A DNA stretch of 64,000 bases from assembly GCA_903891415.1 (NCBI GenBank), contig CAITEH010000005.1:1-64000 (forward strand), in the 5' to 3' direction. The position numbers and the translations under genes were made by a program. Each line of letters opens with the position of its first letter. Position 1 is the stretch's first letter. Below the pieces are notes generated by a model. The model was not told where the DNA came from. It saw only the letters and a program-made list of their open reading frames with translations, and did no database searches. The DNA comes from Candidatus Firestoneibacteriota bacterium (GTDB taxonomy: Bacteria > Oederibacteriota > D2-FULL-39-29). Below are positions 1 through 64,000 of the stretch, in pieces.

Positions 1-118
1 ATACCGTCTCCAATGCTATCTTGATCGGTGTATTCGGGAAATCTATCGGCGGTTCCACGAATATCTGCGCCCACGATACTGCCGCGAACGTCATCAGTAC
101 TGCTAATATCTTTTTCAT
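1..118 (-). CDS. Exported protein, N-terminal fragment (runs off the window)
   Basis: Only the first 39 codons are in the window; the gene continues beyond base 1. The reverse strand reads MKKILAVLMTFAAVSWAQIF and then a Pro-rich stretch, a typical type I signal peptide with likely cleavage after SWA. The ATG at 118-116 is preceded by AAGGAGGG at good spacing, which fixes the start. It follows the TolB-like gene on the same strand by about 40 bases and may belong to the same ECF-sigma operon. Nothing in the visible part allows a function to be named. Confidence 0.7.
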   Translation of the reverse strand, partial: MKKILAVLMTFAAVSWAQIFVEPPIDFPNTPIKIALETV

Positions 119-158
119 AGCCAACCCTCCTTGGTTTTTTTGATAATATATTTCAGCG

Positions 159-1679
159 TCATTTTCCGCTTCCCTTGGTATTAATGACCTTAATTTCTTT
201 TTTAAACAATTTAAATTCCTTAACCACGTCATCGGCAAAACTGACCGTACCTGCAAATTTATACACCCAGAGCTCGGTGGAGGACCCGGCGTTCTTTAGC
301 ACCTCGGAGGGTTCACCCAGCGACAGGGTTACCTGGGCCTTGGTCATACCCTCCATAACCGTCTTTTGTTTTATCGTATCCCAGATTTCTTTTGACCAGC
401 CGAAAGTCGTATACGGATTGGTCATGAAAAAAAACTTTGAAAAATCCTCTACATACTGCGTGGACTCATACAGATAAACCACGTAGAATTTTTTATTATT
501 GATCTTAAGCTCGATCTCGATGCAGAACCGGGAATCATCAATAACTCTGTACTTTTCCGGTAAAAGCAATTTATTCCGGACATTAAGTATCTTTGCTTCC
601 GCAAGTTTATCGAGGTGCTCCCCCCGGTCTGTCATTATGGTCTTTTTAAGCCAGACCGTTTTTCCTACATAGCTCTTAAGCACCAAAAGCGCTTCCATGT
701 TCTGTTTCTTTCGGTCCTGCCAGCCCTTCATATTGGTCACAATTTCCTGGCAGGTAAGCTGCCTTTGGTTCTTGCCGTCAATATCGCAGACCCAAACCTG
801 ATAATTCCTTAAAAAACAAAGGTGTTTTGAATCCGGGGAGAAGGAAAGTCCGAGCGGAGTTATGGCTGAAGCCGCTTCAGCTGTTGTTTTGTTTTCCAGG
901 TCATAGACAAAAATGCTGTAGCCTTTTCCTTTGCCCGGAGAAGCATAGGCAATTTTATTCCCATCCGGAGACCAGGCCAGGCCCGAGCCGATATAACCCG
1001 AAAAGGTCAACTGTTCTTCTTTTTTGGTATTTTTGGAATAAATAAAAATATTCTGATTCTTGAAATCCTGGCTTAACTTGACATAAGCGAGCCTATCCCC
1101 TTTCAAAGAAAAAGCCGCGGGGCTTAGCACGGTATTCTTATCTGTGGTCCCGCAGGCCGTAACAAGCTGCGGCGAGCCCTGCCCCCCGGAAGCCACTTCA
1201 TAGATAAAGGCCTCTCCATTATTAATTGAAATATAGGCAATACTTTCCCCATCCTGGGAAAAAACAGGATAAAGTTTATCCTCCGGGCCTGTCGTCAGTT
1301 TTACCTGCTCGGTACCGTCTTCATTCATTACGTAGATCTGCTGAATTTGTTTTTCATCACCACCGGCATAAGCCAGCCGTTTACCGTCGTAACTCCAAAA
1401 CGGATGCCGGTTCCAGCTGATATTCGTAAGCATAACTTTATGCCTGGCATCGTCCGTGTTGATCGTCCAGATCTGGGTACCAAAGATCTTGCTGACCAGG
1501 GCATAAGCAATGCGCTCTGCTCCGGTATCCTGGGTCTTAACCGACCAGACCGGATACTCGCAGCGGTCATCTTCCAGCGACTCCGCATTTAGTCCAAAGA
1601 AACCCGAAACGGCCAGGAACAATGCCGCAAAGAGCGCCGTTTTTAAGTGCAAAATTCTTCTGACGTGTTTGCTTGCCAT
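159..1679 (-). CDS. Secreted TolB-like beta-propeller protein with C-terminal SmpA/BamE-like segment
   Basis: Predicted exported protein of about 506 aa. After a basic N-terminus and a hydrophobic signal segment, residues ~40-330 hold PD40/TolB-type propeller blades, recognisable by repeated WS.DG..LAY / FS.D.KHL motifs (WSYDGKRLAYAG, WSPDGNKIAYAS, FSPDSKHLCFL). Near the C-terminus, GMTKAQVTLSLGEPSEV resembles the SmpA/OmlA (BamE) fold. Both parts suggest a periplasmic or envelope protein, but the partner is unknown. The ORF track starts three codons upstream; that ATG directly abuts AAGGAG, while the internal ATG at 1679 has 9-nt spacing, so I prefer 1679. It immediately follows the anti-sigma gene, so it is probably a target of, or co-regulated with, that sigma factor. 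Family assignment is good, role is inferred. Confidence 0.8.
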   Translation of the reverse strand: MASKHVRRILHLKTALFAALFLAVSGFFGLNAESLEDDRCEYPVWSVKTQDTGAERIAYALVSKIFGTQIWTINTDDARHKVMLTNISWNRHPFWSYDGKRLAYAGGDEKQIQQIYVMNEDGTEQVKLTTGPEDKLYPVFSQDGESIAYISINNGEAFIYEVASGGQGSPQLVTACGTTDKNTVLSPAAFSLKGDRLAYVKLSQDFKNQNIFIYSKNTKKEEQLTFSGYIGSGLAWSPDGNKIAYASPGKGKGYSIFVYDLENKTTAEAASAITPLGLSFSPDSKHLCFLRNYQVWVCDIDGKNQRQLTCQEIVTNMKGWQDRKKQNMEALLVLKSYVGKTVWLKKTIMTDRGEHLDKLAEAKILNVRNKLLLPEKYRVIDDSRFCIEIELKINNKKFYVVYLYESTQYVEDFSKFFFMTNPYTTFGWSKEIWDTIKQKTVMEGMTKAQVTLSLGEPSEVLKNAGSSTELWVYKFAGTVSFADDVVKEFKLFKKEIKVINTKGSGK

Positions 1680-1684
1680 AAATA

Positions 1685-2131
1685 TCATCTCCTTGTCTGG
1701 CTTAAAAACGTGGCATATTCAACGCCCGTACCCGAACACACAATTTCTGCTTTTGTCTGAAAACTCAAAGTTCCATATTCATTTATTTCCTTGCCTCTTC
1801 CTTTTTGAAGCCCGGCTAATATTATTCCGCCCGCCAGCACGAGCAGCAGGCTGAAGACACTTAAGACCAGTTTAAGCTTTGGAACCGGCCTTAAAACCGG
1901 TGTTTTTACGCCGGAAGCCTCGACCCTAAGCCTTAAATCTTCCGCAAAAGCGGGAGAAATCTCTATTTCAACTTTTTGCTTTGCCAGCCCGGAAACCGAC
2001 CGCAAGAGCTCAAATTTCTTTTTACAGGCGAGACAGGAGTGCAGGTGTTTTTTTATGACAAATGCGGAAATTTTTCCTGTTTCACCGTCAAGGCAGGCAC
2101 TTAAGTTTCTCTCCGTAAATTTACAAAGAAT
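1685..2131 (-). CDS. Zinc-finger anti-sigma factor, apparent AUU start
   Basis: The ORF track gives only the last 106 aa because no ATG/GTG/TTG lies upstream. The frame stays open to 2131 and encodes an anti-sigma zinc finger: two early Cys, then HLHSCLACKK, an exact H-x3-C-x2-C ZAS motif. A transmembrane segment (LVLSVFSLLLVLAGGIILAG) follows, then a short outer domain. The only initiator with a ribosome site is ATT at 2131-2129, six bases after GGAGGAG, so I infer an AUU start overlapping the sigma gene by 11 bases. A coupled frameshift from the sigma gene is the alternative. Product about 148 aa, predicted inner-membrane anti-sigma factor binding the upstream ECF sigma factor. Confidence 0.75.
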   Translation of the reverse strand: MLCKFTERNLSACLDGETGKISAFVIKKHLHSCLACKKKFELLRSVSGLAKQKVEIEISPAFAEDLRLRVEASGVKTPVLRPVPKLKLVLSVFSLLLVLAGGIILAGLQKGRGKEINEYGTLSFQTKAEIVCSGTGVEYATFLSQTRR

Positions 2132-2687
2132 TATAGTCTCCTCCCTGTTTGGTCATTTCCTTTGCCAGATATACTCTTGAGTTATGGATCCGTGACTTGA
2201 CCGTGCCTATATTAACCCCCGTGATCCCGGCTATCTCTTTGTAATTCAACCCTTCCTGCTCACGTAAAAGAAATGTAGTACTGAGTTCTACGGGCAGTTT
2301 TTCCAAAGCGGCGTGTATTTTTTCCACTATATTGTTCTGTTCGGCAAGTTTTGAAATATCAGCAGACGGGTCAGGAATACAAAGATAATTCTCTACATTC
2401 CCCAAAGAAACCGCTGTTTTTCTCGAACCGGAGGAACGCTTGTAATAGAGGCAGACATTGAAAACGATCCGGTACAGCCATGTGAAAAACCTTGACCTGC
2501 CTTTAAATGTCGGAAGCGCTTTGTAAAGTTGAAAAAAAACTTCCTGGGAAACATCTTCAGCCTCATGCCGGTCATTCATAAACCTGAAGATCAGCCCAAA
2601 AACCGCATTTTTATACCTGGTTACAAGCTCAAAATACGCTTGTTGCTCGCCTCCGTTAAACCTTTTAACCAGAGCCAGGTCAGCCAT
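2121..2687 (-). CDS. ECF-type RNA polymerase sigma factor
   Basis: Sigma-70 family, extracytoplasmic-function class. Region 2 is visible as AYFELVTRYKNAVFGL through EAEDVSQEVFFQLYKAL and FFTWLYRIVFN. Region 4 is LPVELSTTFLLREQEGLNYKEIA followed by the helix-turn-helix GVNIGTVKSRIHNSR. Length about 188 aa from the internal ATG at 2687, which has GAGG five bases upstream. The ORF track begins at a TTG (2729) giving a Lys-rich extension of 14 aa; that start has a weaker-spaced GAGGTG. The anti-sigma factor overlaps its 3' end, the classic regulator pair. Target promoters are not evident. Confidence 0.92.
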   Translation of the reverse strand: MADLALVKRFNGGEQQAYFELVTRYKNAVFGLIFRFMNDRHEAEDVSQEVFFQLYKALPTFKGRSRFFTWLYRIVFNVCLYYKRSSGSRKTAVSLGNVENYLCIPDPSADISKLAEQNNIVEKIHAALEKLPVELSTTFLLREQEGLNYKEIAGITGVNIGTVKSRIHNSRVYLAKEMTKQGGDYNSL

Positions 2688-2815
2688 ATCATCCTCTTTC
2701 TTCTTCTTTTTGCTCTCTTTTGATTCCAATTTAGCTGCTCACCTCATTGGACTTATAAATACTTAGTTGCATTTATCAAGAAAAAGTTCAAAGAAAAAGT
2801 AGCCGGGCCTTCCGC

Positions 2816-4039
2816 TCAAGTACCGCCATCCGACTTATTGAACCGGGAGCCGGTAAACATATTAAGCATCGCTTTTCTATTTGACCTTAATAAGATAAGC
2901 ATGCCGGCTGATCCTAGCAGATAGGCCGCGCAGTAATAATACCGTATTGTTGTATTTGGAAAGAACATCTGCGTGACAAACAGTATAAATAGAACCAGCG
3001 CTTCTTTTAAAGAAAAACTTAAATTTGAAATTATTATCAGGGCAAATATGGATTGAGCTGAAGTCAGCAGCATTTCTTCCGCCTGCCGGGCGTCCATTAA
3101 TAACGGAGTAAAAATATTCCCTGAAGAAATACCGTAAACTAAAGGCAGCATCCCTATAAGGAGAGTCCATTGATTTATTTTAGAAGATATTACCACCCTT
3201 AGCGCTTTTCCCGGTTTAAGAGAGAACGCGAGTATCAAAGCGACAATGAACTCAGGAGCTTCAGAAGCCAAAGGCGCGACCCATTGAACGAGCAGGAATT
3301 GCTCTATCCCCAGGGTTTTACCGGCATCAACCAGCCCCCGGGCAAAAGGCTCGGCAGCCAGAGCAATAACAAACCCTGCAAACAGAAAAAGGAGAACATT
3401 AACGCAATTTCTCAGGGTCCGGGGCAGTCCGGCAAGCAGTAATACGGGCCCGGGTTTTTCTAATTCAGCCTCTTCCTCGCATTTTTTATTCTTTGTATTC
3501 ATTATGTAAAAAATATAGATGCTTATCAGGAATATCGCATCATACCAGGCAAAGTTATGCTTTAAAAAAATAACAAAGGAATATAAAGTTGCAAGCAGCA
3601 GGGAACGTATCTCGGTCCTCTGGCTTTCATCCATTAAGATCTCTTTTTTTCCGGTTCGCAGCCAGTAGACAAAAACCACCGCCGACCATCCCAGTCCGAT
3701 AAGCAGCCTGTTCGCGCCGGTCATGTTCGCCGCGGCATACTGGGCATAAGCGTGATTTTTACCGGCAATCCAGGCGTAGGACATATCGACCGCGTATTCC
3801 GGCAAAACCGTTATAAGCGCGAGTAAAGCGATCGCGAGCCCCTGTGAAATTTCCAGCTCCGCGAGTTCTGCCGCCCAGGATATAAGGAAGGACGCTCCAA
3901 GAACAGCCAAACCCGGAAGCAAAGCGTTGTAAGGATAACCCGGCCGGAGGCCGGAGAAATAAAAAAATACCCACTGGGAACAAAATGCAAAAAATAAGAA
4001 ATAAAGGAACAGGGCTAAGGCCGGGTTCTTTTTTTTCAC
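2816..4039 (-). CDS. CaCA-type sodium/calcium exchanger family membrane protein
   Basis: 407-aa integral membrane protein with about ten hydrophobic helices. Two internally related segments carry acidic helix motifs of the cation/Ca2+ antiporter superfamily: ITVLPEYAVDMSYAWIAG near residue 80 and APLASEAPEFIVALILA near residue 260, matching the alpha-repeat pattern with a conserved Pro-Glu. A hydrophilic loop (NTKNKKCEEEAELEK) separates the halves. The start overlaps the rnhC stop by four bases (ATGA), so it is the last gene of a thiS-thiG-rnhC operon. Exchanged ion is unknown; Ca2+/H+ or Ca2+/Na+ is the family norm. Confidence 0.8.
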   Translation of the reverse strand: MKKKNPALALFLYFLFFAFCSQWVFFYFSGLRPGYPYNALLPGLAVLGASFLISWAAELAELEISQGLAIALLALITVLPEYAVDMSYAWIAGKNHAYAQYAAANMTGANRLLIGLGWSAVVFVYWLRTGKKEILMDESQRTEIRSLLLATLYSFVIFLKHNFAWYDAIFLISIYIFYIMNTKNKKCEEEAELEKPGPVLLLAGLPRTLRNCVNVLLFLFAGFVIALAAEPFARGLVDAGKTLGIEQFLLVQWVAPLASEAPEFIVALILAFSLKPGKALRVVISSKINQWTLLIGMLPLVYGISSGNIFTPLLMDARQAEEMLLTSAQSIFALIIISNLSFSLKEALVLFILFVTQMFFPNTTIRYYYCAAYLLGSAGMLILLRSNRKAMLNMFTGSRFNKSDGGT

Positions 4040-4695
4040 CGGAACAAGGTCTCCTTTGCTTTTATTTTTTGTGTTGTTTTAAAATGAACCTTGGCTATGC
4101 TGTTGAAGATATCAAAACCTCTTTCCCGGTATAACTTTTCGGCGCCGCTTTCAGCTTCTTTTGACGCGCCTTTCGGCAGTATAAATCCTATTGTTTTTGA
4201 AAGTTCCTCAAGTTCTTTTAAAAAGACCGCCCGGGCAAGCACCGAGGCGGCGGCCACCGCGAAATACTTTTCAGCTTTAGTTTCAAAAAGCAGCTCTGCC
4301 GTTTTCCCCTTTTCCATAAGCGCTGACTTTATAAAACTATCTTTTCCAAATTTATCAGAAATCACCCTGTTACAATCAGTTCTTTTTTCCAGAAGATCCT
4401 CTATAACTCTGGCATGCCCCCACGCGAGCATCTTATTGAGATTTTTCATCTTTGCGTGAAGTTCGTTGTACTTTTCAGGTAAAATTACCACGACTGAACT
4501 CACTGTATATTTAAGTATTTCCTTCGCCAGTACTTTAACCCTGTTATCGGATATTAATTTACTGTCCCTGATTTTAAGGTTTTCGAGTTTTGCGGTGCTT
4601 TTATCATCTACCAGCACCCCTGCGATCACCAGCGGGCCAAAATAGTCGCCCTTGCCCGACTCATCAACACCGATAACCGGCGCAGTTCCTGTCAT
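4036..4695 (-). CDS. rnhC: Ribonuclease HIII, short form lacking the N-terminal domain
   Basis: Removes RNA from RNA-DNA hybrids. The first motif [15 protein letters not shown] is diagnostic of RNase HIII (HII would have DEAGRGPLAGP). Later acidic residues in RDSKLIS and ISDKFG complete the D-E-D-D metal site, and KVHFKTTQK is the family C-terminal signature. At 219 aa it starts directly with the catalytic core; the usual TBP-like substrate-binding N-terminal domain of about 80-90 aa is absent. That start is dictated by overlap with the thiG stop (ATGA). Whether it still binds hybrids well is an open point. Not an RNase HII, given the motif. Confidence 0.88.
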
Positions 4696-5486
4696 TTAGA
4701 AATACCGTCTTTTGGACTGGAGGCAGAAGCATAATTTTTCTTTTCCATCCTTCCGGAAAGAAAGGACATGCGCCCCGCTGTTACCGCGAGTTTCATGGCG
4801 CCTGCCATAAGGATAGGATCTTTTGCCAGAGCAATGGCAGTGTTCAAAAGAACCCCGTCCGCTCCAAGCTCCATGGCAATAGCGGCATCCGAGGCAGTCC
4901 CCACACCGGCATCAACTATGACCGGAACTTTAAGAGCCTCTTTTATCAGCCGGATATTCAAAGGATTCATTACTCCCTGTCCTGAGCCGATCGGCGCGGC
5001 CAATGGCATTACCGCCGCCGCCCCGGCATCTTCAAGTCTCTTCGCTGTTACAACATCATCATTCGTATAAGGCAGGACGGTAAAACCGTCTTTAACAAGC
5101 CTCTTTGTTGCCTCAAGGAGCCCTATAACATCGGGGTAGAGGGTCTTTTCATCTCCTATTACTTCCAGTTTAATCCACTTTGAGAGGCCCGCTTCCGCGC
5201 CAAGATGGGCGGTTCTTACAGCTTCCTCCGCGGAATAGCAAGCGGCCGTATTAGGCAGAATAAAATACTTTTTCCGGTCAATATAATCAAAAAGGGTTTC
5301 TTCTCCTTTTTTGGGATTGAGATTGACCCTTCGTATCGCCACCGTTATAAGATCGGTGCCGCTGGCTTCATGCGCCTCTTTCATAACGCTCAAAGTCTTG
5401 TATTTACCGGTACCTACCCAGAGCCTGGAAGAAAATTTCTTCCCGGCAATCTCCAGTATTCCGGTATCCTGTTTGTTAACTTTCAT
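4692..5486 (-). CDS. thiG: Thiazole synthase ThiG
   Basis: Builds the thiazole phosphate moiety of thiamine from deoxyxylulose phosphate, dehydroglycine and ThiS-thiocarboxylate. The sequence shows the whole ThiG barrel: [19 protein letters not shown] at the N-terminus, [48 protein letters not shown], the phosphate-binding PIGSGQG and [30 protein letters not shown] place the start at 5486 because GGAGG lies five bases upstream and the product (264 aa) then has family length; the ORF track adds 19 residues. Downstream of thiS, overlapping rnhC by four bases. No thiF, thiH or thiC is in the window. Confidence 0.95.
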
Positions 5487-5540
5487 TTTTCCTCCATATA
5501 ACTTAACTAAAATGTCAAAAAGTCCATAAAGTCTATTTTC

Positions 5541-5590
5541 CATTCTCCATTCTCCATTGTCTACTGTCTATTGTCTATTCTCTATGTTCT
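5541..5590. repeat. Short stutter repeat between thiS and thiG
   Basis: The plus strand reads as degenerate iterations of a 7-base word: ATTCTCC ATTCTCC ATTGTCT ACTGTCT ATTGTCT ATTCTCT. It lies in the thiS-thiG gap inside an otherwise compact operon. It resembles, in style though not in sequence, the longer degenerate arrays at 44-47 kb. Confidence 0.7.
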
Positions 5591-5591
5591 G

Positions 5592-5792
5592 CTATCCTCC
5601 GCCTACAAAATGCACTATCTCAACTCTATCGTTATCCCTTAAAATGCTTTTTTCGTAATCGGCTTTTTTTATTATCTTGTGATTTAATTCAACTGCCACA
5701 CTTTCTTTCTTTAACCTGTATTTGGAGATAAGTAAGGCTATGGTCAGATCTTTTCTAAAAGTTTTTTGTTCTCCGTTAACTGTTATTCTCAT
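5592..5792 (-). CDS. thiS: Sulfur carrier protein ThiS
   Basis: 66-aa ubiquitin-like sulfur carrier. It has the beta-grasp pattern (MRITVNGEQKTF ... VAVELNHKII ... DRVEIVHFVGGG) and ends in the obligatory Gly-Gly that is adenylated and thiocarboxylated. The ATG is preceded by GAGG at five bases. It sits upstream of thiG on the same strand with a 105-base gap to the chosen thiG start that holds a short stutter repeat. A TATAAT lies about 45 bases upstream of the ATG, without a clear -35. Confidence 0.93.
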   Translation of the reverse strand: MRITVNGEQKTFRKDLTIALLISKYRLKKESVAVELNHKIIKKADYEKSILRDNDRVEIVHFVGGG

Positions 5793-5927
5793 ATTGACCT
5801 CATATTATTATTTAATTTAAATATTATATCATATTTGACACGGTAAATAATAGTGTTCCAAGGCCCTGTACAATTATCGGTAAAACAGGTCGTAGAGCTT
5901 TATTTTTGCGGCCTTTTTTGGCTTTCC

Positions 5928-5960
5928 GGGGTTTGAACTCAGGAAGCCCGGCAAAACAAG
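5928..5960 (+). other. Hairpin in the thiS / 6036-gene divergent region
   Basis: GGCTTTCC and GGAAGCC flank a loop containing GGGGTTTGAACTC. The T-loop-like word suggests a tRNA fragment at first sight, but no cloverleaf can be drawn. It may act as a transcription boundary between the two divergent units. Confidence 0.35.
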
Positions 5961-5977
5961 ATTTAGCATTTTTTAAC

Positions 5978-6006
5978 TTCACAAAACACATTTTTTATTG
6001 TATAAT
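5978..6006 (+). promoter_or_regulatory. Sigma-70-type promoter of the 6036 gene
   Basis: TTCACA at 5978-5983 (5 of 6 to TTGACA), a 17-base spacer and a perfect TATAAT at 6001-6006. This leaves a leader of roughly 20-25 bases containing AAAGGAG before the ATG at 6036. Confidence 0.7.
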
Positions 6007-6035
6007 TTACCTAAATATACCAAAGGAGCCATCTA

Positions 6036-7013
6036 ATGCAAAAACTAGTTGTTGTTCTCTGCATTGCAATAATGCCGGTTTTGAGCTGGAGCGCCCCGCA
6101 GTCAGTTGAAACAAAGGCCGTTGAAAAAACTAAAACAATAGTCGCCATGACCGGTGTTCATTCAAAATCACTGCAATCCATAAGATCAAATATTTACACC
6201 GAAACTATTTATTCAGCTTTGATGAAAATAAAAGGCATTTCTGTTATTCCGCAGGCAACAATAGCAGCGCTGAACCTGGAAATCGAGGAAGACAATGATG
6301 AGAGTATTGAAAAAGCACTGGAGAAGCTAAAAGCGGACAAAATAATATGTTATTTTGTTGAACAGGATCAGTTTGAATATAAAGTTGACTTTTATATTTT
6401 TGACGGAAAATCAGGAGAGCAGTTATGCATAAAGAGCAGTAAATCAAAATATACTCTGCCTACTCTGGAGCTTTTAAAAAGCTGCCTTACCGAAACAGAG
6501 AGTATACTAAGAAAACCGGGGGTTCCAAAAAATATAGCTAAACCTGCACCTTCTTTTAAACCAAATACAGTACACTCAGAAACAGAGTTTATCAATCTTG
6601 AACTATCTTTATATGATTTTGTCGACAAGAAATTCAATTTTAGCACAATGCTTCGCGGCAATACCTTCCTGGTGGCCGCCAACTATAAAATATTCACTCC
6701 CTCAAAGAAACTTGCGGTAACGTTTGGCCCTTATTTTTCTGAAAATCACGGCAGCGATGACCTCGGCATTCGAACAAGCGGTTATTTTTATCCATATCCA
6801 AATAATATTGTCAAATTCTTTCCTGTGATTTCAGGAGCAGGGTTTTATAGTCTGAATTATAAACATTTTGCTCTGTCCGGTGAAGTAAAATTGGGCTCAG
6901 AAATACCCATGGGGCCGATTGAGCTTTTTGGCGAAGGCGGTGTAGGCTGGCAAACAGACTCTATATATGTTAACTTAATGATTAACGCCGGGGTACGGCT
7001 TTATATCTTTTAA
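6036..7013 (+). CDS. Secreted protein of unknown function with probable C-terminal beta-barrel
   Basis: 325 aa with a clear signal peptide (MQKLVVVLCIAIMPVLSWSA). Residues ~30-155 form an alpha/beta domain (TIVAMTGVHSKSLQSIRSNIY, LKADKIICYFVEQDQFEYKVDFYIFDG) reminiscent of TolB-N/CsgG-like folds that combine stress-named secreted proteins with outer-membrane ones; this is a weak resemblance. After a linker near 165-185, alternating beta-rich segments end in VRLYIF, an outer-membrane-like terminal Phe. One of only three plus-strand genes, with its own promoter and AAAGGAG. It converges on phoU with six bases between them. Function unknown. Confidence 0.75.
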   Translation: MQKLVVVLCIAIMPVLSWSAPQSVETKAVEKTKTIVAMTGVHSKSLQSIRSNIYTETIYSALMKIKGISVIPQATIAALNLEIEEDNDESIEKALEKLKADKIICYFVEQDQFEYKVDFYIFDGKSGEQLCIKSSKSKYTLPTLELLKSCLTETESILRKPGVPKNIAKPAPSFKPNTVHSETEFINLELSLYDFVDKKFNFSTMLRGNTFLVAANYKIFTPSKKLAVTFGPYFSENHGSDDLGIRTSGYFYPYPNNIVKFFPVISGAGFYSLNYKHFALSGEVKLGSEIPMGPIELFGEGGVGWQTDSIYVNLMINAGVRLYIF

Positions 7014-7019
7014 TTTTAT

Positions 7020-7685
7020 TTAAATCTCTCCGCCCAGGTGATGACGGACATCTTTACCTTCCACAAGAAAGATCACGTCTTCTGCAATATTTGTTGAGTG
7101 ATCCCCTATGCGTTCCAAGTGCCTTGAGATCAGAATAAGTTCAAGCGCCCTGCTGATATTTCCGGAGTCTCCGGACATATAGGTAAGCAATTCCCTGAAG
7201 ATCTGATCTTTTAGTCCATCCACCTCATCATCCGTTGCCATAACTTTTTTTGCAAGCAGGACATCTTTTTTTACAAAAGCATCCAGAGAGTCCTTTACCA
7301 TTTTCTTTACAATTTCGGACATTCTGGGAGTATCAATAAGCGGCTTTAAAGGAGGCTGCTTAAGCAATTTCACGCTGGAATCAGCAATATTTACTGCCTG
7401 GTCACCCATACGTTCAAGCTCCGCATTTATTTTCATCGCAGAGGTAATAAATCTCAGGTCCTGAGCCGCCGGCTGATGCAGGGCAATGAGTTTCAGGCAT
7501 TTGTCATCAATCTCCACCTGTATTTTATTAACCTCATCTTCGTGGCTGTAAACCTCTTTTATCAACTCTTCCTTTCTGTCAACAAGAGATTTTATCGCAT
7601 AATTTATCATGGATTCCACAAGCGAGGCCATATAAAGCAACCGTTCTTTTAACTCTCCCAGTTCTTCGTCAAAATGACGATTCAT
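7020..7685 (-). CDS. phoU: Phosphate transport regulator PhoU (operon 1)
   Basis: 221-aa two-repeat, three-helix-bundle protein that links Pst transporters to PhoR signalling. Both repeats show the metal-binding E/D-x3-D type motifs (NAELERMGDQAVNIAD and SRHLERIGDHSTNIAEDVIF). I start it at 7685, where AAAGGAG precedes the ATG by five bases and the product matches the length of the second PhoU (221 aa); the ORF track adds 17 residues. Last gene of the pstSCABB-phoU operon. The two PhoU copies are clearly related across their full length. Confidence 0.95.
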   Translation of the reverse strand: MNRHFDEELGELKERLLYMASLVESMINYAIKSLVDRKEELIKEVYSHEDEVNKIQVEIDDKCLKLIALHQPAAQDLRFITSAMKINAELERMGDQAVNIADSSVKLLKQPPLKPLIDTPRMSEIVKKMVKDSLDAFVKKDVLLAKKVMATDDEVDGLKDQIFRELLTYMSGDSGNISRALELILISRHLERIGDHSTNIAEDVIFLVEGKDVRHHLGGEI

Positions 7686-7777
7686 ACCGTCTCCTTTGTA
7701 TAAATATTCAATTGTTTCTATATATATTAGCACCAAATTTTCACAAAATAAAGAGTTAAATACTAGATCTAAATTTT

Positions 7778-8542
7778 TTAACCAAACCTTCCGGTTATGT
7801 AATCCTCGGTCTTCTTTTCTACAGGGGAGGTAAATATCTTCGAGGTTTTACCAAACTCCACCAGTTCTCCAAGCAGCATAAAACCCGTATCATCCGATAC
7901 TCTCGCCGCCTGCTGCATATTATGGGTGACAATTATTATTGTGTATTTTTTTTTCAATTCCACCATTAGTTCCTCTATTTTTAGCGTAGCCATGGGATCA
8001 AGTGTAGAACAGGGTTCATCTAGAAGTATTATATCAGGCCTGACCGCCACCAGCCGCGCGATACAAAGCCTCTGTTTTTGTTCCAGGGAAAGATTAAGAG
8101 CTGATTTTTTTAACCTGTCTTTTAATTCATCCCAAAGTAAAACTGACTTCAAACTTTCTTCAATTATCCCATCCAGCGCGCTTTTACCCGGAAATGAATG
8201 AATTCTTAAGCCGAAGGCAACATTCTCATAAACCGATAACGGAAACGGGTTGGGCCTTTGAAAAACCATACCTATGCGCCTGCGCAGGATATCAATATCA
8301 GTACCACCGTGATAAATATCTTCACTGCCGTTATAAACCCTGCCTGTTATCTTTACCCCTTCTATCGTATCATTCATGCGGTTAAACACTCTCAAAAGAG
8401 TGGACTTTCCACAGCCGGAAGGGCCTATCAGTGATGTAATTTGATTTGGGGCTATTTCAATATCAACATCTTTTAAAGCACGGAAACTGCCGTAGAAAAG
8501 ATTTAGTTTTTCTGTTCTAATAACACCATTATGGTCAGTCAT
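7778..8542 (-). CDS. pstB: Phosphate ABC transporter ATPase PstB, degenerate signature motif
   Basis: Cytoplasmic ATPase for phosphate import, 254 aa. Walker [10 protein letters not shown] (40-48), Q-loop GMVFQ (Q95), Walker B IILLDEP (E176) and switch VTHN (H207) are all canonical. The ABC signature is not: LSGGQQQ is replaced by LSLEQKQ at 151-157, so this subunit cannot complete the partner's ATP site in the usual way. The codons (CTT TCC CTG GAA CAA) exclude a one-base sequencing error. The upstream neighbour is a second PstB with the opposite set of defects, which points to an obligate heterodimer. Starts one base after that gene ends; phoU follows after a 92-base gap. Confidence 0.93.
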
Positions 8543-9292
8543 TTATCCAAACCTTCCTGTGATATAAGCTTCAGTTCGCTTATCTTCCGGCGAAAGAAAT
8601 AGTTTTTCAGTTATGGCAACCTCTATCAGTTCCCCCATAAGGAAAAAAGCTGTCCTATCACTCACCCTGGACGCCTGTTTAACGTTATTCGTTACCAGAA
8701 CAAGAGTATACTTCTTTTTTAATTCTATCATCGTCTCTTCTACTTTTGCGGTGGAAATAGGGTCAAGGCCGGAGCAGGGCTCGTCAAACAGGATTATATC
8801 CGGCTCTACGGCAAGAGTTCTTGCTAGGCAAAGACGTTGCTGCTGCCCCCCGGAAAGCTTAAGCGCGGACTCCTTTAACCTGTCCTTAACTTCGTCCCAG
8901 AGAGAGGCAGCTCTAAGGCATCTTTCAGCAAGCTCTTCAAGTTCTTTTTTACTTTTGATACCGTGTCTTTTGGGACCATAAATAACATTTTCCAGGACAG
9001 TCATGGGAAGCGAAAGCGGGAGCGCAAATACCATTCCCATCCTTTTCCTTAACATTTCGGGATTTCCGTGAGCTATATTCTTTCCGTCTATCAGTATCTC
9101 CCCTTGCTGCCTGTAATTCGGGTTCAATTCATTAAGCCTGTTTAAGGAACGCAAAAATGTCGTTTTTCCGCTGTTGGAAGGACCTATAATTCCCAGTATT
9201 TCATTTTCTTTTACGGCCAAACTCAAATTCTTTACGCTCTGAACCTTTCCAAACCAGCATTTCAAGTTATGGACCGTTATTTTATCTACCAT
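8543..9292 (-). CDS. pstB: Phosphate ABC transporter ATPase PstB paralogue, lacking Q-loop Gln and switch His
   Basis: 249-aa PstB-family ATPase. Walker A GPSNSGKTT (37-45), signature LSGGQQQ (146-152) and Walker B IILFDEP are intact. However the Q-loop Gln is Ala (GMVFALPLSLP, A90) and the H-switch is Asn (VTNN, N202). The AAT codon is unambiguous. Such a subunit should bind ATP but hydrolyse it poorly at its own site, while supplying a good signature to the other subunit. Overlaps pstA by seven bases and abuts the other pstB. Tandem pstB genes are known in Bacillus and lactic acid bacteria; this complementary degeneration is what is unusual. Confidence 0.92.
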   Translation of the reverse strand: MVDKITVHNLKCWFGKVQSVKNLSLAVKENEILGIIGPSNSGKTTFLRSLNRLNELNPNYRQQGEILIDGKNIAHGNPEMLRKRMGMVFALPLSLPMTVLENVIYGPKRHGIKSKKELEELAERCLRAASLWDEVKDRLKESALKLSGGQQQRLCLARTLAVEPDIILFDEPCSGLDPISTAKVEETMIELKKKYTLVLVTNNVKQASRVSDRTAFFLMGELIEVAITEKLFLSPEDKRTEAYITGRFG

Positions 9293-10131
9293 TTTTTATT
9301 CTTCCTGAAATATGTTCTTATCACGATCGCTGTAAGGTTCATTGTTAAGACAAGCATTAGAAGGACCAGAGCTGTACCATAGGTCAGCTTGGACGGCATA
9401 TTTGGTATCTGAGTGGATATTATGAAAAGATGGTAGGGTAAAACCATTATCTGGTCCAAAAGAGAACCAGGCAGCCTGGGGATATAGAACGCTGCCGCGG
9501 TGAATAATATCGGGGCGGTCTCACCTGCTATTCTTGCGATGGAAAGTATGGTTCCGGTCATTATACCCGGAAGAGCGTGCGGTAATACTACATACCTGAT
9601 AGTCTGCCATTTAGAAACACCAAGAGACAGGCTGACCTCTCTGAATGACAGGGGAACGCTGCTTAGGGCTTCTTTAGATGTTGTTATTATTACCGGAAGT
9701 TCCATAATAGCCAGGGTAAGCGCGCCTGAAAGCAGACAAACGCCGAATTTCAGGAAGATAACAAAAAGTCCCAGGCCAAATAATCCGTAAACTACCGAAG
9801 GAACTCCGGCAAGGTTTACTATAGAAAGCTTAATAATACGCGTAAGCAGATTATCTTGCGCGTATTCATTTAAATATATTGCCGCCATGACACCGACAGG
9901 AAGTGCAATAATAACAGACAGCAGCACCAGGTAGATAGTACCTAAAATAGCAGGGAAAATCCCCCCGCTTCTCATACCGTTGCTCGGCATAGTTGTCAGA
10001 AATTGCCAATTAATGGCGGGAATTCCTTCTTTGATAATTACTATAATAATTATCAGTACCGGCAGCACAACTACAAGGGTAGTGGCAAGCAGAACCGCGA
10101 ACGCTATTTTCTGAGACTTTTTCGCGTTCAT
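9286..10131 (-). CDS. pstA: Phosphate ABC transporter permease PstA (operon 1)
   Basis: 281-aa inner-membrane permease with six hydrophobic helices. The binding-protein-dependent permease coupling segment appears as LSFREVSLSLGVSKWQTIRYVVLPHALPGIMTG, the EAA loop that docks on PstB. IPAINWQFLTTMPSNGMRSGGIFPAILGT near the N-terminus is typical of PstA rather than PstC. Overlaps pstB by seven bases and follows pstC after three bases. Confidence 0.95.
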   Translation of the reverse strand: MNAKKSQKIAFAVLLATTLVVVLPVLIIIIVIIKEGIPAINWQFLTTMPSNGMRSGGIFPAILGTIYLVLLSVIIALPVGVMAAIYLNEYAQDNLLTRIIKLSIVNLAGVPSVVYGLFGLGLFVIFLKFGVCLLSGALTLAIMELPVIITTSKEALSSVPLSFREVSLSLGVSKWQTIRYVVLPHALPGIMTGTILSIARIAGETAPILFTAAAFYIPRLPGSLLDQIMVLPYHLFIISTQIPNMPSKLTYGTALVLLMLVLTMNLTAIVIRTYFRKNKKW

Positions 10132-10134
10132 TTA

Positions 10135-11010
10135 TTATTCCTTATTTTTATGAAGATACGTATCTGCTATAAAATTGATAATGAAAGTAATGACAAAAAG
10201 TACGGCTCCTATAGCAAAGAGAGACCTGTAATGAGAGCTGCCTCTTACAGTCTCTCCCATCTCCGCGGCAATGGTTGCCGTCATAGTCCTGACAGACTCC
10301 AGGAAGCCACTCGGTATAACAGCGGCATTACCGGTAACCATCATCACCGCCATGGTTTCCCCGATAACACGGCCAATACCCAGCATGACCGAAGCAATTA
10401 TCCCGGGAGTGGCGGCAGGCAGTATTATGCGGTACATTATCTGCCATTTTGTAGCTCCGAGCGCAAGCGCGCCTTCTTTATAATTCCAGGGAACGGCATT
10501 GATAGCGTCTTCAGAAATGGAAACAATAGTAGGCATTGCCATAAATGCAAGCATTATGCAACCCGAGAGTGCCGTCAAACCTGTAGGAATTCCAAAAACA
10601 GTTTTTATGACGGGAACCAGCGTAACCATGCCGACAAAACCTACAACAACGCTCGGAATTGCAGCCAGCATTTCCACTCCGGCTTTTAACAGATCCTTTA
10701 GGCCTTTTGGCGCAACTTCTGATATGTAAAGAGCTGCCATGATGCCCAAAGGCACGGCTAAAATAGTTGCACCTACAACTATAACCAGAGAACCCGCTAT
10801 AAGGGGAAGAATTCCAAATCTTGGAGAGTCTGAGGCCGGATACCAAAAATGGCCGAAGATAAAATCTTTGATGTTATATTCGCCAAAGAAAGAACCTCCT
10901 TCCTTAACCAGGAAAAAGAAGATAAGAATGACAAATATTATCGCGGCAATACCGGAAATAAATATCATTTTTTCTATTATGTAATCTCTTAACTTCTTTA
11001 ACCTGCGCAT
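10135..11010 (-). CDS. pstC: Phosphate ABC transporter permease PstC (operon 1)
   Basis: 291-aa partner permease of PstA. It shows the PstC features FGHFWYPASDSPRFGILPLIAGSL, IPLGIMAALYISEVAPKGLKDLLK and the EAA loop WNYKEGALALGATKWQIMYRIILPAATPG, with about six membrane helices. Starts 15 bases after pstS. Together with PstA it should form the membrane channel for this system. Confidence 0.95.
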   Translation of the reverse strand: MRRLKKLRDYIIEKMIFISGIAAIIFVILIFFFLVKEGGSFFGEYNIKDFIFGHFWYPASDSPRFGILPLIAGSLVIVVGATILAVPLGIMAALYISEVAPKGLKDLLKAGVEMLAAIPSVVVGFVGMVTLVPVIKTVFGIPTGLTALSGCIMLAFMAMPTIVSISEDAINAVPWNYKEGALALGATKWQIMYRIILPAATPGIIASVMLGIGRVIGETMAVMMVTGNAAVIPSGFLESVRTMTATIAAEMGETVRGSSHYRSLFAIGAVLFVITFIINFIADTYLHKNKE

Positions 11011-11025
11011 GGCATATCCTGACCT

Positions 11026-11901
11026 CTAATTTAGCGGAACAAAGTCAAGCGACTTTACCACCGCCTGGCCTTCGGAAGATAAAACAAAATCAAGGAACAT
11101 TTTCACCGTCAAGTTCGTACTGTCGGTTACATAAATAAATAAAGGCCTGGAAATTGGATATTTCCCGCTTTTCACATTATCTATTGTCGGCAGGATATAT
11201 TCGGATTTTTTTTCTTTTGCTACGGCAATAACAGTGTGTTTTTTAGAAATATAGCCCATACCAAAATAGCCAATGGCATTTGGATTCTGCGCTACTTCAT
11301 CGGAGATGGCCTGCGAGGAAGGCATCAGAAGTGCTTTCGGAGAGTATTCTTCCGGCCCTTTCGGTTTACCAAGTTTCAAGACGTGTTCTTTGAAGAACAC
11401 ATGTGTTCCCGAGTTGCTCTCTCTGGAAAGCAGAACTATCTTTGCATCCTTCCCGCCAAAATCCTTCCAGTTGGTCTTAGTCCCCATAAAGATATCTCTT
11501 AGTTCAGGTATGGAAAGCTTGCTGATACCGCAAGAGGGATTGACCACTACAGCCAGGCCGTCAAGAGCCACTTTATGTTCCGAAAATTCCATGTTTCCTT
11601 CTTTTGCTTTGGCCACTTCTTTCGCTTCCACACTTCTTGAGGACATTGCAATATCGCAGGTCTTGTTTAAGAGCGCTGCAAATCCCGTCCCCGAGCCGCC
11701 GCCGGTAACACCGACATTAATGTTCGGATGAAGTTTAGTGAACTTTTCTGCCCAGGACTGCCCGAGATTAACCATGGTATCCGAACCTTTTATCTGGAGC
11801 GAAACTCCCGGTTTCCCTTCATTACCACCACCCTTCGAACACGCGGTAAGAGCAAAAACAAGAGCTATTCCGCAAAAACCAAGTACGATCGCTTTTTTCA
11901 T
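11026..11901 (-). CDS. pstS: Phosphate-binding lipoprotein PstS (operon 1)
   Basis: 291-aa periplasmic-side phosphate receptor. A lipobox LTAC at residues 18-21 predicts acylation at Cys21, so it is membrane-anchored, unlike the second PstS in this window. Phosphate-binding segments are recognisable: GSDTMVNLGQSWAEKF, TGGGSGTGFAALLN, SRESNSGTHVFFKEHV and NAIGYFGMGYI. The ATG has GGAGGAA upstream. First gene of the operon, preceded by a four-unit Pho box. Confidence 0.95.
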   Translation of the reverse strand: MKKAIVLGFCGIALVFALTACSKGGGNEGKPGVSLQIKGSDTMVNLGQSWAEKFTKLHPNINVGVTGGGSGTGFAALLNKTCDIAMSSRSVEAKEVAKAKEGNMEFSEHKVALDGLAVVVNPSCGISKLSIPELRDIFMGTKTNWKDFGGKDAKIVLLSRESNSGTHVFFKEHVLKLGKPKGPEEYSPKALLMPSSQAISDEVAQNPNAIGYFGMGYISKKHTVIAVAKEKKSEYILPTIDNVKSGKYPISRPLFIYVTDSTNLTVKMFLDFVLSSEGQAVVKSLDFVPLN

Positions 11902-12011
11902 AAATTCCTCCTAGCTTTCTGTATTATTAAACTGTTATATTTCAAGAGTCTGAAACGGGGCATAACCTGACTGCGGGATAATGTTTGAGTTTTTGTCTTC
12001 ATCTGGGCAGG

Positions 12012-12066
12012 ATAATACAGGTTTATTGTTAAGAATATGTTAAGATTTCGTTAAGATAGTGTTAAA
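12012..12066 (-). promoter_or_regulatory. Pho-box promoter of pst operon 1
   Basis: Four hexamers start at 12028, 12039, 12050 and 12061, exactly 11 bp apart. On the minus strand they read TTTAAC, CTTAAC, CTTAAC, CTTAAC with 5-base spacers. Ten bases after the last comes TATTAT (12017-12012) as -10. This is the geometry of PhoB/PhoP-type activation, where the boxes replace the -35. Two more hexamers (12092, 12103), also 11 bp apart but out of phase with the four, lie further upstream. Confidence 0.82.
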
Positions 12067-12185
12067 TGCCTTATTTTAACAATAAAATATTATTAAGATT
12101 CAATTAACAGTATTACAATAAACAGTTTATGTTTCTTATTTTTGGCAAAAACACCTAAAGAAAATAAGAATCCGGGAATACTTGA

Positions 12186-12989
12186 TCAGAAAGCCATTTT
12201 AACACCGGCAAATAAGCCCGATTGCTTTATCAGAAGATCAAAATCTCCGGAAATTTTATTTTCATTGAAATAAACGCTTTCAAATCTATAACCGGCGTTT
12301 ATTTCCAGGAGAGGAACAGGCCTTACAACAAGCGCGCCTTCATACATATAGGATAAACCTGTTACGGAAGTCTTACCCGCACCCGACGGATTTATGTAAT
12401 CAACATTATTGCTGGTCAAAGGATAGCCCTCTAATTCGGCTCTTACCCCGAGTATAGGCCCCAGCATGCAGGTAACTTTGGCTCCGCAACCAAGACTAAG
12501 CCAGTTGATCAAAAACCTTCCGGCTGTACTCCCGGGAGCAATTATTGCGCCATTTAATTTCCAATCATAAAAGTGTTTGGTAGCCCACATATACCTGCCG
12601 CTTCCAAAGAGGTCAAATTCAACCGAACCGAGCTCAAAATTTGCCCCGGCGTTCAGTACTATTCCACCCAGCACGGCGTCAATAGAAGTCGACATCGGCC
12701 CTCCGGACAAGCCGTTAAGTGTCATCGTTTGCATAGGCACTGTCCCGTACCTGAATGTTCCGCTCGCATAAATAGGCCCCAGAAGATTCTTTTTAACCGT
12801 ACCTTCCAGTATCGAGGCAGGAAAATCACCTGATATTTTTGCGCCTGGCATAGTGCTCAGTTTTTCTTCATAGCTCCCGCCGCTGGCTGAGAAATATCTC
12901 GCCGAGATATCCAAACCCAGAATATCTCCCGCGCTAACCCAGGTATTTAGTACAGCAAACAAGCTAATCACAACTAGTGCTTTTTTCAT
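12186..12989 (-). CDS. Predicted outer-membrane beta-barrel protein, unknown function
   Basis: 267 aa with a signal peptide (MKKALVVISLFAVLNTWVSA) and then alternating amphipathic strands, many Gly/Ser turns and a terminal AF, all typical of a small outer-membrane barrel. Segments such as FELGSVEFDLFGSGRYMW and LEINAGYRFESVYF are barrel-strand-like. No enzymatic motif is seen. It lies between the pstS Pho box and ppx on the same strand, but no 11-bp Pho array precedes it, so regulon membership is unsupported. An inverted repeat GAGTAC/GTACTC (13026-13053) lies in its 5' region. Confidence 0.72.
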   Translation of the reverse strand: MKKALVVISLFAVLNTWVSAGDILGLDISARYFSASGGSYEEKLSTMPGAKISGDFPASILEGTVKKNLLGPIYASGTFRYGTVPMQTMTLNGLSGGPMSTSIDAVLGGIVLNAGANFELGSVEFDLFGSGRYMWATKHFYDWKLNGAIIAPGSTAGRFLINWLSLGCGAKVTCMLGPILGVRAELEGYPLTSNNVDYINPSGAGKTSVTGLSYMYEGALVVRPVPLLEINAGYRFESVYFNENKISGDFDLLIKQSGLFAGVKMAF

Positions 12990-13268
12990 TTCTGAACTCC
13001 TCTGCTTAATATCAGTATTTTCTATGAGTACGCCACGTTACCTTAAAGTACTCAAGTCCTTCTAATGAATTAATAGCATAGTCAAGGTGTAAAGGTAAAT
13101 CATATTAGAGCAAGTCTCTACTTTCTATATCAAAAACACCTTTTTTTAACCGGTCATTCTCTACCTGCAACTAATCGGCTTGGATAGAGGCGCTGTAAAT
13201 TTTCCGGGCCGTAGAAACGAAAATGCACCAACAACACTTCTTGTTAATTCCCTGCTAAATAATTCGGT

Positions 13269-14807
13269 TTAAGAAATAGAAAGCCGGCAGCAAAAGGCCT
13301 CTTCGAAAAGGGCCATTTTTCTTTGCGCACCCCAGATGTTTATTCCTATATCGCCGCCTTTATAAGGTTTTATTTTAAAATAAATATTCCTTCCGGCTTG
13401 CTTTATTTTTATGTCTTTAACCAGGGAATTGCGGGAGCGATCCAATCCGTCGGCTATCCTGAGTATGCCGGATAGTTTTGAAACCATAACCTGGTCTTCA
13501 GAGTTCAAACTGCTGAATCCTTCGTGCTTAAGTTTTGGATGGCTCTTCCTGTGATACCTTGCAATATTGGCGATTATTTCTTTTTCGGTGTCGGTAAAAC
13601 CGGCAAGTTCAAAATTTTTAATAAGATAGTAGGAGTGCCAGTGATGCTGTTCATGCGAGATAAAAAACCCCGTATCATGCAACAGGGAGGCAGTCCTGAG
13701 AAAGTCTCTTTCGGTATTTGAGAAACCGCAGTTATTTTTCAATTTGTCAAATATTACTAAAGCTAATTTCTCCACCTGTTTAACATGCTTAAGGTCTACA
13801 TTTAAAGTCGAGGTCATGGTTTTAATTGAATTTTCACGGAGGATCTTAATATTGTCCGGTTTTCTGCTTGCGCCAAACCTTGAAATTGTGTCAAAAATCA
13901 ACCCTTCTTTAAGAGAACTGTCGCAGAAGCGTATTTTTTCAATTTTTAGTTCGTCAAGAACCGTAGCGAGGACCGCGGCGCCTCCCGCAATAATATCAGA
14001 ACGCCTGGGGTCAATACCCGGAATACCCGATATTTTTTCGGGAAGGCTCAAACTCAGAAGTTCTTCCAACAGATCCTCAAATTCTTTACGGTCAAACACT
14101 ACTTCTCCAATGGGGGTTTTTCTTGCTTCGCTTCTGCGCATATTTATCATGGAGCTTACTGCTGATATCGTACCGGAAGTTCCTATCGCTATTTCGTATT
14201 TTTCATTTTTTAGTTTCCTTGTTACGGGCACCAGCACTCCTCTGACATATTCCGCGCAATCTTTCAGGCCTTTACTTTTCATAATACCGCCGGGGAAATA
14301 TTTATCCGTCATTCTAATGCAGCCCAGCTTCAGAGAACTGGCAAATACTATGTTTCCCTTCTCAGCAAGGATGAACTCAGAGCTCCCTCCTCCTATGTCA
14401 AGAAGCAGTATTTTTTTATCGGACACGGGCAGAGCAGCCGCCACTCCCAAATATATGAGCCTGGCTTCCTCAAATCCGGAAACTACTTCCACTTTTATTC
14501 CGGCCTCATTCTTGGCCCTTTCAATAAAAACATCTTTATTTAAAGCTTCCCGTACCGCGCTTGTGGCGACGGCCCTTACAAACGCGTTATAAGAAGCGGC
14601 GATCTCTCCGAATCTGCGCAGGGTTTCAATCCCTCTATCCATGGCCCTATCGGTTATAAATTTCATATCTGTTGCTCCGGTCCCTAACCTGACAACTTCT
14701 CTTTCCCTGTCAAGTATCACATTATTAACCTTGCCGGAATCAGTTCTGACCACAACCAGCCTGATTGAATTGGTCCCAATATCTATGGCCGCAAAGTTTT
14801 TTTTCAT
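13269..14807 (-). CDS. ppx: Exopolyphosphatase / guanosine pentaphosphatase (Ppx/GppA)
   Basis: 512-aa cytosolic enzyme that strips phosphate from polyphosphate or pppGpp. N-terminal ASKHA fold: AAIDIGTNSIRLVVV, catalytic-region SGFEEARLIYLGV, and phosphate loop LLLDIGGGSSEFIL, followed by the second lobe. The C-terminal ~190 aa form an HD-like helical domain (ASLLHDTGFFISHEQHHWHSYYLI). Last gene of the second phosphate operon; its ATG overlaps the tmk-like stop by four bases. Context with PhoU, SixA and Pst supports a polyphosphate role over (p)ppGpp, but sequence alone does not decide. Confidence 0.92.
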   Translation of the reverse strand: MKKNFAAIDIGTNSIRLVVVRTDSGKVNNVILDREREVVRLGTGATDMKFITDRAMDRGIETLRRFGEIAASYNAFVRAVATSAVREALNKDVFIERAKNEAGIKVEVVSGFEEARLIYLGVAAALPVSDKKILLLDIGGGSSEFILAEKGNIVFASSLKLGCIRMTDKYFPGGIMKSKGLKDCAEYVRGVLVPVTRKLKNEKYEIAIGTSGTISAVSSMINMRRSEARKTPIGEVVFDRKEFEDLLEELLSLSLPEKISGIPGIDPRRSDIIAGGAAVLATVLDELKIEKIRFCDSSLKEGLIFDTISRFGASRKPDNIKILRENSIKTMTSTLNVDLKHVKQVEKLALVIFDKLKNNCGFSNTERDFLRTASLLHDTGFFISHEQHHWHSYYLIKNFELAGFTDTEKEIIANIARYHRKSHPKLKHEGFSSLNSEDQVMVSKLSGILRIADGLDRSRNSLVKDIKIKQAGRNIYFKIKPYKGGDIGINIWGAQRKMALFEEAFCCRLSIS

Positions 14808-15556
14808 TTCTCTCCGGGCTGCGCCAATATTTTTTCAAGCTGGATCTTAAGTTCCGCGTTCACTTCTTCAAAACTTTTTGACGCATCTATGGAAGTAAAG
14901 CCATATTCTTTCGCCATAACATCAAATTCAGCCAGCATTCTCTTCTGGTACTCAATAAAACTGTCATAAAAGTCTTCACCCAGTTTCAAGTCCATGCCTG
15001 ATTCCCAGTAGTCAAGCCCCTCTCCGCCTTTTTCCCAGTAGTGTTCATTAAGATGAGCAGCATTAATTACCCGGGGCACCAGGTCTTTTATTTTTATTCT
15101 CAGGTAGAAAACCGCATCAGGTACCAGGGCAAAGCTGAAGGCCTTTCGTGTCCATTCTCTTCCGGCACCCCGTACCAGGGCTCTCACAAACGCAGTATAG
15201 ATATACCTGTCAGCAAGGACTATAAAACCTGATTTCAAAGCAGGAATTATTTGATGTTCAAGGCGGTCTGCAAAATCAGCAAGATAAAGCATGCTGAAAG
15301 TATAAACGTTAAGATTATGCCCTGCTTTTGCTTTCTTTATTTCGCTTCCCATAAGCGGTGACCTGGCCCAGCCGGTAGTCATAACACCATACCCTTTCAC
15401 CTCAAGCCACTTGGAAATATTTTCCATCTGAGTGGAACGGCCGACTCCGTCGGTACCTTCAAGAACTATAAGTTTACCTTTCAAGTCGTTCAGGTCAACA
15501 TAAGGCAGGCTTGCTCCGTAGCATTTTCCGCAGTTCAGAGGTTTTTCATTTGACAT
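14804..15556 (-). CDS. Thymidylate-kinase-like P-loop protein with Arg in place of the Walker A Lys
   Basis: About 250 aa, P-loop nucleoside-monophosphate-kinase fold. It matches its upstream neighbour along most of its length (DFADRLEHQIIPALKSG, LADRYIYTAFVRALVRGAGREW, ESGMDLKLGEDFYDSF). The P-loop reads EGTDGVGRSTQ, so the invariant Lys that contacts the phosphates is Arg, and the lid region differs from the neighbour. An extra N-terminal stretch with CGKC precedes the core. Start chosen at 15556 (GAGGAG seven bases upstream), overlapping the previous gene by 11 bases; the ORF track adds 23 residues. Activity as a dTMP kinase is doubtful; a polyphosphate-linked or regulatory role is inference. 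Confidence 0.8.
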   Translation of the reverse strand: MSNEKPLNCGKCYGASLPYVDLNDLKGKLIVLEGTDGVGRSTQMENISKWLEVKGYGVMTTGWARSPLMGSEIKKAKAGHNLNVYTFSMLYLADFADRLEHQIIPALKSGFIVLADRYIYTAFVRALVRGAGREWTRKAFSFALVPDAVFYLRIKIKDLVPRVINAAHLNEHYWEKGGEGLDYWESGMDLKLGEDFYDSFIEYQKRMLAEFDVMAKEYGFTSIDASKSFEEVNAELKIQLEKILAQPGEK

Positions 15557-16259
15557 ATACATTCTCCTCTTTAGAAAGGAAGGCGCTTTGTTTATAATCC
15601 TTAAGCATATTTTTTGCCAGTTCACGCACCGCGGCTTGCTGTTTCAGTATAGATTGAGAAGCATCAATGGTGGTCAAACCGTATTCCGTCGTAAGGCTCG
15701 CGTATTCATCCAGTATCCTTGTTTGAAATATTCTGAAACTCTCTTTAGGGTCTTCGCTTAAACCCAAATCCATGCCGGCCTCGTGAAATTTTAATGTTGG
15801 ACGCCCGGTAAGTATTCTTTTTAAAGACACTTCTATTGGAACTTTAAAATAAAGCGCAAGATCCGGTTTTATCGCAAAGCCATAAAGGTCTCTTATCCAG
15901 TCACGGCCCACGCCTCTGACCGCATCACGGGCAAAGGCGGTATAAATATATCTGTCCGCTAAAATTATCATTCCGGCTTTTAAAGGCGGCATTATCAACT
16001 GGGCAAATCTATCGGCAAAATCTGTGGCATGGAGGATACTGAAAGTTGCAGGTGTAAGCAGGTTCTTTTTTTTACCTCTCTTGATGAGTTCGTTCACCAG
16101 AGCCGAAGAATTCCATTCCGTGAAAAAAACTCTGTAGTTCAAGGAACCAAGCCATTTTTGAAGAAGCTGCAGCTGGGTCGATTTACCCGAGCCGTCAATT
16201 CCTTCAACTATAATAAGTTTCCCGGGGTATTTATGGGGTGCTTCAAATTCTCTTGGCAT
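15546..16259 (-). CDS. Thymidylate-kinase-like P-loop kinase (canonical P-loop)
   Basis: 237 aa from the ATG at 16259, which has GAGGAGC five bases upstream; the ORF track runs 60 residues further into sixA and is a frame extension. Walker A VEGIDGSGKSTQ is intact, followed by DFADRFAQLIMPPLKAG, the LADRYIYTAFARDAVRGVGRDW motif and the lid-like RPTLKFHEAGMDLGLS. This subfamily differs from housekeeping Tmk and, as I recall it, is often found near polyphosphate genes. Here it is followed by a degenerate paralogue and ppx. The substrate is uncertain. Confidence 0.85.
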   Translation of the reverse strand: MPREFEAPHKYPGKLIIVEGIDGSGKSTQLQLLQKWLGSLNYRVFFTEWNSSALVNELIKRGKKKNLLTPATFSILHATDFADRFAQLIMPPLKAGMIILADRYIYTAFARDAVRGVGRDWIRDLYGFAIKPDLALYFKVPIEVSLKRILTGRPTLKFHEAGMDLGLSEDPKESFRIFQTRILDEYASLTTEYGLTTIDASQSILKQQAAVRELAKNMLKDYKQSAFLSKEENVYVK

Positions 16260-16269
16260 ATTTTGCTCC

Positions 16270-16764
16270 TCAGGCAAGCATCCGCAGGTGTTTCGGCGAC
16301 AGATTCCAAACCAAAAGACCCGCTTTTGAAAGCGCAGGGTCCGAGACATCAACGCGGCAGAGCCCGCCTTTCTTGATCTCCACAATTTGCTTATTTGTTC
16401 CACAAAGAACTCCGGCCAATTTTGACAAGAGCGGTTCATGCCCGATCAAAAGAATTCTGGGTTTATCCGCATTGTCTTCCAAAAAATCCAATACGTCATC
16501 GCTCTTCTTTGACGGCAAGAGCAGATCCGACACAAGAACTCTATTATCAAGGCCCATTTCTTTGGCTACAATTTCACTTGTTTGAACAGCTCTTTTTAAG
16601 GGGCTCGTTACCACAAGATCAAAGTGATCTACTATTTCTGCCAGCCCCCTGGCACCCTTGTTCATTTTAAATATTCCTTCTTCGGTAAGCTCTCGCTCCT
16701 CATCGATAGTACCCGCAGAATCTGCCGGTTCAGCTATGCCATGCCGCAGCAAATATATTTCCAT
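16270..16764 (-). CDS. sixA: Phosphohistidine phosphatase SixA family
   Basis: 164-aa histidine phosphatase. The catalytic YLLRHGIAEP puts the nucleophile at His8. VVTSPLKRAVQTSEIVA and LLIGHEPLLSKLAG carry the other phosphate-pocket Arg and His. It is compact, as SixA proteins are. It starts one base inside the phoU stop, so translation is probably coupled. In a phosphate operon it might act on a phosphotransfer protein or small phosphoester; unproven. Confidence 0.9.
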   Translation of the reverse strand: MEIYLLRHGIAEPADSAGTIDEERELTEEGIFKMNKGARGLAEIVDHFDLVVTSPLKRAVQTSEIVAKEMGLDNRVLVSDLLLPSKKSDDVLDFLEDNADKPRILLIGHEPLLSKLAGVLCGTNKQIVEIKKGGLCRVDVSDPALSKAGLLVWNLSPKHLRMLA

Positions 16765-17429
16765 TAGCGCACATCCTTTTGATAATGCCTTACATCCTGC
16801 CCTTCTACCATAAAGATAACATCTTCGGCTATGTTTGTGGCATGGTCGCCAATTCTTTCAAGATGCCTGGAAATTAAAATAAGTTCTAACGCCACAGGTA
16901 TATGTTTTGTTTCCGAAAGCATATAGGTCAAAAGCTCCCTGAAGATCTGATCTTTAAGCCCATCGACCTTATTATCTCTGACCAGAACTGATCTGGCAAG
17001 CTCAGCATCCGCTCTCACAAAGGCGTCGAGGCAGTCTTTAACCATTGTTTTTGAGATATCGGCCATCAACGGAATATCTATGAGCCGTTTTAATTGAGAG
17101 AACTTCAGGAGTTCCTTTGAAGCATCGGCGATATTTATAGCCTGATCCCCCATTCTTTCAAGTTCAGAATTTATTTTCATCGCTGACGTAATAAAGCGAA
17201 GATCCGTACCCGCCGGCTGATTTAAAGCGATAAGCTTAAGACAGCGGTCATCTATTTCGATCTGAAGTTTATTTACTTCGTTTTCTTTTCCATACACCTC
17301 TTTCCCGACACTTTCTTCCCTTTCCACAAGGCTCTTTATTGAAAGATGGATCATACTTTCAACCAAGCCGCCCATATAAAGCAATAGTTCTTTTAGTTCT
17401 GCCAGCTCAGAATCAAATACTCTAGTCAT
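16764..17429 (-). CDS. phoU: Phosphate transport regulator PhoU (operon 2)
   Basis: 221 aa, full length, with the two conserved motifs NSELERMGDQAINIAD and SRHLERIGDHATNIAEDVIF. Clearly homologous to the PhoU of operon 1, with identical length, so the pair likely arose by duplication of whole pst cassettes. Overlaps the upstream ArsC-like gene by eight bases and the sixA start by one. Confidence 0.95.
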   Translation of the reverse strand: MTRVFDSELAELKELLLYMGGLVESMIHLSIKSLVEREESVGKEVYGKENEVNKLQIEIDDRCLKLIALNQPAGTDLRFITSAMKINSELERMGDQAINIADASKELLKFSQLKRLIDIPLMADISKTMVKDCLDAFVRADAELARSVLVRDNKVDGLKDQIFRELLTYMLSETKHIPVALELILISRHLERIGDHATNIAEDVIFMVEGQDVRHYQKDVR

Positions 17430-17835
17430 TATTACCTCCGAATTTCTCTTTCGTAAATTCGACTACGCTGCGCTCTATCTTATCCCTTACCTTTCTGAAA
17501 AAAGCCGGAGGGGTCCCGGTCGGATCAGGAATATTCCAGTTAATAAATTCTTTAGCCGGAGCTACAGGACAAATATCTCCGCAGCCCATTCCGATAACAT
17601 AATCAAAAACATCAATATTGAGTTCTTTAATACTTTTCGAACTTGCGTTGGAAAGATCTATCATTTTTTCTTTCATGAAGCTTATGGCATCCGGATTAAC
17701 CTTCCCCGAGGGTTTGGACCCGGCGCTATAGCTTTCATAAAACTCATGACCGTGAACTTTCCCAAAAGCTTCGGCCATCTGGCTCCTGCAGCTGTTATGT
17801 ATGCATAGGAACAATACTTTTGGCAATTTTTTCAT
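17422..17835 (-). CDS. arsC: ArsC-type arsenate reductase / low-Mr protein tyrosine phosphatase family (intact)
   Basis: 137 aa. The P-loop CIHNSCRSQMAEAF gives C11-x5-R17 with Ser, the full LMW-PTPase signature. MGCGDICP supplies further cysteines (C85, C89) as in Cys-relay arsenate reductases, and NIPDPTG carries the general-acid Asp. It is therefore a plausible arsenate reductase. Arsenate enters through Pst, so placement between pstB and phoU makes sense. Protein phosphatase activity is the alternative. A degenerate paralogue lies just upstream. Confidence 0.88.
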   Translation of the reverse strand: MKKLPKVLFLCIHNSCRSQMAEAFGKVHGHEFYESYSAGSKPSGKVNPDAISFMKEKMIDLSNASSKSIKELNIDVFDYVIGMGCGDICPVAPAKEFINWNIPDPTGTPPAFFRKVRDKIERSVVEFTKEKFGGNND

Positions 17836-17883
17836 CCAAACCTCCTCCAGGATATATATTTCAGCTTAGATATTTTCACTTCC

Positions 17884-18309
17884 TCAAATCTCTGATTTAG
17901 AACTTATTTCTTCTGCTATTTTCCTTAATAATCCCGCCACTTTTGCGCCTATAAGATCCCTTGCAAGGCGAAAGAAAACAATTTCCGGGCTCTCAGGATA
18001 AGGGAGCGTCCATTTAAAATATTGTTTTGCCGTTAAAAATGGAGCGGAATCTTTACCGCCCAGATCTACAATAATATCAAATTCTCTGAAAGGTAATTCT
18101 TCTAAGCCTTTCGGCCTATATCCGGAAATATCCATGCCCTTTTCCTTCATGACCAGGATCGCAAGAGGGTTAACCGAACCGGCAGGTTTAAATCCTGCGC
18201 TAAAAAATGAGACGCCCGGAACACCTCTCGCCAGCATCTCAGCAAGTCCTTCAGCCATCTGACTCACGCAGGAATTATCCATGCAAAGAAACAATATTCT
18301 CATGATCAT
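17884..18309 (-). CDS. ArsC-like protein with dismantled active site
   Basis: 141 aa, same fold and length as the next gene ([34 protein letters not shown]). The catalytic Arg of C-x5-R is Val15, the general-acid Asp of the DP motif is Tyr (TLPYPES) and the resolving cysteines are gone ([10 protein letters not shown]). The nucleophile-like C9 and C14 remain. Such a protein may bind an oxyanion or partner but should not catalyse the usual reaction. Starts on the pstB stop (ATGA overlap). Drift after duplication is possible, yet the frame is fully open and tightly coupled, which suggests selection. Confidence 0.85.
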
Positions 18310-19067
18310 CCAAAACGGCCGGAAACATAATCCTCAGTCCTTTTATCCCTGGGATTGGTAAAAATATCTTCGGTATTTCCAAATTCTATCAACTCTCCCA
18401 GCAGAAAAAAGGCAGCCTTGCTGGAGATCCTGGCGGCTTGCTGCATATTATGAGTAACAACCAATATAGTATAATCCTTCTTAAGTTCCACTATCAGGTC
18501 TTCTATTTTTCTGGTGGAAATAGGATCAAGCGACGCGCAAGGTTCGTCAAAAAGAATTACCTCCGGTTCCACAACCAGGCACCTTGCGATACATAGCCGC
18601 TGCTGCTGTCCTCCGGAAAGCCGTAAAGCGCTGTCGCTCAGGCGGTCTTTAACTTCATCCCAGAGCGCCGCCTTGCGCAGGGCAGTCTCAGTTTTTTCAT
18701 AGAGGATTTTTTGATCTGTAATCCCGTTGATCTGCAAGCCGTAACACATATTCTCAAATATACTTTTAGGGAAAGGATTTGGCTTTTGAAATACCATGCC
18801 GACCTTTCTGCGCAGTTCCACTACATCCACATCCGGGTCAAATATATTCTTCCCGTCAAGAAGTACTTTTCCTTTGAGTGTCGTATGAGCAACCAGGTCA
18901 TTCATCCGGTTAATGAGCCTAATAAAAGTCGATTTACCGCAGCCGGAAGGCCCGATCATCGCAGTAACCATATTCTTATAAATATTCATATTAACATCAA
19001 TAAGGGCATGTTTTAATCCGTAAAAAAAATTAACGCCTTCTACTTTGATCCTTATCTCATCAGACAT
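18306..19067 (-). CDS. pstB: Phosphate ABC transporter ATPase PstB (operon 2, canonical)
   Basis: 253 aa with all ABC motifs normal: Walker [11 protein letters not shown]-loop [13 protein letters not shown], signature LSGGQQQ, Walker B VILFDEP and switch VTHN. It serves as an internal control for the altered pair in operon 1. Ends in GRFG like the other two. Overlaps pstA by eight bases and the ArsC-like gene by four. Confidence 0.96.
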
Positions 19068-19908
19068 ACTTTCTCCTCTGTTTTTCTCTTAAATAAATTG
19101 CTAGAGCTGAAATACAAAGTACCAAAAGTAAAAGAATAAGGGCGCAGCCAAAAGCTATCATTTTTTGCTGGTCAGGATGCGTTCCTTCGGTCATAAGAGC
19201 GTAAATATGATAGGGTAAAGCCATACATTCGGACATCGGTGACACCGGATATCTGTTGGTATAAAATGTGGCTGCCGTAAAAAGTATCGGGGCCGTCTCG
19301 CCTGCCGCCCTGCCAATGCCCAGAATAACGCCGGTCAAAATGCCGGGTAGAGCTGTAGGAACCACTATATTTTTAATTGTCTGCCATTGTGTCGCACCGA
19401 GCGCATAGGAAGCTTCTCTTAACGAACGGGGTACCGCAACCAGAGCTTCGTAGGAAGCGGAAATAATGTTAGGCAGTATTAAAATACTTAGAGTCAGGCT
19501 TCCCGCGAGAATAGATACGCCAAAACCAAAGAATTTCACAAAAACCGCCAGTCCAAAAAGGCCAAATACTACAGAGGGGACACCTGCAAGATTATTTATG
19601 CTCATTCTTAGAATATTCACAATAATATTTTTTGGACTGTACTCTACAAGATATATTGCGGTTATCAACCCTAGAGGAAGTGAAAATAAGATAGAGCCCA
19701 AAGTCAGATACAGTGTACCCACTATTGCCGGCGCCACACCTCCTGCGGTCATGGCTTTTCTCGGTATATCAGTTAAGAACTGCCACGAAAGCACCTTGAC
19801 TCCATTGACAGTGATAAAATACAGTATGGACCCGAGAAAAAGTATTGTAATTGCCAGAGCCGCTATCAAAAGGAAAAAGCCTATTTTTTGAGTTATTTCT
19901 GCTTTCAT
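19060..19908 (-). CDS. pstA: Phosphate ABC transporter permease PstA (operon 2)
   Basis: 282-aa permease. [27 protein letters not shown] and the EAA loop [29 protein letters not shown] identify PstA; about six membrane helices. Start overlaps the pstC stop by four bases. Closely similar to the PstA of operon 1 in layout. Confidence 0.95.
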
Positions 19909-20792
19909 AGATCCAATCCAAGTTTTAATCTATATCTTCGGCTAATAATTTCTGCAACTAGGTTTAGCACCAGAGTAATTACAAAAAGCACAAAACCTAT
20001 GGCAAACAAGGCATGATAATGCTGGCCTCCTACCACTGCTTCGCCCATCTCTGCGGCAATTGTGGAAGTCATAGGACGCACCGGCGAAAAAATAGAATTC
20101 GGTATGGCTGCGGCTCCGCCGGTAACCATAAGGACTGTCATCGTTTCTCCGACAACGCGGCTTATCCCGAGCATTAAGGCCGTGGATATGCCTGAACCGG
20201 CCGCCGGAATGACCACACCCCAGAGGGTCTGCCATCTATTGGCCCCGAGAGCAAAAGAGGCCTCCCTGAAAGCTTTGGGTACAACAGACAGAGCATCTTC
20301 CGCAATACTGCATACTGTAGGAATGGCCATGATACCAAGTACAACCGCGCCTGTGAAGGCGCATTGGCCTGTAGGAATTTTTAGTAATTGCTGGATAAAA
20401 GGAGATATTATTACCATGCCAAAAAATCCAAAAACTATTGAGGGTACCGCCCCTAGCACCTCTACTATATTCTTAAGGTACATTTTTTGTTTATCTCCCG
20501 CAAGTTCGTGGATATATAGAGCGCTTCCTATTCCCAGAGGAATGGCAACCAGCATGGCGCCTATGGTAACAACAAAAGAACCGACAAGCATGGAGAGTAT
20601 GCCAAATTCCGGATTGGCTTCGTTTGTCGGATACCAGTTCCTACTGAATAAAAATTTAAAAAGTCCGGTACTTCTGAAAACAGGGATAGACTCCACGAAA
20701 AGAACCACTATTATGCCGAGTAAAAATATCAGGGAAGAAAAAGCCAGAACCGTAAAGATCCATTTATATATATTTTCTCTTGTTCTTATCAT
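19905..20792 (-). CDS. pstC: Phosphate ABC transporter permease PstC (operon 2)
   Basis: 295-aa permease with the PstC marks FSRNWYPTNEANPEFGILSMLVGSF and the EAA loop KAFREASFALGANRWQTLWGVVIPAAGSG. Separated from pstS by a 68-base gap that holds a strong hairpin, the only sizeable gap in this part of the operon. Confidence 0.95.
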   Translation of the reverse strand: MIRTRENIYKWIFTVLAFSSLIFLLGIIVVLFVESIPVFRSTGLFKFLFSRNWYPTNEANPEFGILSMLVGSFVVTIGAMLVAIPLGIGSALYIHELAGDKQKMYLKNIVEVLGAVPSIVFGFFGMVIISPFIQQLLKIPTGQCAFTGAVVLGIMAIPTVCSIAEDALSVVPKAFREASFALGANRWQTLWGVVIPAAGSGISTALMLGISRVVGETMTVLMVTGGAAAIPNSIFSPVRPMTSTIAAEMGEAVVGGQHYHALFAIGFVLFVITLVLNLVAEIISRRYRLKLGLDL

Positions 20793-20804
20793 TTTTTCAG
20801 GATA

Positions 20805-20837
20805 TTCCGCCCCGTCCTTTATTGTGACGGGGCGGAA
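20805..20837 (-). other. GC-rich intercistronic hairpin after pstS (operon 2)
   Basis: TTCCGCCCCGTC (20805-20816) pairs perfectly over 12 bp with GACGGGGCGGAA (20826-20837) around a 9-base loop. No T-run follows on the transcribed strand, so it is more likely an RNA-stabilising or partial-attenuation element that keeps PstS in excess over the permeases than a full terminator. Confidence 0.75.
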
Positions 20838-20860
20838 ACCCGTCTCCTTTGATATTTTAC

Positions 20861-21679
20861 TTACTTCTGCAGCGCTACAAAACCAGCTTCCTCAACTATC
20901 TTTTGCCCCTCATTGCTCAGGATAAAATCAATGAATTTTTTCCCTGCGCCCTGAGGTTTCCCGTTCGTATACATATAAAGCGGCCGGGAAAGCGGATACG
21001 AGTTATTAAGGACATTTTCTTTCTTGCATTCTATCCCGTTAACCGTAACTGCTTTAACTTTTTCTGTCAGATAACCGAGCCCTATGTAACCTATCCCGCC
21101 GGGAGTTGTTCCGACAGTTGTGGCTACGGCCTGATTGGAAGCTTGAAGAAGAGCATCTCCTCTCACTTTAGCGCCGTCAATGGCCAATGCGCCGAAAGCT
21201 TCATAGGTTCCGCTGGCAGTGTCTCTTGATACCACAACAATTTTTCCGGCATCCCCGCCGACTTTTGACCAGTCGGAGATATTGCCTGTATAGATATCCT
21301 TTATCTGTTTCTTGGTAAGGTTCTTTACTCCGTTGCCCGGATTAAGAATAACAGCAATGCCATCCATTGCTATCACTGAACCTTTCGGGTCAACACCTTT
21401 TGAGAGCGCTTTTTGTATTTCCGCTGCCTTTATGGACCTGGATGAGTCGCAAATATCACAGGTTGAATCCAGGAGGGAAGCAATCCCGACACCGGAACCA
21501 CCGCCCCTTACCGTAACTGAAATATCCGAATTCTTAGCCATAAAAGCTTCTGCCCCTGCCTGAGCAATGGGAAGAACCGTGGTAGAACCTTCAAGGATAA
21601 GCTTCTCTGCATAAGCACCGCCCGAAACAAGCACAAGGCCTGTCAAAGCGATTAAAGCTGTTTTTAAAATACTTTTCAT
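20861..21679 (-). CDS. pstS: Periplasmic phosphate-binding protein PstS (operon 2)
   Basis: 272 aa. Signal peptide ends GGAYA with no lipobox Cys, so it is predicted to be soluble in the periplasm, in contrast to the lipoprotein PstS of operon 1. Binding loops are evident: EGSTTVLPIAQAGAEAFM, RGGGSGVGIASLLD, SRDTASGTYEAFGAL and PGGIGYIGLGYL. The start has GGGAGG upstream. It follows the porin by ten bases. Confidence 0.95.
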   Translation of the reverse strand: MKSILKTALIALTGLVLVSGGAYAEKLILEGSTTVLPIAQAGAEAFMAKNSDISVTVRGGGSGVGIASLLDSTCDICDSSRSIKAAEIQKALSKGVDPKGSVIAMDGIAVILNPGNGVKNLTKKQIKDIYTGNISDWSKVGGDAGKIVVVSRDTASGTYEAFGALAIDGAKVRGDALLQASNQAVATTVGTTPGGIGYIGLGYLTEKVKAVTVNGIECKKENVLNNSYPLSRPLYMYTNGKPQGAGKKFIDFILSNEGQKIVEEAGFVALQK

Positions 21680-21689
21680 ATAACCTCCC

Positions 21690-22898
21690 TTAGTAGTTTA
21701 CCTGCAACATGCAGTCCATCTTTCCGTAACTGAGTGCCGTGGAAGCCATACCGTTATCTGTATAACGATAATCTATCAGAAACCTGACCGCTTTGTCGGC
21801 ATAAACATTTACTCCTATAGTGTAGTAACTCACCGGAGTATTTTTCCAAACATTCGCATTCCACTGCTCAATCCTGATAATCGGAGCTATTCCGGCAAGG
21901 CAGGGCATTAACAGGCCTAAAGGCTGCATCTCAAGTGTTATTGTTGAATCCAGGCAATCCACCAGCCCGGTAGAATCTTTGCCGCCGACAAATTCAGCGG
22001 TAAAGAATGTTGGTATCCCGGCCAGATCTTCTTCATATTTCGCGTAAAAACCGGCTGTTACCGAGTAAAGGGTCTGAGACACGACCCATTTGTTATACAT
22101 GGACAGGCCAAGTTCAACACCATTTACCGGAGCTGAAGTCAATCTAACCGAATAATCTTTCGCGTTGTCAGATTCATAGCCGTAGTTTGTCCCGTTCATA
22201 ATTGCCGCTCTCCACTGCAAAAGATTCTTGAGAGAACCCGGAAGATTTCCCCACCACTGAATTCCGAAATCATAATCGGAAGCAATCACGCTCCCCATAT
22301 ATTTAGGTGTGTCAAATAGTTTCTTTTTGGAAGAAGAATAAGGATTCTCAAAACCAAAGGGCTGGTGATACTGCCCAAATCTGAAAGTGGCCAGATCGTT
22401 GTCAGCTGCAAGGTCTATCCATATTTCCTTAAAAAGAACAAAAGGAACTACCGTGGAATTAGTAGTACCTCCGGCATTAGTACCGGTCACTTTTGTAGTG
22501 GCAGTGCCCGCTACCGTAAATGCCGGCGCCTGTATTGCAGCAAAATCCGGCTGGATCTTAAAAGTGGCCCAATCAGTAAGTTTTGCTGTTAACGCGATCC
22601 TGGCTCTTTTAATTATCCAAGGTTCCTTGCCGTCCACTATCGTCGGATCATCGGTATAGGACATCTGAGTGTATCCCGACCAGGTGATCTTCTGCGCCCA
22701 AGCCGGCACATTTTCCGCTGTTCCGATAGCGAGTTTTTTTGTTACCTCATCTCTTGTATCAGAAAGAATCTGTTGAGCTTCTCCCGGTGTTAACACGCCT
22801 TTGTCCTGTAATTTCTGCGTCAAGGTATCTATTTCTGACGCTGCAGCTATACTTGCAAACATGAAAGCCGCTATTACCGCAAATACTGTCTTTTTCAT
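21690..22898 (-). CDS. Phosphate-selective porin O/P family outer-membrane protein
   Basis: 402 aa. Signal peptide, then a short coiled-coil/periplasmic stretch (IDTLTQKLQDKGVLTPGEAQQIL), then a 16-strand-type barrel with ITWSGYTQMSYTDD, WIIKRARIALTAKLTDWATFKIQPDF and FRFGQYHQPFGFENPYS, matching the OprO/OprP porin family. Heads the operon with pstS and sits behind a Pho box, so it most likely admits phosphate under starvation. AGGAGGG precedes the ATG. Confidence 0.88.
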   Translation of the reverse strand: MKKTVFAVIAAFMFASIAAASEIDTLTQKLQDKGVLTPGEAQQILSDTRDEVTKKLAIGTAENVPAWAQKITWSGYTQMSYTDDPTIVDGKEPWIIKRARIALTAKLTDWATFKIQPDFAAIQAPAFTVAGTATTKVTGTNAGGTTNSTVVPFVLFKEIWIDLAADNDLATFRFGQYHQPFGFENPYSSSKKKLFDTPKYMGSVIASDYDFGIQWWGNLPGSLKNLLQWRAAIMNGTNYGYESDNAKDYSVRLTSAPVNGVELGLSMYNKWVVSQTLYSVTAGFYAKYEEDLAGIPTFFTAEFVGGKDSTGLVDCLDSTITLEMQPLGLLMPCLAGIAPIIRIEQWNANVWKNTPVSYYTIGVNVYADKAVRFLIDYRYTDNGMASTALSYGKMDCMLQVNY

Positions 22899-22980
22899 CT
22901 TACCCTCCTGAATTTTATTTTTTTACTAAAACCCTTTTTTCACCTCCCATCTTTTCAACTGTAACGGGTTACTTACAGTC

Positions 22981-23035
22981 AAGATACAGTATTAGTTTTG
23001 CCTTTTAGTTAAGCAATAATTAAGATTTGGTTAAG
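22981..23035 (-). promoter_or_regulatory. Pho-box promoter of the porin-pst operon 2
   Basis: Hexamers start at 23030, 23019 and 23008, 11 bp apart; the minus strand reads CTTAAC, CTTAAT, CTTAAC. A fourth in-phase unit is degenerate (GGCAAA). Ten bases after it lies TATCTT (22986-22981) as -10. Same geometry as the other two boxes. It overlaps the 3' end of the 23020 ORF. Confidence 0.75.
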
Positions 23036-23292
23036 CACGGAACATCCTCCCCGAACATTACTTTATGCCTTGTAATACCGTCATTTTTAAAATAGCCCGG
23101 ACCGGCAATTTTTCTTGTTTCAAGCACTAAATTCTCTATTTCACTGCAAATTGAGGAAAAATCCATAAAGCTATTGAGCGCTTTATAGACAGCCATAGAA
23201 ATTCCAAGCCCGGCCTGCCCGGTAAGAACTCGTCCGGGAAGCTCATTATATTTTTCCCGCTGATAACCTCTTATAGCCCCGGCTCGAGACAT
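23020..23292 (-). CDS. Small protein of unknown function
   Basis: 90 aa, begins MSRAGAIRGYQREKYNELPG and overlaps the end of the PHP-glycosyltransferase gene by 22 bases, with TGAGGT nine bases upstream of the ATG. Mostly helical, no membrane segment, no motif I recognise. Its 3' end carries part of the downstream Pho box. It could be a real co-transcribed gene or a chance frame. Confidence 0.45.
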   Translation of the reverse strand: MSRAGAIRGYQREKYNELPGRVLTGQAGLGISMAVYKALNSFMDFSSICSEIENLVLETRKIAGPGYFKNDGITRHKVMFGEDVPCLTKS

Positions 23293-25685
23293 GTTTGTTT
23301 TACCTCAGGTAAGTTGTTTTCTTTTTTTGTAGGCCTGATATAAAATATATTATTTAAAGCCTTTTCCCAGGAATAATTCATTATCACATTGGCTCTTGAA
23401 CGCTCTTTCAAGGTATTAAATTTCTCCGGGTCTTTTTCTTTCATTGTCTTTAGATCTTTAATATTTTCAACCCAATCCATGACATTTAATTTAAGAACAA
23501 ACCCGGTTAGCCCGTCCTTTATTATTTCCCGGGGGCCTCCAACATCAGTAACTAGAGCCGGCAAACCGCAGGCTTGAGCTTCAAGAACAGACATCCCGAA
23601 AGTATCTGTAACACTCGGAAAAAGAAAAAGGTCGGCTGACCTGTATATTTCAGGCAGCTCTTCATTCTTTAATCTCCCCAAAAAGTGCACGTTGTTATAT
23701 ATAGAAAGTTGAGACTTCAAATCGTTTACATAAGGGCCTTCCCCGGCTAAAACCAGGGAAATATCATTATAATACTGGTTCAAGTGCCTGTACACATCTG
23801 CAAGGAATTCTATATTTTTATCCGGGGATATTCTGCCGGTATAGAGCAGTGTAAAACCTTTTTTTTCCCACTCAAACTTGCGGCGAAACATAGATGTTTT
23901 TTCAGGAGTAAACATCTCTGTATCTACGCCTCTGATAAATAAACTGATCTTTTTAGGCTCAAAACCGCGTTTCTCAAGTATTTCCTTATATCTTTGTGTC
24001 GGGACCAGTATCTTATCCATGGCCGAATAAAACCATTTAGTGAACATTTCGACGACATCTCCCAGACCATCAGTTGAGGTCAGGCTCTTGGCTTGCGCCG
24101 CAAAATCCGTATGATATACTCCGGTAGTTTTCACTCCGGTTAGTTTGGAAAACGCCAGACCAAACAAACCCACCGGCCCGGGTGTTGATATATATATTTC
24201 ATCCGGGCTGTATTCATGTAATATTTCTATTGATCTAAGAAATGAAGGAATTCTTACGGTAGCTTTTTCGTAAGCAGGAATTTCCAGTTCACAGACATAA
24301 GGCAAATTGATAATATTGCCGCCAAAATCATTGCCTTTTGGCTCCGAGCAGACCATCTTAAGCTCAAAACCATTTTTCCCGCTTAAGCAGGCAAGTTTTC
24401 GGAGAGTAACAGAGACCCCGTTCATATCATTTAGCGTATCCGTGAACCAGAGTATTTTTTTAGGCTTTGAAGCTTTATGCGGGTTATGTTTTTCCAGTAA
24501 AGCGTCCAGCAAATCTTTCCGTTTATGCATCTGCGTAAGAGTTGTGAAAAACGGAGCCGCCAAAAATACTGCAGGAAAAGCGGAAGCCAGCGTGCGCATC
24601 AATTTTACAAAATCACCGGATTTAATATCAGCTTCAAAGGCCTTTGCGAATTCCTTAACAAGAAAATCGGAAACATCCGTAATTTTTCCAAATGCGAGAT
24701 CGATCTTTTTGTCTATGTTATTATCTTTATTGTTCCGCAGCAGCTCGATCAGCTCAAAAATACTTTTTCTTACTTCATCGCTTTCTTTTTTTCTTTTCAA
24801 CTGCAAATGCTTAAATTTAATGGAATCAAGCAGGCTTAGGTTCTTTTTTTCATAGAACAGTTCCGAAAGCTGCAACACCAGATTATTTCCTGTATTACCC
24901 TTACTTTTTGTGTAATCAAAAAGTACTTTATAAATAATAAAAGCAAAATCTCTGTAGTCATTAAATCTGCCCTCAGGAGTTGATTTTTTCTCTCTTATAG
25001 CATTAATGAATTCTTTCCTGTTATTTGCGTCGGCAACAGTGCAGGTTCTGCCTATAAAAAGGCCGGCGTGATCATCCGAGCCGCCGGTAAAACCTTTCAC
25101 CCACGGGTCCGAGCTAAAAGGCTCAATTTTATGTTCAAGGTATAATCTTTCAATAATTTCTGGAGTAAGGCCTTTGAGAAATTTATGCCAGGTCTCATTA
25201 AAAAGTTTGTTTCTTGCGCCATTTATGCCTTCAAATACATCAAAAAGCAGAGTCAGCCGTTCGAGATGCGCAAGTGTAAGTTTATTGTTAACATCATAAG
25301 TGGCATGCGCAACAGAATGCGCGATCCCTTCCGTTTTCAAATAATCCCTTAACGAATAGATATTCTCTCTTCTACTCTGTATCTTCTTAAATTGAAGTTC
25401 ATCAATGTCATAAGAAAGGATATGTATTTTACAGCCATCTTCCGGAAAATAGGCCGTGGATTCGCAGCCGATTATTATCCGATCTCCGTATTTCTCTCTT
25501 AAAAAGACAGCGGCTTTTATCTCATTATGATCTGTAATTGTGACATAATCCATTCCCCGGGCAATTGCGGACCTATAAACTGCCTCCGGCTCGGTATAGG
25601 ATTCATTTACGCCAAGTTTATTCAGTAACCATTCTGAAGGATGTCCGGAATATTTTGAGTGTACATGAAGATCAGCTTTTTTCAT
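23271..25685 (-). CDS. Fusion of PHP metal-dependent domain and GT4 glycosyltransferase
   Basis: 804 aa. Residues 1-240 are a PHP phosphoesterase-like domain with its metal ligands: DLHVHSKYSGHPSE, TDHNE, the His of SVAHATYD and GGSDDHAGLF. A helical linker spans ~240-400. Residues ~405-780 are a GT4 (group 1) glycosyltransferase: NDMNGVSVTLRKLA, GVYHTDF, RGVDTEMFTPEK, YTGRISPDKNIEFLADV and the nucleotide-sugar E-x7-E region DTFGMSVLEAQACGLP. Such GT4 enzymes include SqdX-like and diacylglycerol glycosyltransferases. A four-unit Pho box 40 bases upstream makes phosphate-starvation glycolipid synthesis a reasonable guess. The substrate is unproven. Confidence 0.88.
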   Translation of the reverse strand: MKKADLHVHSKYSGHPSEWLLNKLGVNESYTEPEAVYRSAIARGMDYVTITDHNEIKAAVFLREKYGDRIIIGCESTAYFPEDGCKIHILSYDIDELQFKKIQSRRENIYSLRDYLKTEGIAHSVAHATYDVNNKLTLAHLERLTLLFDVFEGINGARNKLFNETWHKFLKGLTPEIIERLYLEHKIEPFSSDPWVKGFTGGSDDHAGLFIGRTCTVADANNRKEFINAIREKKSTPEGRFNDYRDFAFIIYKVLFDYTKSKGNTGNNLVLQLSELFYEKKNLSLLDSIKFKHLQLKRKKESDEVRKSIFELIELLRNNKDNNIDKKIDLAFGKITDVSDFLVKEFAKAFEADIKSGDFVKLMRTLASAFPAVFLAAPFFTTLTQMHKRKDLLDALLEKHNPHKASKPKKILWFTDTLNDMNGVSVTLRKLACLSGKNGFELKMVCSEPKGNDFGGNIINLPYVCELEIPAYEKATVRIPSFLRSIEILHEYSPDEIYISTPGPVGLFGLAFSKLTGVKTTGVYHTDFAAQAKSLTSTDGLGDVVEMFTKWFYSAMDKILVPTQRYKEILEKRGFEPKKISLFIRGVDTEMFTPEKTSMFRRKFEWEKKGFTLLYTGRISPDKNIEFLADVYRHLNQYYNDISLVLAGEGPYVNDLKSQLSIYNNVHFLGRLKNEELPEIYRSADLFLFPSVTDTFGMSVLEAQACGLPALVTDVGGPREIIKDGLTGFVLKLNVMDWVENIKDLKTMKEKDPEKFNTLKERSRANVIMNYSWEKALNNIFYIRPTKKENNLPEVKQTCLEPGL

Positions 25686-25707
25686 AATCCCTCCTCTTTC
25701 AGGAAAG

Positions 25708-25762
25708 ATTATAACGAAAGGAAATTAAGGAGGGTTTAAGGAATCATTAAGAATGGGTTAAT
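25708..25762 (-). promoter_or_regulatory. Pho-box promoter of the PHP-glycosyltransferase gene
   Basis: Hexamers start at 25757, 25746, 25735 and 25724, strictly 11 bp apart; the minus strand reads ATTAAC, CTTAAT, CTTAAA, CTTAAT. After exactly 10 bases comes a perfect TATAAT (25713-25708). A leader of about 16 bases with GAGGAGGG leads to the ATG at 25685. It lies directly after phoB on the same strand. Confidence 0.85.
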
Positions 25763-25768
25763 AGATTT

Positions 25769-26464
25769 CTAAATTGCTTTAAATTTATAACCAATACCGC
25801 GCACAGTTTCTATGGAACTGCCGTATTTTCCGAGCTTCTCCCGTATATGTTTTACGTGAACATCTACGGCACGGTCAACAATTGCCGTATCATAACTCCA
25901 GGCTCCATTCAGTATCTGCTCACGGCTCATTACCTTTCCTGCATTTTTGATAAGATAGAGCAATATTGAAAACTCTATTTTGGTAAGCGCTACAGGACTG
26001 CCCGAGACTGTAGCTTCATAGCTTGACGGGTTTACACAAATGTGACCTGTCTTTATTTCCGCATCTTTTATGCTGACTTCTTTTCCGGTTAAAGACCTCC
26101 TTAATACGGTCTCCACCCTGGCAACAAGCACCTTGGGACTGAAAGGTTTTGTTAAATAATCATCTGCCCCTGTTTTCAACCCTGTTATCATGTCATTTTC
26201 CGCAGTCTTAGCCGTAAGCATAATAACAGGAATATTTTTTGTAATTTCATTCCTTTTTAATATACGGCATATCTCAAAGCCGTCAAGTCCGGGCAGCATT
26301 ATGTCCAGAATAATAAGGGCAGGATTCTGCTTTGCCGCAAGATCCAGCGCATCCCCGCCGCTGCCGGTGAAAATAACCTTATAACCGGCTTTTTCCAGAT
26401 GATACTTGACCAGCTCAATTATGTCCTTCTCATCGTCAACAACAAGTATCTTGGTTTTAGTCAA
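25769..26464 (-). CDS. phoB: Phosphate regulon response regulator PhoB
   Basis: 231-aa OmpR/PhoB-family regulator. Receiver domain: acidic pocket VVDDEKD (D10, D11), phosphoacceptor D54 in LIILDIMLPGLDG, Thr and Lys in MLTAKT and YLTKPF. The C-terminal winged helix has MSREQILNGAWSYDTAIVDRAVDVHVKHIREKLG. Located next to a PhoR-like kinase and three Pho-box promoters, so PhoB rather than a generic OmpR member. Nine bases downstream of phoR. Confidence 0.92.
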   Translation of the reverse strand: MTKTKILVVDDEKDIIELVKYHLEKAGYKVIFTGSGGDALDLAAKQNPALIILDIMLPGLDGFEICRILKRNEITKNIPVIMLTAKTAENDMITGLKTGADDYLTKPFSPKVLVARVETVLRRSLTGKEVSIKDAEIKTGHICVNPSSYEATVSGSPVALTKIEFSILLYLIKNAGKVMSREQILNGAWSYDTAIVDRAVDVHVKHIREKLGKYGSSIETVRGIGYKFKAI

Positions 26465-26472
26465 AATGCCCC

Positions 26473-27522
26473 CTAAGGAATGTTAAAAACAAATTCCGTT
26501 CCTTTTCCCTGTGCGCTGCTAACTTTTATCCGGCCTCCGTGATTTTCGATTATATGTTTAACAATAGATAATCCGAGTCCCGTACCGCCCAGCATTCTGG
26601 AGCGGCCTTTATCCACTCTATAAAACCTTTCAAATATCCTCGGAATATCGCTTTCAGGTATCCCTATTCCGGTATCTTTTATCAGAACTATATTTTGCGA
26701 GCCTTCTTTGAATACTTTTATAAGCAGCTCGCCTCCGTCATTGTTAAATTTTATTCCGTTATCCATAAGGTTCATGATCACCTGCTCAAGCTGCATCTTG
26801 TCTGCGTTCATATACTCCGCTTCCGGCGCTATAACAACATTAATTTTTATCTTTTTCTTTTTTCCGGCCACACTTAATACGTCAAGGACGTTCTCAATTA
26901 TATCTTTAATAGAAAATACTTCGCGTTTTAGCTCCATCTTTTTTGATTCTATTTTTGAAAGGTCAAGTATGTCACGGATCAGGGCATCCAACCTGTCCAC
27001 ATTCTGATTAATTATCGCAAGGAATTTTCTGCTGTTTTTTTTATCTTCCAGCGCGCCTTCCTGCAGCGTTTCCACAAAACCTTTAATAGAAGCCAGAGGG
27101 GTCCTTAGCTCGTGAGAAACATTCGCGACGAATTCTGCTTTTGAACGTTCCAGCTTGCGCAGAGCGGTGATATCATTAAAGATCACCAGGAGCCCTTTCT
27201 TTTCAACTTCAACTTTTTCATAAAATGCGGCTCGGATCTTAAAGATCCCCTCAACAGGCGTTACCATCTCCAGTTCTATTTCCCGCATGCGCTGTTTGTC
27301 AAGGGTTTCTTTGAGAAAATAGTCAAGTTCAGGATTCCGGATAGCTTCGATCAACGGATGTTCCAGCAATTCTTCTTCTTTTATCCCGAAGATATTTTCG
27401 ATGACAGAATTAATAAGCGTTATTTTCCCGTGCAGATCCAGAATAATAACGCCTTCTATCATATTATCAAGCAGTGCTTTTAACTGCCCCCTGCGTTTTT
27501 TTTCTTTTATTTCATCATGCAT
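26473..27522 (-). CDS. phoR: Soluble PhoR-type sensor histidine kinase
   Basis: 349 aa: PAS domain (~15-120, NMIEGVIILDLHGKITLINSV), HisKA with H137 in SHELRTPLASIKG, then HATPase (NLMDNGIKFN, DTGIGIPESDIPRIFERFYR, GGTGLGLSIVKHI). Unlike E. coli PhoR there is no N-terminal membrane segment; an in-frame stop lies just before the ATG, so none is hidden upstream. It presumably senses phosphate status through PstB-PhoU contacts via the PAS domain, in the cytoplasm. The start has only a weak ribosome site. Probably co-transcribed with phoB. Confidence 0.9.
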   Translation of the reverse strand: MHDEIKEKKRRGQLKALLDNMIEGVIILDLHGKITLINSVIENIFGIKEEELLEHPLIEAIRNPELDYFLKETLDKQRMREIELEMVTPVEGIFKIRAAFYEKVEVEKKGLLVIFNDITALRKLERSKAEFVANVSHELRTPLASIKGFVETLQEGALEDKKNSRKFLAIINQNVDRLDALIRDILDLSKIESKKMELKREVFSIKDIIENVLDVLSVAGKKKKIKINVVIAPEAEYMNADKMQLEQVIMNLMDNGIKFNNDGGELLIKVFKEGSQNIVLIKDTGIGIPESDIPRIFERFYRVDKGRSRMLGGTGLGLSIVKHIIENHGGRIKVSSAQGKGTEFVFNIP

Positions 27523-27611
27523 GTTATTATCTTAATCTTTTTAACCCCTATTAATAAAGCAAAAAATGATGTTTTTAAGGCGGCCTCATAAATTGTCCGG
27601 TCCCGGCCTGT

Positions 27612-27959
27612 CTATTTTATTGCTATTTCCCGAGTAAGATCCCCGCCTTTACTGCAATGAGCGTCAACTTTTACTTTTGTTTTTAACTTAACATCTACAA
27701 TAATATAGGAAACTTCCTGTCCTTTATCATTGAACTGGCTCATAAAAGATTGTTTTACCAGCTCCATGCCGTCTATTGATACTTTAACAGTGTCAATAAA
27801 GTGTTTTGAAATATCTTTGGAACCGTGGACAACGGTTATTTTCAGCATCTTCTCTTTCTCATTATAGTCAAATTTGATATCACTCGGCGGATGCGCCAGG
27901 ACGGAAGCCGGAACACACAGCGCCGCGAACACCAGTAAACTGCAAAGTATTTTTTTCAT
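27612..27959 (-). CDS. Small periplasmic Ig-like protein, unknown function
   Basis: 115 aa. Signal peptide cleaved after VLA, giving a mature protein starting HPPSDIKFDYNEKEKMLKITVVHG. About 90 residues of alternating strands suggest an immunoglobulin-like or SoxZ-like sandwich. A single Cys near the end (AHCSKGGD). Translationally coupled to the preceding secreted protein by an ATGA overlap. I recognise similar short proteins from anaerobes but cannot name a function. Confidence 0.75.
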   Translation of the reverse strand: MKKILCSLLVFAALCVPASVLAHPPSDIKFDYNEKEKMLKITVVHGSKDISKHFIDTVKVSIDGMELVKQSFMSQFNDKGQEVSYIIVDVKLKTKVKVDAHCSKGGDLTREIAIK

Positions 27960-28942
27960 TTCTTTTTTTTCTCCCTCCCTTTCGGGACAAGCTCTAGCTC
28001 TTCAGACAGCTTTTTTGAATAGTCCAGTCCGGTTAAGAACGGTGCAATAATACCTTGAAGCTTTACCGCTGTTTTTGCCAGTTCAGGCGCCGCTTCTTCA
28101 AATTTAAAATCTTTAAAAGGAGTTTTCTCCTTATTTTTCTCGGTAATACCGTAAACTAAATAAGGCACCAGTTTACAATACATTACCGGCATAACCAGCG
28201 CGTAATAAATGTCCTCCCCGGAGGCCTCTTTTTTTAATTTCTGCTCCGTTTCTTCTATCTTTTTAAGACCTATATCATTAAGTTGTTTTAATTTTCCTTT
28301 TGCCGTGCTTTCCGCTCCCAGAACTTCTGTTAAATAGTCAAGCCATTCAGCGTCCAGCCTGTAGTATTTAAACATAAAATCATACAGATTATTATCCCTG
28401 GAACTTTCAAGCAGCTTCTTTTCATATCCGTTCAAAACAACTTTCTTTTTTAACAAATATTCCCGGATAAAAACGGCCTGTAGAGCGCAGCTTTTTATCT
28501 CTCTTTCTATTTCTTTAGGATAAGCGTCCGCCGCAACACCGCCGGCACCTTTTACCGCCCCGGCATATTCTTTAACGCAGGCCGCCAAATAAATAAGGGA
28601 AGTATATGCCTCCGCAGGCTCCTTTTCCAGGGCGTCAAGGATATTTTGGGCTACTCCCACGGAAATAACGCCCGCAACCCCCGTACTTATTGAAAATTCA
28701 GGAAAAATATTACTGTCCTCTTTCAGTGAAACAGTCAGGACACCGGCTTCATACTTTTCTTTTAAAAATACAACCGGAGCTGCTATCTCTTTGTTTTTTA
28801 CGCCGGACCTTTCTATATAGACAAAGAAACCGTTCAGAGCTCTTTTTAACGCTGCTTCCTCCTGCATTAGAGGCGGAGCTTCCCCGCCATGAACGAGAGA
28901 GCTTAAACAAAGCAATGCCGGAAGCAGAATATTTTTGATCAT
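27956..28942 (-). CDS. Secreted helical protein of unknown function (DUF-type)
   Basis: About 328 aa. The ORF track starts at 28951; the ATG at 28942 (MIKNILLPALLCLSSLVHG) gives a cleaner signal peptide. Two parts: residues ~30-110 look like a heme- or lipid-chaperone-style alpha/beta domain (VYIERSGVKNKEIAAPVVFLKEKYEAGVLTVSL is the clearest piece), the rest is long helices. Ends in a basic Lys-rich tail. Divergent from glgP, overlapping the next gene by four bases. Function not assignable. Confidence 0.65.
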   Translation of the reverse strand: MIKNILLPALLCLSSLVHGGEAPPLMQEEAALKRALNGFFVYIERSGVKNKEIAAPVVFLKEKYEAGVLTVSLKEDSNIFPEFSISTGVAGVISVGVAQNILDALEKEPAEAYTSLIYLAACVKEYAGAVKGAGGVAADAYPKEIEREIKSCALQAVFIREYLLKKKVVLNGYEKKLLESSRDNNLYDFMFKYYRLDAEWLDYLTEVLGAESTAKGKLKQLNDIGLKKIEETEQKLKKEASGEDIYYALVMPVMYCKLVPYLVYGITEKNKEKTPFKDFKFEEAAPELAKTAVKLQGIIAPFLTGLDYSKKLSEELELVPKGREKKKK

Positions 28943-29087
28943 GTAACCCAAACTCCATAATACTGGTTTTTCGAATATTTACCAAACTACGGCTTTGAAA
29001 TCCGCCTTAAATAGATAACCGGTTTACGAGCATTAGTGTATATTATGCAAATAATAAAAGCAAGGAACTAAATACGGACTGCCTGCC

Positions 29088-29116
29088 TTGATTTTCCAGG
29101 TAAAAACACGTATAAT
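29088..29116 (+). promoter_or_regulatory. Sigma-70-type promoter of glgP
   Basis: TTGATT at 29088-29093, 17-base spacer, TATAAT at 29111-29116, about 30 bases before the ATG. CGGAGA serves as the ribosome site. Confidence 0.65.
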
Positions 29117-29145
29117 CAGCATAACAAAACCGGAGAAAATATCAG

Positions 29146-31611
29146 ATGGAAAATAATGAGCACGCTAGCACTCCTGAAGGGTGGGTTCCAAATAAAAAAC
29201 CGATAAACGCCCAGAGTATAGGAACTTCTTTTCTTTATAACCGGCAATACACGCTGGCTAAAGACAAATACACGGCAACGGAATATGATAATTTCAAGTC
29301 TTTGGCCATGGCTGTCCGCGACCGGCTGGTTGAAAAGTGGCTCCAAACACAGGAAGAATACCATGATAAAAATGAGAAACGTGTTTACTATCTTTCAATG
29401 GAATTCCTTATCGGACGCCTGCTCAGCAACTATACAATAAATATGGATCTCGATACCGCTGCCAGGGAAGCAATTAAAAAGCTGTCTCTTGATTTTGAAG
29501 AACTTGCGGACCAGGAAACCGACGCGGGACTCGGTAACGGCGGGCTGGGCCGCCTGGCGGCCTGTTTTATGGATTCGATGGCTACACTCGGCATACCCAC
29601 GCACGGCTACGGCATCAGGTATGATTACGGTATATTTAAACAAAAGATCATTAACGGCATGCAGGTAGAATACCCTGATGAATGGCTAAAAAGGGAAAAT
29701 CCCTGGGAATTTGTACGCCCGGAAAACGCGGTACCCATTAAATTCTATGGAAAATCCCAGATGTCGCAAAATAACGCGAAACTGGCGGCTAAATGGCTTG
29801 ACACCGACAGCGTGCTTGCAATGCCCTACGATATACCTGTACCGGGCTACAAGAACAACAAGGTCAACACCCTCCGTCTCTGGGCAGGGAGAAGCAGTGA
29901 AGAGTTCAATTTTAATCATTTCAACTTCGGGGACTACGAGCGGGCGGTCTACAATAAAGTCACCTCAGAAAATATTTCAAAAGTACTCTATCCAAACGAT
30001 GACTTTTATAAGGGCCGGGAATTAAGATTAAAACAGGAATACTTCCTCACCGCGGCCTCCATAGCGGATATTATCCGCAGGTATAAGAAGGAAAACAAGG
30101 ACATTCACAAACTGGCGGAAAAAACAGCCATCCAGCTTAATGACACCCATCCGGCGCTGGCTATTGCGGAACTGATGCGCGTGCTGGTTGACGAGGAATT
30201 TATTATATGGGATAAGGCCTGGGAGATAGTTCAGCATGTATTCGCCTATACAAATCATACCGTTATGCCGGAAGCCATTGAAAAGTGGTCGGTGGACCTT
30301 TTTGGAAAGCTGCTCCCGAGGCACCTGCAGATAATCTATGAACTCAATGCTGATTTTTTAACGGGCTTAAGGACGAAATATCCCGGTGACGAAAGCCGGG
30401 TTGCCAGAATGTCTCTTATCGAGGAAGCAGAACCGGATCTGGTGCGCATGGCCCATCTTTGTCTTATTGGCAGCCATAAAGTCAACGGAGTTTCGGAACT
30501 TCATTCCAAACTTTTAAAGACTTTTGTCTTTAAGGATTTTTACGAACTTTTCCCGGAGAAATTTACCAATAAAACCAACGGCATAACCCAAAGAAGATGG
30601 CTTATTGAAGCTAACCCCCTCTTAACCGGGCTTATCACGGATACTATCGGAACCGGGTGGACTTCAAATCTTTATGAACTGGAGAAACTCCTCCCTTTTA
30701 AAGAGGATCCCGTTTTCAGAGGGAAGTGGAACGCAATAAAAATATCAAATAAAATAGCTCTGGCCGCCTACATAGCCGGGCATAACGGCATCAAAGTGGA
30801 TCCTGACTCCATTTTTGATGTGCAGGTAAAGAGGATCCACGAGTACAAGCGGCAAACCATGCTCTGTTTTTACATAATTTCGCAATACATAAAGTTGAAG
30901 AATAATCCCGATCTGGAGTTTGCCCCGAGGACTTTTATCTTCGGAGGCAAAGCCGCGCCGGGTTATGCCATGGCAAAAATGATAATCCGCTTCATAAACG
31001 GTATCGCAAATGTCATAAACAATGATAAGTTGATAAAAGATAAGCTCAAAGTGGTTTTTCTTGAAGACTACAGGGTCTCACTCGCGCAAAAGATCTTTCC
31101 CGCCAGCGATCTTTCCGAGCAGATCTCAACGGCCGGTACTGAAGCTTCAGGCACAGGGTGCATGAAATTTATGATGAACGGGGCGCTTACTATGATGACC
31201 TGGGACGGCGCGAATATTGAAATGGCGCAGGAAGCCGGGGAAGAAAATATGTTCATCTTCGGAAATAGAGTCGAAAATATTGAAACACTTAAGAAAAACG
31301 GTTATGATATTCAGGGTTTTATCCGGAATTCCCCAAGCCTGACAGAAGTTTTCAGCCTGCTCAGGAATAATTACTTTTCCTACCAGGACTTCGGGTTGTT
31401 TGACCCGCTCATCAACTCCATCTTAAATCAGGACAGATTCTTCATCTGCGCTGATTTTGAGGACTACGAAAAAAAGCAAAATGAAGCTTCTCAGCTTTAT
31501 CTGAACAAGGCAGACTGGACTAAAAGATCTATTATAAACGTTGCCAAATCCGGCAAGTTCTCCTCAGACAGGACCATCAAAGATTATGCAGGCGAAATCT
31601 GGAAAATTTGA
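29146..31611 (+). CDS. glgP: Glycogen/alpha-glucan phosphorylase
   Basis: 821-aa GT35 enzyme that releases glucose 1-phosphate from glycogen or maltodextrin, using pyridoxal phosphate. Clear landmarks: YYLSMEFLIGRLL, the loop LGNGGLGRLAACFMDS, TNHTVMPEAIEKW, VQVKRIHEYKRQ and the PLP-binding block GTEASGTGCMKFMMNGAL with its Lys. The usual Asn in GTGNMKF is Cys here, a conservative oddity. Length matches bacterial phosphorylases. Monocistronic with its own promoter; converges on the T2SS operon. Because it consumes phosphate, its placement next to the pho island is notable, but no Pho box precedes it. Confidence 0.96.
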   Translation: MENNEHASTPEGWVPNKKPINAQSIGTSFLYNRQYTLAKDKYTATEYDNFKSLAMAVRDRLVEKWLQTQEEYHDKNEKRVYYLSMEFLIGRLLSNYTINMDLDTAAREAIKKLSLDFEELADQETDAGLGNGGLGRLAACFMDSMATLGIPTHGYGIRYDYGIFKQKIINGMQVEYPDEWLKRENPWEFVRPENAVPIKFYGKSQMSQNNAKLAAKWLDTDSVLAMPYDIPVPGYKNNKVNTLRLWAGRSSEEFNFNHFNFGDYERAVYNKVTSENISKVLYPNDDFYKGRELRLKQEYFLTAASIADIIRRYKKENKDIHKLAEKTAIQLNDTHPALAIAELMRVLVDEEFIIWDKAWEIVQHVFAYTNHTVMPEAIEKWSVDLFGKLLPRHLQIIYELNADFLTGLRTKYPGDESRVARMSLIEEAEPDLVRMAHLCLIGSHKVNGVSELHSKLLKTFVFKDFYELFPEKFTNKTNGITQRRWLIEANPLLTGLITDTIGTGWTSNLYELEKLLPFKEDPVFRGKWNAIKISNKIALAAYIAGHNGIKVDPDSIFDVQVKRIHEYKRQTMLCFYIISQYIKLKNNPDLEFAPRTFIFGGKAAPGYAMAKMIIRFINGIANVINNDKLIKDKLKVVFLEDYRVSLAQKIFPASDLSEQISTAGTEASGTGCMKFMMNGALTMMTWDGANIEMAQEAGEENMFIFGNRVENIETLKKNGYDIQGFIRNSPSLTEVFSLLRNNYFSYQDFGLFDPLINSILNQDRFFICADFEDYEKKQNEASQLYLNKADWTKRSIINVAKSGKFSSDRTIKDYAGEIWKI

Positions 31612-31686
31612 CCGCTCCCATTTGTTTTTTTGCCTGTTAACTCCCGTACAAGCGGTAAGACTGCCCGGCTATTTTCTTTCTATTTT

Positions 31687-33597
31687 TTACTTGTTCATTT
31701 CTTCAACTTTTGTATTTAACTTTTTCATTACATCCCCGGCTTGTTTGGAATTATCTATGATATGGGGTGTAAGAAAAAGCATCAACTCCGTTTTTTCCTT
31801 AATTTGGTCCTGATACTTAAACAGGAAGCCCAGTAAAGGAATATCCCCCAGTATGGGTATTTTATTCTCTATGTTGGAAATGGAATCCGTTATTATTCCG
31901 CCGAGGATCATGGTCTCCCCGTCTTTTACTCTTACGGAAGTTGAAGCCTGCCTGTTATCCACAACAGGCGCGCCAAAAAAAGTCGTCTGCGTGATCTTGC
32001 TTACGACCTGCGAAACATCCATGGTGATAAAGTCATCCGAATTAATATGCGGGGTAACGGTCAGGATCGTACCGACCGTATTGTAGTTATAGGTATATAT
32101 AACCTGGCCGCTGGAGGTCGTCTGGCTGCCCGTTAAACTGGGAACCTGCTGGCCGACGTTGACAACGGCTTTTTGATTATCCAGCGTCAGGATCCTGGGC
32201 GCGGCTTTCACCTCAACCTTGGTTTCCGCCATCAAATTATGAATAAAAACTCTTGTATTGCCCTGCATGAGCGTGTAATTAAAGGTCGGGGTTTTGGTCG
32301 CCAGCCCGAGATTGGAACTTAACACACCGGAAGAATTATCGAGCTGCCGGCCCGCAAAATCAAGCGGGGCAGAATCAATATTAAATTCCACTCCCAGCTG
32401 CAGTTCGGCATTGAGCGTAACATCAACCACCAGGACTTCCACGAGTACCTGGCGCTGCATCTGGTCAAGCTGCTCGATGCTGTTTTTTATCAAGGCCAGG
32501 GTCTGAGGAGAGGCCACTGCAACGACTGAGTTACTTTTTGTTTCGGCAACTATCGTAATTTTTTCAGTTTCCGGCGGCAGCATGCCCCTGTTGCCATAGT
32601 ACTGCTGCTGCTGCTGCTGGGTCGCCGGAGTTATCCCCAGGAAGACCGCGTTTAAGACATCACTGATCGTCTTGGCATCCGAATATTTCAGGCGAAAGAC
32701 AGAAACACCCGTGGCTTTATTTGAGGCTTTTTCAAGATTATCAATTATCTTGAGCAAACTTTTAATATTCGACAGGCTGTTCACCACGATCAGAGAATTA
32801 GCCGCTTCATTGCTCATGACCAGGCCCCAGATAGGAATTAAGGCCGACAGGTCGCTTCTAAGTTTTGTCGCGGTAAGGTTTTTCAGAAAGATTATCTGGG
32901 AAACTATTTCATCCCCCTCCGTCGCCAATTCAGGATCATTATTTACCACCACGGGCATATTAAATTGTCTTATCCCGCTTATCGGAACGACCTTAAGGAC
33001 ATCGCCCACAAACAGGGAACAATAACCCTTTCCCATAAGGACCGAATCGAGGATCTTAAAGGCCTGTTCAAGCGTGATGGAGCCTTTGCTGTAAATAGTC
33101 ACATTCCCGCTGACCGGACCTATCTTTTTTGAGGCATCTTTTTTATCCTGGGCCTGCGGCCCGCCGTAATAGGGCTGGGTCATAGCAGCCCGGGCTGCCA
33201 GGGTTGCCAGGGTTTGCGGATCAGTCGGCATGTCTGTTGAAACTTCCGCGCCGGTATTCACTATGGTAAGGCCGCTGGCTTTTGTAAGAAAATCAAAAAG
33301 CTTAACGATATCTTCGTCTTTAAAGGAGAACTGGACCTGTTTGTTCCAGTCAATTCCCGGCAGCGCAGAATACTTTTTATAAGCTATATTGGGTATTGTT
33401 ATGGCAGCCCCCCCTGTCATAAGAGTTGTTTCTCTTGATCTTTCCCCGGTAACCAAAGCCGCGGGATGGACCGGTTCGGTTAGCACAGTAACCTTGACCG
33501 GCGGCTCTTCCTGCACAGGCCTTATCATATCTTTTTTTACCGCGCACGAGGTAAACAACAAGGCAGCAAAGATCCCGGCAAATATTTTTTTCAGCAT
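31687..33597 (-). CDS. gspD: Type II secretion secretin GspD (lipoprotein)
   Basis: 636-aa outer-membrane pore. Start at 33597 (GGGGG before the ATG) gives a lipobox FTSC at Cys18, so it may self-anchor without a pilotin; the ORF track adds 13 residues. N0/N1-N2 domains: VQFSFKDEDIVKLFDFLTKASGL, FLKNLTATKLRSDLSALIP with NSLIVVNSLSNIKSLLKIID, FRLKYSDAKTISDVLNAVF. Secretin core from ~400 with VEVLVVDVTLNAELQLGVEF, VGQQVPSLTG and KIPILGDIPLLGFLFKY. A poly-Gln stretch (QQQQQYYG) lies mid-protein. Last gene of the T2SS operon; unusual, since gspD often comes first. Confidence 0.94.
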   Translation of the reverse strand: MLKKIFAGIFAALLFTSCAVKKDMIRPVQEEPPVKVTVLTEPVHPAALVTGERSRETTLMTGGAAITIPNIAYKKYSALPGIDWNKQVQFSFKDEDIVKLFDFLTKASGLTIVNTGAEVSTDMPTDPQTLATLAARAAMTQPYYGGPQAQDKKDASKKIGPVSGNVTIYSKGSITLEQAFKILDSVLMGKGYCSLFVGDVLKVVPISGIRQFNMPVVVNNDPELATEGDEIVSQIIFLKNLTATKLRSDLSALIPIWGLVMSNEAANSLIVVNSLSNIKSLLKIIDNLEKASNKATGVSVFRLKYSDAKTISDVLNAVFLGITPATQQQQQQYYGNRGMLPPETEKITIVAETKSNSVVAVASPQTLALIKNSIEQLDQMQRQVLVEVLVVDVTLNAELQLGVEFNIDSAPLDFAGRQLDNSSGVLSSNLGLATKTPTFNYTLMQGNTRVFIHNLMAETKVEVKAAPRILTLDNQKAVVNVGQQVPSLTGSQTTSSGQVIYTYNYNTVGTILTVTPHINSDDFITMDVSQVVSKITQTTFFGAPVVDNRQASTSVRVKDGETMILGGIITDSISNIENKIPILGDIPLLGFLFKYQDQIKEKTELMLFLTPHIIDNSKQAGDVMKKLNTKVEEMNK

Positions 33598-33684
33598 AAT
33601 TCCCCCTTTAACAATATTATAGTTCATTAAGTTCATAAGACCTGCAAGGTAAAAGCTCTATACCTCGTAGAATTTATGAACACC

Positions 33685-34764
33685 TTATTGCCTGCCCGTG
33701 TTTCCGCCAAAGCTTCTTCTTGCCGGCCTGACCCTTCCCGGTTGAGTTGTTGTTACCGGTTCTCTATCCAGGCCCATTTTTTTAAGCTCTTCCTCGGTAG
33801 GCCCCGTCGCGTTTTTATCCAAAACACCGGGTTGTTCCAAAACGGCAGGAACCTCCGCGGCAAGACTTTTATCAACTTTTCCGGTGTCGCCGTTCATAAT
33901 GGCTTCTTTAAGTATTTTTGGTATAATATTTTCCGCCTTCGCCTCGCCCAGTACCCAGACAGTTTTCTCCTCGCCCGCTCTTATTTCAACGCTTTCCCCG
34001 GACCAGGTAAGCGCGAGTTGTCCGCCCTTCTTTAAACTTACCGCGTACTTTGTCGTACCGTTCTCTTTTTTATACAGCAAGACATCCATATCTCCGTCGC
34101 TCATCGCCGCGGTTAAAACCCAATTCTCCGCCGCGGATGTTTTATCATCCGGCTGTTTCAGCTCCTTTACGGCAGTTTTGCCCTCGTAAGGCGCGAAAGG
34201 GTCCCTTCTCAAGGCCTTAAACTTTGCCCCGTCGGCATAAAAGGTCTTTCCGCCCAGGCGCTTCGTTGAAATAGCCACGGAAGTAACCGTTTCCAGCTGG
34301 CGCAGACCTTCATAGGTCCCCCCGCTCTGCGAGCTGATCCTGAAACTTGAAATAGACATGGCCGGGACCGTATTTTCAGAGATATAAAGAAGTTTTGCAA
34401 AAGTTAAGGCATTAGCTCCGAGTTTCAGCTGAAAATTAGCCATGCCCTTGGTACCCTGGTTTCCGGAGGCCTGAAAATTTTTTATCTTGACCCCGCTGTT
34501 GACCGTAACACCTTCCATGTAATTGTACATATAAATAATAGCCCGGCCGGGATCGAGTTGTTTCACGCCTATCTCTTTATCCGCAGTCCTGATATGCGCT
34601 ATCTCTTTTTTTGCGTATGCGATATCCGCAAGCACATTTGAATACGTTTTAAGCGCCGGTTCAAGAAACAGGATAACCGCCAGTACAACCGAAGCCACAA
34701 GCACGCCGATAGAAAGTATGAGCTTTTCCCTTATCTCCAGGCCGGACAAATATTTTATATTCAT
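33685..34764 (-). CDS. GspM/PilO-like assembly-platform protein with PilP/GspC-like RDPF segment
   Basis: 359 aa. Short cytoplasmic N-terminus, one membrane helix (LILSIGVLVASVVLAVILFL), coiled region and a ferredoxin-like periplasmic domain as in PilO/GspM (residues ~50-175). Then KALRRDPFAPYEGK, the hallmark of PilP and GspC, followed by a small beta domain like the PilP HR region (VSLKKGGQLALTWSGESVEI). So it seems to combine PilO/GspM and PilP/GspC functions. The C-terminal ~50 aa are disordered and basic. Overlaps the GspL-like gene by four bases. Confidence 0.75.
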   Translation of the reverse strand: MNIKYLSGLEIREKLILSIGVLVASVVLAVILFLEPALKTYSNVLADIAYAKKEIAHIRTADKEIGVKQLDPGRAIIYMYNYMEGVTVNSGVKIKNFQASGNQGTKGMANFQLKLGANALTFAKLLYISENTVPAMSISSFRISSQSGGTYEGLRQLETVTSVAISTKRLGGKTFYADGAKFKALRRDPFAPYEGKTAVKELKQPDDKTSAAENWVLTAAMSDGDMDVLLYKKENGTTKYAVSLKKGGQLALTWSGESVEIRAGEEKTVWVLGEAKAENIIPKILKEAIMNGDTGKVDKSLAAEVPAVLEQPGVLDKNATGPTEEELKKMGLDREPVTTTQPGRVRPARRSFGGNTGRQ

Positions 34765-36020
34765 TTTACCACCGCCTTGACCCGGATCTTCACCATGAAC
34801 TGGGTGACCGGCCCGCTGCCGGTAGCCAGCTCATTCGCAAAGGCTAGTTCTGAAGCAAGGCCGCGAATCCGGTTCAAAGAATCCATAAAGACCGTAATGT
34901 CTTTCCTTGCCTTTGCCGTTCCCTTTAAATTAATTTCGCCTTTGTTGTCCCCTGACATTTCATTCAATATTACCTCATCCGGTACCGCATTCATTATTTC
35001 GCTGACCGCGGCCGCCCATTTTCTGCCGCCCTGCACTTCCAGGCCGGAAAGTTCTGTTTTAATGTCTTCAAGCTCGTTTGACGCCAGGTTATTCAAAAAA
35101 TAAATTATACCGGAAAATACTAAAATAGCCGCACAGGCCGCGGCCGCCATTTGCAGAAGTTTGATGTATATAGGCGCCCCTTCTTTTTTTCCGGAAACAT
35201 GTTTCAAGAGATCCAGAATAAGCATATCTTTCTCTGTAACCGCAAGAAATAATCCATACAGCAGGAACCAGTCTTGAGAAATATTTTCCAGGCCTGTTTT
35301 TTGGCTAAAATCACCGGGCAGGGAAAGCTTTATGCCGTTTTTTATTTCTATCCCGGAGGTAAATACTCCGGTAATTATTTTTTTGTCCTTCTCGAGGGCT
35401 TTCAGCGTAAGTTTCACTTCCTCTTCAAGTTTACCGTCCCTTATTTCCAGCCCGCGGCTCAGGATAATAGTTCCTTCCCGGCAGGCAATAATATCCGCGC
35501 GTTCCCCGTTCGAAAAAACCAGTAAAGACGGTTCTTTTGTGTACTCCTTACTGTGCCTGAAAGCTTCAAAAAGCGCGAAAGTGGTCGGGACCATTGACAC
35601 GGGAGGGGCTTTAAGCTGCATAAGCTCTCCGGAAAATATGTCAATATCCCGGCACGAGGCCGCAGCAAGAATTCCGGCCTGTTTTTCCTTATAAAAAGAA
35701 TAATCCAGCACGGCATTTTCCCTGCCAAAAGGTAAACCTTCTTCTGCTTCATGCTCAGCCGTTTCCTTGAGCGCCGCGGGAGTTTTTTCTTTGGGTTCCA
35801 GCTCCCGGAAAACGCATTTTTCTCTCGGAAATAATACTGTTATTTTCTCCTTTGGAAATTCAAGGAAAAGCGCAGTCAAAGCACCCGTGATACCTTTGTC
35901 CGGTTCCACAGGAAAGACTTTCGCTTTCAGTATGGCAAATTGTTTATCTTTTTTCTGTAAAAGCAGAGCCCTTACACAACTTCCGGAAAGCTCCAGCAAA
36001 ACACTTTTTTTGTTCACCAT
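34761..36020 (-). CDS. gspL: GspL-type protein (PilM-PilN fusion)
   Basis: 419 aa. Residues 1-~280 form an actin-like PilM/GspL cytoplasmic domain (SVLLELSGSCVRALLLQ, AEHEAEEGLPFGRENAVLDYSF). A membrane helix near 290-310 (AAAACAAILVFSGIIYFL) is followed by a periplasmic PilN/ferredoxin-like domain (VPDEVILNEMSGDNKGEINLKGTAK). It links the GspE ATPase to the inner-membrane platform. Precedes the GspM/PilO-like gene by overlap. Confidence 0.82.
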   Translation of the reverse strand: MVNKKSVLLELSGSCVRALLLQKKDKQFAILKAKVFPVEPDKGITGALTALFLEFPKEKITVLFPREKCVFRELEPKEKTPAALKETAEHEAEEGLPFGRENAVLDYSFYKEKQAGILAAASCRDIDIFSGELMQLKAPPVSMVPTTFALFEAFRHSKEYTKEPSLLVFSNGERADIIACREGTIILSRGLEIRDGKLEEEVKLTLKALEKDKKIITGVFTSGIEIKNGIKLSLPGDFSQKTGLENISQDWFLLYGLFLAVTEKDMLILDLLKHVSGKKEGAPIYIKLLQMAAAACAAILVFSGIIYFLNNLASNELEDIKTELSGLEVQGGRKWAAAVSEIMNAVPDEVILNEMSGDNKGEINLKGTAKARKDITVFMDSLNRIRGLASELAFANELATGSGPVTQFMVKIRVKAVVK

Positions 36021-36111
36021 AAATTCTCCTCGTTCAATTAAACGCCTATTTCAACTTTAAAATCTTATTTTTATTTTATTAGTAATCAGCTATCAGCAAT
36101 TAGTAATTCAT

Positions 36112-36966
36112 TCACTCCTGCCAGAAGTATCTGATAAATATTTTTTCATGCTCGCCGGGTCCGTTAGTATTAAAGACCGCATTGACCTTTGCCGTGGCTC
36201 CATTACACCCGGAAGTTACCCGCACTCTTTTTGTAACGCTTTCCACGCAAAAGAACCTGACATATCTGGGATTAAACCTTCTGCCGTTTTGCCTGATGAA
36301 GGCCTGTAGGGCCGAACTGCTGATGGGCCTTTTGGCGACAATAAGGTCCGCGAGAGTATCCGGCCCGTTGAATTCACGGATATAGGCCTTGAGCACCGGC
36401 AAGGTCGCGGTATTTATGTTCAAAGCCCCCTGCGTGCCGGACGCACTGTCATACACCGTAAAGTAAGGCAGCATAGTAAAGACATCATTCACATCAATGT
36501 CCTGCACAAGCCCGAGCTCTTCCACGCTAAAGTAAACCCCGCCGTTTTGTTTTCTCCAATTCAGTATGGCTTGCGCTTTTTTATCGTAATCATTAATTTT
36601 TATCTCTTTCAATATATCCCGGATAACTTTTATAGGCGCATTGTTAATATTTGACTTTCCGCCTTCATCTTCAAGCACCGCAGTATAGGCCCCTTCTCCA
36701 AAAGTCACTCCGGTATTTGCCGCGTTGAGTTCGTTTATCCCGGCAATAGTTGAAAGCTTTAATTTATCTCTTTTGGCAAAGTCAGTGTAGATCACATCAT
36801 AAGCGCCTGCAGCCGCGATATAATAGGATTTTAAGTAATTCTCATAATTATGCAGTGCCCGTGCCTGCTGCCTGATATAAAGTATCAACCCGCCTGAAAT
36901 AACTACCAGTATGGCCGAAACCCAGATAACGATTATCGTCACATAGCCGGAGTTTCTACCTTTCAT
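36112..36966 (-). CDS. gspK: Type II secretion minor pseudopilin GspK
   Basis: 284 aa. Prepilin-like start GRNSGYVTIIVIWVSAILVV; as usual for GspK the Glu at +5 is absent. Signature helix-hairpin elements appear as AQAILNWRKQNGGVYFSVEELGLVQDI and GALNINTATLPVLKAYI. It caps the pseudopilus tip with GspI and GspJ. Overlaps gspJ by 11 bases. Confidence 0.88.
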   Translation of the reverse strand: MKGRNSGYVTIIVIWVSAILVVISGGLILYIRQQARALHNYENYLKSYYIAAAGAYDVIYTDFAKRDKLKLSTIAGINELNAANTGVTFGEGAYTAVLEDEGGKSNINNAPIKVIRDILKEIKINDYDKKAQAILNWRKQNGGVYFSVEELGLVQDIDVNDVFTMLPYFTVYDSASGTQGALNINTATLPVLKAYIREFNGPDTLADLIVAKRPISSSALQAFIRQNGRRFNPRYVRFFCVESVTKRVRVTSGCNGATAKVNAVFNTNGPGEHEKIFIRYFWQE

Positions 36967-37645
36967 AGGCGGTAACTCCCATTATGGCCTCCAGGTACTC
37001 CGTATTGCTGCGGACCCCTCCGCTGGCCGCCATTACCCCCACCTTAATAAGCCTTGGCAAAAGTCCGTGAAAGCCGGTGCTGCTCTTTTTTTTGCCGGTG
37101 TCCCACTCCGTAACCCAGTCACTATTATTAAAATAGGAGATGTGCAGCCCTGTTATGCCCTCAAACGCCTCTATTTCCTCTTCTTTCCAAGGCAAGACCG
37201 CCTTATCCCAGGTAACTTTTCTTTTTAGCACATTAATTTCACTGCCTTGCTCCAGGGCTTCAAAATAATAGGAGACTTTACAAAAATCTGACCTTCTCGG
37301 AAAATTCTCCGGCCAGTAAAGTGAAACCGGCCTGGAATAGCAGATCATTTGCAGCTTATCTTCTCCGCCGGCAAGATAAAAATATTCCCGGTTCAGCTTC
37401 CCCAGGTTTTTAGTAAGTATGGGCTCAGCCGAGACCACGCTTTTAATATCTCTCGTTATAAGCTTTAACGTACTCCTGGCATTCAGAAGCGCTTCACTTT
37501 CATTAAACGCCCGGTCCCAGGCGGAAATTCCGGCTGAAAAAGCGCCATAAACCGAAGCCGCTACCAGAACAATTATGGAAAGAGCGGCCATCAGCTCTAA
37601 AAGTGTGAAACCCTTTCTGCCTGTCAAAGTCTTTTGCTTTTTCAT
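36956..37645 (-). CDS. gspJ: Type II secretion minor pseudopilin GspJ
   Basis: 229 aa. Prepilin cleavage motif RKGFTLLELMAALSIIVLVAAS with Glu+5 present, then SEALLNARSTLKLITRDIKSV and a beta-rich head with VSLYWPENFPRRSDFCKVSYYF. Starts one base after the HD-domain gene ends. Confidence 0.85.
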   Translation of the reverse strand: MKKQKTLTGRKGFTLLELMAALSIIVLVAASVYGAFSAGISAWDRAFNESEALLNARSTLKLITRDIKSVVSAEPILTKNLGKLNREYFYLAGGEDKLQMICYSRPVSLYWPENFPRRSDFCKVSYYFEALEQGSEINVLKRKVTWDKAVLPWKEEEIEAFEGITGLHISYFNNSDWVTEWDTGKKKSSTGFHGLLPRLIKVGVMAASGGVRSNTEYLEAIMGVTAYER

Positions 37646-38209
37646 TCACATGCCTATTTCGCCTGCAATGCCTTGCATGGCGGAAACTGCTATTTCTACG
37701 AATTTGTCTTTCATAAGTCCGGTCTTTTCAATATCCGAGATAAGCTGCCGGTTTACCTTTGCGGCAAAGGCCTTTTCTTTCAGACGTTTGAGTATAGAGG
37801 AAGGCTTAACGTCCGCAAGTTTTTTAGACGGAAGTATCAGGACATAGGCCGCAATGAGTCCGGTAATATTCTCTCCCGCCGAAAGGGCATAATCAAGGTT
37901 GGAACTCCTTTTTTCCTTAACAAAACCCAGATTCTCGGCATGAGCAAGTATGGCCTGAAATAAAACGGGCTCTTCAACCCCTTCTTTTCTTAGAAGTTCT
38001 ACTGAGGCCGTTCCATGTTTGGAGTAATCCGTCCCGATAGTATCAAGGTCAATATCATGCAGGAGCCCGCAAGCCGTCCAGAATTCTTCGTCCCCCCCGA
38101 AATACTTTGCCAGCCCGCGCAGGACCGCACCTGTTTCAAGTGAATGCTTTATCAGATGTTCTGTCTTAAGATATTTCAACATAAGTTCTTTTGCTTTGCT
38201 CTCGTTCAT
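37646..38209 (-). CDS. HD-domain (HDIG-type) phosphohydrolase within the T2SS operon
   Basis: 187 aa from the ATG at 38209, which leaves a 19-base gap to gspI; the ORF track start overlaps gspI and adds 16 residues. Metal ligands are visible as HLIKHSLETGAV, CGLLHDIDLDTIG, HGTASVELL and ILAHAENLGF, the usual pattern of small HDIG hydrolases. It carries no membrane or sensory domain. Sitting between gspI and gspJ in an overlapping operon, it might cleave a nucleotide signal for secretion, but it could also be a metabolic passenger. Confidence 0.85.
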   Translation of the reverse strand: MNESKAKELMLKYLKTEHLIKHSLETGAVLRGLAKYFGGDEEFWTACGLLHDIDLDTIGTDYSKHGTASVELLRKEGVEEPVLFQAILAHAENLGFVKEKRSSNLDYALSAGENITGLIAAYVLILPSKKLADVKPSSILKRLKEKAFAAKVNRQLISDIEKTGLMKDKFVEIAVSAMQGIAGEIGM

Positions 38210-38228
38210 GCCTGCCTCTCGCTCTCGG

Positions 38229-38624
38229 TCATTTTCTCTGCAAGAATTTCGTTTCAAGGGAAAAATCCCTGGTACTTCCCCTTGCCTGCCAGGCCACCGT
38301 CACTTTCAGCCTGGTCAGATTATAATTACCGGTCATTTCCAGTTTTGTACTTTCCGCGGTCCAGCTATAGCCGGGCTCAGTCTCGCCAAAATCACCGCTC
38401 ATTTCCTCATCCAGAGTACCGGCCGTCTTAAGCTCCTCCAGTTTTGACTGGGAAAGAAAAGCAGCCCGGGTTTTTGTTTTAATATCCTCCATCCTGTTTA
38501 AAGATTCCGAAAAAAGGTAAAGACAGGATACCATAACAAGCCCCAGAAGGCCCAACCCTACCAGAGCATCAAGAAGTATATACGCTTCCTCTTTTTTTAA
38601 TACTGCGCTATTAATACTCTTCAT
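38229..38624 (-). CDS. gspI: Type II secretion minor pseudopilin GspI, atypical cleavage site
   Basis: 131 aa. Hydrophobic N-terminus after KKEEAYILLDALVGLGLL; the usual G|FTLLE is replaced by A|YILLD, so the residue before cleavage is Ala and position +5 is Asp rather than Glu. SQSKLEELKTAG and GDFGETEPGYSWTAE match GspI heads. Position between gspH and gspJ supports the call. Overlaps gspH by four bases. Confidence 0.8.
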   Translation of the reverse strand: MKSINSAVLKKEEAYILLDALVGLGLLGLVMVSCLYLFSESLNRMEDIKTKTRAAFLSQSKLEELKTAGTLDEEMSGDFGETEPGYSWTAESTKLEMTGNYNLTRLKVTVAWQARGSTRDFSLETKFLQRK

Positions 38625-39232
38625 TGGGCTATTCCGGATGAGGCAGAATAGGTATAGTCCCCGGGGAACACCTTAACAGAACCCGTTGTATGAGAGAAAT
38701 AGATGGTATAAATATTCCCCTTATTATCTTCCAGCACCAGCCGGGCAGGTTCCGCACTCCCGTCAGGATAAAACGTCACAAAATCACTGCTGACCGAACT
38801 ATCCTGCGCGGTTAATGCGCTCCTGGGCGTATTGAACTCCTTTATTCCGGTCTTCTCCGTTAAGACCTGTTGTTTTACGGCCGTTGACGGCACGTAGACA
38901 CCTGCCTCCGTGTACTCTGCCAGCCAGTAGGAATTATTTGAAAGATCCATGTAGAAGCGAACATTTATCCCCCTGGCCCCGGCAAGCTCGCCGGCAAGCC
39001 GCGCGGTCGAACTTAGGGTCATGGCATCGGAATAGACCGTTCTCGCGGCCAAAAAATTACCCAGCCAGATGACTGTAAGCCCCGAAATACTGACCAGAAT
39101 TGCAAGCACCACCGCGAGTTCAAGAAAAGTAAAACCCGCCGCTGAACTATGTCCGGAAATATTTTTTCTCTTCCTCACTGCACCGCTCTTTCCCGCTGTT
39201 TTCTTCCGCTTTAGTTCTCTGCCGCTATCCAA
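38621..39232 (-). CDS. gspH: Type II secretion minor pseudopilin GspH
   Basis: Up to 203 aa. Prepilin motif AAGFTFLELAVVLAILVSISG. The track start is a TTG at 39232 overlapping gspG by 22 bases with no ribosome site; a GTG at 39178 is a reasonable alternative giving a leader of normal length. The head is beta-rich with a YPDGSAEPARLVLED stretch common in GspH. Confidence 0.82.
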   Translation of the reverse strand: MDSGRELKRKKTAGKSGAVRKRKNISGHSSAAGFTFLELAVVLAILVSISGLTVIWLGNFLAARTVYSDAMTLSSTARLAGELAGARGINVRFYMDLSNNSYWLAEYTEAGVYVPSTAVKQQVLTEKTGIKEFNTPRSALTAQDSSVSSDFVTFYPDGSAEPARLVLEDNKGNIYTIYFSHTTGSVKVFPGDYTYSASSGIAQ

Positions 39233-39672
39233 TTCGTAATATCGGCATCGGGCCCCGTCCCGCCTTCCTTACCATCGCGGCCAAGAGAATAAATATCATA
39301 GGAAGTCGTATTATTTGTCCCCGGATAAACATAAACATAAGGATTCCCCCAGGGATCTTTAGGGACTCTTTTTTTCAAGTAAGGCCCTTTCCAATTTGTA
39401 GGCACGGGAGGAATATTCGTGATATTAAGCAGGGCGTCAAAGCCCTGTTCTGATGTGGGATAATTTCCGTTATCTGCTTCATACGCGTCCAGGGCGGTCT
39501 CTATCGCGGCAATATCGGCTTTCGCTGCGGCTATTCTTGCGTCCTCGGTCCGGCCGACAAACCTGGGAGCCACCACCGCCGCAAGTATCGCGATGATAGC
39601 TATGACCGTAATAATTTCAATGAGCGTGAAACCTTTTGACTTATTATTTTCATCGTACCGTTGTTTAATCAT
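39211..39672 (-). CDS. gspG: Major pseudopilin GspG
   Basis: 153 aa. SKGFTLIEIITVIAIIAILAA with canonical cleavage and Glu+5, then the long helix, DNGNYPTSEQGFDALL, the calcium-loop region WKGPYLKKRVPKDPWGNPYVY and SLGRDGKEGGTGPDADI. It is the main fibre subunit of the T2SS piston. Confidence 0.96.
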   Translation of the reverse strand: MIKQRYDENNKSKGFTLIEIITVIAIIAILAAVVAPRFVGRTEDARIAAAKADIAAIETALDAYEADNGNYPTSEQGFDALLNITNIPPVPTNWKGPYLKKRVPKDPWGNPYVYVYPGTNNTTSYDIYSLGRDGKEGGTGPDADITNWIAAEN

Positions 39673-39711
39673 TTTTTTCTCCTCGCGAAAGATTTCATTG
39701 ATAAAAACAAG

Positions 39712-39777
39712 AAATATTCTGCAACTATTTTAGACCTTACAAACCTTATAAGCTTTAAAAACTTTACGAACTCGACT
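39712..39777. repeat. Stutter repeat between gspG and gspF
   Basis: The plus strand reads GACCTTACA AACCTTATA AGCTTTAAA AACTTTACG AACTCG, degenerate iterations of the 9-mer also found at 47 kb and 50.3/50.6 kb. Confidence 0.7.
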
Positions 39778-40899
39778 TTACTTCACTATTGCGCTTATGT
39801 TCATTATGGGAAGCAGAAGGGCCAGCGCCATATACCCGACCATAAGAGCTATCCCGAGAATAAATAAAGGTTCAATAAGTATCATCAACCTTCTGGTTGA
39901 AGTCTCGGTCTCTCTTTCATAAGAAGCCGCGATCTTATTCAAGACATTTTCCATTTTTCCAGTTTCCTCTCCGACCTGCATCATCTGAATTACCGGTTTG
40001 GGAAAGAAATCAAATTCTTTTAAAGCTTTCGAAAGGGCATCTCCGCGCTGAACGTTCCGCGTCACGATCTGAATATAACCGGAAAGGACCCGGTTACCTA
40101 TGCTTGATGAGGTTACAGCCAGTGCTTCAAGTAAAGGCACACCGCTGCCCAGCATTACGGAAAGCAGGAAAAAAAATCTGGAAAGTACCGCTTTATGCAC
40201 TGTCTTGCCGGCAAGAGGCAGTCTTAAGACCAAAGCATCCAGATTTCTCCGGCCTTTATCTGTTTGAATATAACGGCGCAGCAAAACAAAGGCCGCGATC
40301 AAAACAGCCAGAAGAAGCCACCAAAAACCGGCAAAAAAAGCGCTGGCTTTCATGAGTAACAGCGTGGGCAGAGGAAGCGTTTGATTATAATCCGCGAAAA
40401 TTGCGACAAAGCGGGGCAGAACAAAGACCAGAATAAGTACCAGAACAACAAGCCCGAAAGAAAGTATCACCAGCGGGTAGATCATCATGGTGAAAAGTTT
40501 TGATTTAAATTCTTCTTCCCACTCAAGCAGGTCCGCGTATTTTAAAAAGACCGTTTCCAGCAGGCCGGAAACTTCGCCTACTTTGGTGAGCCCGACCATA
40601 AGCGGCGGAAAGATCTCCTTGTATTCCGCAAGGCATACCGAAAAGGGCGCGCCGTTCTTTATTTTATCTTTTATGGCCAGGACCGTGGCCTTGAGAGTTT
40701 TATTTTCTATGCTGTCGCTGATGGTGGTAAGCGCGTGATAGAGAGGAACCCCCGCGGAGATCATGGTCGAAAGCTGCCTGACAAAAAAACTAAGATCATG
40801 CACGCCCACGGATTTGACAAAGCCCAGCCCCGCTTTTAATTTAAGCGTTTCCAGAATGCCCGTAAAACGCGTTATTACCGGAGAATTATATGGTTTCAT
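39778..40899 (-). CDS. gspF: Type II secretion inner-membrane protein GspF
   Basis: 373 aa, two repeats of the PilC/GspF helical domain: LSFFVRQLSTMISAGVPLYHALTTI and LSRFFFLLSVMLGSGVPLLEALAVT, each followed by an FPP...M..GE(E/V)(S/T)G segment. Three membrane helices. The N-terminal extension is shorter than in many GspF proteins. Overlaps gspE by 14 bases. Confidence 0.95.
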   Translation of the reverse strand: MKPYNSPVITRFTGILETLKLKAGLGFVKSVGVHDLSFFVRQLSTMISAGVPLYHALTTISDSIENKTLKATVLAIKDKIKNGAPFSVCLAEYKEIFPPLMVGLTKVGEVSGLLETVFLKYADLLEWEEEFKSKLFTMMIYPLVILSFGLVVLVLILVFVLPRFVAIFADYNQTLPLPTLLLMKASAFFAGFWWLLLAVLIAAFVLLRRYIQTDKGRRNLDALVLRLPLAGKTVHKAVLSRFFFLLSVMLGSGVPLLEALAVTSSSIGNRVLSGYIQIVTRNVQRGDALSKALKEFDFFPKPVIQMMQVGEETGKMENVLNKIAASYERETETSTRRLMILIEPLFILGIALMVGYMALALLLPIMNISAIVK

Positions 40900-42409
40900 C
40901 TTCCTGGGTCACTTTTATTATTTCATTTATGGTCGTAATGCCTTTTTTTACTTTTTCCCAGCCGTCTTCGCGCAGGGTCCGCATGCCGTTGGCGATCGCC
41001 GCGGCCTTAATTTCGCTGGCCATTGCCCGGTCCATGATCGTCTTTTTCAACGCTTCATTTATGACCAGCAATTCGTATATTCCGCTCCTGCCGTAATAGC
41101 CGGTGTTCAGGCATTGCTCGCAGCCCTTGCCTTTATAGAATTTTTCTCCGTTACTAAGTTTAAACTTCAGGTCTTTCAGGTATTCTTTGTCAGGCTGGTA
41201 TTCCACTTTGCAGTTTCCGTCTATTACCCGTATCAGCCGCTGTGCCAGGATACCCACGACCGAGGAGGCCACCAGGTAGGGTTCGACACCCATATCAATA
41301 AGCCTGGTAGCCGCGCCCGCGGCATCATTGGTATGCAGGGTCGCGAAAACAAGATGGCCGGTCAGGGAGGCACGGATAGCGATCTCGGCAGTTTCAAGGT
41401 CCCTTATTTCACCCACCATGATAATATCGGGGTCATGCCGGAGGATATGCCTTAAACCTCTCGCGAAAGTAAGCCCTATTTTGCTGTTAACCGGTATCTG
41501 GTTTATCCCCTCAACGCTGTATTCAACCGGCTCTTCCACGGTCATGATCTTTATTTCAGGAGAGTTTATCTTGGAAAGAGCCGAGTATAAAGTTGTAGTT
41601 TTACCGCTTCCCGTGGGGCCGGTAACAAGAATAATTCCGTAAGGTTTCTCTATAAGCTTCTCAAATTTCACAAGCGTATCGGGCAGCATGCCCAGCTCCG
41701 GCAGTCCGTACCGGACACTGGTTTTATCCAGGATACGCAGAACCACGCCTTCGCCGTAAAGCGTCGGGATGGTCGAGACACGGCAGTCTATCTGCTTGCC
41801 TCCTGATTTCATCTCGATCCTGCCATCCTGCGGCAAACGTCTTTCAGCAATATTCATTTCCGCCATTATTTTAATTCTTGAAACAATGGCGCCGCGGAAA
41901 TACTTAAGCGCGGGCGGGATAGGAACATCCCGGAGATTGCCGTCAACCCGGAAACGGATCTTCAGGCCTTTCTGCTGGGGTTCCAGATGAATGTCAGTCG
42001 CCCTTTCTTTCAGCGCTTCGATAAAGATCTGATTGACAAATTGAATTACCGAAGCGTCCTGGGCCAGGGCGGTATCGTCTATCTCTTCAAGTTCCTTAAA
42101 TTCCCCGTTCTTCTCCACCGTCGCCGAACCGCTCTCTGCGACCATTCTGGCTACCGTATCGGCGCCTACACCGTAATAACGTTTAATAGAAGCGGTTATC
42201 TCTTCTTCCCCCGCGATAAGCGGCTTTACTTTTTTGCCCAGGATAAGTGCAAGCTCATCAAGCATCTGGATATTATTGGGGTCGGTAACGGCTACTATTA
42301 TATGATTATTGTCTTCTTTGACGGGTATTACCTTGAACTTGCTTGCGATTTTTAGCGGCAGTTTCAGCAAAAGATTCTGGTCAATATCAAATCCAGGAGT
42401 TTTCTCCAC
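40886..42409 (-). CDS. gspE: Type II secretion ATPase GspE
   Basis: 507 aa from a GTG with AAGGAG five bases upstream. N-terminal MshEN-type domain (FKVIPVKEDNNHIIVAVTDPNN), then the hexameric ATPase: TDIHLEPQQKGLKIRFRVDG, Walker A GPTGSGKTTT near residue 270, RHILRHDPDIIMVGEIRD and the His box ATLHTNDA. The C-module keeps GCEQCLNTGYYGRSG but lacks the first Cys pair, so its usual four-Cys zinc site is incomplete. First gene of the operon. Confidence 0.96.
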   Translation of the reverse strand: MEKTPGFDIDQNLLLKLPLKIASKFKVIPVKEDNNHIIVAVTDPNNIQMLDELALILGKKVKPLIAGEEEITASIKRYYGVGADTVARMVAESGSATVEKNGEFKELEEIDDTALAQDASVIQFVNQIFIEALKERATDIHLEPQQKGLKIRFRVDGNLRDVPIPPALKYFRGAIVSRIKIMAEMNIAERRLPQDGRIEMKSGGKQIDCRVSTIPTLYGEGVVLRILDKTSVRYGLPELGMLPDTLVKFEKLIEKPYGIILVTGPTGSGKTTTLYSALSKINSPEIKIMTVEEPVEYSVEGINQIPVNSKIGLTFARGLRHILRHDPDIIMVGEIRDLETAEIAIRASLTGHLVFATLHTNDAAGAATRLIDMGVEPYLVASSVVGILAQRLIRVIDGNCKVEYQPDKEYLKDLKFKLSNGEKFYKGKGCEQCLNTGYYGRSGIYELLVINEALKKTIMDRAMASEIKAAAIANGMRTLREDGWEKVKKGITTINEIIKVTQEDETI

Positions 42410-42447
42410 AATTTCTCCTTTTGAAAAGGAATATTGTTGTTTGTATT

Positions 42448-42476
42448 ATTGTACCACTTCTTTATGCCTTTTCCAA
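42448..42476 (-). promoter_or_regulatory. Promoter of the T2SS operon
   Basis: The minus strand reads TTGGAA (42476-42471), 17-base spacer, TACAAT (42453-42448), about 40 bases before the gspE GTG. No other good promoter lies between the T2SS genes. Confidence 0.6.
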
Positions 42477-42572
42477 TAAAGGAAAAATGTCTTTTGTCCC
42501 GGGAAACGCTAAAATAGCTAAGCGTATAATGCAATTATGACGAAAAATAAAGCAAAAAAGGTTACAAACAAC

Positions 42573-42615
42573 AGCAGGGACAGCCCGCCGTAGCGAACAT
42601 ATCCCTGCTCTTTTC
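42573..42615. terminator. Hairpin between htrA and gspE, possible terminator
   Basis: AGCAGGGA (42573-42580) pairs with TCCCTGCT (42602-42609) across a 21-base loop. The minus strand, in the direction of htrA transcription, continues GTTGTTTG, a weak U-rich tail; the plus strand continues CTTTTC. Confidence 0.45.
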
Positions 42616-42652
42616 AGATAAGACCTGAATTACCGGTCAAAAGTTCAATTTT

Positions 42653-44152
42653 TTACTTGTTTTCTGAGCTCAAAACGATGTAAAGGGTACTGCCTCCTCT
42701 TTCAATTACAAACAGGATACCCTCTTTTAGATCCGCAGCCTTAACTATACTGTGGAAAACATCAATATTTGTTATCTCTTTTGAGTCTATTTCTCTGATA
42801 ATATCTCCGGCTTTGATATCAGCTTTATCGGCCAGGCTTCCCTTTTCAACGGCCGTTACCACAACACCCTTGTCGCCTTTGAGCCCGTATTTTCTGGCAA
42901 GCATTTCATTTAAATTTTTGACCGATATTCCGGTATCTTTGTTCTTATTATCCTTTTCCTCTTTAACTTTTGGTTTTTCTTCCGCGTTCTTCTCGCCCCA
43001 GGGCGCAAGCAGTACCTTAATGGTGAGTTCTTTGCCATCCCGTATTACAGTAAATACGGCGGTCTCACCGACTTCCCTTCCGGCCACCATTTCAACAACA
43101 TTTTTCGGGGTAAGCACTTCCTTCCCGTCAAACTTGACAATAACATCCCCGCCTTTAAGCCCCGCTTCTTTTCCCGGGCCTTTTGCATCAACTTCCGTAA
43201 TAAGTACCCCGGAGTTTACTTTAAGTTTTTTAGCCAGCTTGGCGTCAACTTCCTGCAAGCGCACGCCGACCCAGGGTGTTTCATCGCTGTTCTTTTTCCC
43301 TTCCATCAGCGTGTTGAGCTTTGCTTTGACATCATTGACCGGTATCGCAAAGCCGACACCCATATTTCCGACACTGCCCGAGTTAAAACTCCCCGCTATG
43401 GCCATATTTATGCCTATTACTTCGCCCTCAAGGTTAAAAAGCGGCCCGCCGGAATTTCCGGGATTGATAGGCGCGTCCAGTTGAATTATATGCGGGATCC
43501 TTTTCGGTATGCCTTCAATATCCATATTATCAAATAAACGCCCTTTGGCTGAAACTATACCCATCGTAACGGTATTCTCGTAGCCAAAGGGATTACCCAC
43601 GGCAACGACAATATCTCCGACCTGGACTTTGTCCGAATCTCCCAGATCAACTACCGGGAATTTGTCGCCGGATTTGATTTTTAAAACAGCTATATCGTGC
43701 CTTACATCATAGCCTTTGATCTCCGCGTCATATTTCTTTTCATTTGTAAGTATAACTTTCACGCTTACGGCATCTTCAACAACATGATAATTGGTCAGCA
43801 CATATCCGTCCGGTGTAATTATCATTCCGCTTCCGATACCGCCCATTTTCTGTTCTTCGTAGTCCTTACGGGAACCCTCTTCCCCGTCCTGATTCCCGCC
43901 GTCATTCTCATTTTTTTTGAAATATTTTCGCAGGTCGGGGAAATTAAAATCAAAGCCATTGGGCCCTTTTCCGACCTTGACCTTCCTCTCTGTAGCTATA
44001 TAAACTACAGCAGGACTGGCCTGTTTGGCTATCTCGCGCAGGTTATTCTGCAGCGCTTTTGCCTCCGGAGCCGCCGGCACTTTCGCAGCAACGGGAAGCG
44101 AAAAAAGAAGCAAAACTGCCATCCCCGCAAAGATCATTTTAATATTTTTCAT
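42653..44152 (-). CDS. degP: HtrA/DegP-type periplasmic serine protease
   Basis: 499 aa from the ATG at 44152 (GGAGG five bases upstream; the track adds four residues). Signal peptide MKNIKMIFAGMAVLLLFSLPVAA. Trypsin-like domain with triad H123 (TNYHVVED), D153 (RHDIAVLKI) and S234 (NPGNSGGPLF). A Gly/Asp/Glu-rich loop at ~60-105 replaces the usual LA loop. Two PDZ domains follow (VLITEVDAKGPGKEAGLKGGDVI, VVVTAVEKGSLADKADIKAGDII). Envelope quality control; next to an ECF sigma/anti-sigma pair, as in sigma-E systems. Confidence 0.94.
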   Translation of the reverse strand: MKNIKMIFAGMAVLLLFSLPVAAKVPAAPEAKALQNNLREIAKQASPAVVYIATERKVKVGKGPNGFDFNFPDLRKYFKKNENDGGNQDGEEGSRKDYEEQKMGGIGSGMIITPDGYVLTNYHVVEDAVSVKVILTNEKKYDAEIKGYDVRHDIAVLKIKSGDKFPVVDLGDSDKVQVGDIVVAVGNPFGYENTVTMGIVSAKGRLFDNMDIEGIPKRIPHIIQLDAPINPGNSGGPLFNLEGEVIGINMAIAGSFNSGSVGNMGVGFAIPVNDVKAKLNTLMEGKKNSDETPWVGVRLQEVDAKLAKKLKVNSGVLITEVDAKGPGKEAGLKGGDVIVKFDGKEVLTPKNVVEMVAGREVGETAVFTVIRDGKELTIKVLLAPWGEKNAEEKPKVKEEKDNKNKDTGISVKNLNEMLARKYGLKGDKGVVVTAVEKGSLADKADIKAGDIIREIDSKEITNIDVFHSIVKAADLKEGILFVIERGGSTLYIVLSSENK

Positions 44153-44173
44153 ATATTCCTCCATTTTTTATCG

Positions 44174-44437
44174 TATTGTCAAAATTCTTTTGGTAAATCT
44201 CTGTCTACATCTGTTTCAAGCACTTCTTCGGGTTTTGATTGCCTGCCCTGCCTTTTTCTTGTCATGTTGAGCTGTTTTTCTCCTGGCGAAACATCCCTGC
44301 CTTTCAGACCTAAAATACAGAGATCCTTCGCAAAAGAGGCTCAGGATGACAAAGCTATTCAGATAACTACTTCTGCTATAACAAGTTTCTTTTTAACTGC
44401 CTTTATTTTCATATCTTTCATTTACTGCTTGACACTA
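44174..44437. mobile_element. MITE-like repeat, copy 1 (264 bp)
   Basis: Begins TATTGTCAAAA and ends TTGACACTA, imperfect terminal inverted repeats. Inside, CTTGTCATGTTGAGC...CGAAACATCCCTG and CAGAGATCCTTCGC...GCTCAGGATGACAAAG form a nested inverted pair. Most of it matches copy 2 at 54842-55117, with small indels. No coding capacity. It separates the anti-sigma gene from htrA, and its TTGACA-containing ends face outward. Confidence 0.75.
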
Positions 44438-44454
44438 CCAAAGATGATTACAAT

Positions 44455-44539
44455 AAAGGTACTGGGTGTTTAGTTCTTAGCTCTTAATTCCTATTTCCCA
44501 GCACCTAGGACCCAGAACCTAAGCGAACTTCGTTCGCTT
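44455..44539. repeat. Degenerate hairpin repeat downstream of the anti-sigma gene
   Basis: Contains CTGGGTGTTTAGTTCTTAG and, inverted, CCCAGCACCTAGGACCCAGAACC, words shared with the 45.9-kb array, plus a perfect small hairpin AAGCGAA-CTTCG-TTCGCTT (44521-44539) that overlaps the anti-sigma stop codon. Confidence 0.65.
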
Positions 44540-45272
44540 ACTGTGTTATTTCAAGTTCAAGTTTTACCTGGTCCGTGGGTTTAAGTTTTTTAAGCTCCGC
44601 CATTTCTTTTTTACTCGGAAGTTTCATAAGGTAGCCCATCTTGTTCAATTCTTTAATAAGTTCCTCGTACTTGCCGGCAGGGACCGTTATTACGTATTTT
44701 TTGCTCAAATTTATTGAATTCTTGGCAGGCGTTTCCGGGTTAAGGACGCCGGTACTGCTTCCTTCAAAACGGTTCACAATTTCATCCAGGTCGTAGCCGG
44801 CATGTGAAATATTTCCGGAATACATTATTACTTTATTTGGCTCCGTTCTGTTCTCCATACTCTTAGTGCCGCTTTTATTTTCCGCCAGCTGTTGTTTGCC
44901 GGTTAAAGTGTGAGTCCCTGCCGAAAAAGGCGCGCCGGGGACATAATTACTTATATAGATACCCAGTACCAGCCCTGCAAAGATCCCGGAAACCGCCATG
45001 GCCGTATTTTGAAGCGTTAAATAGGCCGCAAACCTGGCATAAAAAGGAGTTTCCGCCTGCTCAATTTTTTTCTCCAGGCCCCGGTAAAAACTTTCAGGAA
45101 TTTGCTCATCCGGAACGCATTTGATATAACTTAAGGCCTCAGACATGGTCTTATATTCCCTCGCACAGTCTTTGCACGCAAGCAAATGCTTGGCCACACT
45201 TTCTTTTTTTAAAGCAGAAAGCGCGCCCTCGCGGTACTCAAAGAAGAGCTCTCTTACTTCTTTACATTCCAT
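44538..45272 (-). CDS. Zinc-finger anti-sigma factor
   Basis: 244 aa. The N-terminal ZAS domain MECKEVRELFFEYREGAL...HLLACKDCAREY has the H-x3-C-x2-C motif. A membrane helix near 90-110 (NTAMAVSGIFAGLVLGIYI) is followed by a periplasmic domain with YVITVPAGKYEELIKELNKMGYL, a beta-alpha-beta sensor-like fold. It overlaps the sigma gene by 11 bases. Expected to hold the sigma factor at the membrane until envelope stress; HtrA lies downstream. Confidence 0.9.
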   Translation of the reverse strand: MECKEVRELFFEYREGALSALKKESVAKHLLACKDCAREYKTMSEALSYIKCVPDEQIPESFYRGLEKKIEQAETPFYARFAAYLTLQNTAMAVSGIFAGLVLGIYISNYVPGAPFSAGTHTLTGKQQLAENKSGTKSMENRTEPNKVIMYSGNISHAGYDLDEIVNRFEGSSTGVLNPETPAKNSINLSKKYVITVPAGKYEELIKELNKMGYLMKLPSKKEMAELKKLKPTDQVKLELEITQ

Positions 45273-45876
45273 AGTCTGTTAACCTCTCTTTAAGCTGTGT
45301 GAATATTTTTTTTAATTCTTCCCTGCCCCGGTTTATCCTTGATTTTACTGTGCCTATATTTGCGCCCGTAAGTTTTGCGATCTGCTCGTAAGAAAATCCC
45401 TCTATGTCCTTGAGGATAACCGGCATTCTAAAAGGTTCGGATATTCCGGCCAGGGCTTCAGCCACGATCTTTTTTTGTTCCTCCGCTTCCAGACCCTGTT
45501 CCGGCCCGGCAACAAGGGCTTCCACGGCACCCGGGCTTCCGGCTTCAACAGTGCGGCTGAGAACATCTTTGCTGTATTTCTTCATTCTGTTTATGGAATA
45601 ATTAACGGCTATACGCTGTATCCAGAAATAAAAGGGAGCTTCCCACCGGTATTGTTTTATTTTCCTGAAAACCTGCACAAAAACATCCTGCGTTATTTCA
45701 AGCGCGTCTTCCCGCTGGCCCAGATACCTGTAAACTACAGAGTATATCCTGGCGTCATAAAGCTTAACCAGCCGGAAAAAAGCCTCCCGGTCGCCGTATT
45801 TTTGAATTTTCCGGATCAATTCATTTTCATAGTTACGGGAAACTTCTTGTAGGACTTTTTCAGTATCACTGTTCAT
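45262..45876 (-). CDS. ECF-type RNA polymerase sigma factor (RpoE-like)
   Basis: 204 aa from the ATG at 45876; the track begins at a TTG seven codons earlier. Region 2: DREAFFRLVKLYDARIYSVVYRYLGQREDALEITQDVFVQVFR and FYFWIQRIAVNYSINRMKK. Region 4: EPFRMPVILKDIEGFSYEQIAKLTGANIGTVKSRINRGREEL. It pairs with the overlapping anti-sigma factor and probably drives htrA and envelope genes. Confidence 0.93.
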   Translation of the reverse strand: MNSDTEKVLQEVSRNYENELIRKIQKYGDREAFFRLVKLYDARIYSVVYRYLGQREDALEITQDVFVQVFRKIKQYRWEAPFYFWIQRIAVNYSINRMKKYSKDVLSRTVEAGSPGAVEALVAGPEQGLEAEEQKKIVAEALAGISEPFRMPVILKDIEGFSYEQIAKLTGANIGTVKSRINRGREELKKIFTQLKERLTDYGM

Positions 45877-45929
45877 AAGATAATCCCACCGATACAATAA
45901 ATAAGTTTTAATTTTATCTCTAATACATC

Positions 45930-46055
45930 TCGAGTACGTTAGGTTCTAGGCCCTGGGTGCTGGGTGCTGGAAAAACCCAAACCACTTTTTTACCCTCCGG
46001 AGGAGGGATTCCAATTTTCCCCCAGGACCCAGGACCTAGAACCCGGGACCTTTTT
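45930..46055. repeat. Long degenerate inverted repeat upstream of the ECF sigma gene
   Basis: Left arm GGTTCTAGGCCCTGGGTGCTGGGTGCTGG, right arm CCCAGGACCCAGGACCTAGAACCCGGGACC, mutually complementary with tolerable mismatches and separated by about 45 bases that include CCCTCCGGAGGAGGG. Each arm is itself iterated 7-10-mers. It ends at the lepB stop. Confidence 0.7.
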
Positions 46056-46832
46056 TTATCTAGGCGGCAGTCCAAAGCGGTCGAGAGGCATCCACACAAG
46101 CACCGGCCTTCCAATAAGGCGTTCTCTCGGCACAAAACCCCAGAACCTGCTGTCATTGCTATTGTCCCTGTTATCACCCATCATAAAGAAGTATTCCTGC
46201 TTTAATGTGACACTGGAGCCGCCTCCGGGTATAAGCAGTTTATAGAGCGGCGCCATAAATTTATTCTCAATTTTCTTTCCGTTCAGGAATATTCCATCCG
46301 CCTCTTTGGCTTCAATAACATCCCCCGGCTTCGGCACCGTAAAAGGTTTCAAGTTGTCTCTCTGGTAACTGTCTTCCGGTATGATATTGTTATCAAGATG
46401 CTTTTTGTAGGGCTCTTCCTGTTTTACGCCGTTTATATAAAGCTCTTTAGCCTTGAGTTCCAGCGTGTCCCCCGGAAGCCCCATGCATCTTTTTACATAT
46501 ACCTTGTCTGTCTCCTGCGGCGGCAAAAAAACAATAATATTGCCGCGGTTAACCTTACCCCACTCTACCGCTTTTTTTGTGGTAAACGGCAGTTTAAACC
46601 CATAGGAAAGTTTATTAACGAATAAATGGTCTCCCACCAGCATGGTAGATTCCATGGACCCGGTAGGGATAGTAAAGGCCTGAACAACAAACTCCCTGAT
46701 AAGAAGAGCAATTACCAGCGCCGAAAGCAGGCTTTTCACCCATTCCCAGGCGGCTCCTTTGTGGGTTTCTTCCGTTTTATTGCTTTCACTACCGTTTGCC
46801 GCAGGTCCATTTGTTACATCATTTTCAGTCAT
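46056..46832 (-). CDS. lepB: Signal peptidase I LepB
   Basis: 258 aa inner-membrane protease. One membrane helix (WVKSLLSALVIALLIREFVV), nucleophile S59 in TIPTGSMESTM, general base K114 in YVKRCMGLPGD, and boxes D/E (MGDNRDNSNDSRFWGFV). The N-terminal 28 aa are acidic and disordered. It is the general secretion processing enzyme. Starts just past the large 47-kb repeat. Confidence 0.96.
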   Translation of the reverse strand: MTENDVTNGPAANGSESNKTEETHKGAAWEWVKSLLSALVIALLIREFVVQAFTIPTGSMESTMLVGDHLFVNKLSYGFKLPFTTKKAVEWGKVNRGNIIVFLPPQETDKVYVKRCMGLPGDTLELKAKELYINGVKQEEPYKKHLDNNIIPEDSYQRDNLKPFTVPKPGDVIEAKEADGIFLNGKKIENKFMAPLYKLLIPGGGSSVTLKQEYFFMMGDNRDNSNDSRFWGFVPRERLIGRPVLVWMPLDRFGLPPR

Positions 46833-46959
46833 CTTTCCCCCATTCTTTAATTATAGGACAATAATAAGGTCAAAATTGTTCCTGGCTGCATCTTTCATCA
46901 AAAAGGTAATAATAACAAGGACTATTGTACCATTTTATACTCTTTGAGGAGAACGTTCA

Positions 46960-47355
46960 AGGATAGAACGCAGAAGAACAAATAACGTCCTTAAGGTCAA
47001 TAGCGTCTATAAGGTCTATAAAGTCCATAAGGTCTAGAAAACAAAAAAGTCTTGAAGTCTATAACTAAAAGTCTTAAAGTCTATAAGGTCTGTAAGGTCT
47101 GTAAAGTCAAAAATCTTTGAAGTTATTCTCTCAGAAAGATTTCTTAGAATCTTAGAATTTACGGACTCTTACGTCCGTACAGACCTTTACAGACCTTTAC
47201 AGACCTTTACAGACCTTACAGACCTTATGGACCTTTACAGACCTTTACGGACCTTTACAGACCTTTACAGACCTTACAGACCTTACAGACCTTACAGACC
47301 TTACGTACCTTATAGACCTTACGGACTCTTAAGACCTTACAGACCTTATCGACTA
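46960..47355. repeat. Large inverted array of degenerate 9-10-base units
   Basis: The left half (46979-47115) iterates (C/T)ATAAGGTCT-type words; the right half (47158-47352) iterates their complement, TTACAGACC. For example 47081-47108 pairs with 47202-47230 with one bulge and one mismatch. This fills the 529-base gap between lepB and the PorV-like gene; I see no other feature there. No transposase, no fixed spacer. The ORF at 47227 (RPYRPYRPY) is just the array translated. Confidence 0.85.
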
Positions 47356-47361
47356 TTCCGA

Positions 47362-48228
47362 TTAATTTATTACTATGGTCAAACTGAAAAAATGTGTAGC
47401 TCCAAGCACATCGTACAGTTTGTAGCCGTAGTCCAGCGCCAGGGTATCAAACCGGACACCAAAACCGGCGGTCAGTCCTTCCAGTGTATCGTTTGCAGCG
47501 CCAAATTTATACCTGTAGCCGGCTCGCAGTACCAGCAGTTCTATGGCTTTGACTTCCAGGCCAACTGAAAATGTTGAGTTTCCCTGTTCAGGAATGTTCA
47601 TTAAGTCGGCGCAAAGATTAAGATCGGTGCCGGTATAGGCCAGTCCCGCTCTAAACTCGGCGGGGGTATTTTCAGAAGTCCCGAGATTCCGGGCACTGGC
47701 CCCCGCGTAGAGATGTTCAATTACCTTCGCGTTAATCCCGATATCAAAAAAAGGTTTGTAATTTGAGTAGTCATCGATTACTTCGTACGGCAGTTTAAAA
47801 CTAAGGCCCAAAGAGATATCCTTGAGGAGCTCCGCCGCTACGGTCAACTGCGGAATTATCTGGTACGGCGTAAAATCTCCGGTCACTACACCGTTTGTAT
47901 CCCTTCTCTCCTGAACACCGTTATTTACATAGACCGCGCCGGCGCCCAAAACAGCCCCTGCCAGCGGTATTGCGGCAACCGCGTACTCATATCTTACGCC
48001 CTGCAAAAACTCAATATGAGAAAAGGACAGCGTGGTGTGTTTAATTCCGGAAAGAGCTGCAGGATCATAGAACAGGCCGTCAATATTACCGGGCATTCCG
48101 GTAAAGGCTTCCGCCATGCCGGCAGGCCTTGCACCCGCCGGATTATTAAGATAGGAAAAATTTACAGCTCCCGGACAGTTCCCCGCTATCCAGGCCCAGC
48201 AAAAAAAGATCACCCCTGTCTTTTTCAT
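47362..48228 (-). CDS. PorV/PorQ-family outer-membrane protein
   Basis: 288 aa. Signal peptide, then the family opener NFSYLNNPAGARPAGMAEAFTGMPGNIDGLFYDPAAL, typical of the FadL-like PorV/PorQ barrel family. Later YAVAAIPLAGAVLGAGAVYVN and RNLGTSENTPAEFRAGLAY follow the family pattern, with a beta-strand C-terminus. PorV proteins serve as type IX substrates' shuttle in Bacteroidota, but in other phyla the function is unknown. Overlaps the ligA stop by four bases, so it is probably co-transcribed. Confidence 0.82.
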   Translation of the reverse strand: MKKTGVIFFCWAWIAGNCPGAVNFSYLNNPAGARPAGMAEAFTGMPGNIDGLFYDPAALSGIKHTTLSFSHIEFLQGVRYEYAVAAIPLAGAVLGAGAVYVNNGVQERRDTNGVVTGDFTPYQIIPQLTVAAELLKDISLGLSFKLPYEVIDDYSNYKPFFDIGINAKVIEHLYAGASARNLGTSENTPAEFRAGLAYTGTDLNLCADLMNIPEQGNSTFSVGLEVKAIELLVLRAGYRYKFGAANDTLEGLTAGFGVRFDTLALDYGYKLYDVLGATHFFSLTIVIN

Positions 48229-50225
48229 TTTAGCAGTTCTTTAAACTCCTTTTCCGTCAGGACTTTTACTCCAAGTTCTTTAGCTTTTTTTAATTTGGAA
48301 CCGGCGCCGGGCCCGGCGACCACATAATCCGTCTTTCTGGAAACAGTTTCAGAAGTACTGCCGCTCATTTTCTTGACTTCAAACTCCGCGGCATCCCGGG
48401 TAAACGTTTCAAGTTCTCCCGTAAAGACAAAACTCATATTTTTAAATCTGCCTTCCCCCGCGGACAGCATTTTTTCTTCTTCCGTGCGATCCGTATTTAC
48501 GCCGGCCTTTTTAAGTTTTGTTATGGCCGCGATATTGCCTTTCTGTTTGAAAAAGTTGACTATGCTTTCCGCGACCCTCGGCCCGACGCCTTTAATACCC
48601 TGCAGTTCCTCAACACCGGCATTGATGAGCTGGTCTATATTTTCATATTTGGTTATCAGTATCTCTGCCGTGTGCTCGCCGACATCGGAAATTCCCAGGG
48701 CAAAGAGCAGGCGGGAAAGCGTATTTCTCCTGCTGTTTTCCACCGCGTTCACGAGATTAGCCGCGCTTTTTTCTCCGAGCCGGTCCAGCTTTTCCAGTTC
48801 CGCCTTCTCCAGCGTGTACAGGTCCGCATAGTCCTTGAGCATTTTGTTTTCAATAAGCTGTCTTATCACGGCGGGGCCAAAACCTTCAATATTCATGGCC
48901 GAACGCAGGGTAAAATGTTCTATGCGCCCTTCAACCTGCGCCGGGCAGGCGACATTCTGGCATCTCCACGCGACTTCCTCGTCAAGGCGGACAATTTGAG
49001 ACCCGCAAACCGGACAGGAGCCGGGCATTTTGAACTCCTTTTCCCTGCCTGACCTCCTGGAGGCCACGCTGTTAACTATTTTGGGGATCACTTCCCCGCC
49101 TTTTTCAATTACTACCGTATCCCCTTCCCTTATATCCTTTCTCTTGATCTCGTCTTCATTGTGCAGGGTGCACCTGCTTATGGTGGAGCCCGATAAAAAT
49201 ACCGGTTCAAGTTCTGCCACCGGAGTTATGATCCCGGTACGGCCCACCTGCAGGGTTATTTTTTTGAGTTTGGTCATGGCTTGCCGGGCTTTGAACTTGT
49301 AAGCGATGGCAAAACGCGGGCTTTTATTCGTGGACCCGAGTATCTTTTGATGCTCGTAGGAATTGACCTTGACGACCATGCCGTCTATTTCGTAGGGCAG
49401 TGTGTCGCGTTTGTGCTCCCAGGAGTTCACGTAATTTATAACTTCCATGATATTCTTGCAGAGTTTATACGGTTTTACGGCTTTAAAACCGAGTTTTTCC
49501 AGTTCAAGAAGGGTCTGTTCGTGCGTTTTCCAGATATCCTGCTGGACGGAACCGAGCGTGTGCAGTAAAATATCGAGCGGCCTTTTTGCGACTTCCCGGG
49601 CATCAAGCAATTTTAGAGAACCGGCAGCGGCATTACGGGGATTGGCAAACTCGGCCTCCCCCTGCTCTTCTTTTTCCCTGTTCATTTTCAAGAACTCTTC
49701 CCGGGGAATAAATACTTCACCCCGGAGTTCCAGCTTGCCCGAAAAAGGAATACTTAAAGGAACGCTCTTAATCGTCTTAATGTTGCTTGAGATGTCATCA
49801 CCCTTGACACCGTCGCCGCGGGTCGAACCCTGCCGGAGCACCCCCTGCTCATAGAAGAGGCAGACCGCCAGCCCGTCAATTTTTGGTTCAACAATATACT
49901 CGGGCTTTTCCTTAAGGTTCTTGGCCGCCCGTTCATCAAAAGCAATAAGTTCATTCGCGCTATAGCAATTATCAAGGGAGAGCATGGGGATATTGTGGGT
50001 AACGGTCTTAAATTCCTTAAGCGGTTCCCCGCCGACGCGTTGAGTGGGTGAATCCGGGGTCACAAGCTCCGGAAAGGCCTTTTCAAGCCCCTCCAGTTCC
50101 TTCATCAGCTTGTCATACTCGGAATCAGGGATCTCAGGGTCAGCTTCCACGTAATACTTACGGTCATGGCCCCGTATTTCCCCCTTGAGTTTTTCTATCT
50201 TCTTCTTAGCATCATTGATATTCAT
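48225..50225 (-). CDS. ligA: NAD-dependent DNA ligase LigA
   Basis: 666-aa replication and repair ligase. Adenylation Lys115 in EPKIDGLAV, NAD-domain start YYVEADPEIPDSEYDKLM, OB fold QVGRTGIITPVAELEPVFLSG, Cys4 zinc finger CPVCGSQIVRLDEEVAWRCQNVACPAQ, HhH repeats (GEKSAANLVNAVE, GVGPRVAESIVNFF) and a C-terminal BRCT domain. Full length. Confidence 0.97.
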   Translation of the reverse strand: MNINDAKKKIEKLKGEIRGHDRKYYVEADPEIPDSEYDKLMKELEGLEKAFPELVTPDSPTQRVGGEPLKEFKTVTHNIPMLSLDNCYSANELIAFDERAAKNLKEKPEYIVEPKIDGLAVCLFYEQGVLRQGSTRGDGVKGDDISSNIKTIKSVPLSIPFSGKLELRGEVFIPREEFLKMNREKEEQGEAEFANPRNAAAGSLKLLDAREVAKRPLDILLHTLGSVQQDIWKTHEQTLLELEKLGFKAVKPYKLCKNIMEVINYVNSWEHKRDTLPYEIDGMVVKVNSYEHQKILGSTNKSPRFAIAYKFKARQAMTKLKKITLQVGRTGIITPVAELEPVFLSGSTISRCTLHNEDEIKRKDIREGDTVVIEKGGEVIPKIVNSVASRRSGREKEFKMPGSCPVCGSQIVRLDEEVAWRCQNVACPAQVEGRIEHFTLRSAMNIEGFGPAVIRQLIENKMLKDYADLYTLEKAELEKLDRLGEKSAANLVNAVENSRRNTLSRLLFALGISDVGEHTAEILITKYENIDQLINAGVEELQGIKGVGPRVAESIVNFFKQKGNIAAITKLKKAGVNTDRTEEEKMLSAGEGRFKNMSFVFTGELETFTRDAAEFEVKKMSGSTSETVSRKTDYVVAGPGAGSKLKKAKELGVKVLTEKEFKELLK

Positions 50226-50274
50226 TAAGCACTAATATAACAGAAATGACAATAATTTAAAAGGAGATAAATAA

Positions 50275-50345
50275 AATAGTTTGTAAAGTTCATAAAGTTT
50301 ATAAGGTTCGTAAGGTAAAATATATTCTAAGGTATTGTGAATTTT
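50275..50345. repeat. Stutter repeat upstream of ligA
   Basis: TTTGTAAAG TTCATAAAG TTTATAAGG TTCGTAAGG: degenerate 9-mers, complement-like to those at 39.7 kb and 50.65 kb. Lies 50 bases upstream of the ligA start. Confidence 0.65.
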
Positions 50346-50485
50346 TGCAAGTTAAATGCCAACCTATTTCCCTGTATCAGGAGTCCAGCTTTATCGCGTT
50401 TAGGATAACCATCATCCATATTTCACATTTTAATAAAGTGAATTTACTTTTTGTTTTTCTTATACCTCCAAATCATCATTGGGAG

Positions 50486-50558
50486 AATTAAAGAGGGACA
50501 GCCATCTTTATTTAAGAATTAAAGAGGACAATTAAAGAGGGACAGCCACCCTTATTTA
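50486..50558. repeat. Direct repeats AATTAAAGAGGGACAGCCA
   Basis: Two long copies (50486-50515 and 50530-50558: AATTAAAGAGGGACAGCC followed by Ay-rich CTTTATTTA) with a partial third (50517-50530) between. Such GGGACAG words often flank REP-associated tyrosine transposases; no transposase is present here. With the stutter repeats at either end they account for most of the 467-base ligA-GH5 gap. Confidence 0.65.
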
Positions 50559-50644
50559 GGTCCTTTACCTTCCTTTTGCACTCCGTGGCGTACCCTTAAC
50601 AGTAGTTTTCCATCACTAGTTGCAAGCCTTCACGCGCAAGTTTC

Positions 50645-50692
50645 CAAAGACCTTATAGACCTTACAAACTTTACAAACCTTATGGACTGTTT
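50645..50692. repeat. Stutter repeat downstream of the GH5 gene
   Basis: CAAAGACCTTATAGACCTTACAAACTTTACAAACCTTATGGACTG: same 9-mer family as at 39.7 and 47 kb, ending at the GH5 stop codon. Confidence 0.7.
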
Positions 50693-52051
50693 TTACGGCC
50701 TTTTAGACCAGTTTTTAATCAGCGCTTCCATCATTCCCTGGTGTGGTTTGCAGTTCTTTAACACAAAGGACTCGAGTATTGAGTCAATTTCCGCGTTGGT
50801 TTTTCCTTTGAAGAGTTGGGCGTAATAGGGCTGCATCAGACTGGCGGTGTAACCTGACAGGGTTGCCTGGGAAAGGTAATCCAGGTTGGCGTTAAAATCT
50901 ATTTTTTTGTCTATATGTTTTACGATAACTCCCGCGAGTTTTTGCATTATTTTGTTGACGGCGTAGCCGGAGGTAAAGGCCTCGGTTTTTAGAGCGCGTT
51001 TGGCTTCCATCAGCGGGGCCAAAAGTTTGGAATATTTTGACTTCGGGTCCATATGCACCGCGCCCATAGTGCCAAAATCCTTATAGGTCCAGACCGTCCA
51101 GTGCGCCTTATATTCCTCAAAAACGCTGAGCTGGTCGTCCAGAGCACCGGCACCCTGCCCGCCAAATTCACCCACCCAGAGAGGAACGTTATATTTTTTG
51201 GCAAACCGCGTCCCCTCATGCGCCAGGAACAACTTCTTCTGTAATTTCAGGTTCAAAGAACGGCTCTTCAGGTCTGTCGGCGTATAGTTATGACTGCTAT
51301 AAACCAGATTGGCGGCAAAAGGCGCTTCCATTTTTTCAAAACGCTGGGAATAATAATCTCCTTCCAAAAATATTATATGCCCGGGATCTATCCTGCGTAT
51401 GGCCTTTACCACGCGGCGGTAAACTTTGTTGAAGTTAGCCCAATCCGGGGTATAGACATTACTGAAACGGCCGTTCGGGGTATTGGAGGCCGGTTCATTC
51501 ATCACATTGTAACCGGCAATAGTGTTACTGCCTTTGTAGCGCCGCGCAAATTCTTCCCACAAAGCGGTAAATCTGTCCTGAAACTGCAGCTGCTCCCAGA
51601 AGAAAGAATGCCTGCTGGAATTATCGCAATGCCAGTCCGTGCTCTGCCAGCCCTGCACCGCGTGCAGGTCAAGTATCACATAAAGCCCGTGTTTGGCACA
51701 CCATTTGACCGCCTCGTCCAGCCGCTTAAAGCCGGAGGGCAGGTATTCAAAAGGTTTCATATCGTTTTCAAAATGCCGGTAATTGACGGGCAGGCGGACC
51801 ACATTTGCGCCTGCCTGTTTAATAAATTTAACATCCTCTTCGGTGAAAAAATGGTACAGAAAGCGCTTAAAAAAGAAGCCGGCCTTTTCTTTTCCCAGAA
51901 CCTTTGCCATAGCCGCTCTGGTGCCTCTTTCATCGCCGGGATACCCGTTGATGAAATTTTCCATATTCATCCAACCGCCGGCACAGACCCCGCGCAAGCG
52001 GACAACCGTCCCCTTTTCATCAACGATCTTATTACCTTTTACCTGCAGCAT
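50693..52051 (-). CDS. Glycoside hydrolase family 5 (cellulase-fold) enzyme
   Basis: 452 aa. GH5 barrel: VRLRGVCAGGWM, GANVVRLPVNYRHF, GLYVILDLHAVQGWQ, acid/base E186 in GYNVMNEP, SHNYTP, and nucleophile E295 in PLWVGEFGG. No signal peptide, so it is predicted cytosolic and likely acts on imported oligosaccharides, glycosides or glycolipids rather than polymers. C-terminal ~100 aa are helical and not part of the barrel. It is divergent from GH116. Confidence 0.88.
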   Translation of the reverse strand: MLQVKGNKIVDEKGTVVRLRGVCAGGWMNMENFINGYPGDERGTRAAMAKVLGKEKAGFFFKRFLYHFFTEEDVKFIKQAGANVVRLPVNYRHFENDMKPFEYLPSGFKRLDEAVKWCAKHGLYVILDLHAVQGWQSTDWHCDNSSRHSFFWEQLQFQDRFTALWEEFARRYKGSNTIAGYNVMNEPASNTPNGRFSNVYTPDWANFNKVYRRVVKAIRRIDPGHIIFLEGDYYSQRFEKMEAPFAANLVYSSHNYTPTDLKSRSLNLKLQKKLFLAHEGTRFAKKYNVPLWVGEFGGQGAGALDDQLSVFEEYKAHWTVWTYKDFGTMGAVHMDPKSKYSKLLAPLMEAKRALKTEAFTSGYAVNKIMQKLAGVIVKHIDKKIDFNANLDYLSQATLSGYTASLMQPYYAQLFKGKTNAEIDSILESFVLKNCKPHQGMMEALIKNWSKRP

Positions 52052-52076
52052 AGAAACTCCATTAAATGAAATTTTT

Positions 52077-52123
52077 TGTAGTTGCCTGATTCATCAGTCA
52101 GCCGGATAAATCCGGCAACTACA
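52077..52123. repeat. REP-like palindrome in the GH5-GH116 divergent region
   Basis: TGTAGTTGCC and GGCAACTACA enclose two smaller hairpins (CTGATTCATCAG and GCCGGATAAATCCGGC). The outer word recurs at 62872-62881. It lies in the 205-base gap, close to the GH5 start. Confidence 0.65.
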
Positions 52124-52256
52124 GACTATTTACGGTAATTATATCAACTCCCTCAGGGAAAACATAGAAAAAAGTATATTCATTTCCCTTGAAAAGCTTT
52201 GTTTAAAGTTGGATAATTAATCATATTTTTCGCTTCTTGTCTTTCCGGAGGTTTGG

Positions 52257-54806
52257 ATGGAGTATAAAGCAAGAAAAACAAATTTGATCTCTTTTCCGCT
52301 TGGCGGTATCGGATCGGGCTGTATAGGTTTAGCCGGGAACGGCAGGCTTATAGATTGGGAGATATTTAACAGGCCGGCAAAAGGCAGTATGAACGGCTTC
52401 AGCCATTTTGCCATTAAAGCAGAAGCCAATGGAAAGGTACTGGACACCCGGATCTTAAACAGTGACTTAAAGCCCCCTTTTCAGGGTGACGGCGGCGCTA
52501 ATTTTCAGGGTATCGGCTTTGGCCCGGCAAGAATGACCATGGCAGGCATGCCGCATTTTGAGGACAGCAGCTTTAACGGTGAATACCCTTTTGCAAACCT
52601 TGAACTACTCGGGAAAAATTTCCCCGGAAAAGTAAAACTCACGGCTTTTAATCCCCTTATCCCGTTAAACAGCAATGATTCTTCTATCCCCGCCGCTTTT
52701 TTTGAGTTTGAGATAAAAAATACCGCAAAGAATACTATTTCCTATACTGTTTCCGGCACAATAAAAAACCCGCAGTCAAAATACGGCTCAGCGGTAAATA
52801 CATTTTCAAAAGATAAAGGCATATCCTTAATGACCGCGTCCTCCACGGCTCTTCCAAAGACCGATGTAAACTTCGGAGAACTTTGCCTGGCAACCGACAC
52901 AAAGGACGTTTCTTTTCAAGAATACTGGTACCGGGGCGCCTGGTTCGATAATTTGACGCTCTTCTGGAAAGATTTTTCCGGCTTTGGCCCGCTGAAGAAC
53001 AGGCGCTGCAGAACTATTAAGGAGTATAAGAATGATGACCATGCCACCCTTGCCGGAAAGGTAAACATAAGGCCGGGAAAGAAAAAAACTATCCGTTTTG
53101 TCCTCAGCTGGAATTTTCCCAACTGTGAAAACTACTGGGATAAGGCGGCCTGTAACTGCGCGGGTGAATGCGCCCCCGGGAAGGCCCGGACCTGGAAAAA
53201 CTATTACGCTTTGCTCTTCAAGGACGCAAAAGCTTCCGCGGTCTACTCTCTGAAGGAATGGAAAAGGCTTTATTCCCGGACCCTGGCATATAAAGAGGCC
53301 CTTTTTTCCTCAACACTCCCTGCTCCGGTGCTTGACGCGGTTTCCGCCAATATTTCTATTTTGAAATCGCCGACCTGCCTGCGCCTTGAAGACGGGTCTT
53401 TCTATGCCTGGGAGGGCTGCCACGCCTCGGAAGGCTGTTGTTACGGCTCCTGCACCCATGTCTGGAACTATGCCTATGCCCTGCCGTTCCTTTTCCCTGA
53501 CCTGGAAAGGTCCATGCGGAACCTTAACTTCAAATATAATCAAAGAGAGGACGGCGGCCTGGTTTTCCGCCTTGCTCTGCCGCTCGGGAGCAAAAGAACA
53601 GCTTTCAGGCCCTGCGCCGACGGGCAATTCGGCGATGTAATAAAGATGTACCGGGAATGGAAGATTTCTGGTAATGATAAATGGCTGAAAGGCCACTGGC
53701 CTGCGATAAAAAAAGCGGTTGAATTTGCCTGGGCTGAAACAAATACCGACAAATGGGATGCCGACAGGGACGGAATTCTTGAAGGCAGGCAGCATCACAC
53801 CCTGGATATGGAACTCTTCGGGCCTAATTCCTGGCTCTCGGGTTTTTATCTTGCAGCGTTAAAAGCCGCGGCTGAAATAGCGGAATCTCTGCAGGAACCC
53901 GGGACGGCTCTTGAATACCGCGCCTTATTTGAAAAGGGCAGAGCTTACGCGAACAAGTACCTTTTCAACGGGGAGTATTTTCAGCAAAACATAGATCTTG
54001 AAGACAGGCGGCTCCTTGAAAAATACACAGGCAAAGATAAGACCTTGCTCGGAACAACCGCACTACAGGCCTATTGGGACCGCGAGCATAAGGAGATAAA
54101 ATACCAGCTGGGCGAGGGCTGCGGGATAGACCAGGTTTCGGCGCAGTGGCACGCGAATCTTTGCGGCCTGGGTGAAATATTTGAAAAAGGCCTGGTAAAA
54201 AAGGCGCTGGCTTCCATCTACAAATATAACTTCAAGAGCTCCATGCGGGATTTTACAAACCCCTGCCGGCTATATTGTCTGAATGACGAAGCCGGAACGG
54301 TAATAGCGGAGTATCCCAAAGGCAAAAGGAAACCCCTGGTTCCGGCGCCATACGCAGAAGAAACCATGCACGGTTTTGAATACGCCGCGGCCTCACACAT
54401 GATACAGGAAGGCCTTGTTAAAGAAGGCCTCAAGCTGGCCGGCGCGGTGCGCGCAAGGTATGACGGTGAGAAAAGGAACCCCTGGAACGAATTTGAATGC
54501 GGGTCCAACTATGCCCGTTCAATGGCCTCCTACGCTCTCCTGCTCTCCCTCTCCGGCTTCAAATACGATATGCGGAGCAAAATGCTGGGCTTTGATCCCA
54601 AACTAAATGTTAAGGGGGCTTTTAAATGTTTTTGGTCCATAGACGGGGCTTTTGGTACGGTGAAAATAAAAAAAACCGGAGCTGAACTCTCGGTGCTTGG
54701 CGGAAACCTGGAACTTAAGGAATTAAAAATAAGAAATAAGATAAAAATATTTAAGAAACCGGTCAGGCTCTCTGAAGGCAGGAGCATAAGCATTTCTTTG
54801 TCCTGA
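52257..54806 (+). CDS. GH116 family glycosidase (GBA2/DUF608-type)
   Basis: 849 aa. N-terminal beta domain with the GBA2_N signature FPLGGIGSGCIGLAGNGRLIDWEIFNRP; C-terminal (alpha/alpha)6 barrel. Catalytic residues as in archaeal/bacterial GH116: nucleophile E519 in HTLDMELFGPNSW and acid D625 in CGIDQVSAQW. No signal peptide. GH116 acts on beta-glucosides/xylosides and, in animals, glucosylceramide. GGAGG precedes the ATG. With GH5, it suggests cytosolic glycan or glycolipid breakdown; substrate unproven. Confidence 0.9.
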   Translation: MEYKARKTNLISFPLGGIGSGCIGLAGNGRLIDWEIFNRPAKGSMNGFSHFAIKAEANGKVLDTRILNSDLKPPFQGDGGANFQGIGFGPARMTMAGMPHFEDSSFNGEYPFANLELLGKNFPGKVKLTAFNPLIPLNSNDSSIPAAFFEFEIKNTAKNTISYTVSGTIKNPQSKYGSAVNTFSKDKGISLMTASSTALPKTDVNFGELCLATDTKDVSFQEYWYRGAWFDNLTLFWKDFSGFGPLKNRRCRTIKEYKNDDHATLAGKVNIRPGKKKTIRFVLSWNFPNCENYWDKAACNCAGECAPGKARTWKNYYALLFKDAKASAVYSLKEWKRLYSRTLAYKEALFSSTLPAPVLDAVSANISILKSPTCLRLEDGSFYAWEGCHASEGCCYGSCTHVWNYAYALPFLFPDLERSMRNLNFKYNQREDGGLVFRLALPLGSKRTAFRPCADGQFGDVIKMYREWKISGNDKWLKGHWPAIKKAVEFAWAETNTDKWDADRDGILEGRQHHTLDMELFGPNSWLSGFYLAALKAAAEIAESLQEPGTALEYRALFEKGRAYANKYLFNGEYFQQNIDLEDRRLLEKYTGKDKTLLGTTALQAYWDREHKEIKYQLGEGCGIDQVSAQWHANLCGLGEIFEKGLVKKALASIYKYNFKSSMRDFTNPCRLYCLNDEAGTVIAEYPKGKRKPLVPAPYAEETMHGFEYAAASHMIQEGLVKEGLKLAGAVRARYDGEKRNPWNEFECGSNYARSMASYALLLSLSGFKYDMRSKMLGFDPKLNVKGAFKCFWSIDGAFGTVKIKKTGAELSVLGGNLELKELKIRNKIKIFKKPVRLSEGRSISISLS

Positions 54807-54841
54807 AAAGCACCCTGATTACTTTTTCAACGGGTAATCGA

Positions 54842-55117
54842 TATTGTCAAACTTCTTTTAGTAAATATCTTTTTAAATCTGTTTTAACAAGAAATTCTTA
54901 GGATTTTGACTGCCTAACTCGTCTTTTTCTTGTCATGTTGAGCCATTTTTCTCTTGGCGAAACATCTCTGCTTTTCAGACTTAAAATACAGAGATCCTTC
55001 GTCAAAAGCGCTTCCTCCACAGGCGGACAGGCAGGATGACAAAGCTATGCAGATAACTACTTCCATTATCACAAGTCTGCATTTTTCCCAATATCTTTCA
55101 TTATCTGTTTGACACTA
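54842..55117. mobile_element. MITE-like repeat, copy 2 (276 bp)
   Basis: Same element as 44174-44437: starts TATTGTCAAAC, ends GTTTGACACTA, with the internal CTTGTCATGTTGAGC / CAGGATGACAAAG inverted arms and CAGAGATCCTTCG core. A small extra stretch (TCCTCCACAGGCGGACAGG) distinguishes it. It occupies nearly all the 338-base gap between the convergent GH116 and aldo/keto reductase genes. Confidence 0.75.
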
Positions 55118-55144
55118 CCAGGTTATCTGTCTCCAGATGGCCAT

Positions 55145-56128
55145 TCAACCCGCCAGGATCTTATCTATTTCCGCCAGTTCTTCCGTACCAAATTGCAGGC
55201 CTGAAAGCGCGGCAACATTTTCCTCTACCTGACTTACCCGGCTTGCGCCTATCAAAGCACTGGTGACCGCCTCATCGCGCAGTACCCAGGCCAGGGCCAT
55301 TTGTGCCATACTCTGGCCCCGTTTCCGGGCCAGCTCGTTCAGCTTCCTTACTTTTTCCAGCTTTTCCGGCGTTAAACTTTTTTCTTTTAGAGAATTTCCC
55401 GGCTGCGCGGCCCTGGAATTCCGGGGAATGCCCTGCAGGTATTTATCCGTCAAGAGCCCCTGGGATAACGGGCAAAAAGCTATGACACCCAATCCGAGCC
55501 GGCGTGTTTGCGGAAACAAATCGCTTTCCACACCCCGGTTCAACATCGAGTAAGCCGGCTGATGAATAATAAGCGGAGTGCGCAGGTCCCCGGCTATCTT
55601 CATAGCCGCCGCCGTCATTTCCCCGTTGTAACTGCTGATACCGGCATAAAGTGCTTTACCCGCCCGCACGGCGCTGTCTAAAGCGCCTAGGGTCTCTTCC
55701 AGCGGTGTTTCCGGGTCCGGCCGGTGCGAATAATAAATATCCACATACGCAAGCCCCAACCGCTTTAGCGACCGGTCCAGACTGGCCAGCATATATTTTC
55801 TAGAACCCCAATCGCCGTAAGGCCCCGGCCACATGCCCCAGCCGGCTTTGGTTGATATTATCAGTTCATCCCGGTAACTGCGAAAATCTTTCGCGAGTAT
55901 CCTGCCCACAAAAGCTTCAGCACTGCCGGGAGGCGGCCCGTAGTTGTTGGCCAGGTCGAAGTGCGTGATCCCGAGGTCAAAAGCCCGGTGCAGCATCTTC
56001 CTTGCCTCGGCGGCATCGGCCCGGGCGCCAAAATTGTGCCAGCAGCCCAGCGACAGCGCCGGCAGCTTCAGGCCGCTGCGGCCGCAGCGGCGGTACGGCA
56101 TTTTTTCATAACGTTTTTCAGAAAACAT
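55145..56128 (-). CDS. Aldo/keto reductase (YghZ/glyceraldehyde-3-phosphate reductase-like)
   Basis: 327-aa NADPH-dependent TIM-barrel oxidoreductase. Catalytic tetrad pieces: FDLANNYGPPPGSAE (Asp, Tyr), STKAGWGMWPGPYGDWGSRK (Lys) and YYSHRPDPETPLEE (His). The WPGPYG insertion marks the YghZ/Gpr subgroup. Probably detoxifies or reduces small aldehydes or sugar aldehydes. Next to deoC, which makes aldehydes. Confidence 0.92.
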   Translation of the reverse strand: MFSEKRYEKMPYRRCGRSGLKLPALSLGCWHNFGARADAAEARKMLHRAFDLGITHFDLANNYGPPPGSAEAFVGRILAKDFRSYRDELIISTKAGWGMWPGPYGDWGSRKYMLASLDRSLKRLGLAYVDIYYSHRPDPETPLEETLGALDSAVRAGKALYAGISSYNGEMTAAAMKIAGDLRTPLIIHQPAYSMLNRGVESDLFPQTRRLGLGVIAFCPLSQGLLTDKYLQGIPRNSRAAQPGNSLKEKSLTPEKLEKVRKLNELARKRGQSMAQMALAWVLRDEAVTSALIGASRVSQVEENVAALSGLQFGTEELAEIDKILAG

Positions 56129-56171
56129 ATTCCGGCTCCCCGTTTACCTGATATTTTTTTGGCCCTGACCT

Positions 56172-56891
56172 TTAATTGAAACCCCGTTTTTTTGCTTCTT
56201 CCAGAATTGCCTCCGTAGCGGTCGCGCCGATCCTGGTAACTCCGAGTTCTCTTACTTTTAATAATTCCTCAAGAGACCTGACGCCCCCCGCGGCTTTTAT
56301 TTGGACCTCAGGAGGACAGTGCTTCCGCATCAGTTTGAGATGTTCCAGGGTTGCGCCCTTGTAATTATACATGCCGTTTGCCTGCTTTACAAAGCCGTAG
56401 CCCGTAGAGGTCTTTACGAACGCAGGTTTCACCTTCGCGCAGATACCGCACAATTCTATGATATGCCGGTCCTGTAGATAATCATTTTCAAAAATAACCT
56501 TCAGAATTGCCCGGTTATTGAGACAGACCTCATTTACCGCTCTTATTTCAGCTTCGACATAAGCAAGATCCCCGCCAAGCACTTTTCCGATATTTGCGAC
56601 CATGTCAATTTCCGCGGCTCCCAGCTTGCAAGCTTCTTCCGTCTCCAGGCATTTGTTTTTCGTGGTACTGTTGCCGTGCGGAAAAGTCACAACCGAACAG
56701 ACCTTAGTTTCCGAGCCCTTCAATAATTTAACCGCCATTTCCACCGCGTAAGGTTTTACGCATACGGTCGCCGTGGAATATTTCTTCGCGATCTGACAGC
56801 CCTTTTCTATTATTTCATCGGTCATGGTGGGATGCAGAAGAGAATGGTCTATCATTTTCGCGAGCGCATTCAGGGTTATTTCATTTTTCAT
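56172..56891 (-). CDS. deoC: Deoxyribose-phosphate aldolase DeoC
   Basis: 239 aa. Class I aldolase: MIDHSLLHPT, VVTFPHGNST, AAEIDMVANIG, Schiff-base Lys160 in FVKTSTGYG, and IKAAGGVRSLEELL. Splits deoxyribose 5-phosphate into acetaldehyde and glyceraldehyde 3-phosphate. 43 bases upstream of the aldo/keto reductase on the same strand, so likely one unit. Confidence 0.95.
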   Translation of the reverse strand: MKNEITLNALAKMIDHSLLHPTMTDEIIEKGCQIAKKYSTATVCVKPYAVEMAVKLLKGSETKVCSVVTFPHGNSTTKNKCLETEEACKLGAAEIDMVANIGKVLGGDLAYVEAEIRAVNEVCLNNRAILKVIFENDYLQDRHIIELCGICAKVKPAFVKTSTGYGFVKQANGMYNYKGATLEHLKLMRKHCPPEVQIKAAGGVRSLEELLKVRELGVTRIGATATEAILEEAKKRGFN

Positions 56892-56916
56892 ATTTTTCTC
56901 CTTTATTTAATAACAA

Positions 56917-58680
56917 TTATTTTGGTTTTATTATCACTGTTACCGGTTTTGCGGCCGCCGGCAGGTTCCGGGAAGCAGCGTCGTAAGCGGAATAGCCCGT
57001 AGCATCCGAAGCGGTGGGATTATTGTAAACAATGACCGCTCCGGGATCTTTAAATAAGGAGATAAGCGAACCTTCCTGTTCGGCAAGAAAATAGCCGGCC
57101 GCGAATTTACTTCCTGAAAATATGAACTCCCCGCCTTCAAGGCCGGTTTTCCTGACCCGGTCATAAATAACATCTTTCATTTCGAGGCGCTTTTCCCCGT
57201 CTTCCACAAAGATCTCAACTTTACCGCCTTTTGGCTCAAGGGCCTCATTCCTGAAATTGATATTTTGTCCGTATTGCAGCCCCAGCATGATAAGGGCTAC
57301 CTGCAGGTGCACGGGCCGGGCTTCAGTGCTCAATTCCGCCTCATAGGTCTTGCCTTCCGTGTGGACCGCGAGATATTCAATAAGTCCCGCCCTGGCCTCA
57401 ATTTTTGCCGGAAAACTTACCTCGCGTTTATTTTTATCTATAAGCACCTGTCCTATACGGAATACACCTTCGGAGATCTTAACCGCTTCCTCCTTACCTT
57501 CCGTCACTTTCACCAGCATGGGGTTTCCCAGGGAAACAAAGGCCCCGGAATCTCCGGCCTCCCCGAAATCAACTAATATTTTCAGCTCTTTTACGCTCTT
57601 AACCTCCAGGTCCAGCGCCAGCGGAGCTTCACCTTTCTTCAATTTATTTTCAAACAGTATTTTACCGTCGGCGGTAATTTTCAGGCCTGCGGAACCTGTT
57701 ACCGCAGAATTCTCTATGCCGCAGGCAGATTTGAAAACAGAATATTCACTGTCAAGTTTGTAGGTAAATTCCGTCCGGCTCTGGCAGGATATACCTTTTT
57801 TATATTCCGTTGAATTTAGCCTGAGCGGCTGCCCCTTGATATTCGTGTCTTTTTTCCAGCGCAGGTGAAAATCAAAATAGGGTGTTTCCTTTACCGTTTC
57901 GGGCTCAAGATCCGATAAGAACACCACCCCGGAGTTCTTAAAGGTAAGATTGTCCACAACGGCCTGGTCAAACTCATAGACGGCCTGCCTGGCCTTAAGC
58001 GCCCACATGGGTTCCAGCCTGAACCTGGTCCCCGAAAAACTCAAATACCTGCCGGAATATCTGTCGCCGTTAATAAGTTCGAGCACGGAAATAAAATCTT
58101 TTCCGCGGAAATCCAGTTTTCCGGCCGCCACCAAAACCAGCATATTTATCCTGTCAAAGGACAATTCCAATTCGCCCAAATCACTGCTCACCAGCACCTT
58201 CCCGTCCTTGATCTCCTTCAGCTTGCATTTTAACTCGTCGCCGTTCTTGAGAATCAGCGTGGTATAATTTTTATCTACCGGGAGCGGCGCGTTGTTTTCG
58301 GCAAAAACCAAAGCAAGGAGAGTGTTCGTTACGAGCGTTACTTCGCCGAACGGGGTCTTCATAATAAAAGTGCTGCCGTTCAGTTCTATAATTTCACCGC
58401 CGAGCCGGTCGCCGTTCACAAGCAGGGCGGTTACAGGCTGTTTTTTGAGTTCCGGCCTCTTATCAAGTTTTATCTCCAGCCGGGAAATTTCGTTAACCAG
58501 GGACCTTTTCTCAAATATTATCTTTGGCTCCGCAGGAGTACGGTCTTTTCTATAGACGGCCTCGTTGTCCTTAATGGTCAGAAGCTTTCCTGAAACAGCC
58601 CCCCCGCTGTACAGGACAAAATTGTCCGCGCAAAGCAGGGAACTCCAGGTTATTAAGAGAAGGAGGGCTCTTTTTGTCAT
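56917..58680 (-). CDS. Secreted protein with NPCBM-like carbohydrate-binding domain
   Basis: 587 aa, signal peptide ending SLLCA. Residues ~20-230 repeat a small beta unit around the word NGD (VNGDRLGGEIIELNGSTFIMKTPFGEVTL, KNGDELKCKLKEIKDGKVLVSSDLGELEL, INGDRYSGRYLSFSG), three or four copies. Residues ~270-400 resemble an NPCBM domain (GISCQSRTEFTYKLDSEYSVFKSACGIEN and KILVDFGEAGDSGAFVSLGNPML). The remainder is unassigned. First secreted member of the downstream cluster with prenyltransferase-repeat and DUF4175-like genes, all overlapping or nearly so. Confidence 0.75.
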   Translation of the reverse strand: MTKRALLLLITWSSLLCADNFVLYSGGAVSGKLLTIKDNEAVYRKDRTPAEPKIIFEKRSLVNEISRLEIKLDKRPELKKQPVTALLVNGDRLGGEIIELNGSTFIMKTPFGEVTLVTNTLLALVFAENNAPLPVDKNYTTLILKNGDELKCKLKEIKDGKVLVSSDLGELELSFDRINMLVLVAAGKLDFRGKDFISVLELINGDRYSGRYLSFSGTRFRLEPMWALKARQAVYEFDQAVVDNLTFKNSGVVFLSDLEPETVKETPYFDFHLRWKKDTNIKGQPLRLNSTEYKKGISCQSRTEFTYKLDSEYSVFKSACGIENSAVTGSAGLKITADGKILFENKLKKGEAPLALDLEVKSVKELKILVDFGEAGDSGAFVSLGNPMLVKVTEGKEEAVKISEGVFRIGQVLIDKNKREVSFPAKIEARAGLIEYLAVHTEGKTYEAELSTEARPVHLQVALIMLGLQYGQNINFRNEALEPKGGKVEIFVEDGEKRLEMKDVIYDRVRKTGLEGGEFIFSGSKFAAGYFLAEQEGSLISLFKDPGAVIVYNNPTASDATGYSAYDAASRNLPAAAKPVTVIIKPK

Positions 58681-58682
58681 TT

Positions 58683-59678
58683 CTACCTTTCGAAAAGCGG
58701 CAGGTAACCGTAAGGAAGTTCCAGCGCCAGGGCCGCAAGGGCTGTCGCGTAAACCTCGCCGTAGCCGGGACTGGCAAAACTACCGTCGCCTTTTTGAATA
58801 GTTATCAGTGTTTCTCTTACCTGGCTGTACCAGCTTTTCCAGTATTCCCCGCCCTTCTGGAACATTACCTGATCACAATAATACAGGCCGTAATAATAAT
58901 GATTACTCGCTTCGCTAAAGCGCGATTTTAAGATAAAATCAGCGCCTTTTTCGACTTCTTTTGAAGTATAGTCGCCAAGCGCCATCATTGAAAGCACCCC
59001 GGCCCCGGTCCGTTCTATCCCGCCCCCGCCCTGGCCCGGCTGGTAAGACATGCTCCCGTTGGCAGAACTGCAGGAAACCAGATAAGCGGACGCCTTTTGA
59101 ATTGTTTCTTTAGGTATCACTATACCTACATCCCTTGCCGCCCGGAGCGCCTGCACCTGGCAGGAAGTGACCGTAACATCGTCATCGGCAATTCGCGGCG
59201 AATACCGCCAGCCGCCTTTCGCATTCTGGCAGATCAGGATAAGATTAACGGCATCCTGCACAACTTTCTTATATTCTTCGTTTTTGGACATGCCGTAGAT
59301 CTCGCACATGGCCACCGTGGCAAAACCGTGTTCATACATGGTCTTACCCAGCAAACCGTTGGTTTTTGGATTTTTACTCTGCAGCGCGGAAAGATAATCC
59401 CCTATGTTCTTGACATTTTTACCGTACTTGCCCCGTCCAGGTACGCTGCCGCCGGCAAGAAAAGCCAGGCCGGCAAAGCCGATTATCGCGGGATTTGTGC
59501 CGAGGGTCAGTTTTCCGTAACTGCCGTCACCAAGCTGATTTTTAGCGAGCCATTCCAGCGCGCGGTCCGCGGCTTTTTCGCTTGCGGGAGTCCCGAGATA
59601 ATCGCGGTCCGCCGGGACCACAGAGGAAGGCAGGAGAAGAACAGCCAGCAGAAAAAGCCCGGAATAATTTATTTTCAT
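58683..59678 (-). CDS. Secreted prenyltransferase/squalene-cyclase-repeat protein
   Basis: 331 aa with signal peptide (LLPSSVVPA). Alpha/alpha toroid repeats are seen as ALEWLAKNQLGDGSYG, ICQNAKGGWRYSP, TLITIQKGDGSFASPGYGEVYATALAALAL. It lacks the DxDD motif of cyclases, so it is not a hopene cyclase; such proteins occur with DUF4175/BatA genes in PVC-type genomes. Overlaps the DUF4175-like gene by four bases. Confidence 0.82.
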   Translation of the reverse strand: MKINYSGLFLLAVLLLPSSVVPADRDYLGTPASEKAADRALEWLAKNQLGDGSYGKLTLGTNPAIIGFAGLAFLAGGSVPGRGKYGKNVKNIGDYLSALQSKNPKTNGLLGKTMYEHGFATVAMCEIYGMSKNEEYKKVVQDAVNLILICQNAKGGWRYSPRIADDDVTVTSCQVQALRAARDVGIVIPKETIQKASAYLVSCSSANGSMSYQPGQGGGGIERTGAGVLSMMALGDYTSKEVEKGADFILKSRFSEASNHYYYGLYYCDQVMFQKGGEYWKSWYSQVRETLITIQKGDGSFASPGYGEVYATALAALALELPYGYLPLFER

Positions 59679-62600
59679 TTTGCATCCCCTTCTTCCGAGA
59701 GTTTCCTGTAATACCCCTTTATCATATCGATATATTCCACGGGGACCTGGTCTTTCATGGTGTCTATCATATTCTTCTGTACTTCCGCGGGCAGGTCGCC
59801 CCAGCTTGTAGCTTCCATATTCGCTTCTTTCTGGGAGCCGGCCCGGCCGGCCATATTCGGGTCGCTGCCTTTTTTTCCGTCTCCGCCCTGCTGGCCTTTT
59901 TCCTTGCCCTGCTCGCCTTTTTCGCCCGGGCCCGGGCCTTCTTCTTTTCCGGCTTCCTGCCGGCCGCCTGTTTTGCTTTCTATTTTTGCCATATCCCCTA
60001 TTGTTTTGTTCAACTGTTCCTGAATTCCCTGCAGCAGGCCCTGCGTATCCTTCCCCGCGTCATTTTGATTTAAACGGCTTTTGGCTTTCTCCAGGTCCCG
60101 GGCCAGATCGCCCATCTGTTTGGCAGGCTCTTTGGCCTCCTGATTTTTTTCCATTTTCTGCGCCGCGTCTTCTACCAGGTTCTTAACATCATTTTCCTGT
60201 TTTGAAAGTTCTTTCATGGCATTGCTGTCTGATTCATTCAACTCGCCCTGTTTCTGCGCCTTGCTGTTTATATCCGCCTGCATATCCGCGGCCTGCCTTG
60301 CCGAATCAAGCGCATTTTGCAGGTCCGTGAGCGCTTTTGTGTCAGGATCCGCCTGTGCTTCCTGCAAGTTGTGCTTGCGCCGGAGTTTTTCAAGATCATT
60401 TACCAGCTTCTTAAGGTCCTCTTCCACTTTTTCCTGTTCCCCGGAAGCCGTGCCGAACCGGGCATTCATTATGTAACCCGCCGCCTTCTCCAGTTCTTTT
60501 TCCAGAGGCACATACTGCGTGTCAATGTCCGCAAGCCCCCGGGCTGTCTCGGGGTCTGTTTGTACCAAATCTTTGTCTTTTGAGGCCTGCAGGGTCTTGC
60601 TGTCCATGCTGTTCACATTTTCTTTAAGTTTTTTCTCCCCGTCAGACAGTTCCTGCAGGACAAGGCTGTCTGCTTCTTTAAGATCAGAGGCCGCAAGCCC
60701 GAGAGTTTTTTTGGCCAGTTCCCGGGAACGCTGGGAGAGCGAACGCTGGCCGACAAGTATTTTCTGGGCTTCTGCGATAAGTTCTTCAATAATATCTGTT
60801 TTTCCGAGCGCATCTCTTATCTTTTCAAGCTCTTTGACCATCTCCTGCTGTTTTCCGGAAACATCTTTTAGGCCGCTTTTTGCCTTTTTCGTATCCCGCT
60901 CCAGGGAAACTCTTGAAAGATCATCGGCAGTGTTCCTCATCTGCCGGCCGGACAGGTCCTCCATTTCTTTCTGCATATTTTCACGGCTCTCAAGTTCCGT
61001 CGTATTGGCCAGTTCATTGCTTTTTCTCATCTTTATGAGATCTTTCATTTTGTCAGCTATAGAACCTGTTTTTGCCGCCGCGTCTTTTTGATCAAGCGAA
61101 GAATTAGCGGCAGCTTCCTTTTCCTTGTCCCCTATTTTTGCCGTGTTTTTAACCGCGTCAACCTTGCTTTTAGCGGCATTTTGGATCTCAATAACTTCCT
61201 GGATCTCCGTTCTTATCTTCTGTTCTTCCTGCCTTATCTTGACCATAACTTCGGCTTTATCTATTATGGCAATATTCCGCCTTAACGACTCGCCCACTCC
61301 GGGAGGCGCGGGATTATTATCTACCGCGGTCAGGTAATATTCAATTTTCTTTCCCGGTTCCAGCGGCAGGTTCCTTAACTGAAACTCGTAGGTGCCGGAA
61401 ACTGACTTACCGGATCTTTTCATTTTTAAAGGCACCTGGGTAAATGTTTCACTGCCGGAGATCTTATATTTAAGGAACATTTTAGTCACTTCAAAGTCAT
61501 CCGCGGCTCCGTAAACCAAAGTGACCGTGGCTATCCTGGTGACAGAGATATCATCTGCCGGCGCCGAAAGCTCGCAGACCGGTGGATTATCCGGTAAAGC
61601 TCTTACCAAAAATTCAGGGGGATTAATATTTGAGAATCCTTCAAGGCTTTTTAGTTTGAGCTTAAACGAGGTGTCTTTACTGACCGTCAGGCCCGCGCTA
61701 AGCTCGACGCCGCCGCCTATGCGGAACTTAATATTTGTGCCGTCGGCAAACTCCAGGAACCCTTCCTGGAGCGCGGTGTTGGCCGTGCATTCCAGCTGGA
61801 CCCGGGTGCCTATCAGAGCCGTGATATCGCCTCCGGGCATATCGTCGCTTTTAGGCGCTGCCCTGGTATAATCAGGGAAAAAATAGCGGAGCACGGTCTT
61901 GATAATTGCCGGCCTCTCTTTTGCCAGCAGGTCATATTGATTTGACCTGCCGTCGCCGGCGGTAACGAAATATCTGAAAGAATTGACCACCCCTATAAAT
62001 TCATACTCAAATTTGCCCGGGCCGGTCTTCTTCAGAGAGAGCGCTTCCCATTCACCGCCCTCCTGTCTTATATGAAGGCCCGCGCTGTCCTTCAACTCAC
62101 CGCTGAGCTCGACGTTTATTTTGACATTTTCCCCTCTGAGCACGGCCTTGCTCTTGGGTTCCACCTCTATTTTTGTAAAGGAGAAGGGCGCAATATCCGC
62201 CCCGGGTTTCAGGACCCGCAAAAACCAGGTCTTTACCGCTTCAGGATAGGAGGCGGAGTATTTAACGGCCGCGGCCGCGCCGCCGATAAAAAATAAGGCG
62301 AGGATCAACAAGCGGAGCCGTTTATAGACCTTGGAATAGTGTATATCTTTTACATGTTTGAGCGTCTCCAGGTGCAGGGCCTCTATCATCTGCGGGGAAC
62401 CTCTAAGGTCCTCGGGCAGGTTTTCCCTTTTCAGCTGGATAGCGGAAATAAGCATTGATTTCAGCTCGGGATTCTTTTCCTCAAGCGTCAGCGCTATGGT
62501 ATCTTCATCAATTTTCTTCATAGCGGGTAATATTATGTAAAATACCACCGAAGCGAGCAGTACAAGCAAACTGCCGGCCGCGAGTATATGCCTTCCCAGA

Positions 62601-62752
62601 TAATTCAATTTAAAGATCATGTCAACATAGAACCCGAAGACCAGTACAACCAGAAGCGAAAGTACCGTAATTTCAAGCCCTTCCAGAAGTATAAGGGTTT
62701 TCCAGTATTTCCGCACCGCGTTTATTTTTGCCTGTATCCTGTCTTTTTCCAT
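59675..62752 (-). CDS. DUF4175-like large membrane-anchored coiled-coil protein
   Basis: 1025 aa. Three N-terminal membrane helices (VLSLLVVLVFGFYVDMIF, LAAGSLLVLLASVVFYIIL, LLILALFFIGGAAAAV) and an acidic loop, then Ig-like beta domains (~180-510), then ~400 residues of charged coiled coil with K/E/Q repeats and a Gly/Lys-rich stretch (KEEGPGPGEKGEQGKEKG). Ends with WGDLPAEVQKNMIDTMKDQVPVEY...GYYRKLSEEG, a family hallmark. Role unknown; it belongs with MoxR/BatA-type stress clusters. Confidence 0.8.
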   Translation of the reverse strand: MEKDRIQAKINAVRKYWKTLILLEGLEITVLSLLVVLVFGFYVDMIFKLNYLGRHILAAGSLLVLLASVVFYIILPAMKKIDEDTIALTLEEKNPELKSMLISAIQLKRENLPEDLRGSPQMIEALHLETLKHVKDIHYSKVYKRLRLLILALFFIGGAAAAVKYSASYPEAVKTWFLRVLKPGADIAPFSFTKIEVEPKSKAVLRGENVKINVELSGELKDSAGLHIRQEGGEWEALSLKKTGPGKFEYEFIGVVNSFRYFVTAGDGRSNQYDLLAKERPAIIKTVLRYFFPDYTRAAPKSDDMPGGDITALIGTRVQLECTANTALQEGFLEFADGTNIKFRIGGGVELSAGLTVSKDTSFKLKLKSLEGFSNINPPEFLVRALPDNPPVCELSAPADDISVTRIATVTLVYGAADDFEVTKMFLKYKISGSETFTQVPLKMKRSGKSVSGTYEFQLRNLPLEPGKKIEYYLTAVDNNPAPPGVGESLRRNIAIIDKAEVMVKIRQEEQKIRTEIQEVIEIQNAAKSKVDAVKNTAKIGDKEKEAAANSSLDQKDAAAKTGSIADKMKDLIKMRKSNELANTTELESRENMQKEMEDLSGRQMRNTADDLSRVSLERDTKKAKSGLKDVSGKQQEMVKELEKIRDALGKTDIIEELIAEAQKILVGQRSLSQRSRELAKKTLGLAASDLKEADSLVLQELSDGEKKLKENVNSMDSKTLQASKDKDLVQTDPETARGLADIDTQYVPLEKELEKAAGYIMNARFGTASGEQEKVEEDLKKLVNDLEKLRRKHNLQEAQADPDTKALTDLQNALDSARQAADMQADINSKAQKQGELNESDSNAMKELSKQENDVKNLVEDAAQKMEKNQEAKEPAKQMGDLARDLEKAKSRLNQNDAGKDTQGLLQGIQEQLNKTIGDMAKIESKTGGRQEAGKEEGPGPGEKGEQGKEKGQQGGDGKKGSDPNMAGRAGSQKEANMEATSWGDLPAEVQKNMIDTMKDQVPVEYIDMIKGYYRKLSEEGDAK

Positions 62753-62858
62753 ATTTTCGTCCTTAATTCACAATTCTACATTACTTTCCCCAATTTGTCC
62801 ATGTACCATTTCCAAGCGCCCGGTCTCAACTATTCAAGTATCTCCGGCTCCTTTTCCC

Positions 62859-62881
62859 GCCTCATAAATGAGGCAACTACA
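62859..62881. repeat. REP-like palindrome fragment
   Basis: GCCTCATAAATGAGGC followed by AACTACA; the last ten bases (GGCAACTACA) repeat the arm of the element at 52077-52123. It lies in the 194-base gap between the DUF4175-like gene and the next one. Confidence 0.55.
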
Positions 62882-62946
62882 AATTTTCTATCTTATCAGT
62901 GTCATCTCACTACCCATCTGTGCCATCAGCGCCCGCTTTTGGGCGC

Positions 62947-64000
62947 TTATAGCATATTCTTTTTCCTTCTAAAATACCATTCCAGCGCAACAAGGATTAC
63001 AAAAAATAATATTACAAAGGATGAGTCTTTAAGGCCTTTCTCCGTCCGGATGGTCACCTTGGGTTTTGCTTTTATTATCTTATCCGCCACCCCGCCGGAA
63101 GCCGAATATCTAAAATATTCCCCTTCAGAGGCCTCCGCGATCTTTTTGAGCATGCTTTCGTTAAGTTCAGGCGCTTCAAATTCCATATTTGGGATCTCTA
63201 CCGCTATTTCCGCTTTTACATTTTTGACTTCAGCCGGCAAAGAAGGATGTTCCACCCATATTTTGCAGGAACCTCCCAGCACGGGGACAAATTCACCGGT
63301 ATAAATATTGGAATCTTTTGCCAGGCGCACGAGCGTGAAGGCCTCGCGCTTGCTGTCGCTGCCGGCGTAGAATGCCGGCACTTCGGCTTCTTTAATTCCG
63401 GCATACCCCGGCCCGGTTATCCTCGCGGTCACAAACACTCTTTCCCCGGCCAGGTATTTCTTTTTATCCGTGGTTAATTTCAGGTACTTATCTTCCGAAG
63501 CGGCTTTTTCGGGGCCCAGCCAGCGTATACACTGTCCGAAGACCCTGTAAAAATATTTATTTTCATTTTTATAACGCCATCTCCAGATATCATCTGAAGT
63601 AAAGAGCATTACTTTCCCTCGCCCGAGACGCTGGGAAGCGGCAAAAACATTTGAACCGGCTTTCACGCCCCGGTATTTCGCGTAAACAACAGCGCCGGGT
63701 TTTTCTCTGGCACTCTTCAAAGCCCAGTAAACGCCTTCCAGATTCCCCCAGGCTCTTTCATTCAGCCTTTCTGAATCTTCTATAAGGAAAAACGGGCTGT
63801 TTTTTCCGTCCTGCTCCAACCCTATCTTAAAAGGAACGGGAGAACTTAAAGCGCCGCTTTCAAGTTCCAGCGGAAAAAGCCTTTCAAGTTCCGGGACCCG
63901 GCCCGCGGCCAAAGACCATTTTTCTCCGGGAAGGAAAAATACTCCGCCTCCCTTTTCAGAAACAAAGGCCTTGACCAGCTCCAGCTGGGAAGCTGAAAAA
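62947..64000 (-). CDS. Membrane protein with glutamine-amidotransferase-like domain (5' end outside window)
   Basis: The track starts it at a TTG (63912), but the frame is open to the window edge, adding SASQLELVKAFVSEKGGGVFF, so the gene continues upstream. Visible parts: end of a class I amidotransferase-like (GATase1) fold with VFAASQRLGRGKVMLFTSDDIWRWR, a beta-sandwich (residues ~150-260), and a C-terminal membrane helix (SSFVILFFVILVALEWYF) followed by a basic tail. It resembles the BatA/VWA-linked membrane proteins found with DUF4175. The catalytic Cys is not in the visible part. Confidence 0.8.
   Translation of the reverse strand, partial: FSASQLELVKAFVSEKGGGVFFLPGEKWSLAAGRVPELERLFPLELESGALSSPVPFKIGLEQDGKNSPFFLIEDSERLNERAWGNLEGVYWALKSAREKPGAVVYAKYRGVKAGSNVFAASQRLGRGKVMLFTSDDIWRWRYKNENKYFYRVFGQCIRWLGPEKAASEDKYLKLTTDKKKYLAGERVFVTARITGPGYAGIKEAEVPAFYAGSDSKREAFTLVRLAKDSNIYTGEFVPVLGGSCKIWVEHPSLPAEVKNVKAEIAVEIPNMEFEAPELNESMLKKIAEASEGEYFRYSASGGVADKIIKAKPKVTIRTEKGLKDSSFVILFFVILVALEWYFRRKKNML

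Follow-up and report, generated by a model that had tools for sequence, protein, structure and literature searches.

PstSCAB is a phosphate importer of the ABC type. In Escherichia coli, it is powered by a homodimer of one canonical ATPase, PstB, and has two equal ATP sites. ABC ATPases form a sandwich dimer, where each site is made up of the Walker A and B motifs, Q-loop, and switch His of one subunit and the signature motif of the other (PMC7756269).

Some Firmicutes encode tandem PstBs. The PstB1 and PstB2 genes of Enterococcus faecalis are adjacent in one pst operon, possess canonical motifs, and have unequal roles (PMC12096839). PstBA and PstBB of Bacillus subtilis have been modelled as a heterodimer (PMC11466899).

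Asymmetric ATP sites are best known from exporters, e.g., TAP1/TAP2, CFTR, TM287/288, BmrCD, and Pdr5, where complementary losses leave one canonical and one degenerate site. The degenerate site of these exporters usually lacks the catalytic Glu (PMC7756269). RbsA and NupO are importers with one degenerate ATP site (PMC11466899); they are of type II, have fused nucleotide-binding domains (NBDs), and lack the Lys of the second Walker A. No report of a degenerate-site PstB or phosphate importer was found in a search of the open-access literature.

The window analyzed here is a 64,000-nucleotide stretch of contig CAITEH010000005.1 from a Candidatus Firestoneibacteriota bacterium. It contains a minus-strand operon that reads, 5' to 3', pstS-pstC-pstA-B2-B1-phoU, where B1 and B2 are two PstB paralogues. 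The genes of this pair operon, and the canonical PstB (B3) used for comparison, are as follows:

11026 to 11901, minus strand: PstS-type phosphate-binding lipoprotein (TIGR02136, 255 bits, above cut-off)
10135 to 11010, minus strand: pstC of the pair operon, with a canonical-type coupling loop, EGALALGATKWQ (TIGR02138, 288 bits, above cut-off)
9286 to 10131, minus strand: pstA of the pair operon, with an altered coupling loop, SFREVSLSLGVSKWQ (TIGR00974, 290 bits, above cut-off)
8543 to 9292, minus strand: B2, PstB paralogue and first of the two ATPase genes, with LSGGQ kept and A90 and N202
7778 to 8542, minus strand: B1, PstB paralogue, with Walker A, Q95, E176, and H207 kept and the signature LSLEQ
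7020 to 7688, minus strand: phoU, directly downstream of B1 (TIGR02135, 231 bits, above cut-off)
18306 to 19067, minus strand: B3, canonical PstB of a separate second pst operon, outside the pair

The operon logic is that of PstSCAB. PstS, PstC, PstA, and PhoU all exceed their family cut-offs, the ATPases belong to the PstB family, and the substrate is presumably phosphate as well. The difference lies in the ATPases, which are two divergent PstBs with complementary motif losses. Against the PstB equivalog TIGR00972 (NCBIfam), B1 scores 370.3 bits and exceeds the cut-off of 343.2, and B2 scores 339.9 bits, about 3 bits under it; TIGR00972 is still the best match of B2 by 80 bits. Only three PstB-type proteins are encoded in this genome, and its remaining ABC ATPases reach at most 181 bits.

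Translation of B2 (9292-8543) precedes that of B1 (8542-7778). The last 7 bases of pstA are shared with the start of B2, and the ATG of B1 directly follows the stop of B2 (TAA-ATG) in the same frame, at the junction GGATAAATGACT. This overlap and abutment suggest that pstA, B2, and B1 are translationally coupled, which would favor 1:1 assembly of the ATPases.

The second pst operon is complete, spans 16764-22898 (minus strand), and lies ~9 kb from the pair operon. It encodes a porin-like protein, PstS, PstC, PstA, canonical PstB, two ArsC-like proteins, and PhoU. The ArsC-like proteins (17422-18309, minus strand) are tandem members of the LMW-PTP/ArsC type. The copy at 17884-18309 has the motif CMDNSCVS, in which the Arg of CX5R is gone; this degenerate copy was not seen in two other genomes (G001 and G004). 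Two tandem thymidylate-kinase-like proteins are encoded at 14804-16439 (minus strand), beside ppx and sixA. The second falls below the dTMP kinase cut-off and has a Lys to Arg change in Walker A (GTDGVGRST). This is the third tandem paralogue pair of the window with a catalytic residue lost in one partner.

B1 possesses Q95, E176, and H207 (VTHN), and its signature, LSLEQ, carries G153L and G154E relative to LSGGQ. B2 has the Walker A GPSNSGKTT, an Ala in the Q-loop (VFALPLSLP, Q90A), and an Asn at the switch (VTNN, H202N). The window sequences thus bear out a first-pass annotation of this DNA, which had described LSLEQ as the loss in B1 and the Q-loop Ala and switch Asn as the losses in B2. 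That annotation did not mention that NS replaces GC in the B2 Walker A with the Lys intact, nor that the catalytic Glu of B2 is intact. It had also called the third PstB fully canonical, and the motif check of B3 (19067-18306) agrees.

A census of relatives was composed of distinct full-length sequences, namely 173 B2, 158 B1, and 51 canonical PstBs; the B1 and B2 classes are defined by motifs, and trees built without the motif columns return the same groups. All 173 B2 sequences have the Walker A Lys, both Walker B residues (Asp and Glu), and the signature Ser-Gly-Gly-Gln. The Q-loop Gln of B2 is replaced by Ala (171), Glu (1), or Pro (1), and the switch residue is Asn in all 173. B1 keeps Lys, Gln, Asp, Glu, and His, each in 158 of 158 sequences. 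Its second signature Gly is Glu in 155 and Asp in 3. The first is Leu in 137, Pro in 8, Ala in 4, and Asn in 1, and Gly is retained in 8. In B1, the constant feature is an acidic residue in place of the second signature Gly, and not the Leu. No canonical PstB (0/51) has losses at the equivalent positions; a single LSIGQ still has the second Gly. Because the losses recur in 173/173 B2 and 158/158 B1 and in 0/51 canonical PstBs, they are not due to chance.

B1 and B2 have a median identity of 50%. The pairs located number 198, of which 161 are distinct by sequence, and none is half-degenerate. Every pair combines a B2 with Gln to Ala (one Glu, one Pro) and His to Asn with a B1 in which the second signature Gly is Glu or Asp. 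The 161 distinct pairs come from Firestonebacteria, Omnitrophota, Elusimicrobiota, Margulisiibacteriota, Planctomycetota, Auribacterota, and Krumholzibacteriota. The substitutions co-occur in related genomes almost without exception, and no homologue in the census regains LSGGQ in B1 or the Gln or His in B2. A salt bridge between B2 Lys205 (97% Lys) and B1 Glu154 was considered and is not strict, as L309 and L312 have Met in B2 and keep the Glu in B1. B1 is altered further around its Walker B and D-loop in two very small genomes, reading SSLDN in L245 and DESC in L246, possibly as early decay.

By the sandwich-dimer rule, a B1-B2 dimer would have one canonical site, with ATP held by B1 and the signature from B2, and one degenerate site, with ATP held by B2 and the signature from B1. 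The census shows that the first predicted site, composed of Walker A/B, Q-loop, and switch His of B1 and LSGGQ of B2, is fully canonical and invariant. The opposite predicted site, composed of Walker A/B of B2 and LSLEQ of B1, is missing three elements of catalysis or sensing. Of the proposal that the pair forms an asymmetric heterodimer with one canonical and one fully dead site, the asymmetric heterodimer is strongly supported by the paired losses and by the lack of a restoring homologue, the case that the first-pass annotation had named as refuting. The term fully dead is too strong, as all 173 B2 sequences retain the Lys of Walker A along with the Asp and catalytic Glu of Walker B. Since the Lys and Glu are kept, nucleotide probably still binds at the degenerate site, with little turnover. 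The degenerate-site signature of Pdr5, LNVEQ, has a Glu at the position equivalent to that in LSLEQ, and ATP stays bound at this site throughout the cycle (PMC8421411).

The retained Glu sets the pair apart from the asymmetric exporters, as does the direction of transport. The pair shares with RbsA and NupO one degenerate site in an importer but is made up of separate genes, with the Walker A Lys kept. Compared by published motifs, the tandem PstBs of E. faecalis have no degenerate site. The view that phosphate importers normally use a PstB homodimer, from the first-pass annotation, is correct for E. coli, but Firmicutes (PMC12096839, PMC11466899) and the planctomycete locus L310 have tandem canonical PstBs.

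B1 and B2 might not be partners, where each would instead mix with a canonical PstB such as B3 or form homodimers. B3 is present in this genome, the adjacent canonical pstB genes of E. faecalis are not equivalent (PMC12096839), and one metagenome-assembled genome (MAG) has B2 and a canonical PstB without B1. However, both paralogues are kept in genomes without any B3, and either homodimer would have two defective sites. Moreover, 159 of the 161 distinct pairs are adjacent, and the exceptionless complementary losses point to mutual dependence. Separate partners are very unlikely, and an obligate B2-B1 heterodimer is the preferred reading.

In the family of the window genome, B2 and B1 were found in 3 of 4 other genomes with the same substitutions and 71-73% identity. 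Canonical B3 was found in two of these genomes and is intact in both. Scanning 84,980 species genomes yielded 80 loci carrying the labels Omnitrophota, Elusimicrobiota (including Endomicrobium), Firestonebacteria, Saganbacteria/Margulisiibacteriota, Auribacterota, Planctomycetota, and Krumholzibacteriota. Counted from the listed matches of whole-genome searches, the pair is present in 8 of 9 genomes of the window's order and none elsewhere in its phylum, in 139 of 384 genomes in the phylum of an Omnitrophota genome, in 21 of 74 Margulisiibacteriota, and in 2 of 80 Krumholzibacteriota. It was also counted in about 80 of 248 genomes in the phylum of an Endomicrobium genome (motifs checked in part) and in about a dozen of 246 Planctomycetota (divergent pairs included); in Elusimicrobiota and Planctomycetota, the scores of divergent B2 overlap the canonical range, and B2 was assigned by motifs. 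The Omnitrophota search had a clean gap, with B2 at 390 bits or more and canonical PstB at 368 bits or less.

Synteny from PstS to PhoU is conserved in distant genomes. Seventeen B2 had no B1 in the fetched stretch, and most of these are near a contig or stretch end. B1 is elsewhere in the genome, unlinked to B2, in G548, G597, and G518. The one MAG noted above, Omnitrophus sp. SulCav (L087/G352; L087 2095-2113), has phoU directly after B2 and a canonical PstB elsewhere, and alone among the 17 it seems to be truly without B1. No B1-B2 or PstA-B2 fusions were found; long open frames were noted in L072, L092, and L237. A contig labelled Desulfuromonadales (L024) has a Firestonebacteria-like pair whose B2 is 84% identical to that of the window, and it is probably mis-binned or mislabelled.

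B1 and B2 both fall inside the PstB tree. In a tree built without the four motif blocks, B2 forms one clade (bootstrap/SH-aLRT 100/99), as does B1 (99/94). As each is monophyletic without these blocks, a single origin for each is most likely. The canonical tandem PstBs of L310 (1239-3004) were considered as an ancestor and rejected, as both copies group with canonical PstBs and not with B1 or B2. B2 and B1 of the window both group with Elusimicrobiota relatives in one tree (support 93 and 97). This grouping, with confinement to one order of the phylum, suggests that the operon was gained as a unit by the window's lineage; differential loss is the alternative.

For an unsaturated pair of loci (L027/L028), dN/dS is 0.046 for B2 and 0.026 for B1, values indicative of strong purifying selection on both. 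One or both genes could be viewed as duplicates decaying under relaxed selection, as catalytic residues are gone and B2 scores just under the PstB equivalog cut-off. Such dN/dS values (0.03-0.05) argue against this, as do open frames in all phyla and retention in genomes of 0.4 Mb. The same specific substitutions are also fixed at B2-B2 identities down to 49%. Decay is scarcely credible, and the pair is best described as a genuine asymmetric Pst variant that is conserved and of single origin.

One membrane subunit of the pair operon, PstA, is also altered. The PstA loop beside B2 reads SFREvSlSLGa/vSkWQTIR, where canonical PstA has Ala at both changed positions. Ala to Val is found in 110 of 167 pair-operon PstAs versus 0 of 47 canonical, and Ala to Ser in 145 of 167 versus 3 of 47, in a canonical comparison set that is small and taxonomically mixed, so that both changes could be lineage effects. 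Pair-operon PstC keeps the canonical coupling loop, and the Q-loop region of B2 is remodelled (FALPLPLP). Because the PstA loop is altered, the PstC loop is not, and the B2 Q-loop region is remodelled, the simplest assignment, and a probable one, has B2 docked under PstA and B1 docked under PstC. An AlphaFold2 model of a B2-B1 read-through single chain, built with 14 paired rows, gave good domains (pLDDT 85.8) and a domain placement that is not confident (pTM 0.56).

Taken together, B2 and B1 very probably form an obligate heterodimer powering a working one-site PstS-PstC-PstA phosphate importer. ATP would be hydrolyzed at the canonical site only. The degenerate site would bind nucleotide without useful turnover and may act as a hinge or anchor when the NBDs close, as in Pdr5 or TAP. 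Phosphate would be imported, and PhoU would monitor the system as in ordinary Pst.

Eleven genomes of 0.4-0.9 Mb, from the phylum that contains Endomicrobium, have the pair as their only PstB-family matches. Neither PHO4/PiT nor Na/Pi cotransporters were detected in these eleven genomes, and named controls were positive for both families. Five of the eleven were opened, and pstA and pstC are present in 5/5 and phoU in 4/5. MAG incompleteness may hide genes in any single reduced genome but not plausibly in all eleven. The pair system is the only phosphate importer detected in these genomes; it is not claimed to be the sole phosphate source. Symbionts of this reduced-genome kind may also obtain phosphate from imported sugar phosphates.

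This sole detected importer points to ordinary phosphate import as the likely role of the pair system. The first-pass annotation had instead raised a regulated or sensory transporter, which these genomes leave unsupported. Such a transceptor would import slowly or conditionally, and its degenerate site would sense nucleotide or phosphate and signal via PhoU. In nearly all pair loci checked, B1 is followed by phoU, and many genomes, including that of the window, also encode canonical Pst or PiT, which would free the pair for another role. PhoU also follows ordinary Pst systems, however, and the pair has no added sensor domain and an invariant good site. With the reduced genomes retaining only this detectable importer, a transceptor is improbable and a working importer remains the preferred reading.

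A wider reading is that this phosphate importer is ancient, has a single hydrolytic site, uses one ATP per cycle, and was spread or inherited across several phyla of mostly uncultured bacteria; this is a serious possibility that falls somewhat short of likely. If the one-site model is true, a Pst importer can do without two competent sites. A site that keeps the Glu and has lost the Gln, His, and signature would represent a regulatory or economizing site of a new type. Whether ABC importers hydrolyze one or two ATP per substrate is an old debate. A presumed one-site and a presumed two-site Pst, with the same presumed substrate and ~9 kb apart in one genome, would permit a direct comparison of ATP per phosphate. 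Asymmetric ATP sites have been studied best in exporters; here they would have arisen in a phosphate importer and been retained across several phyla, as well as in strongly reduced genomes.
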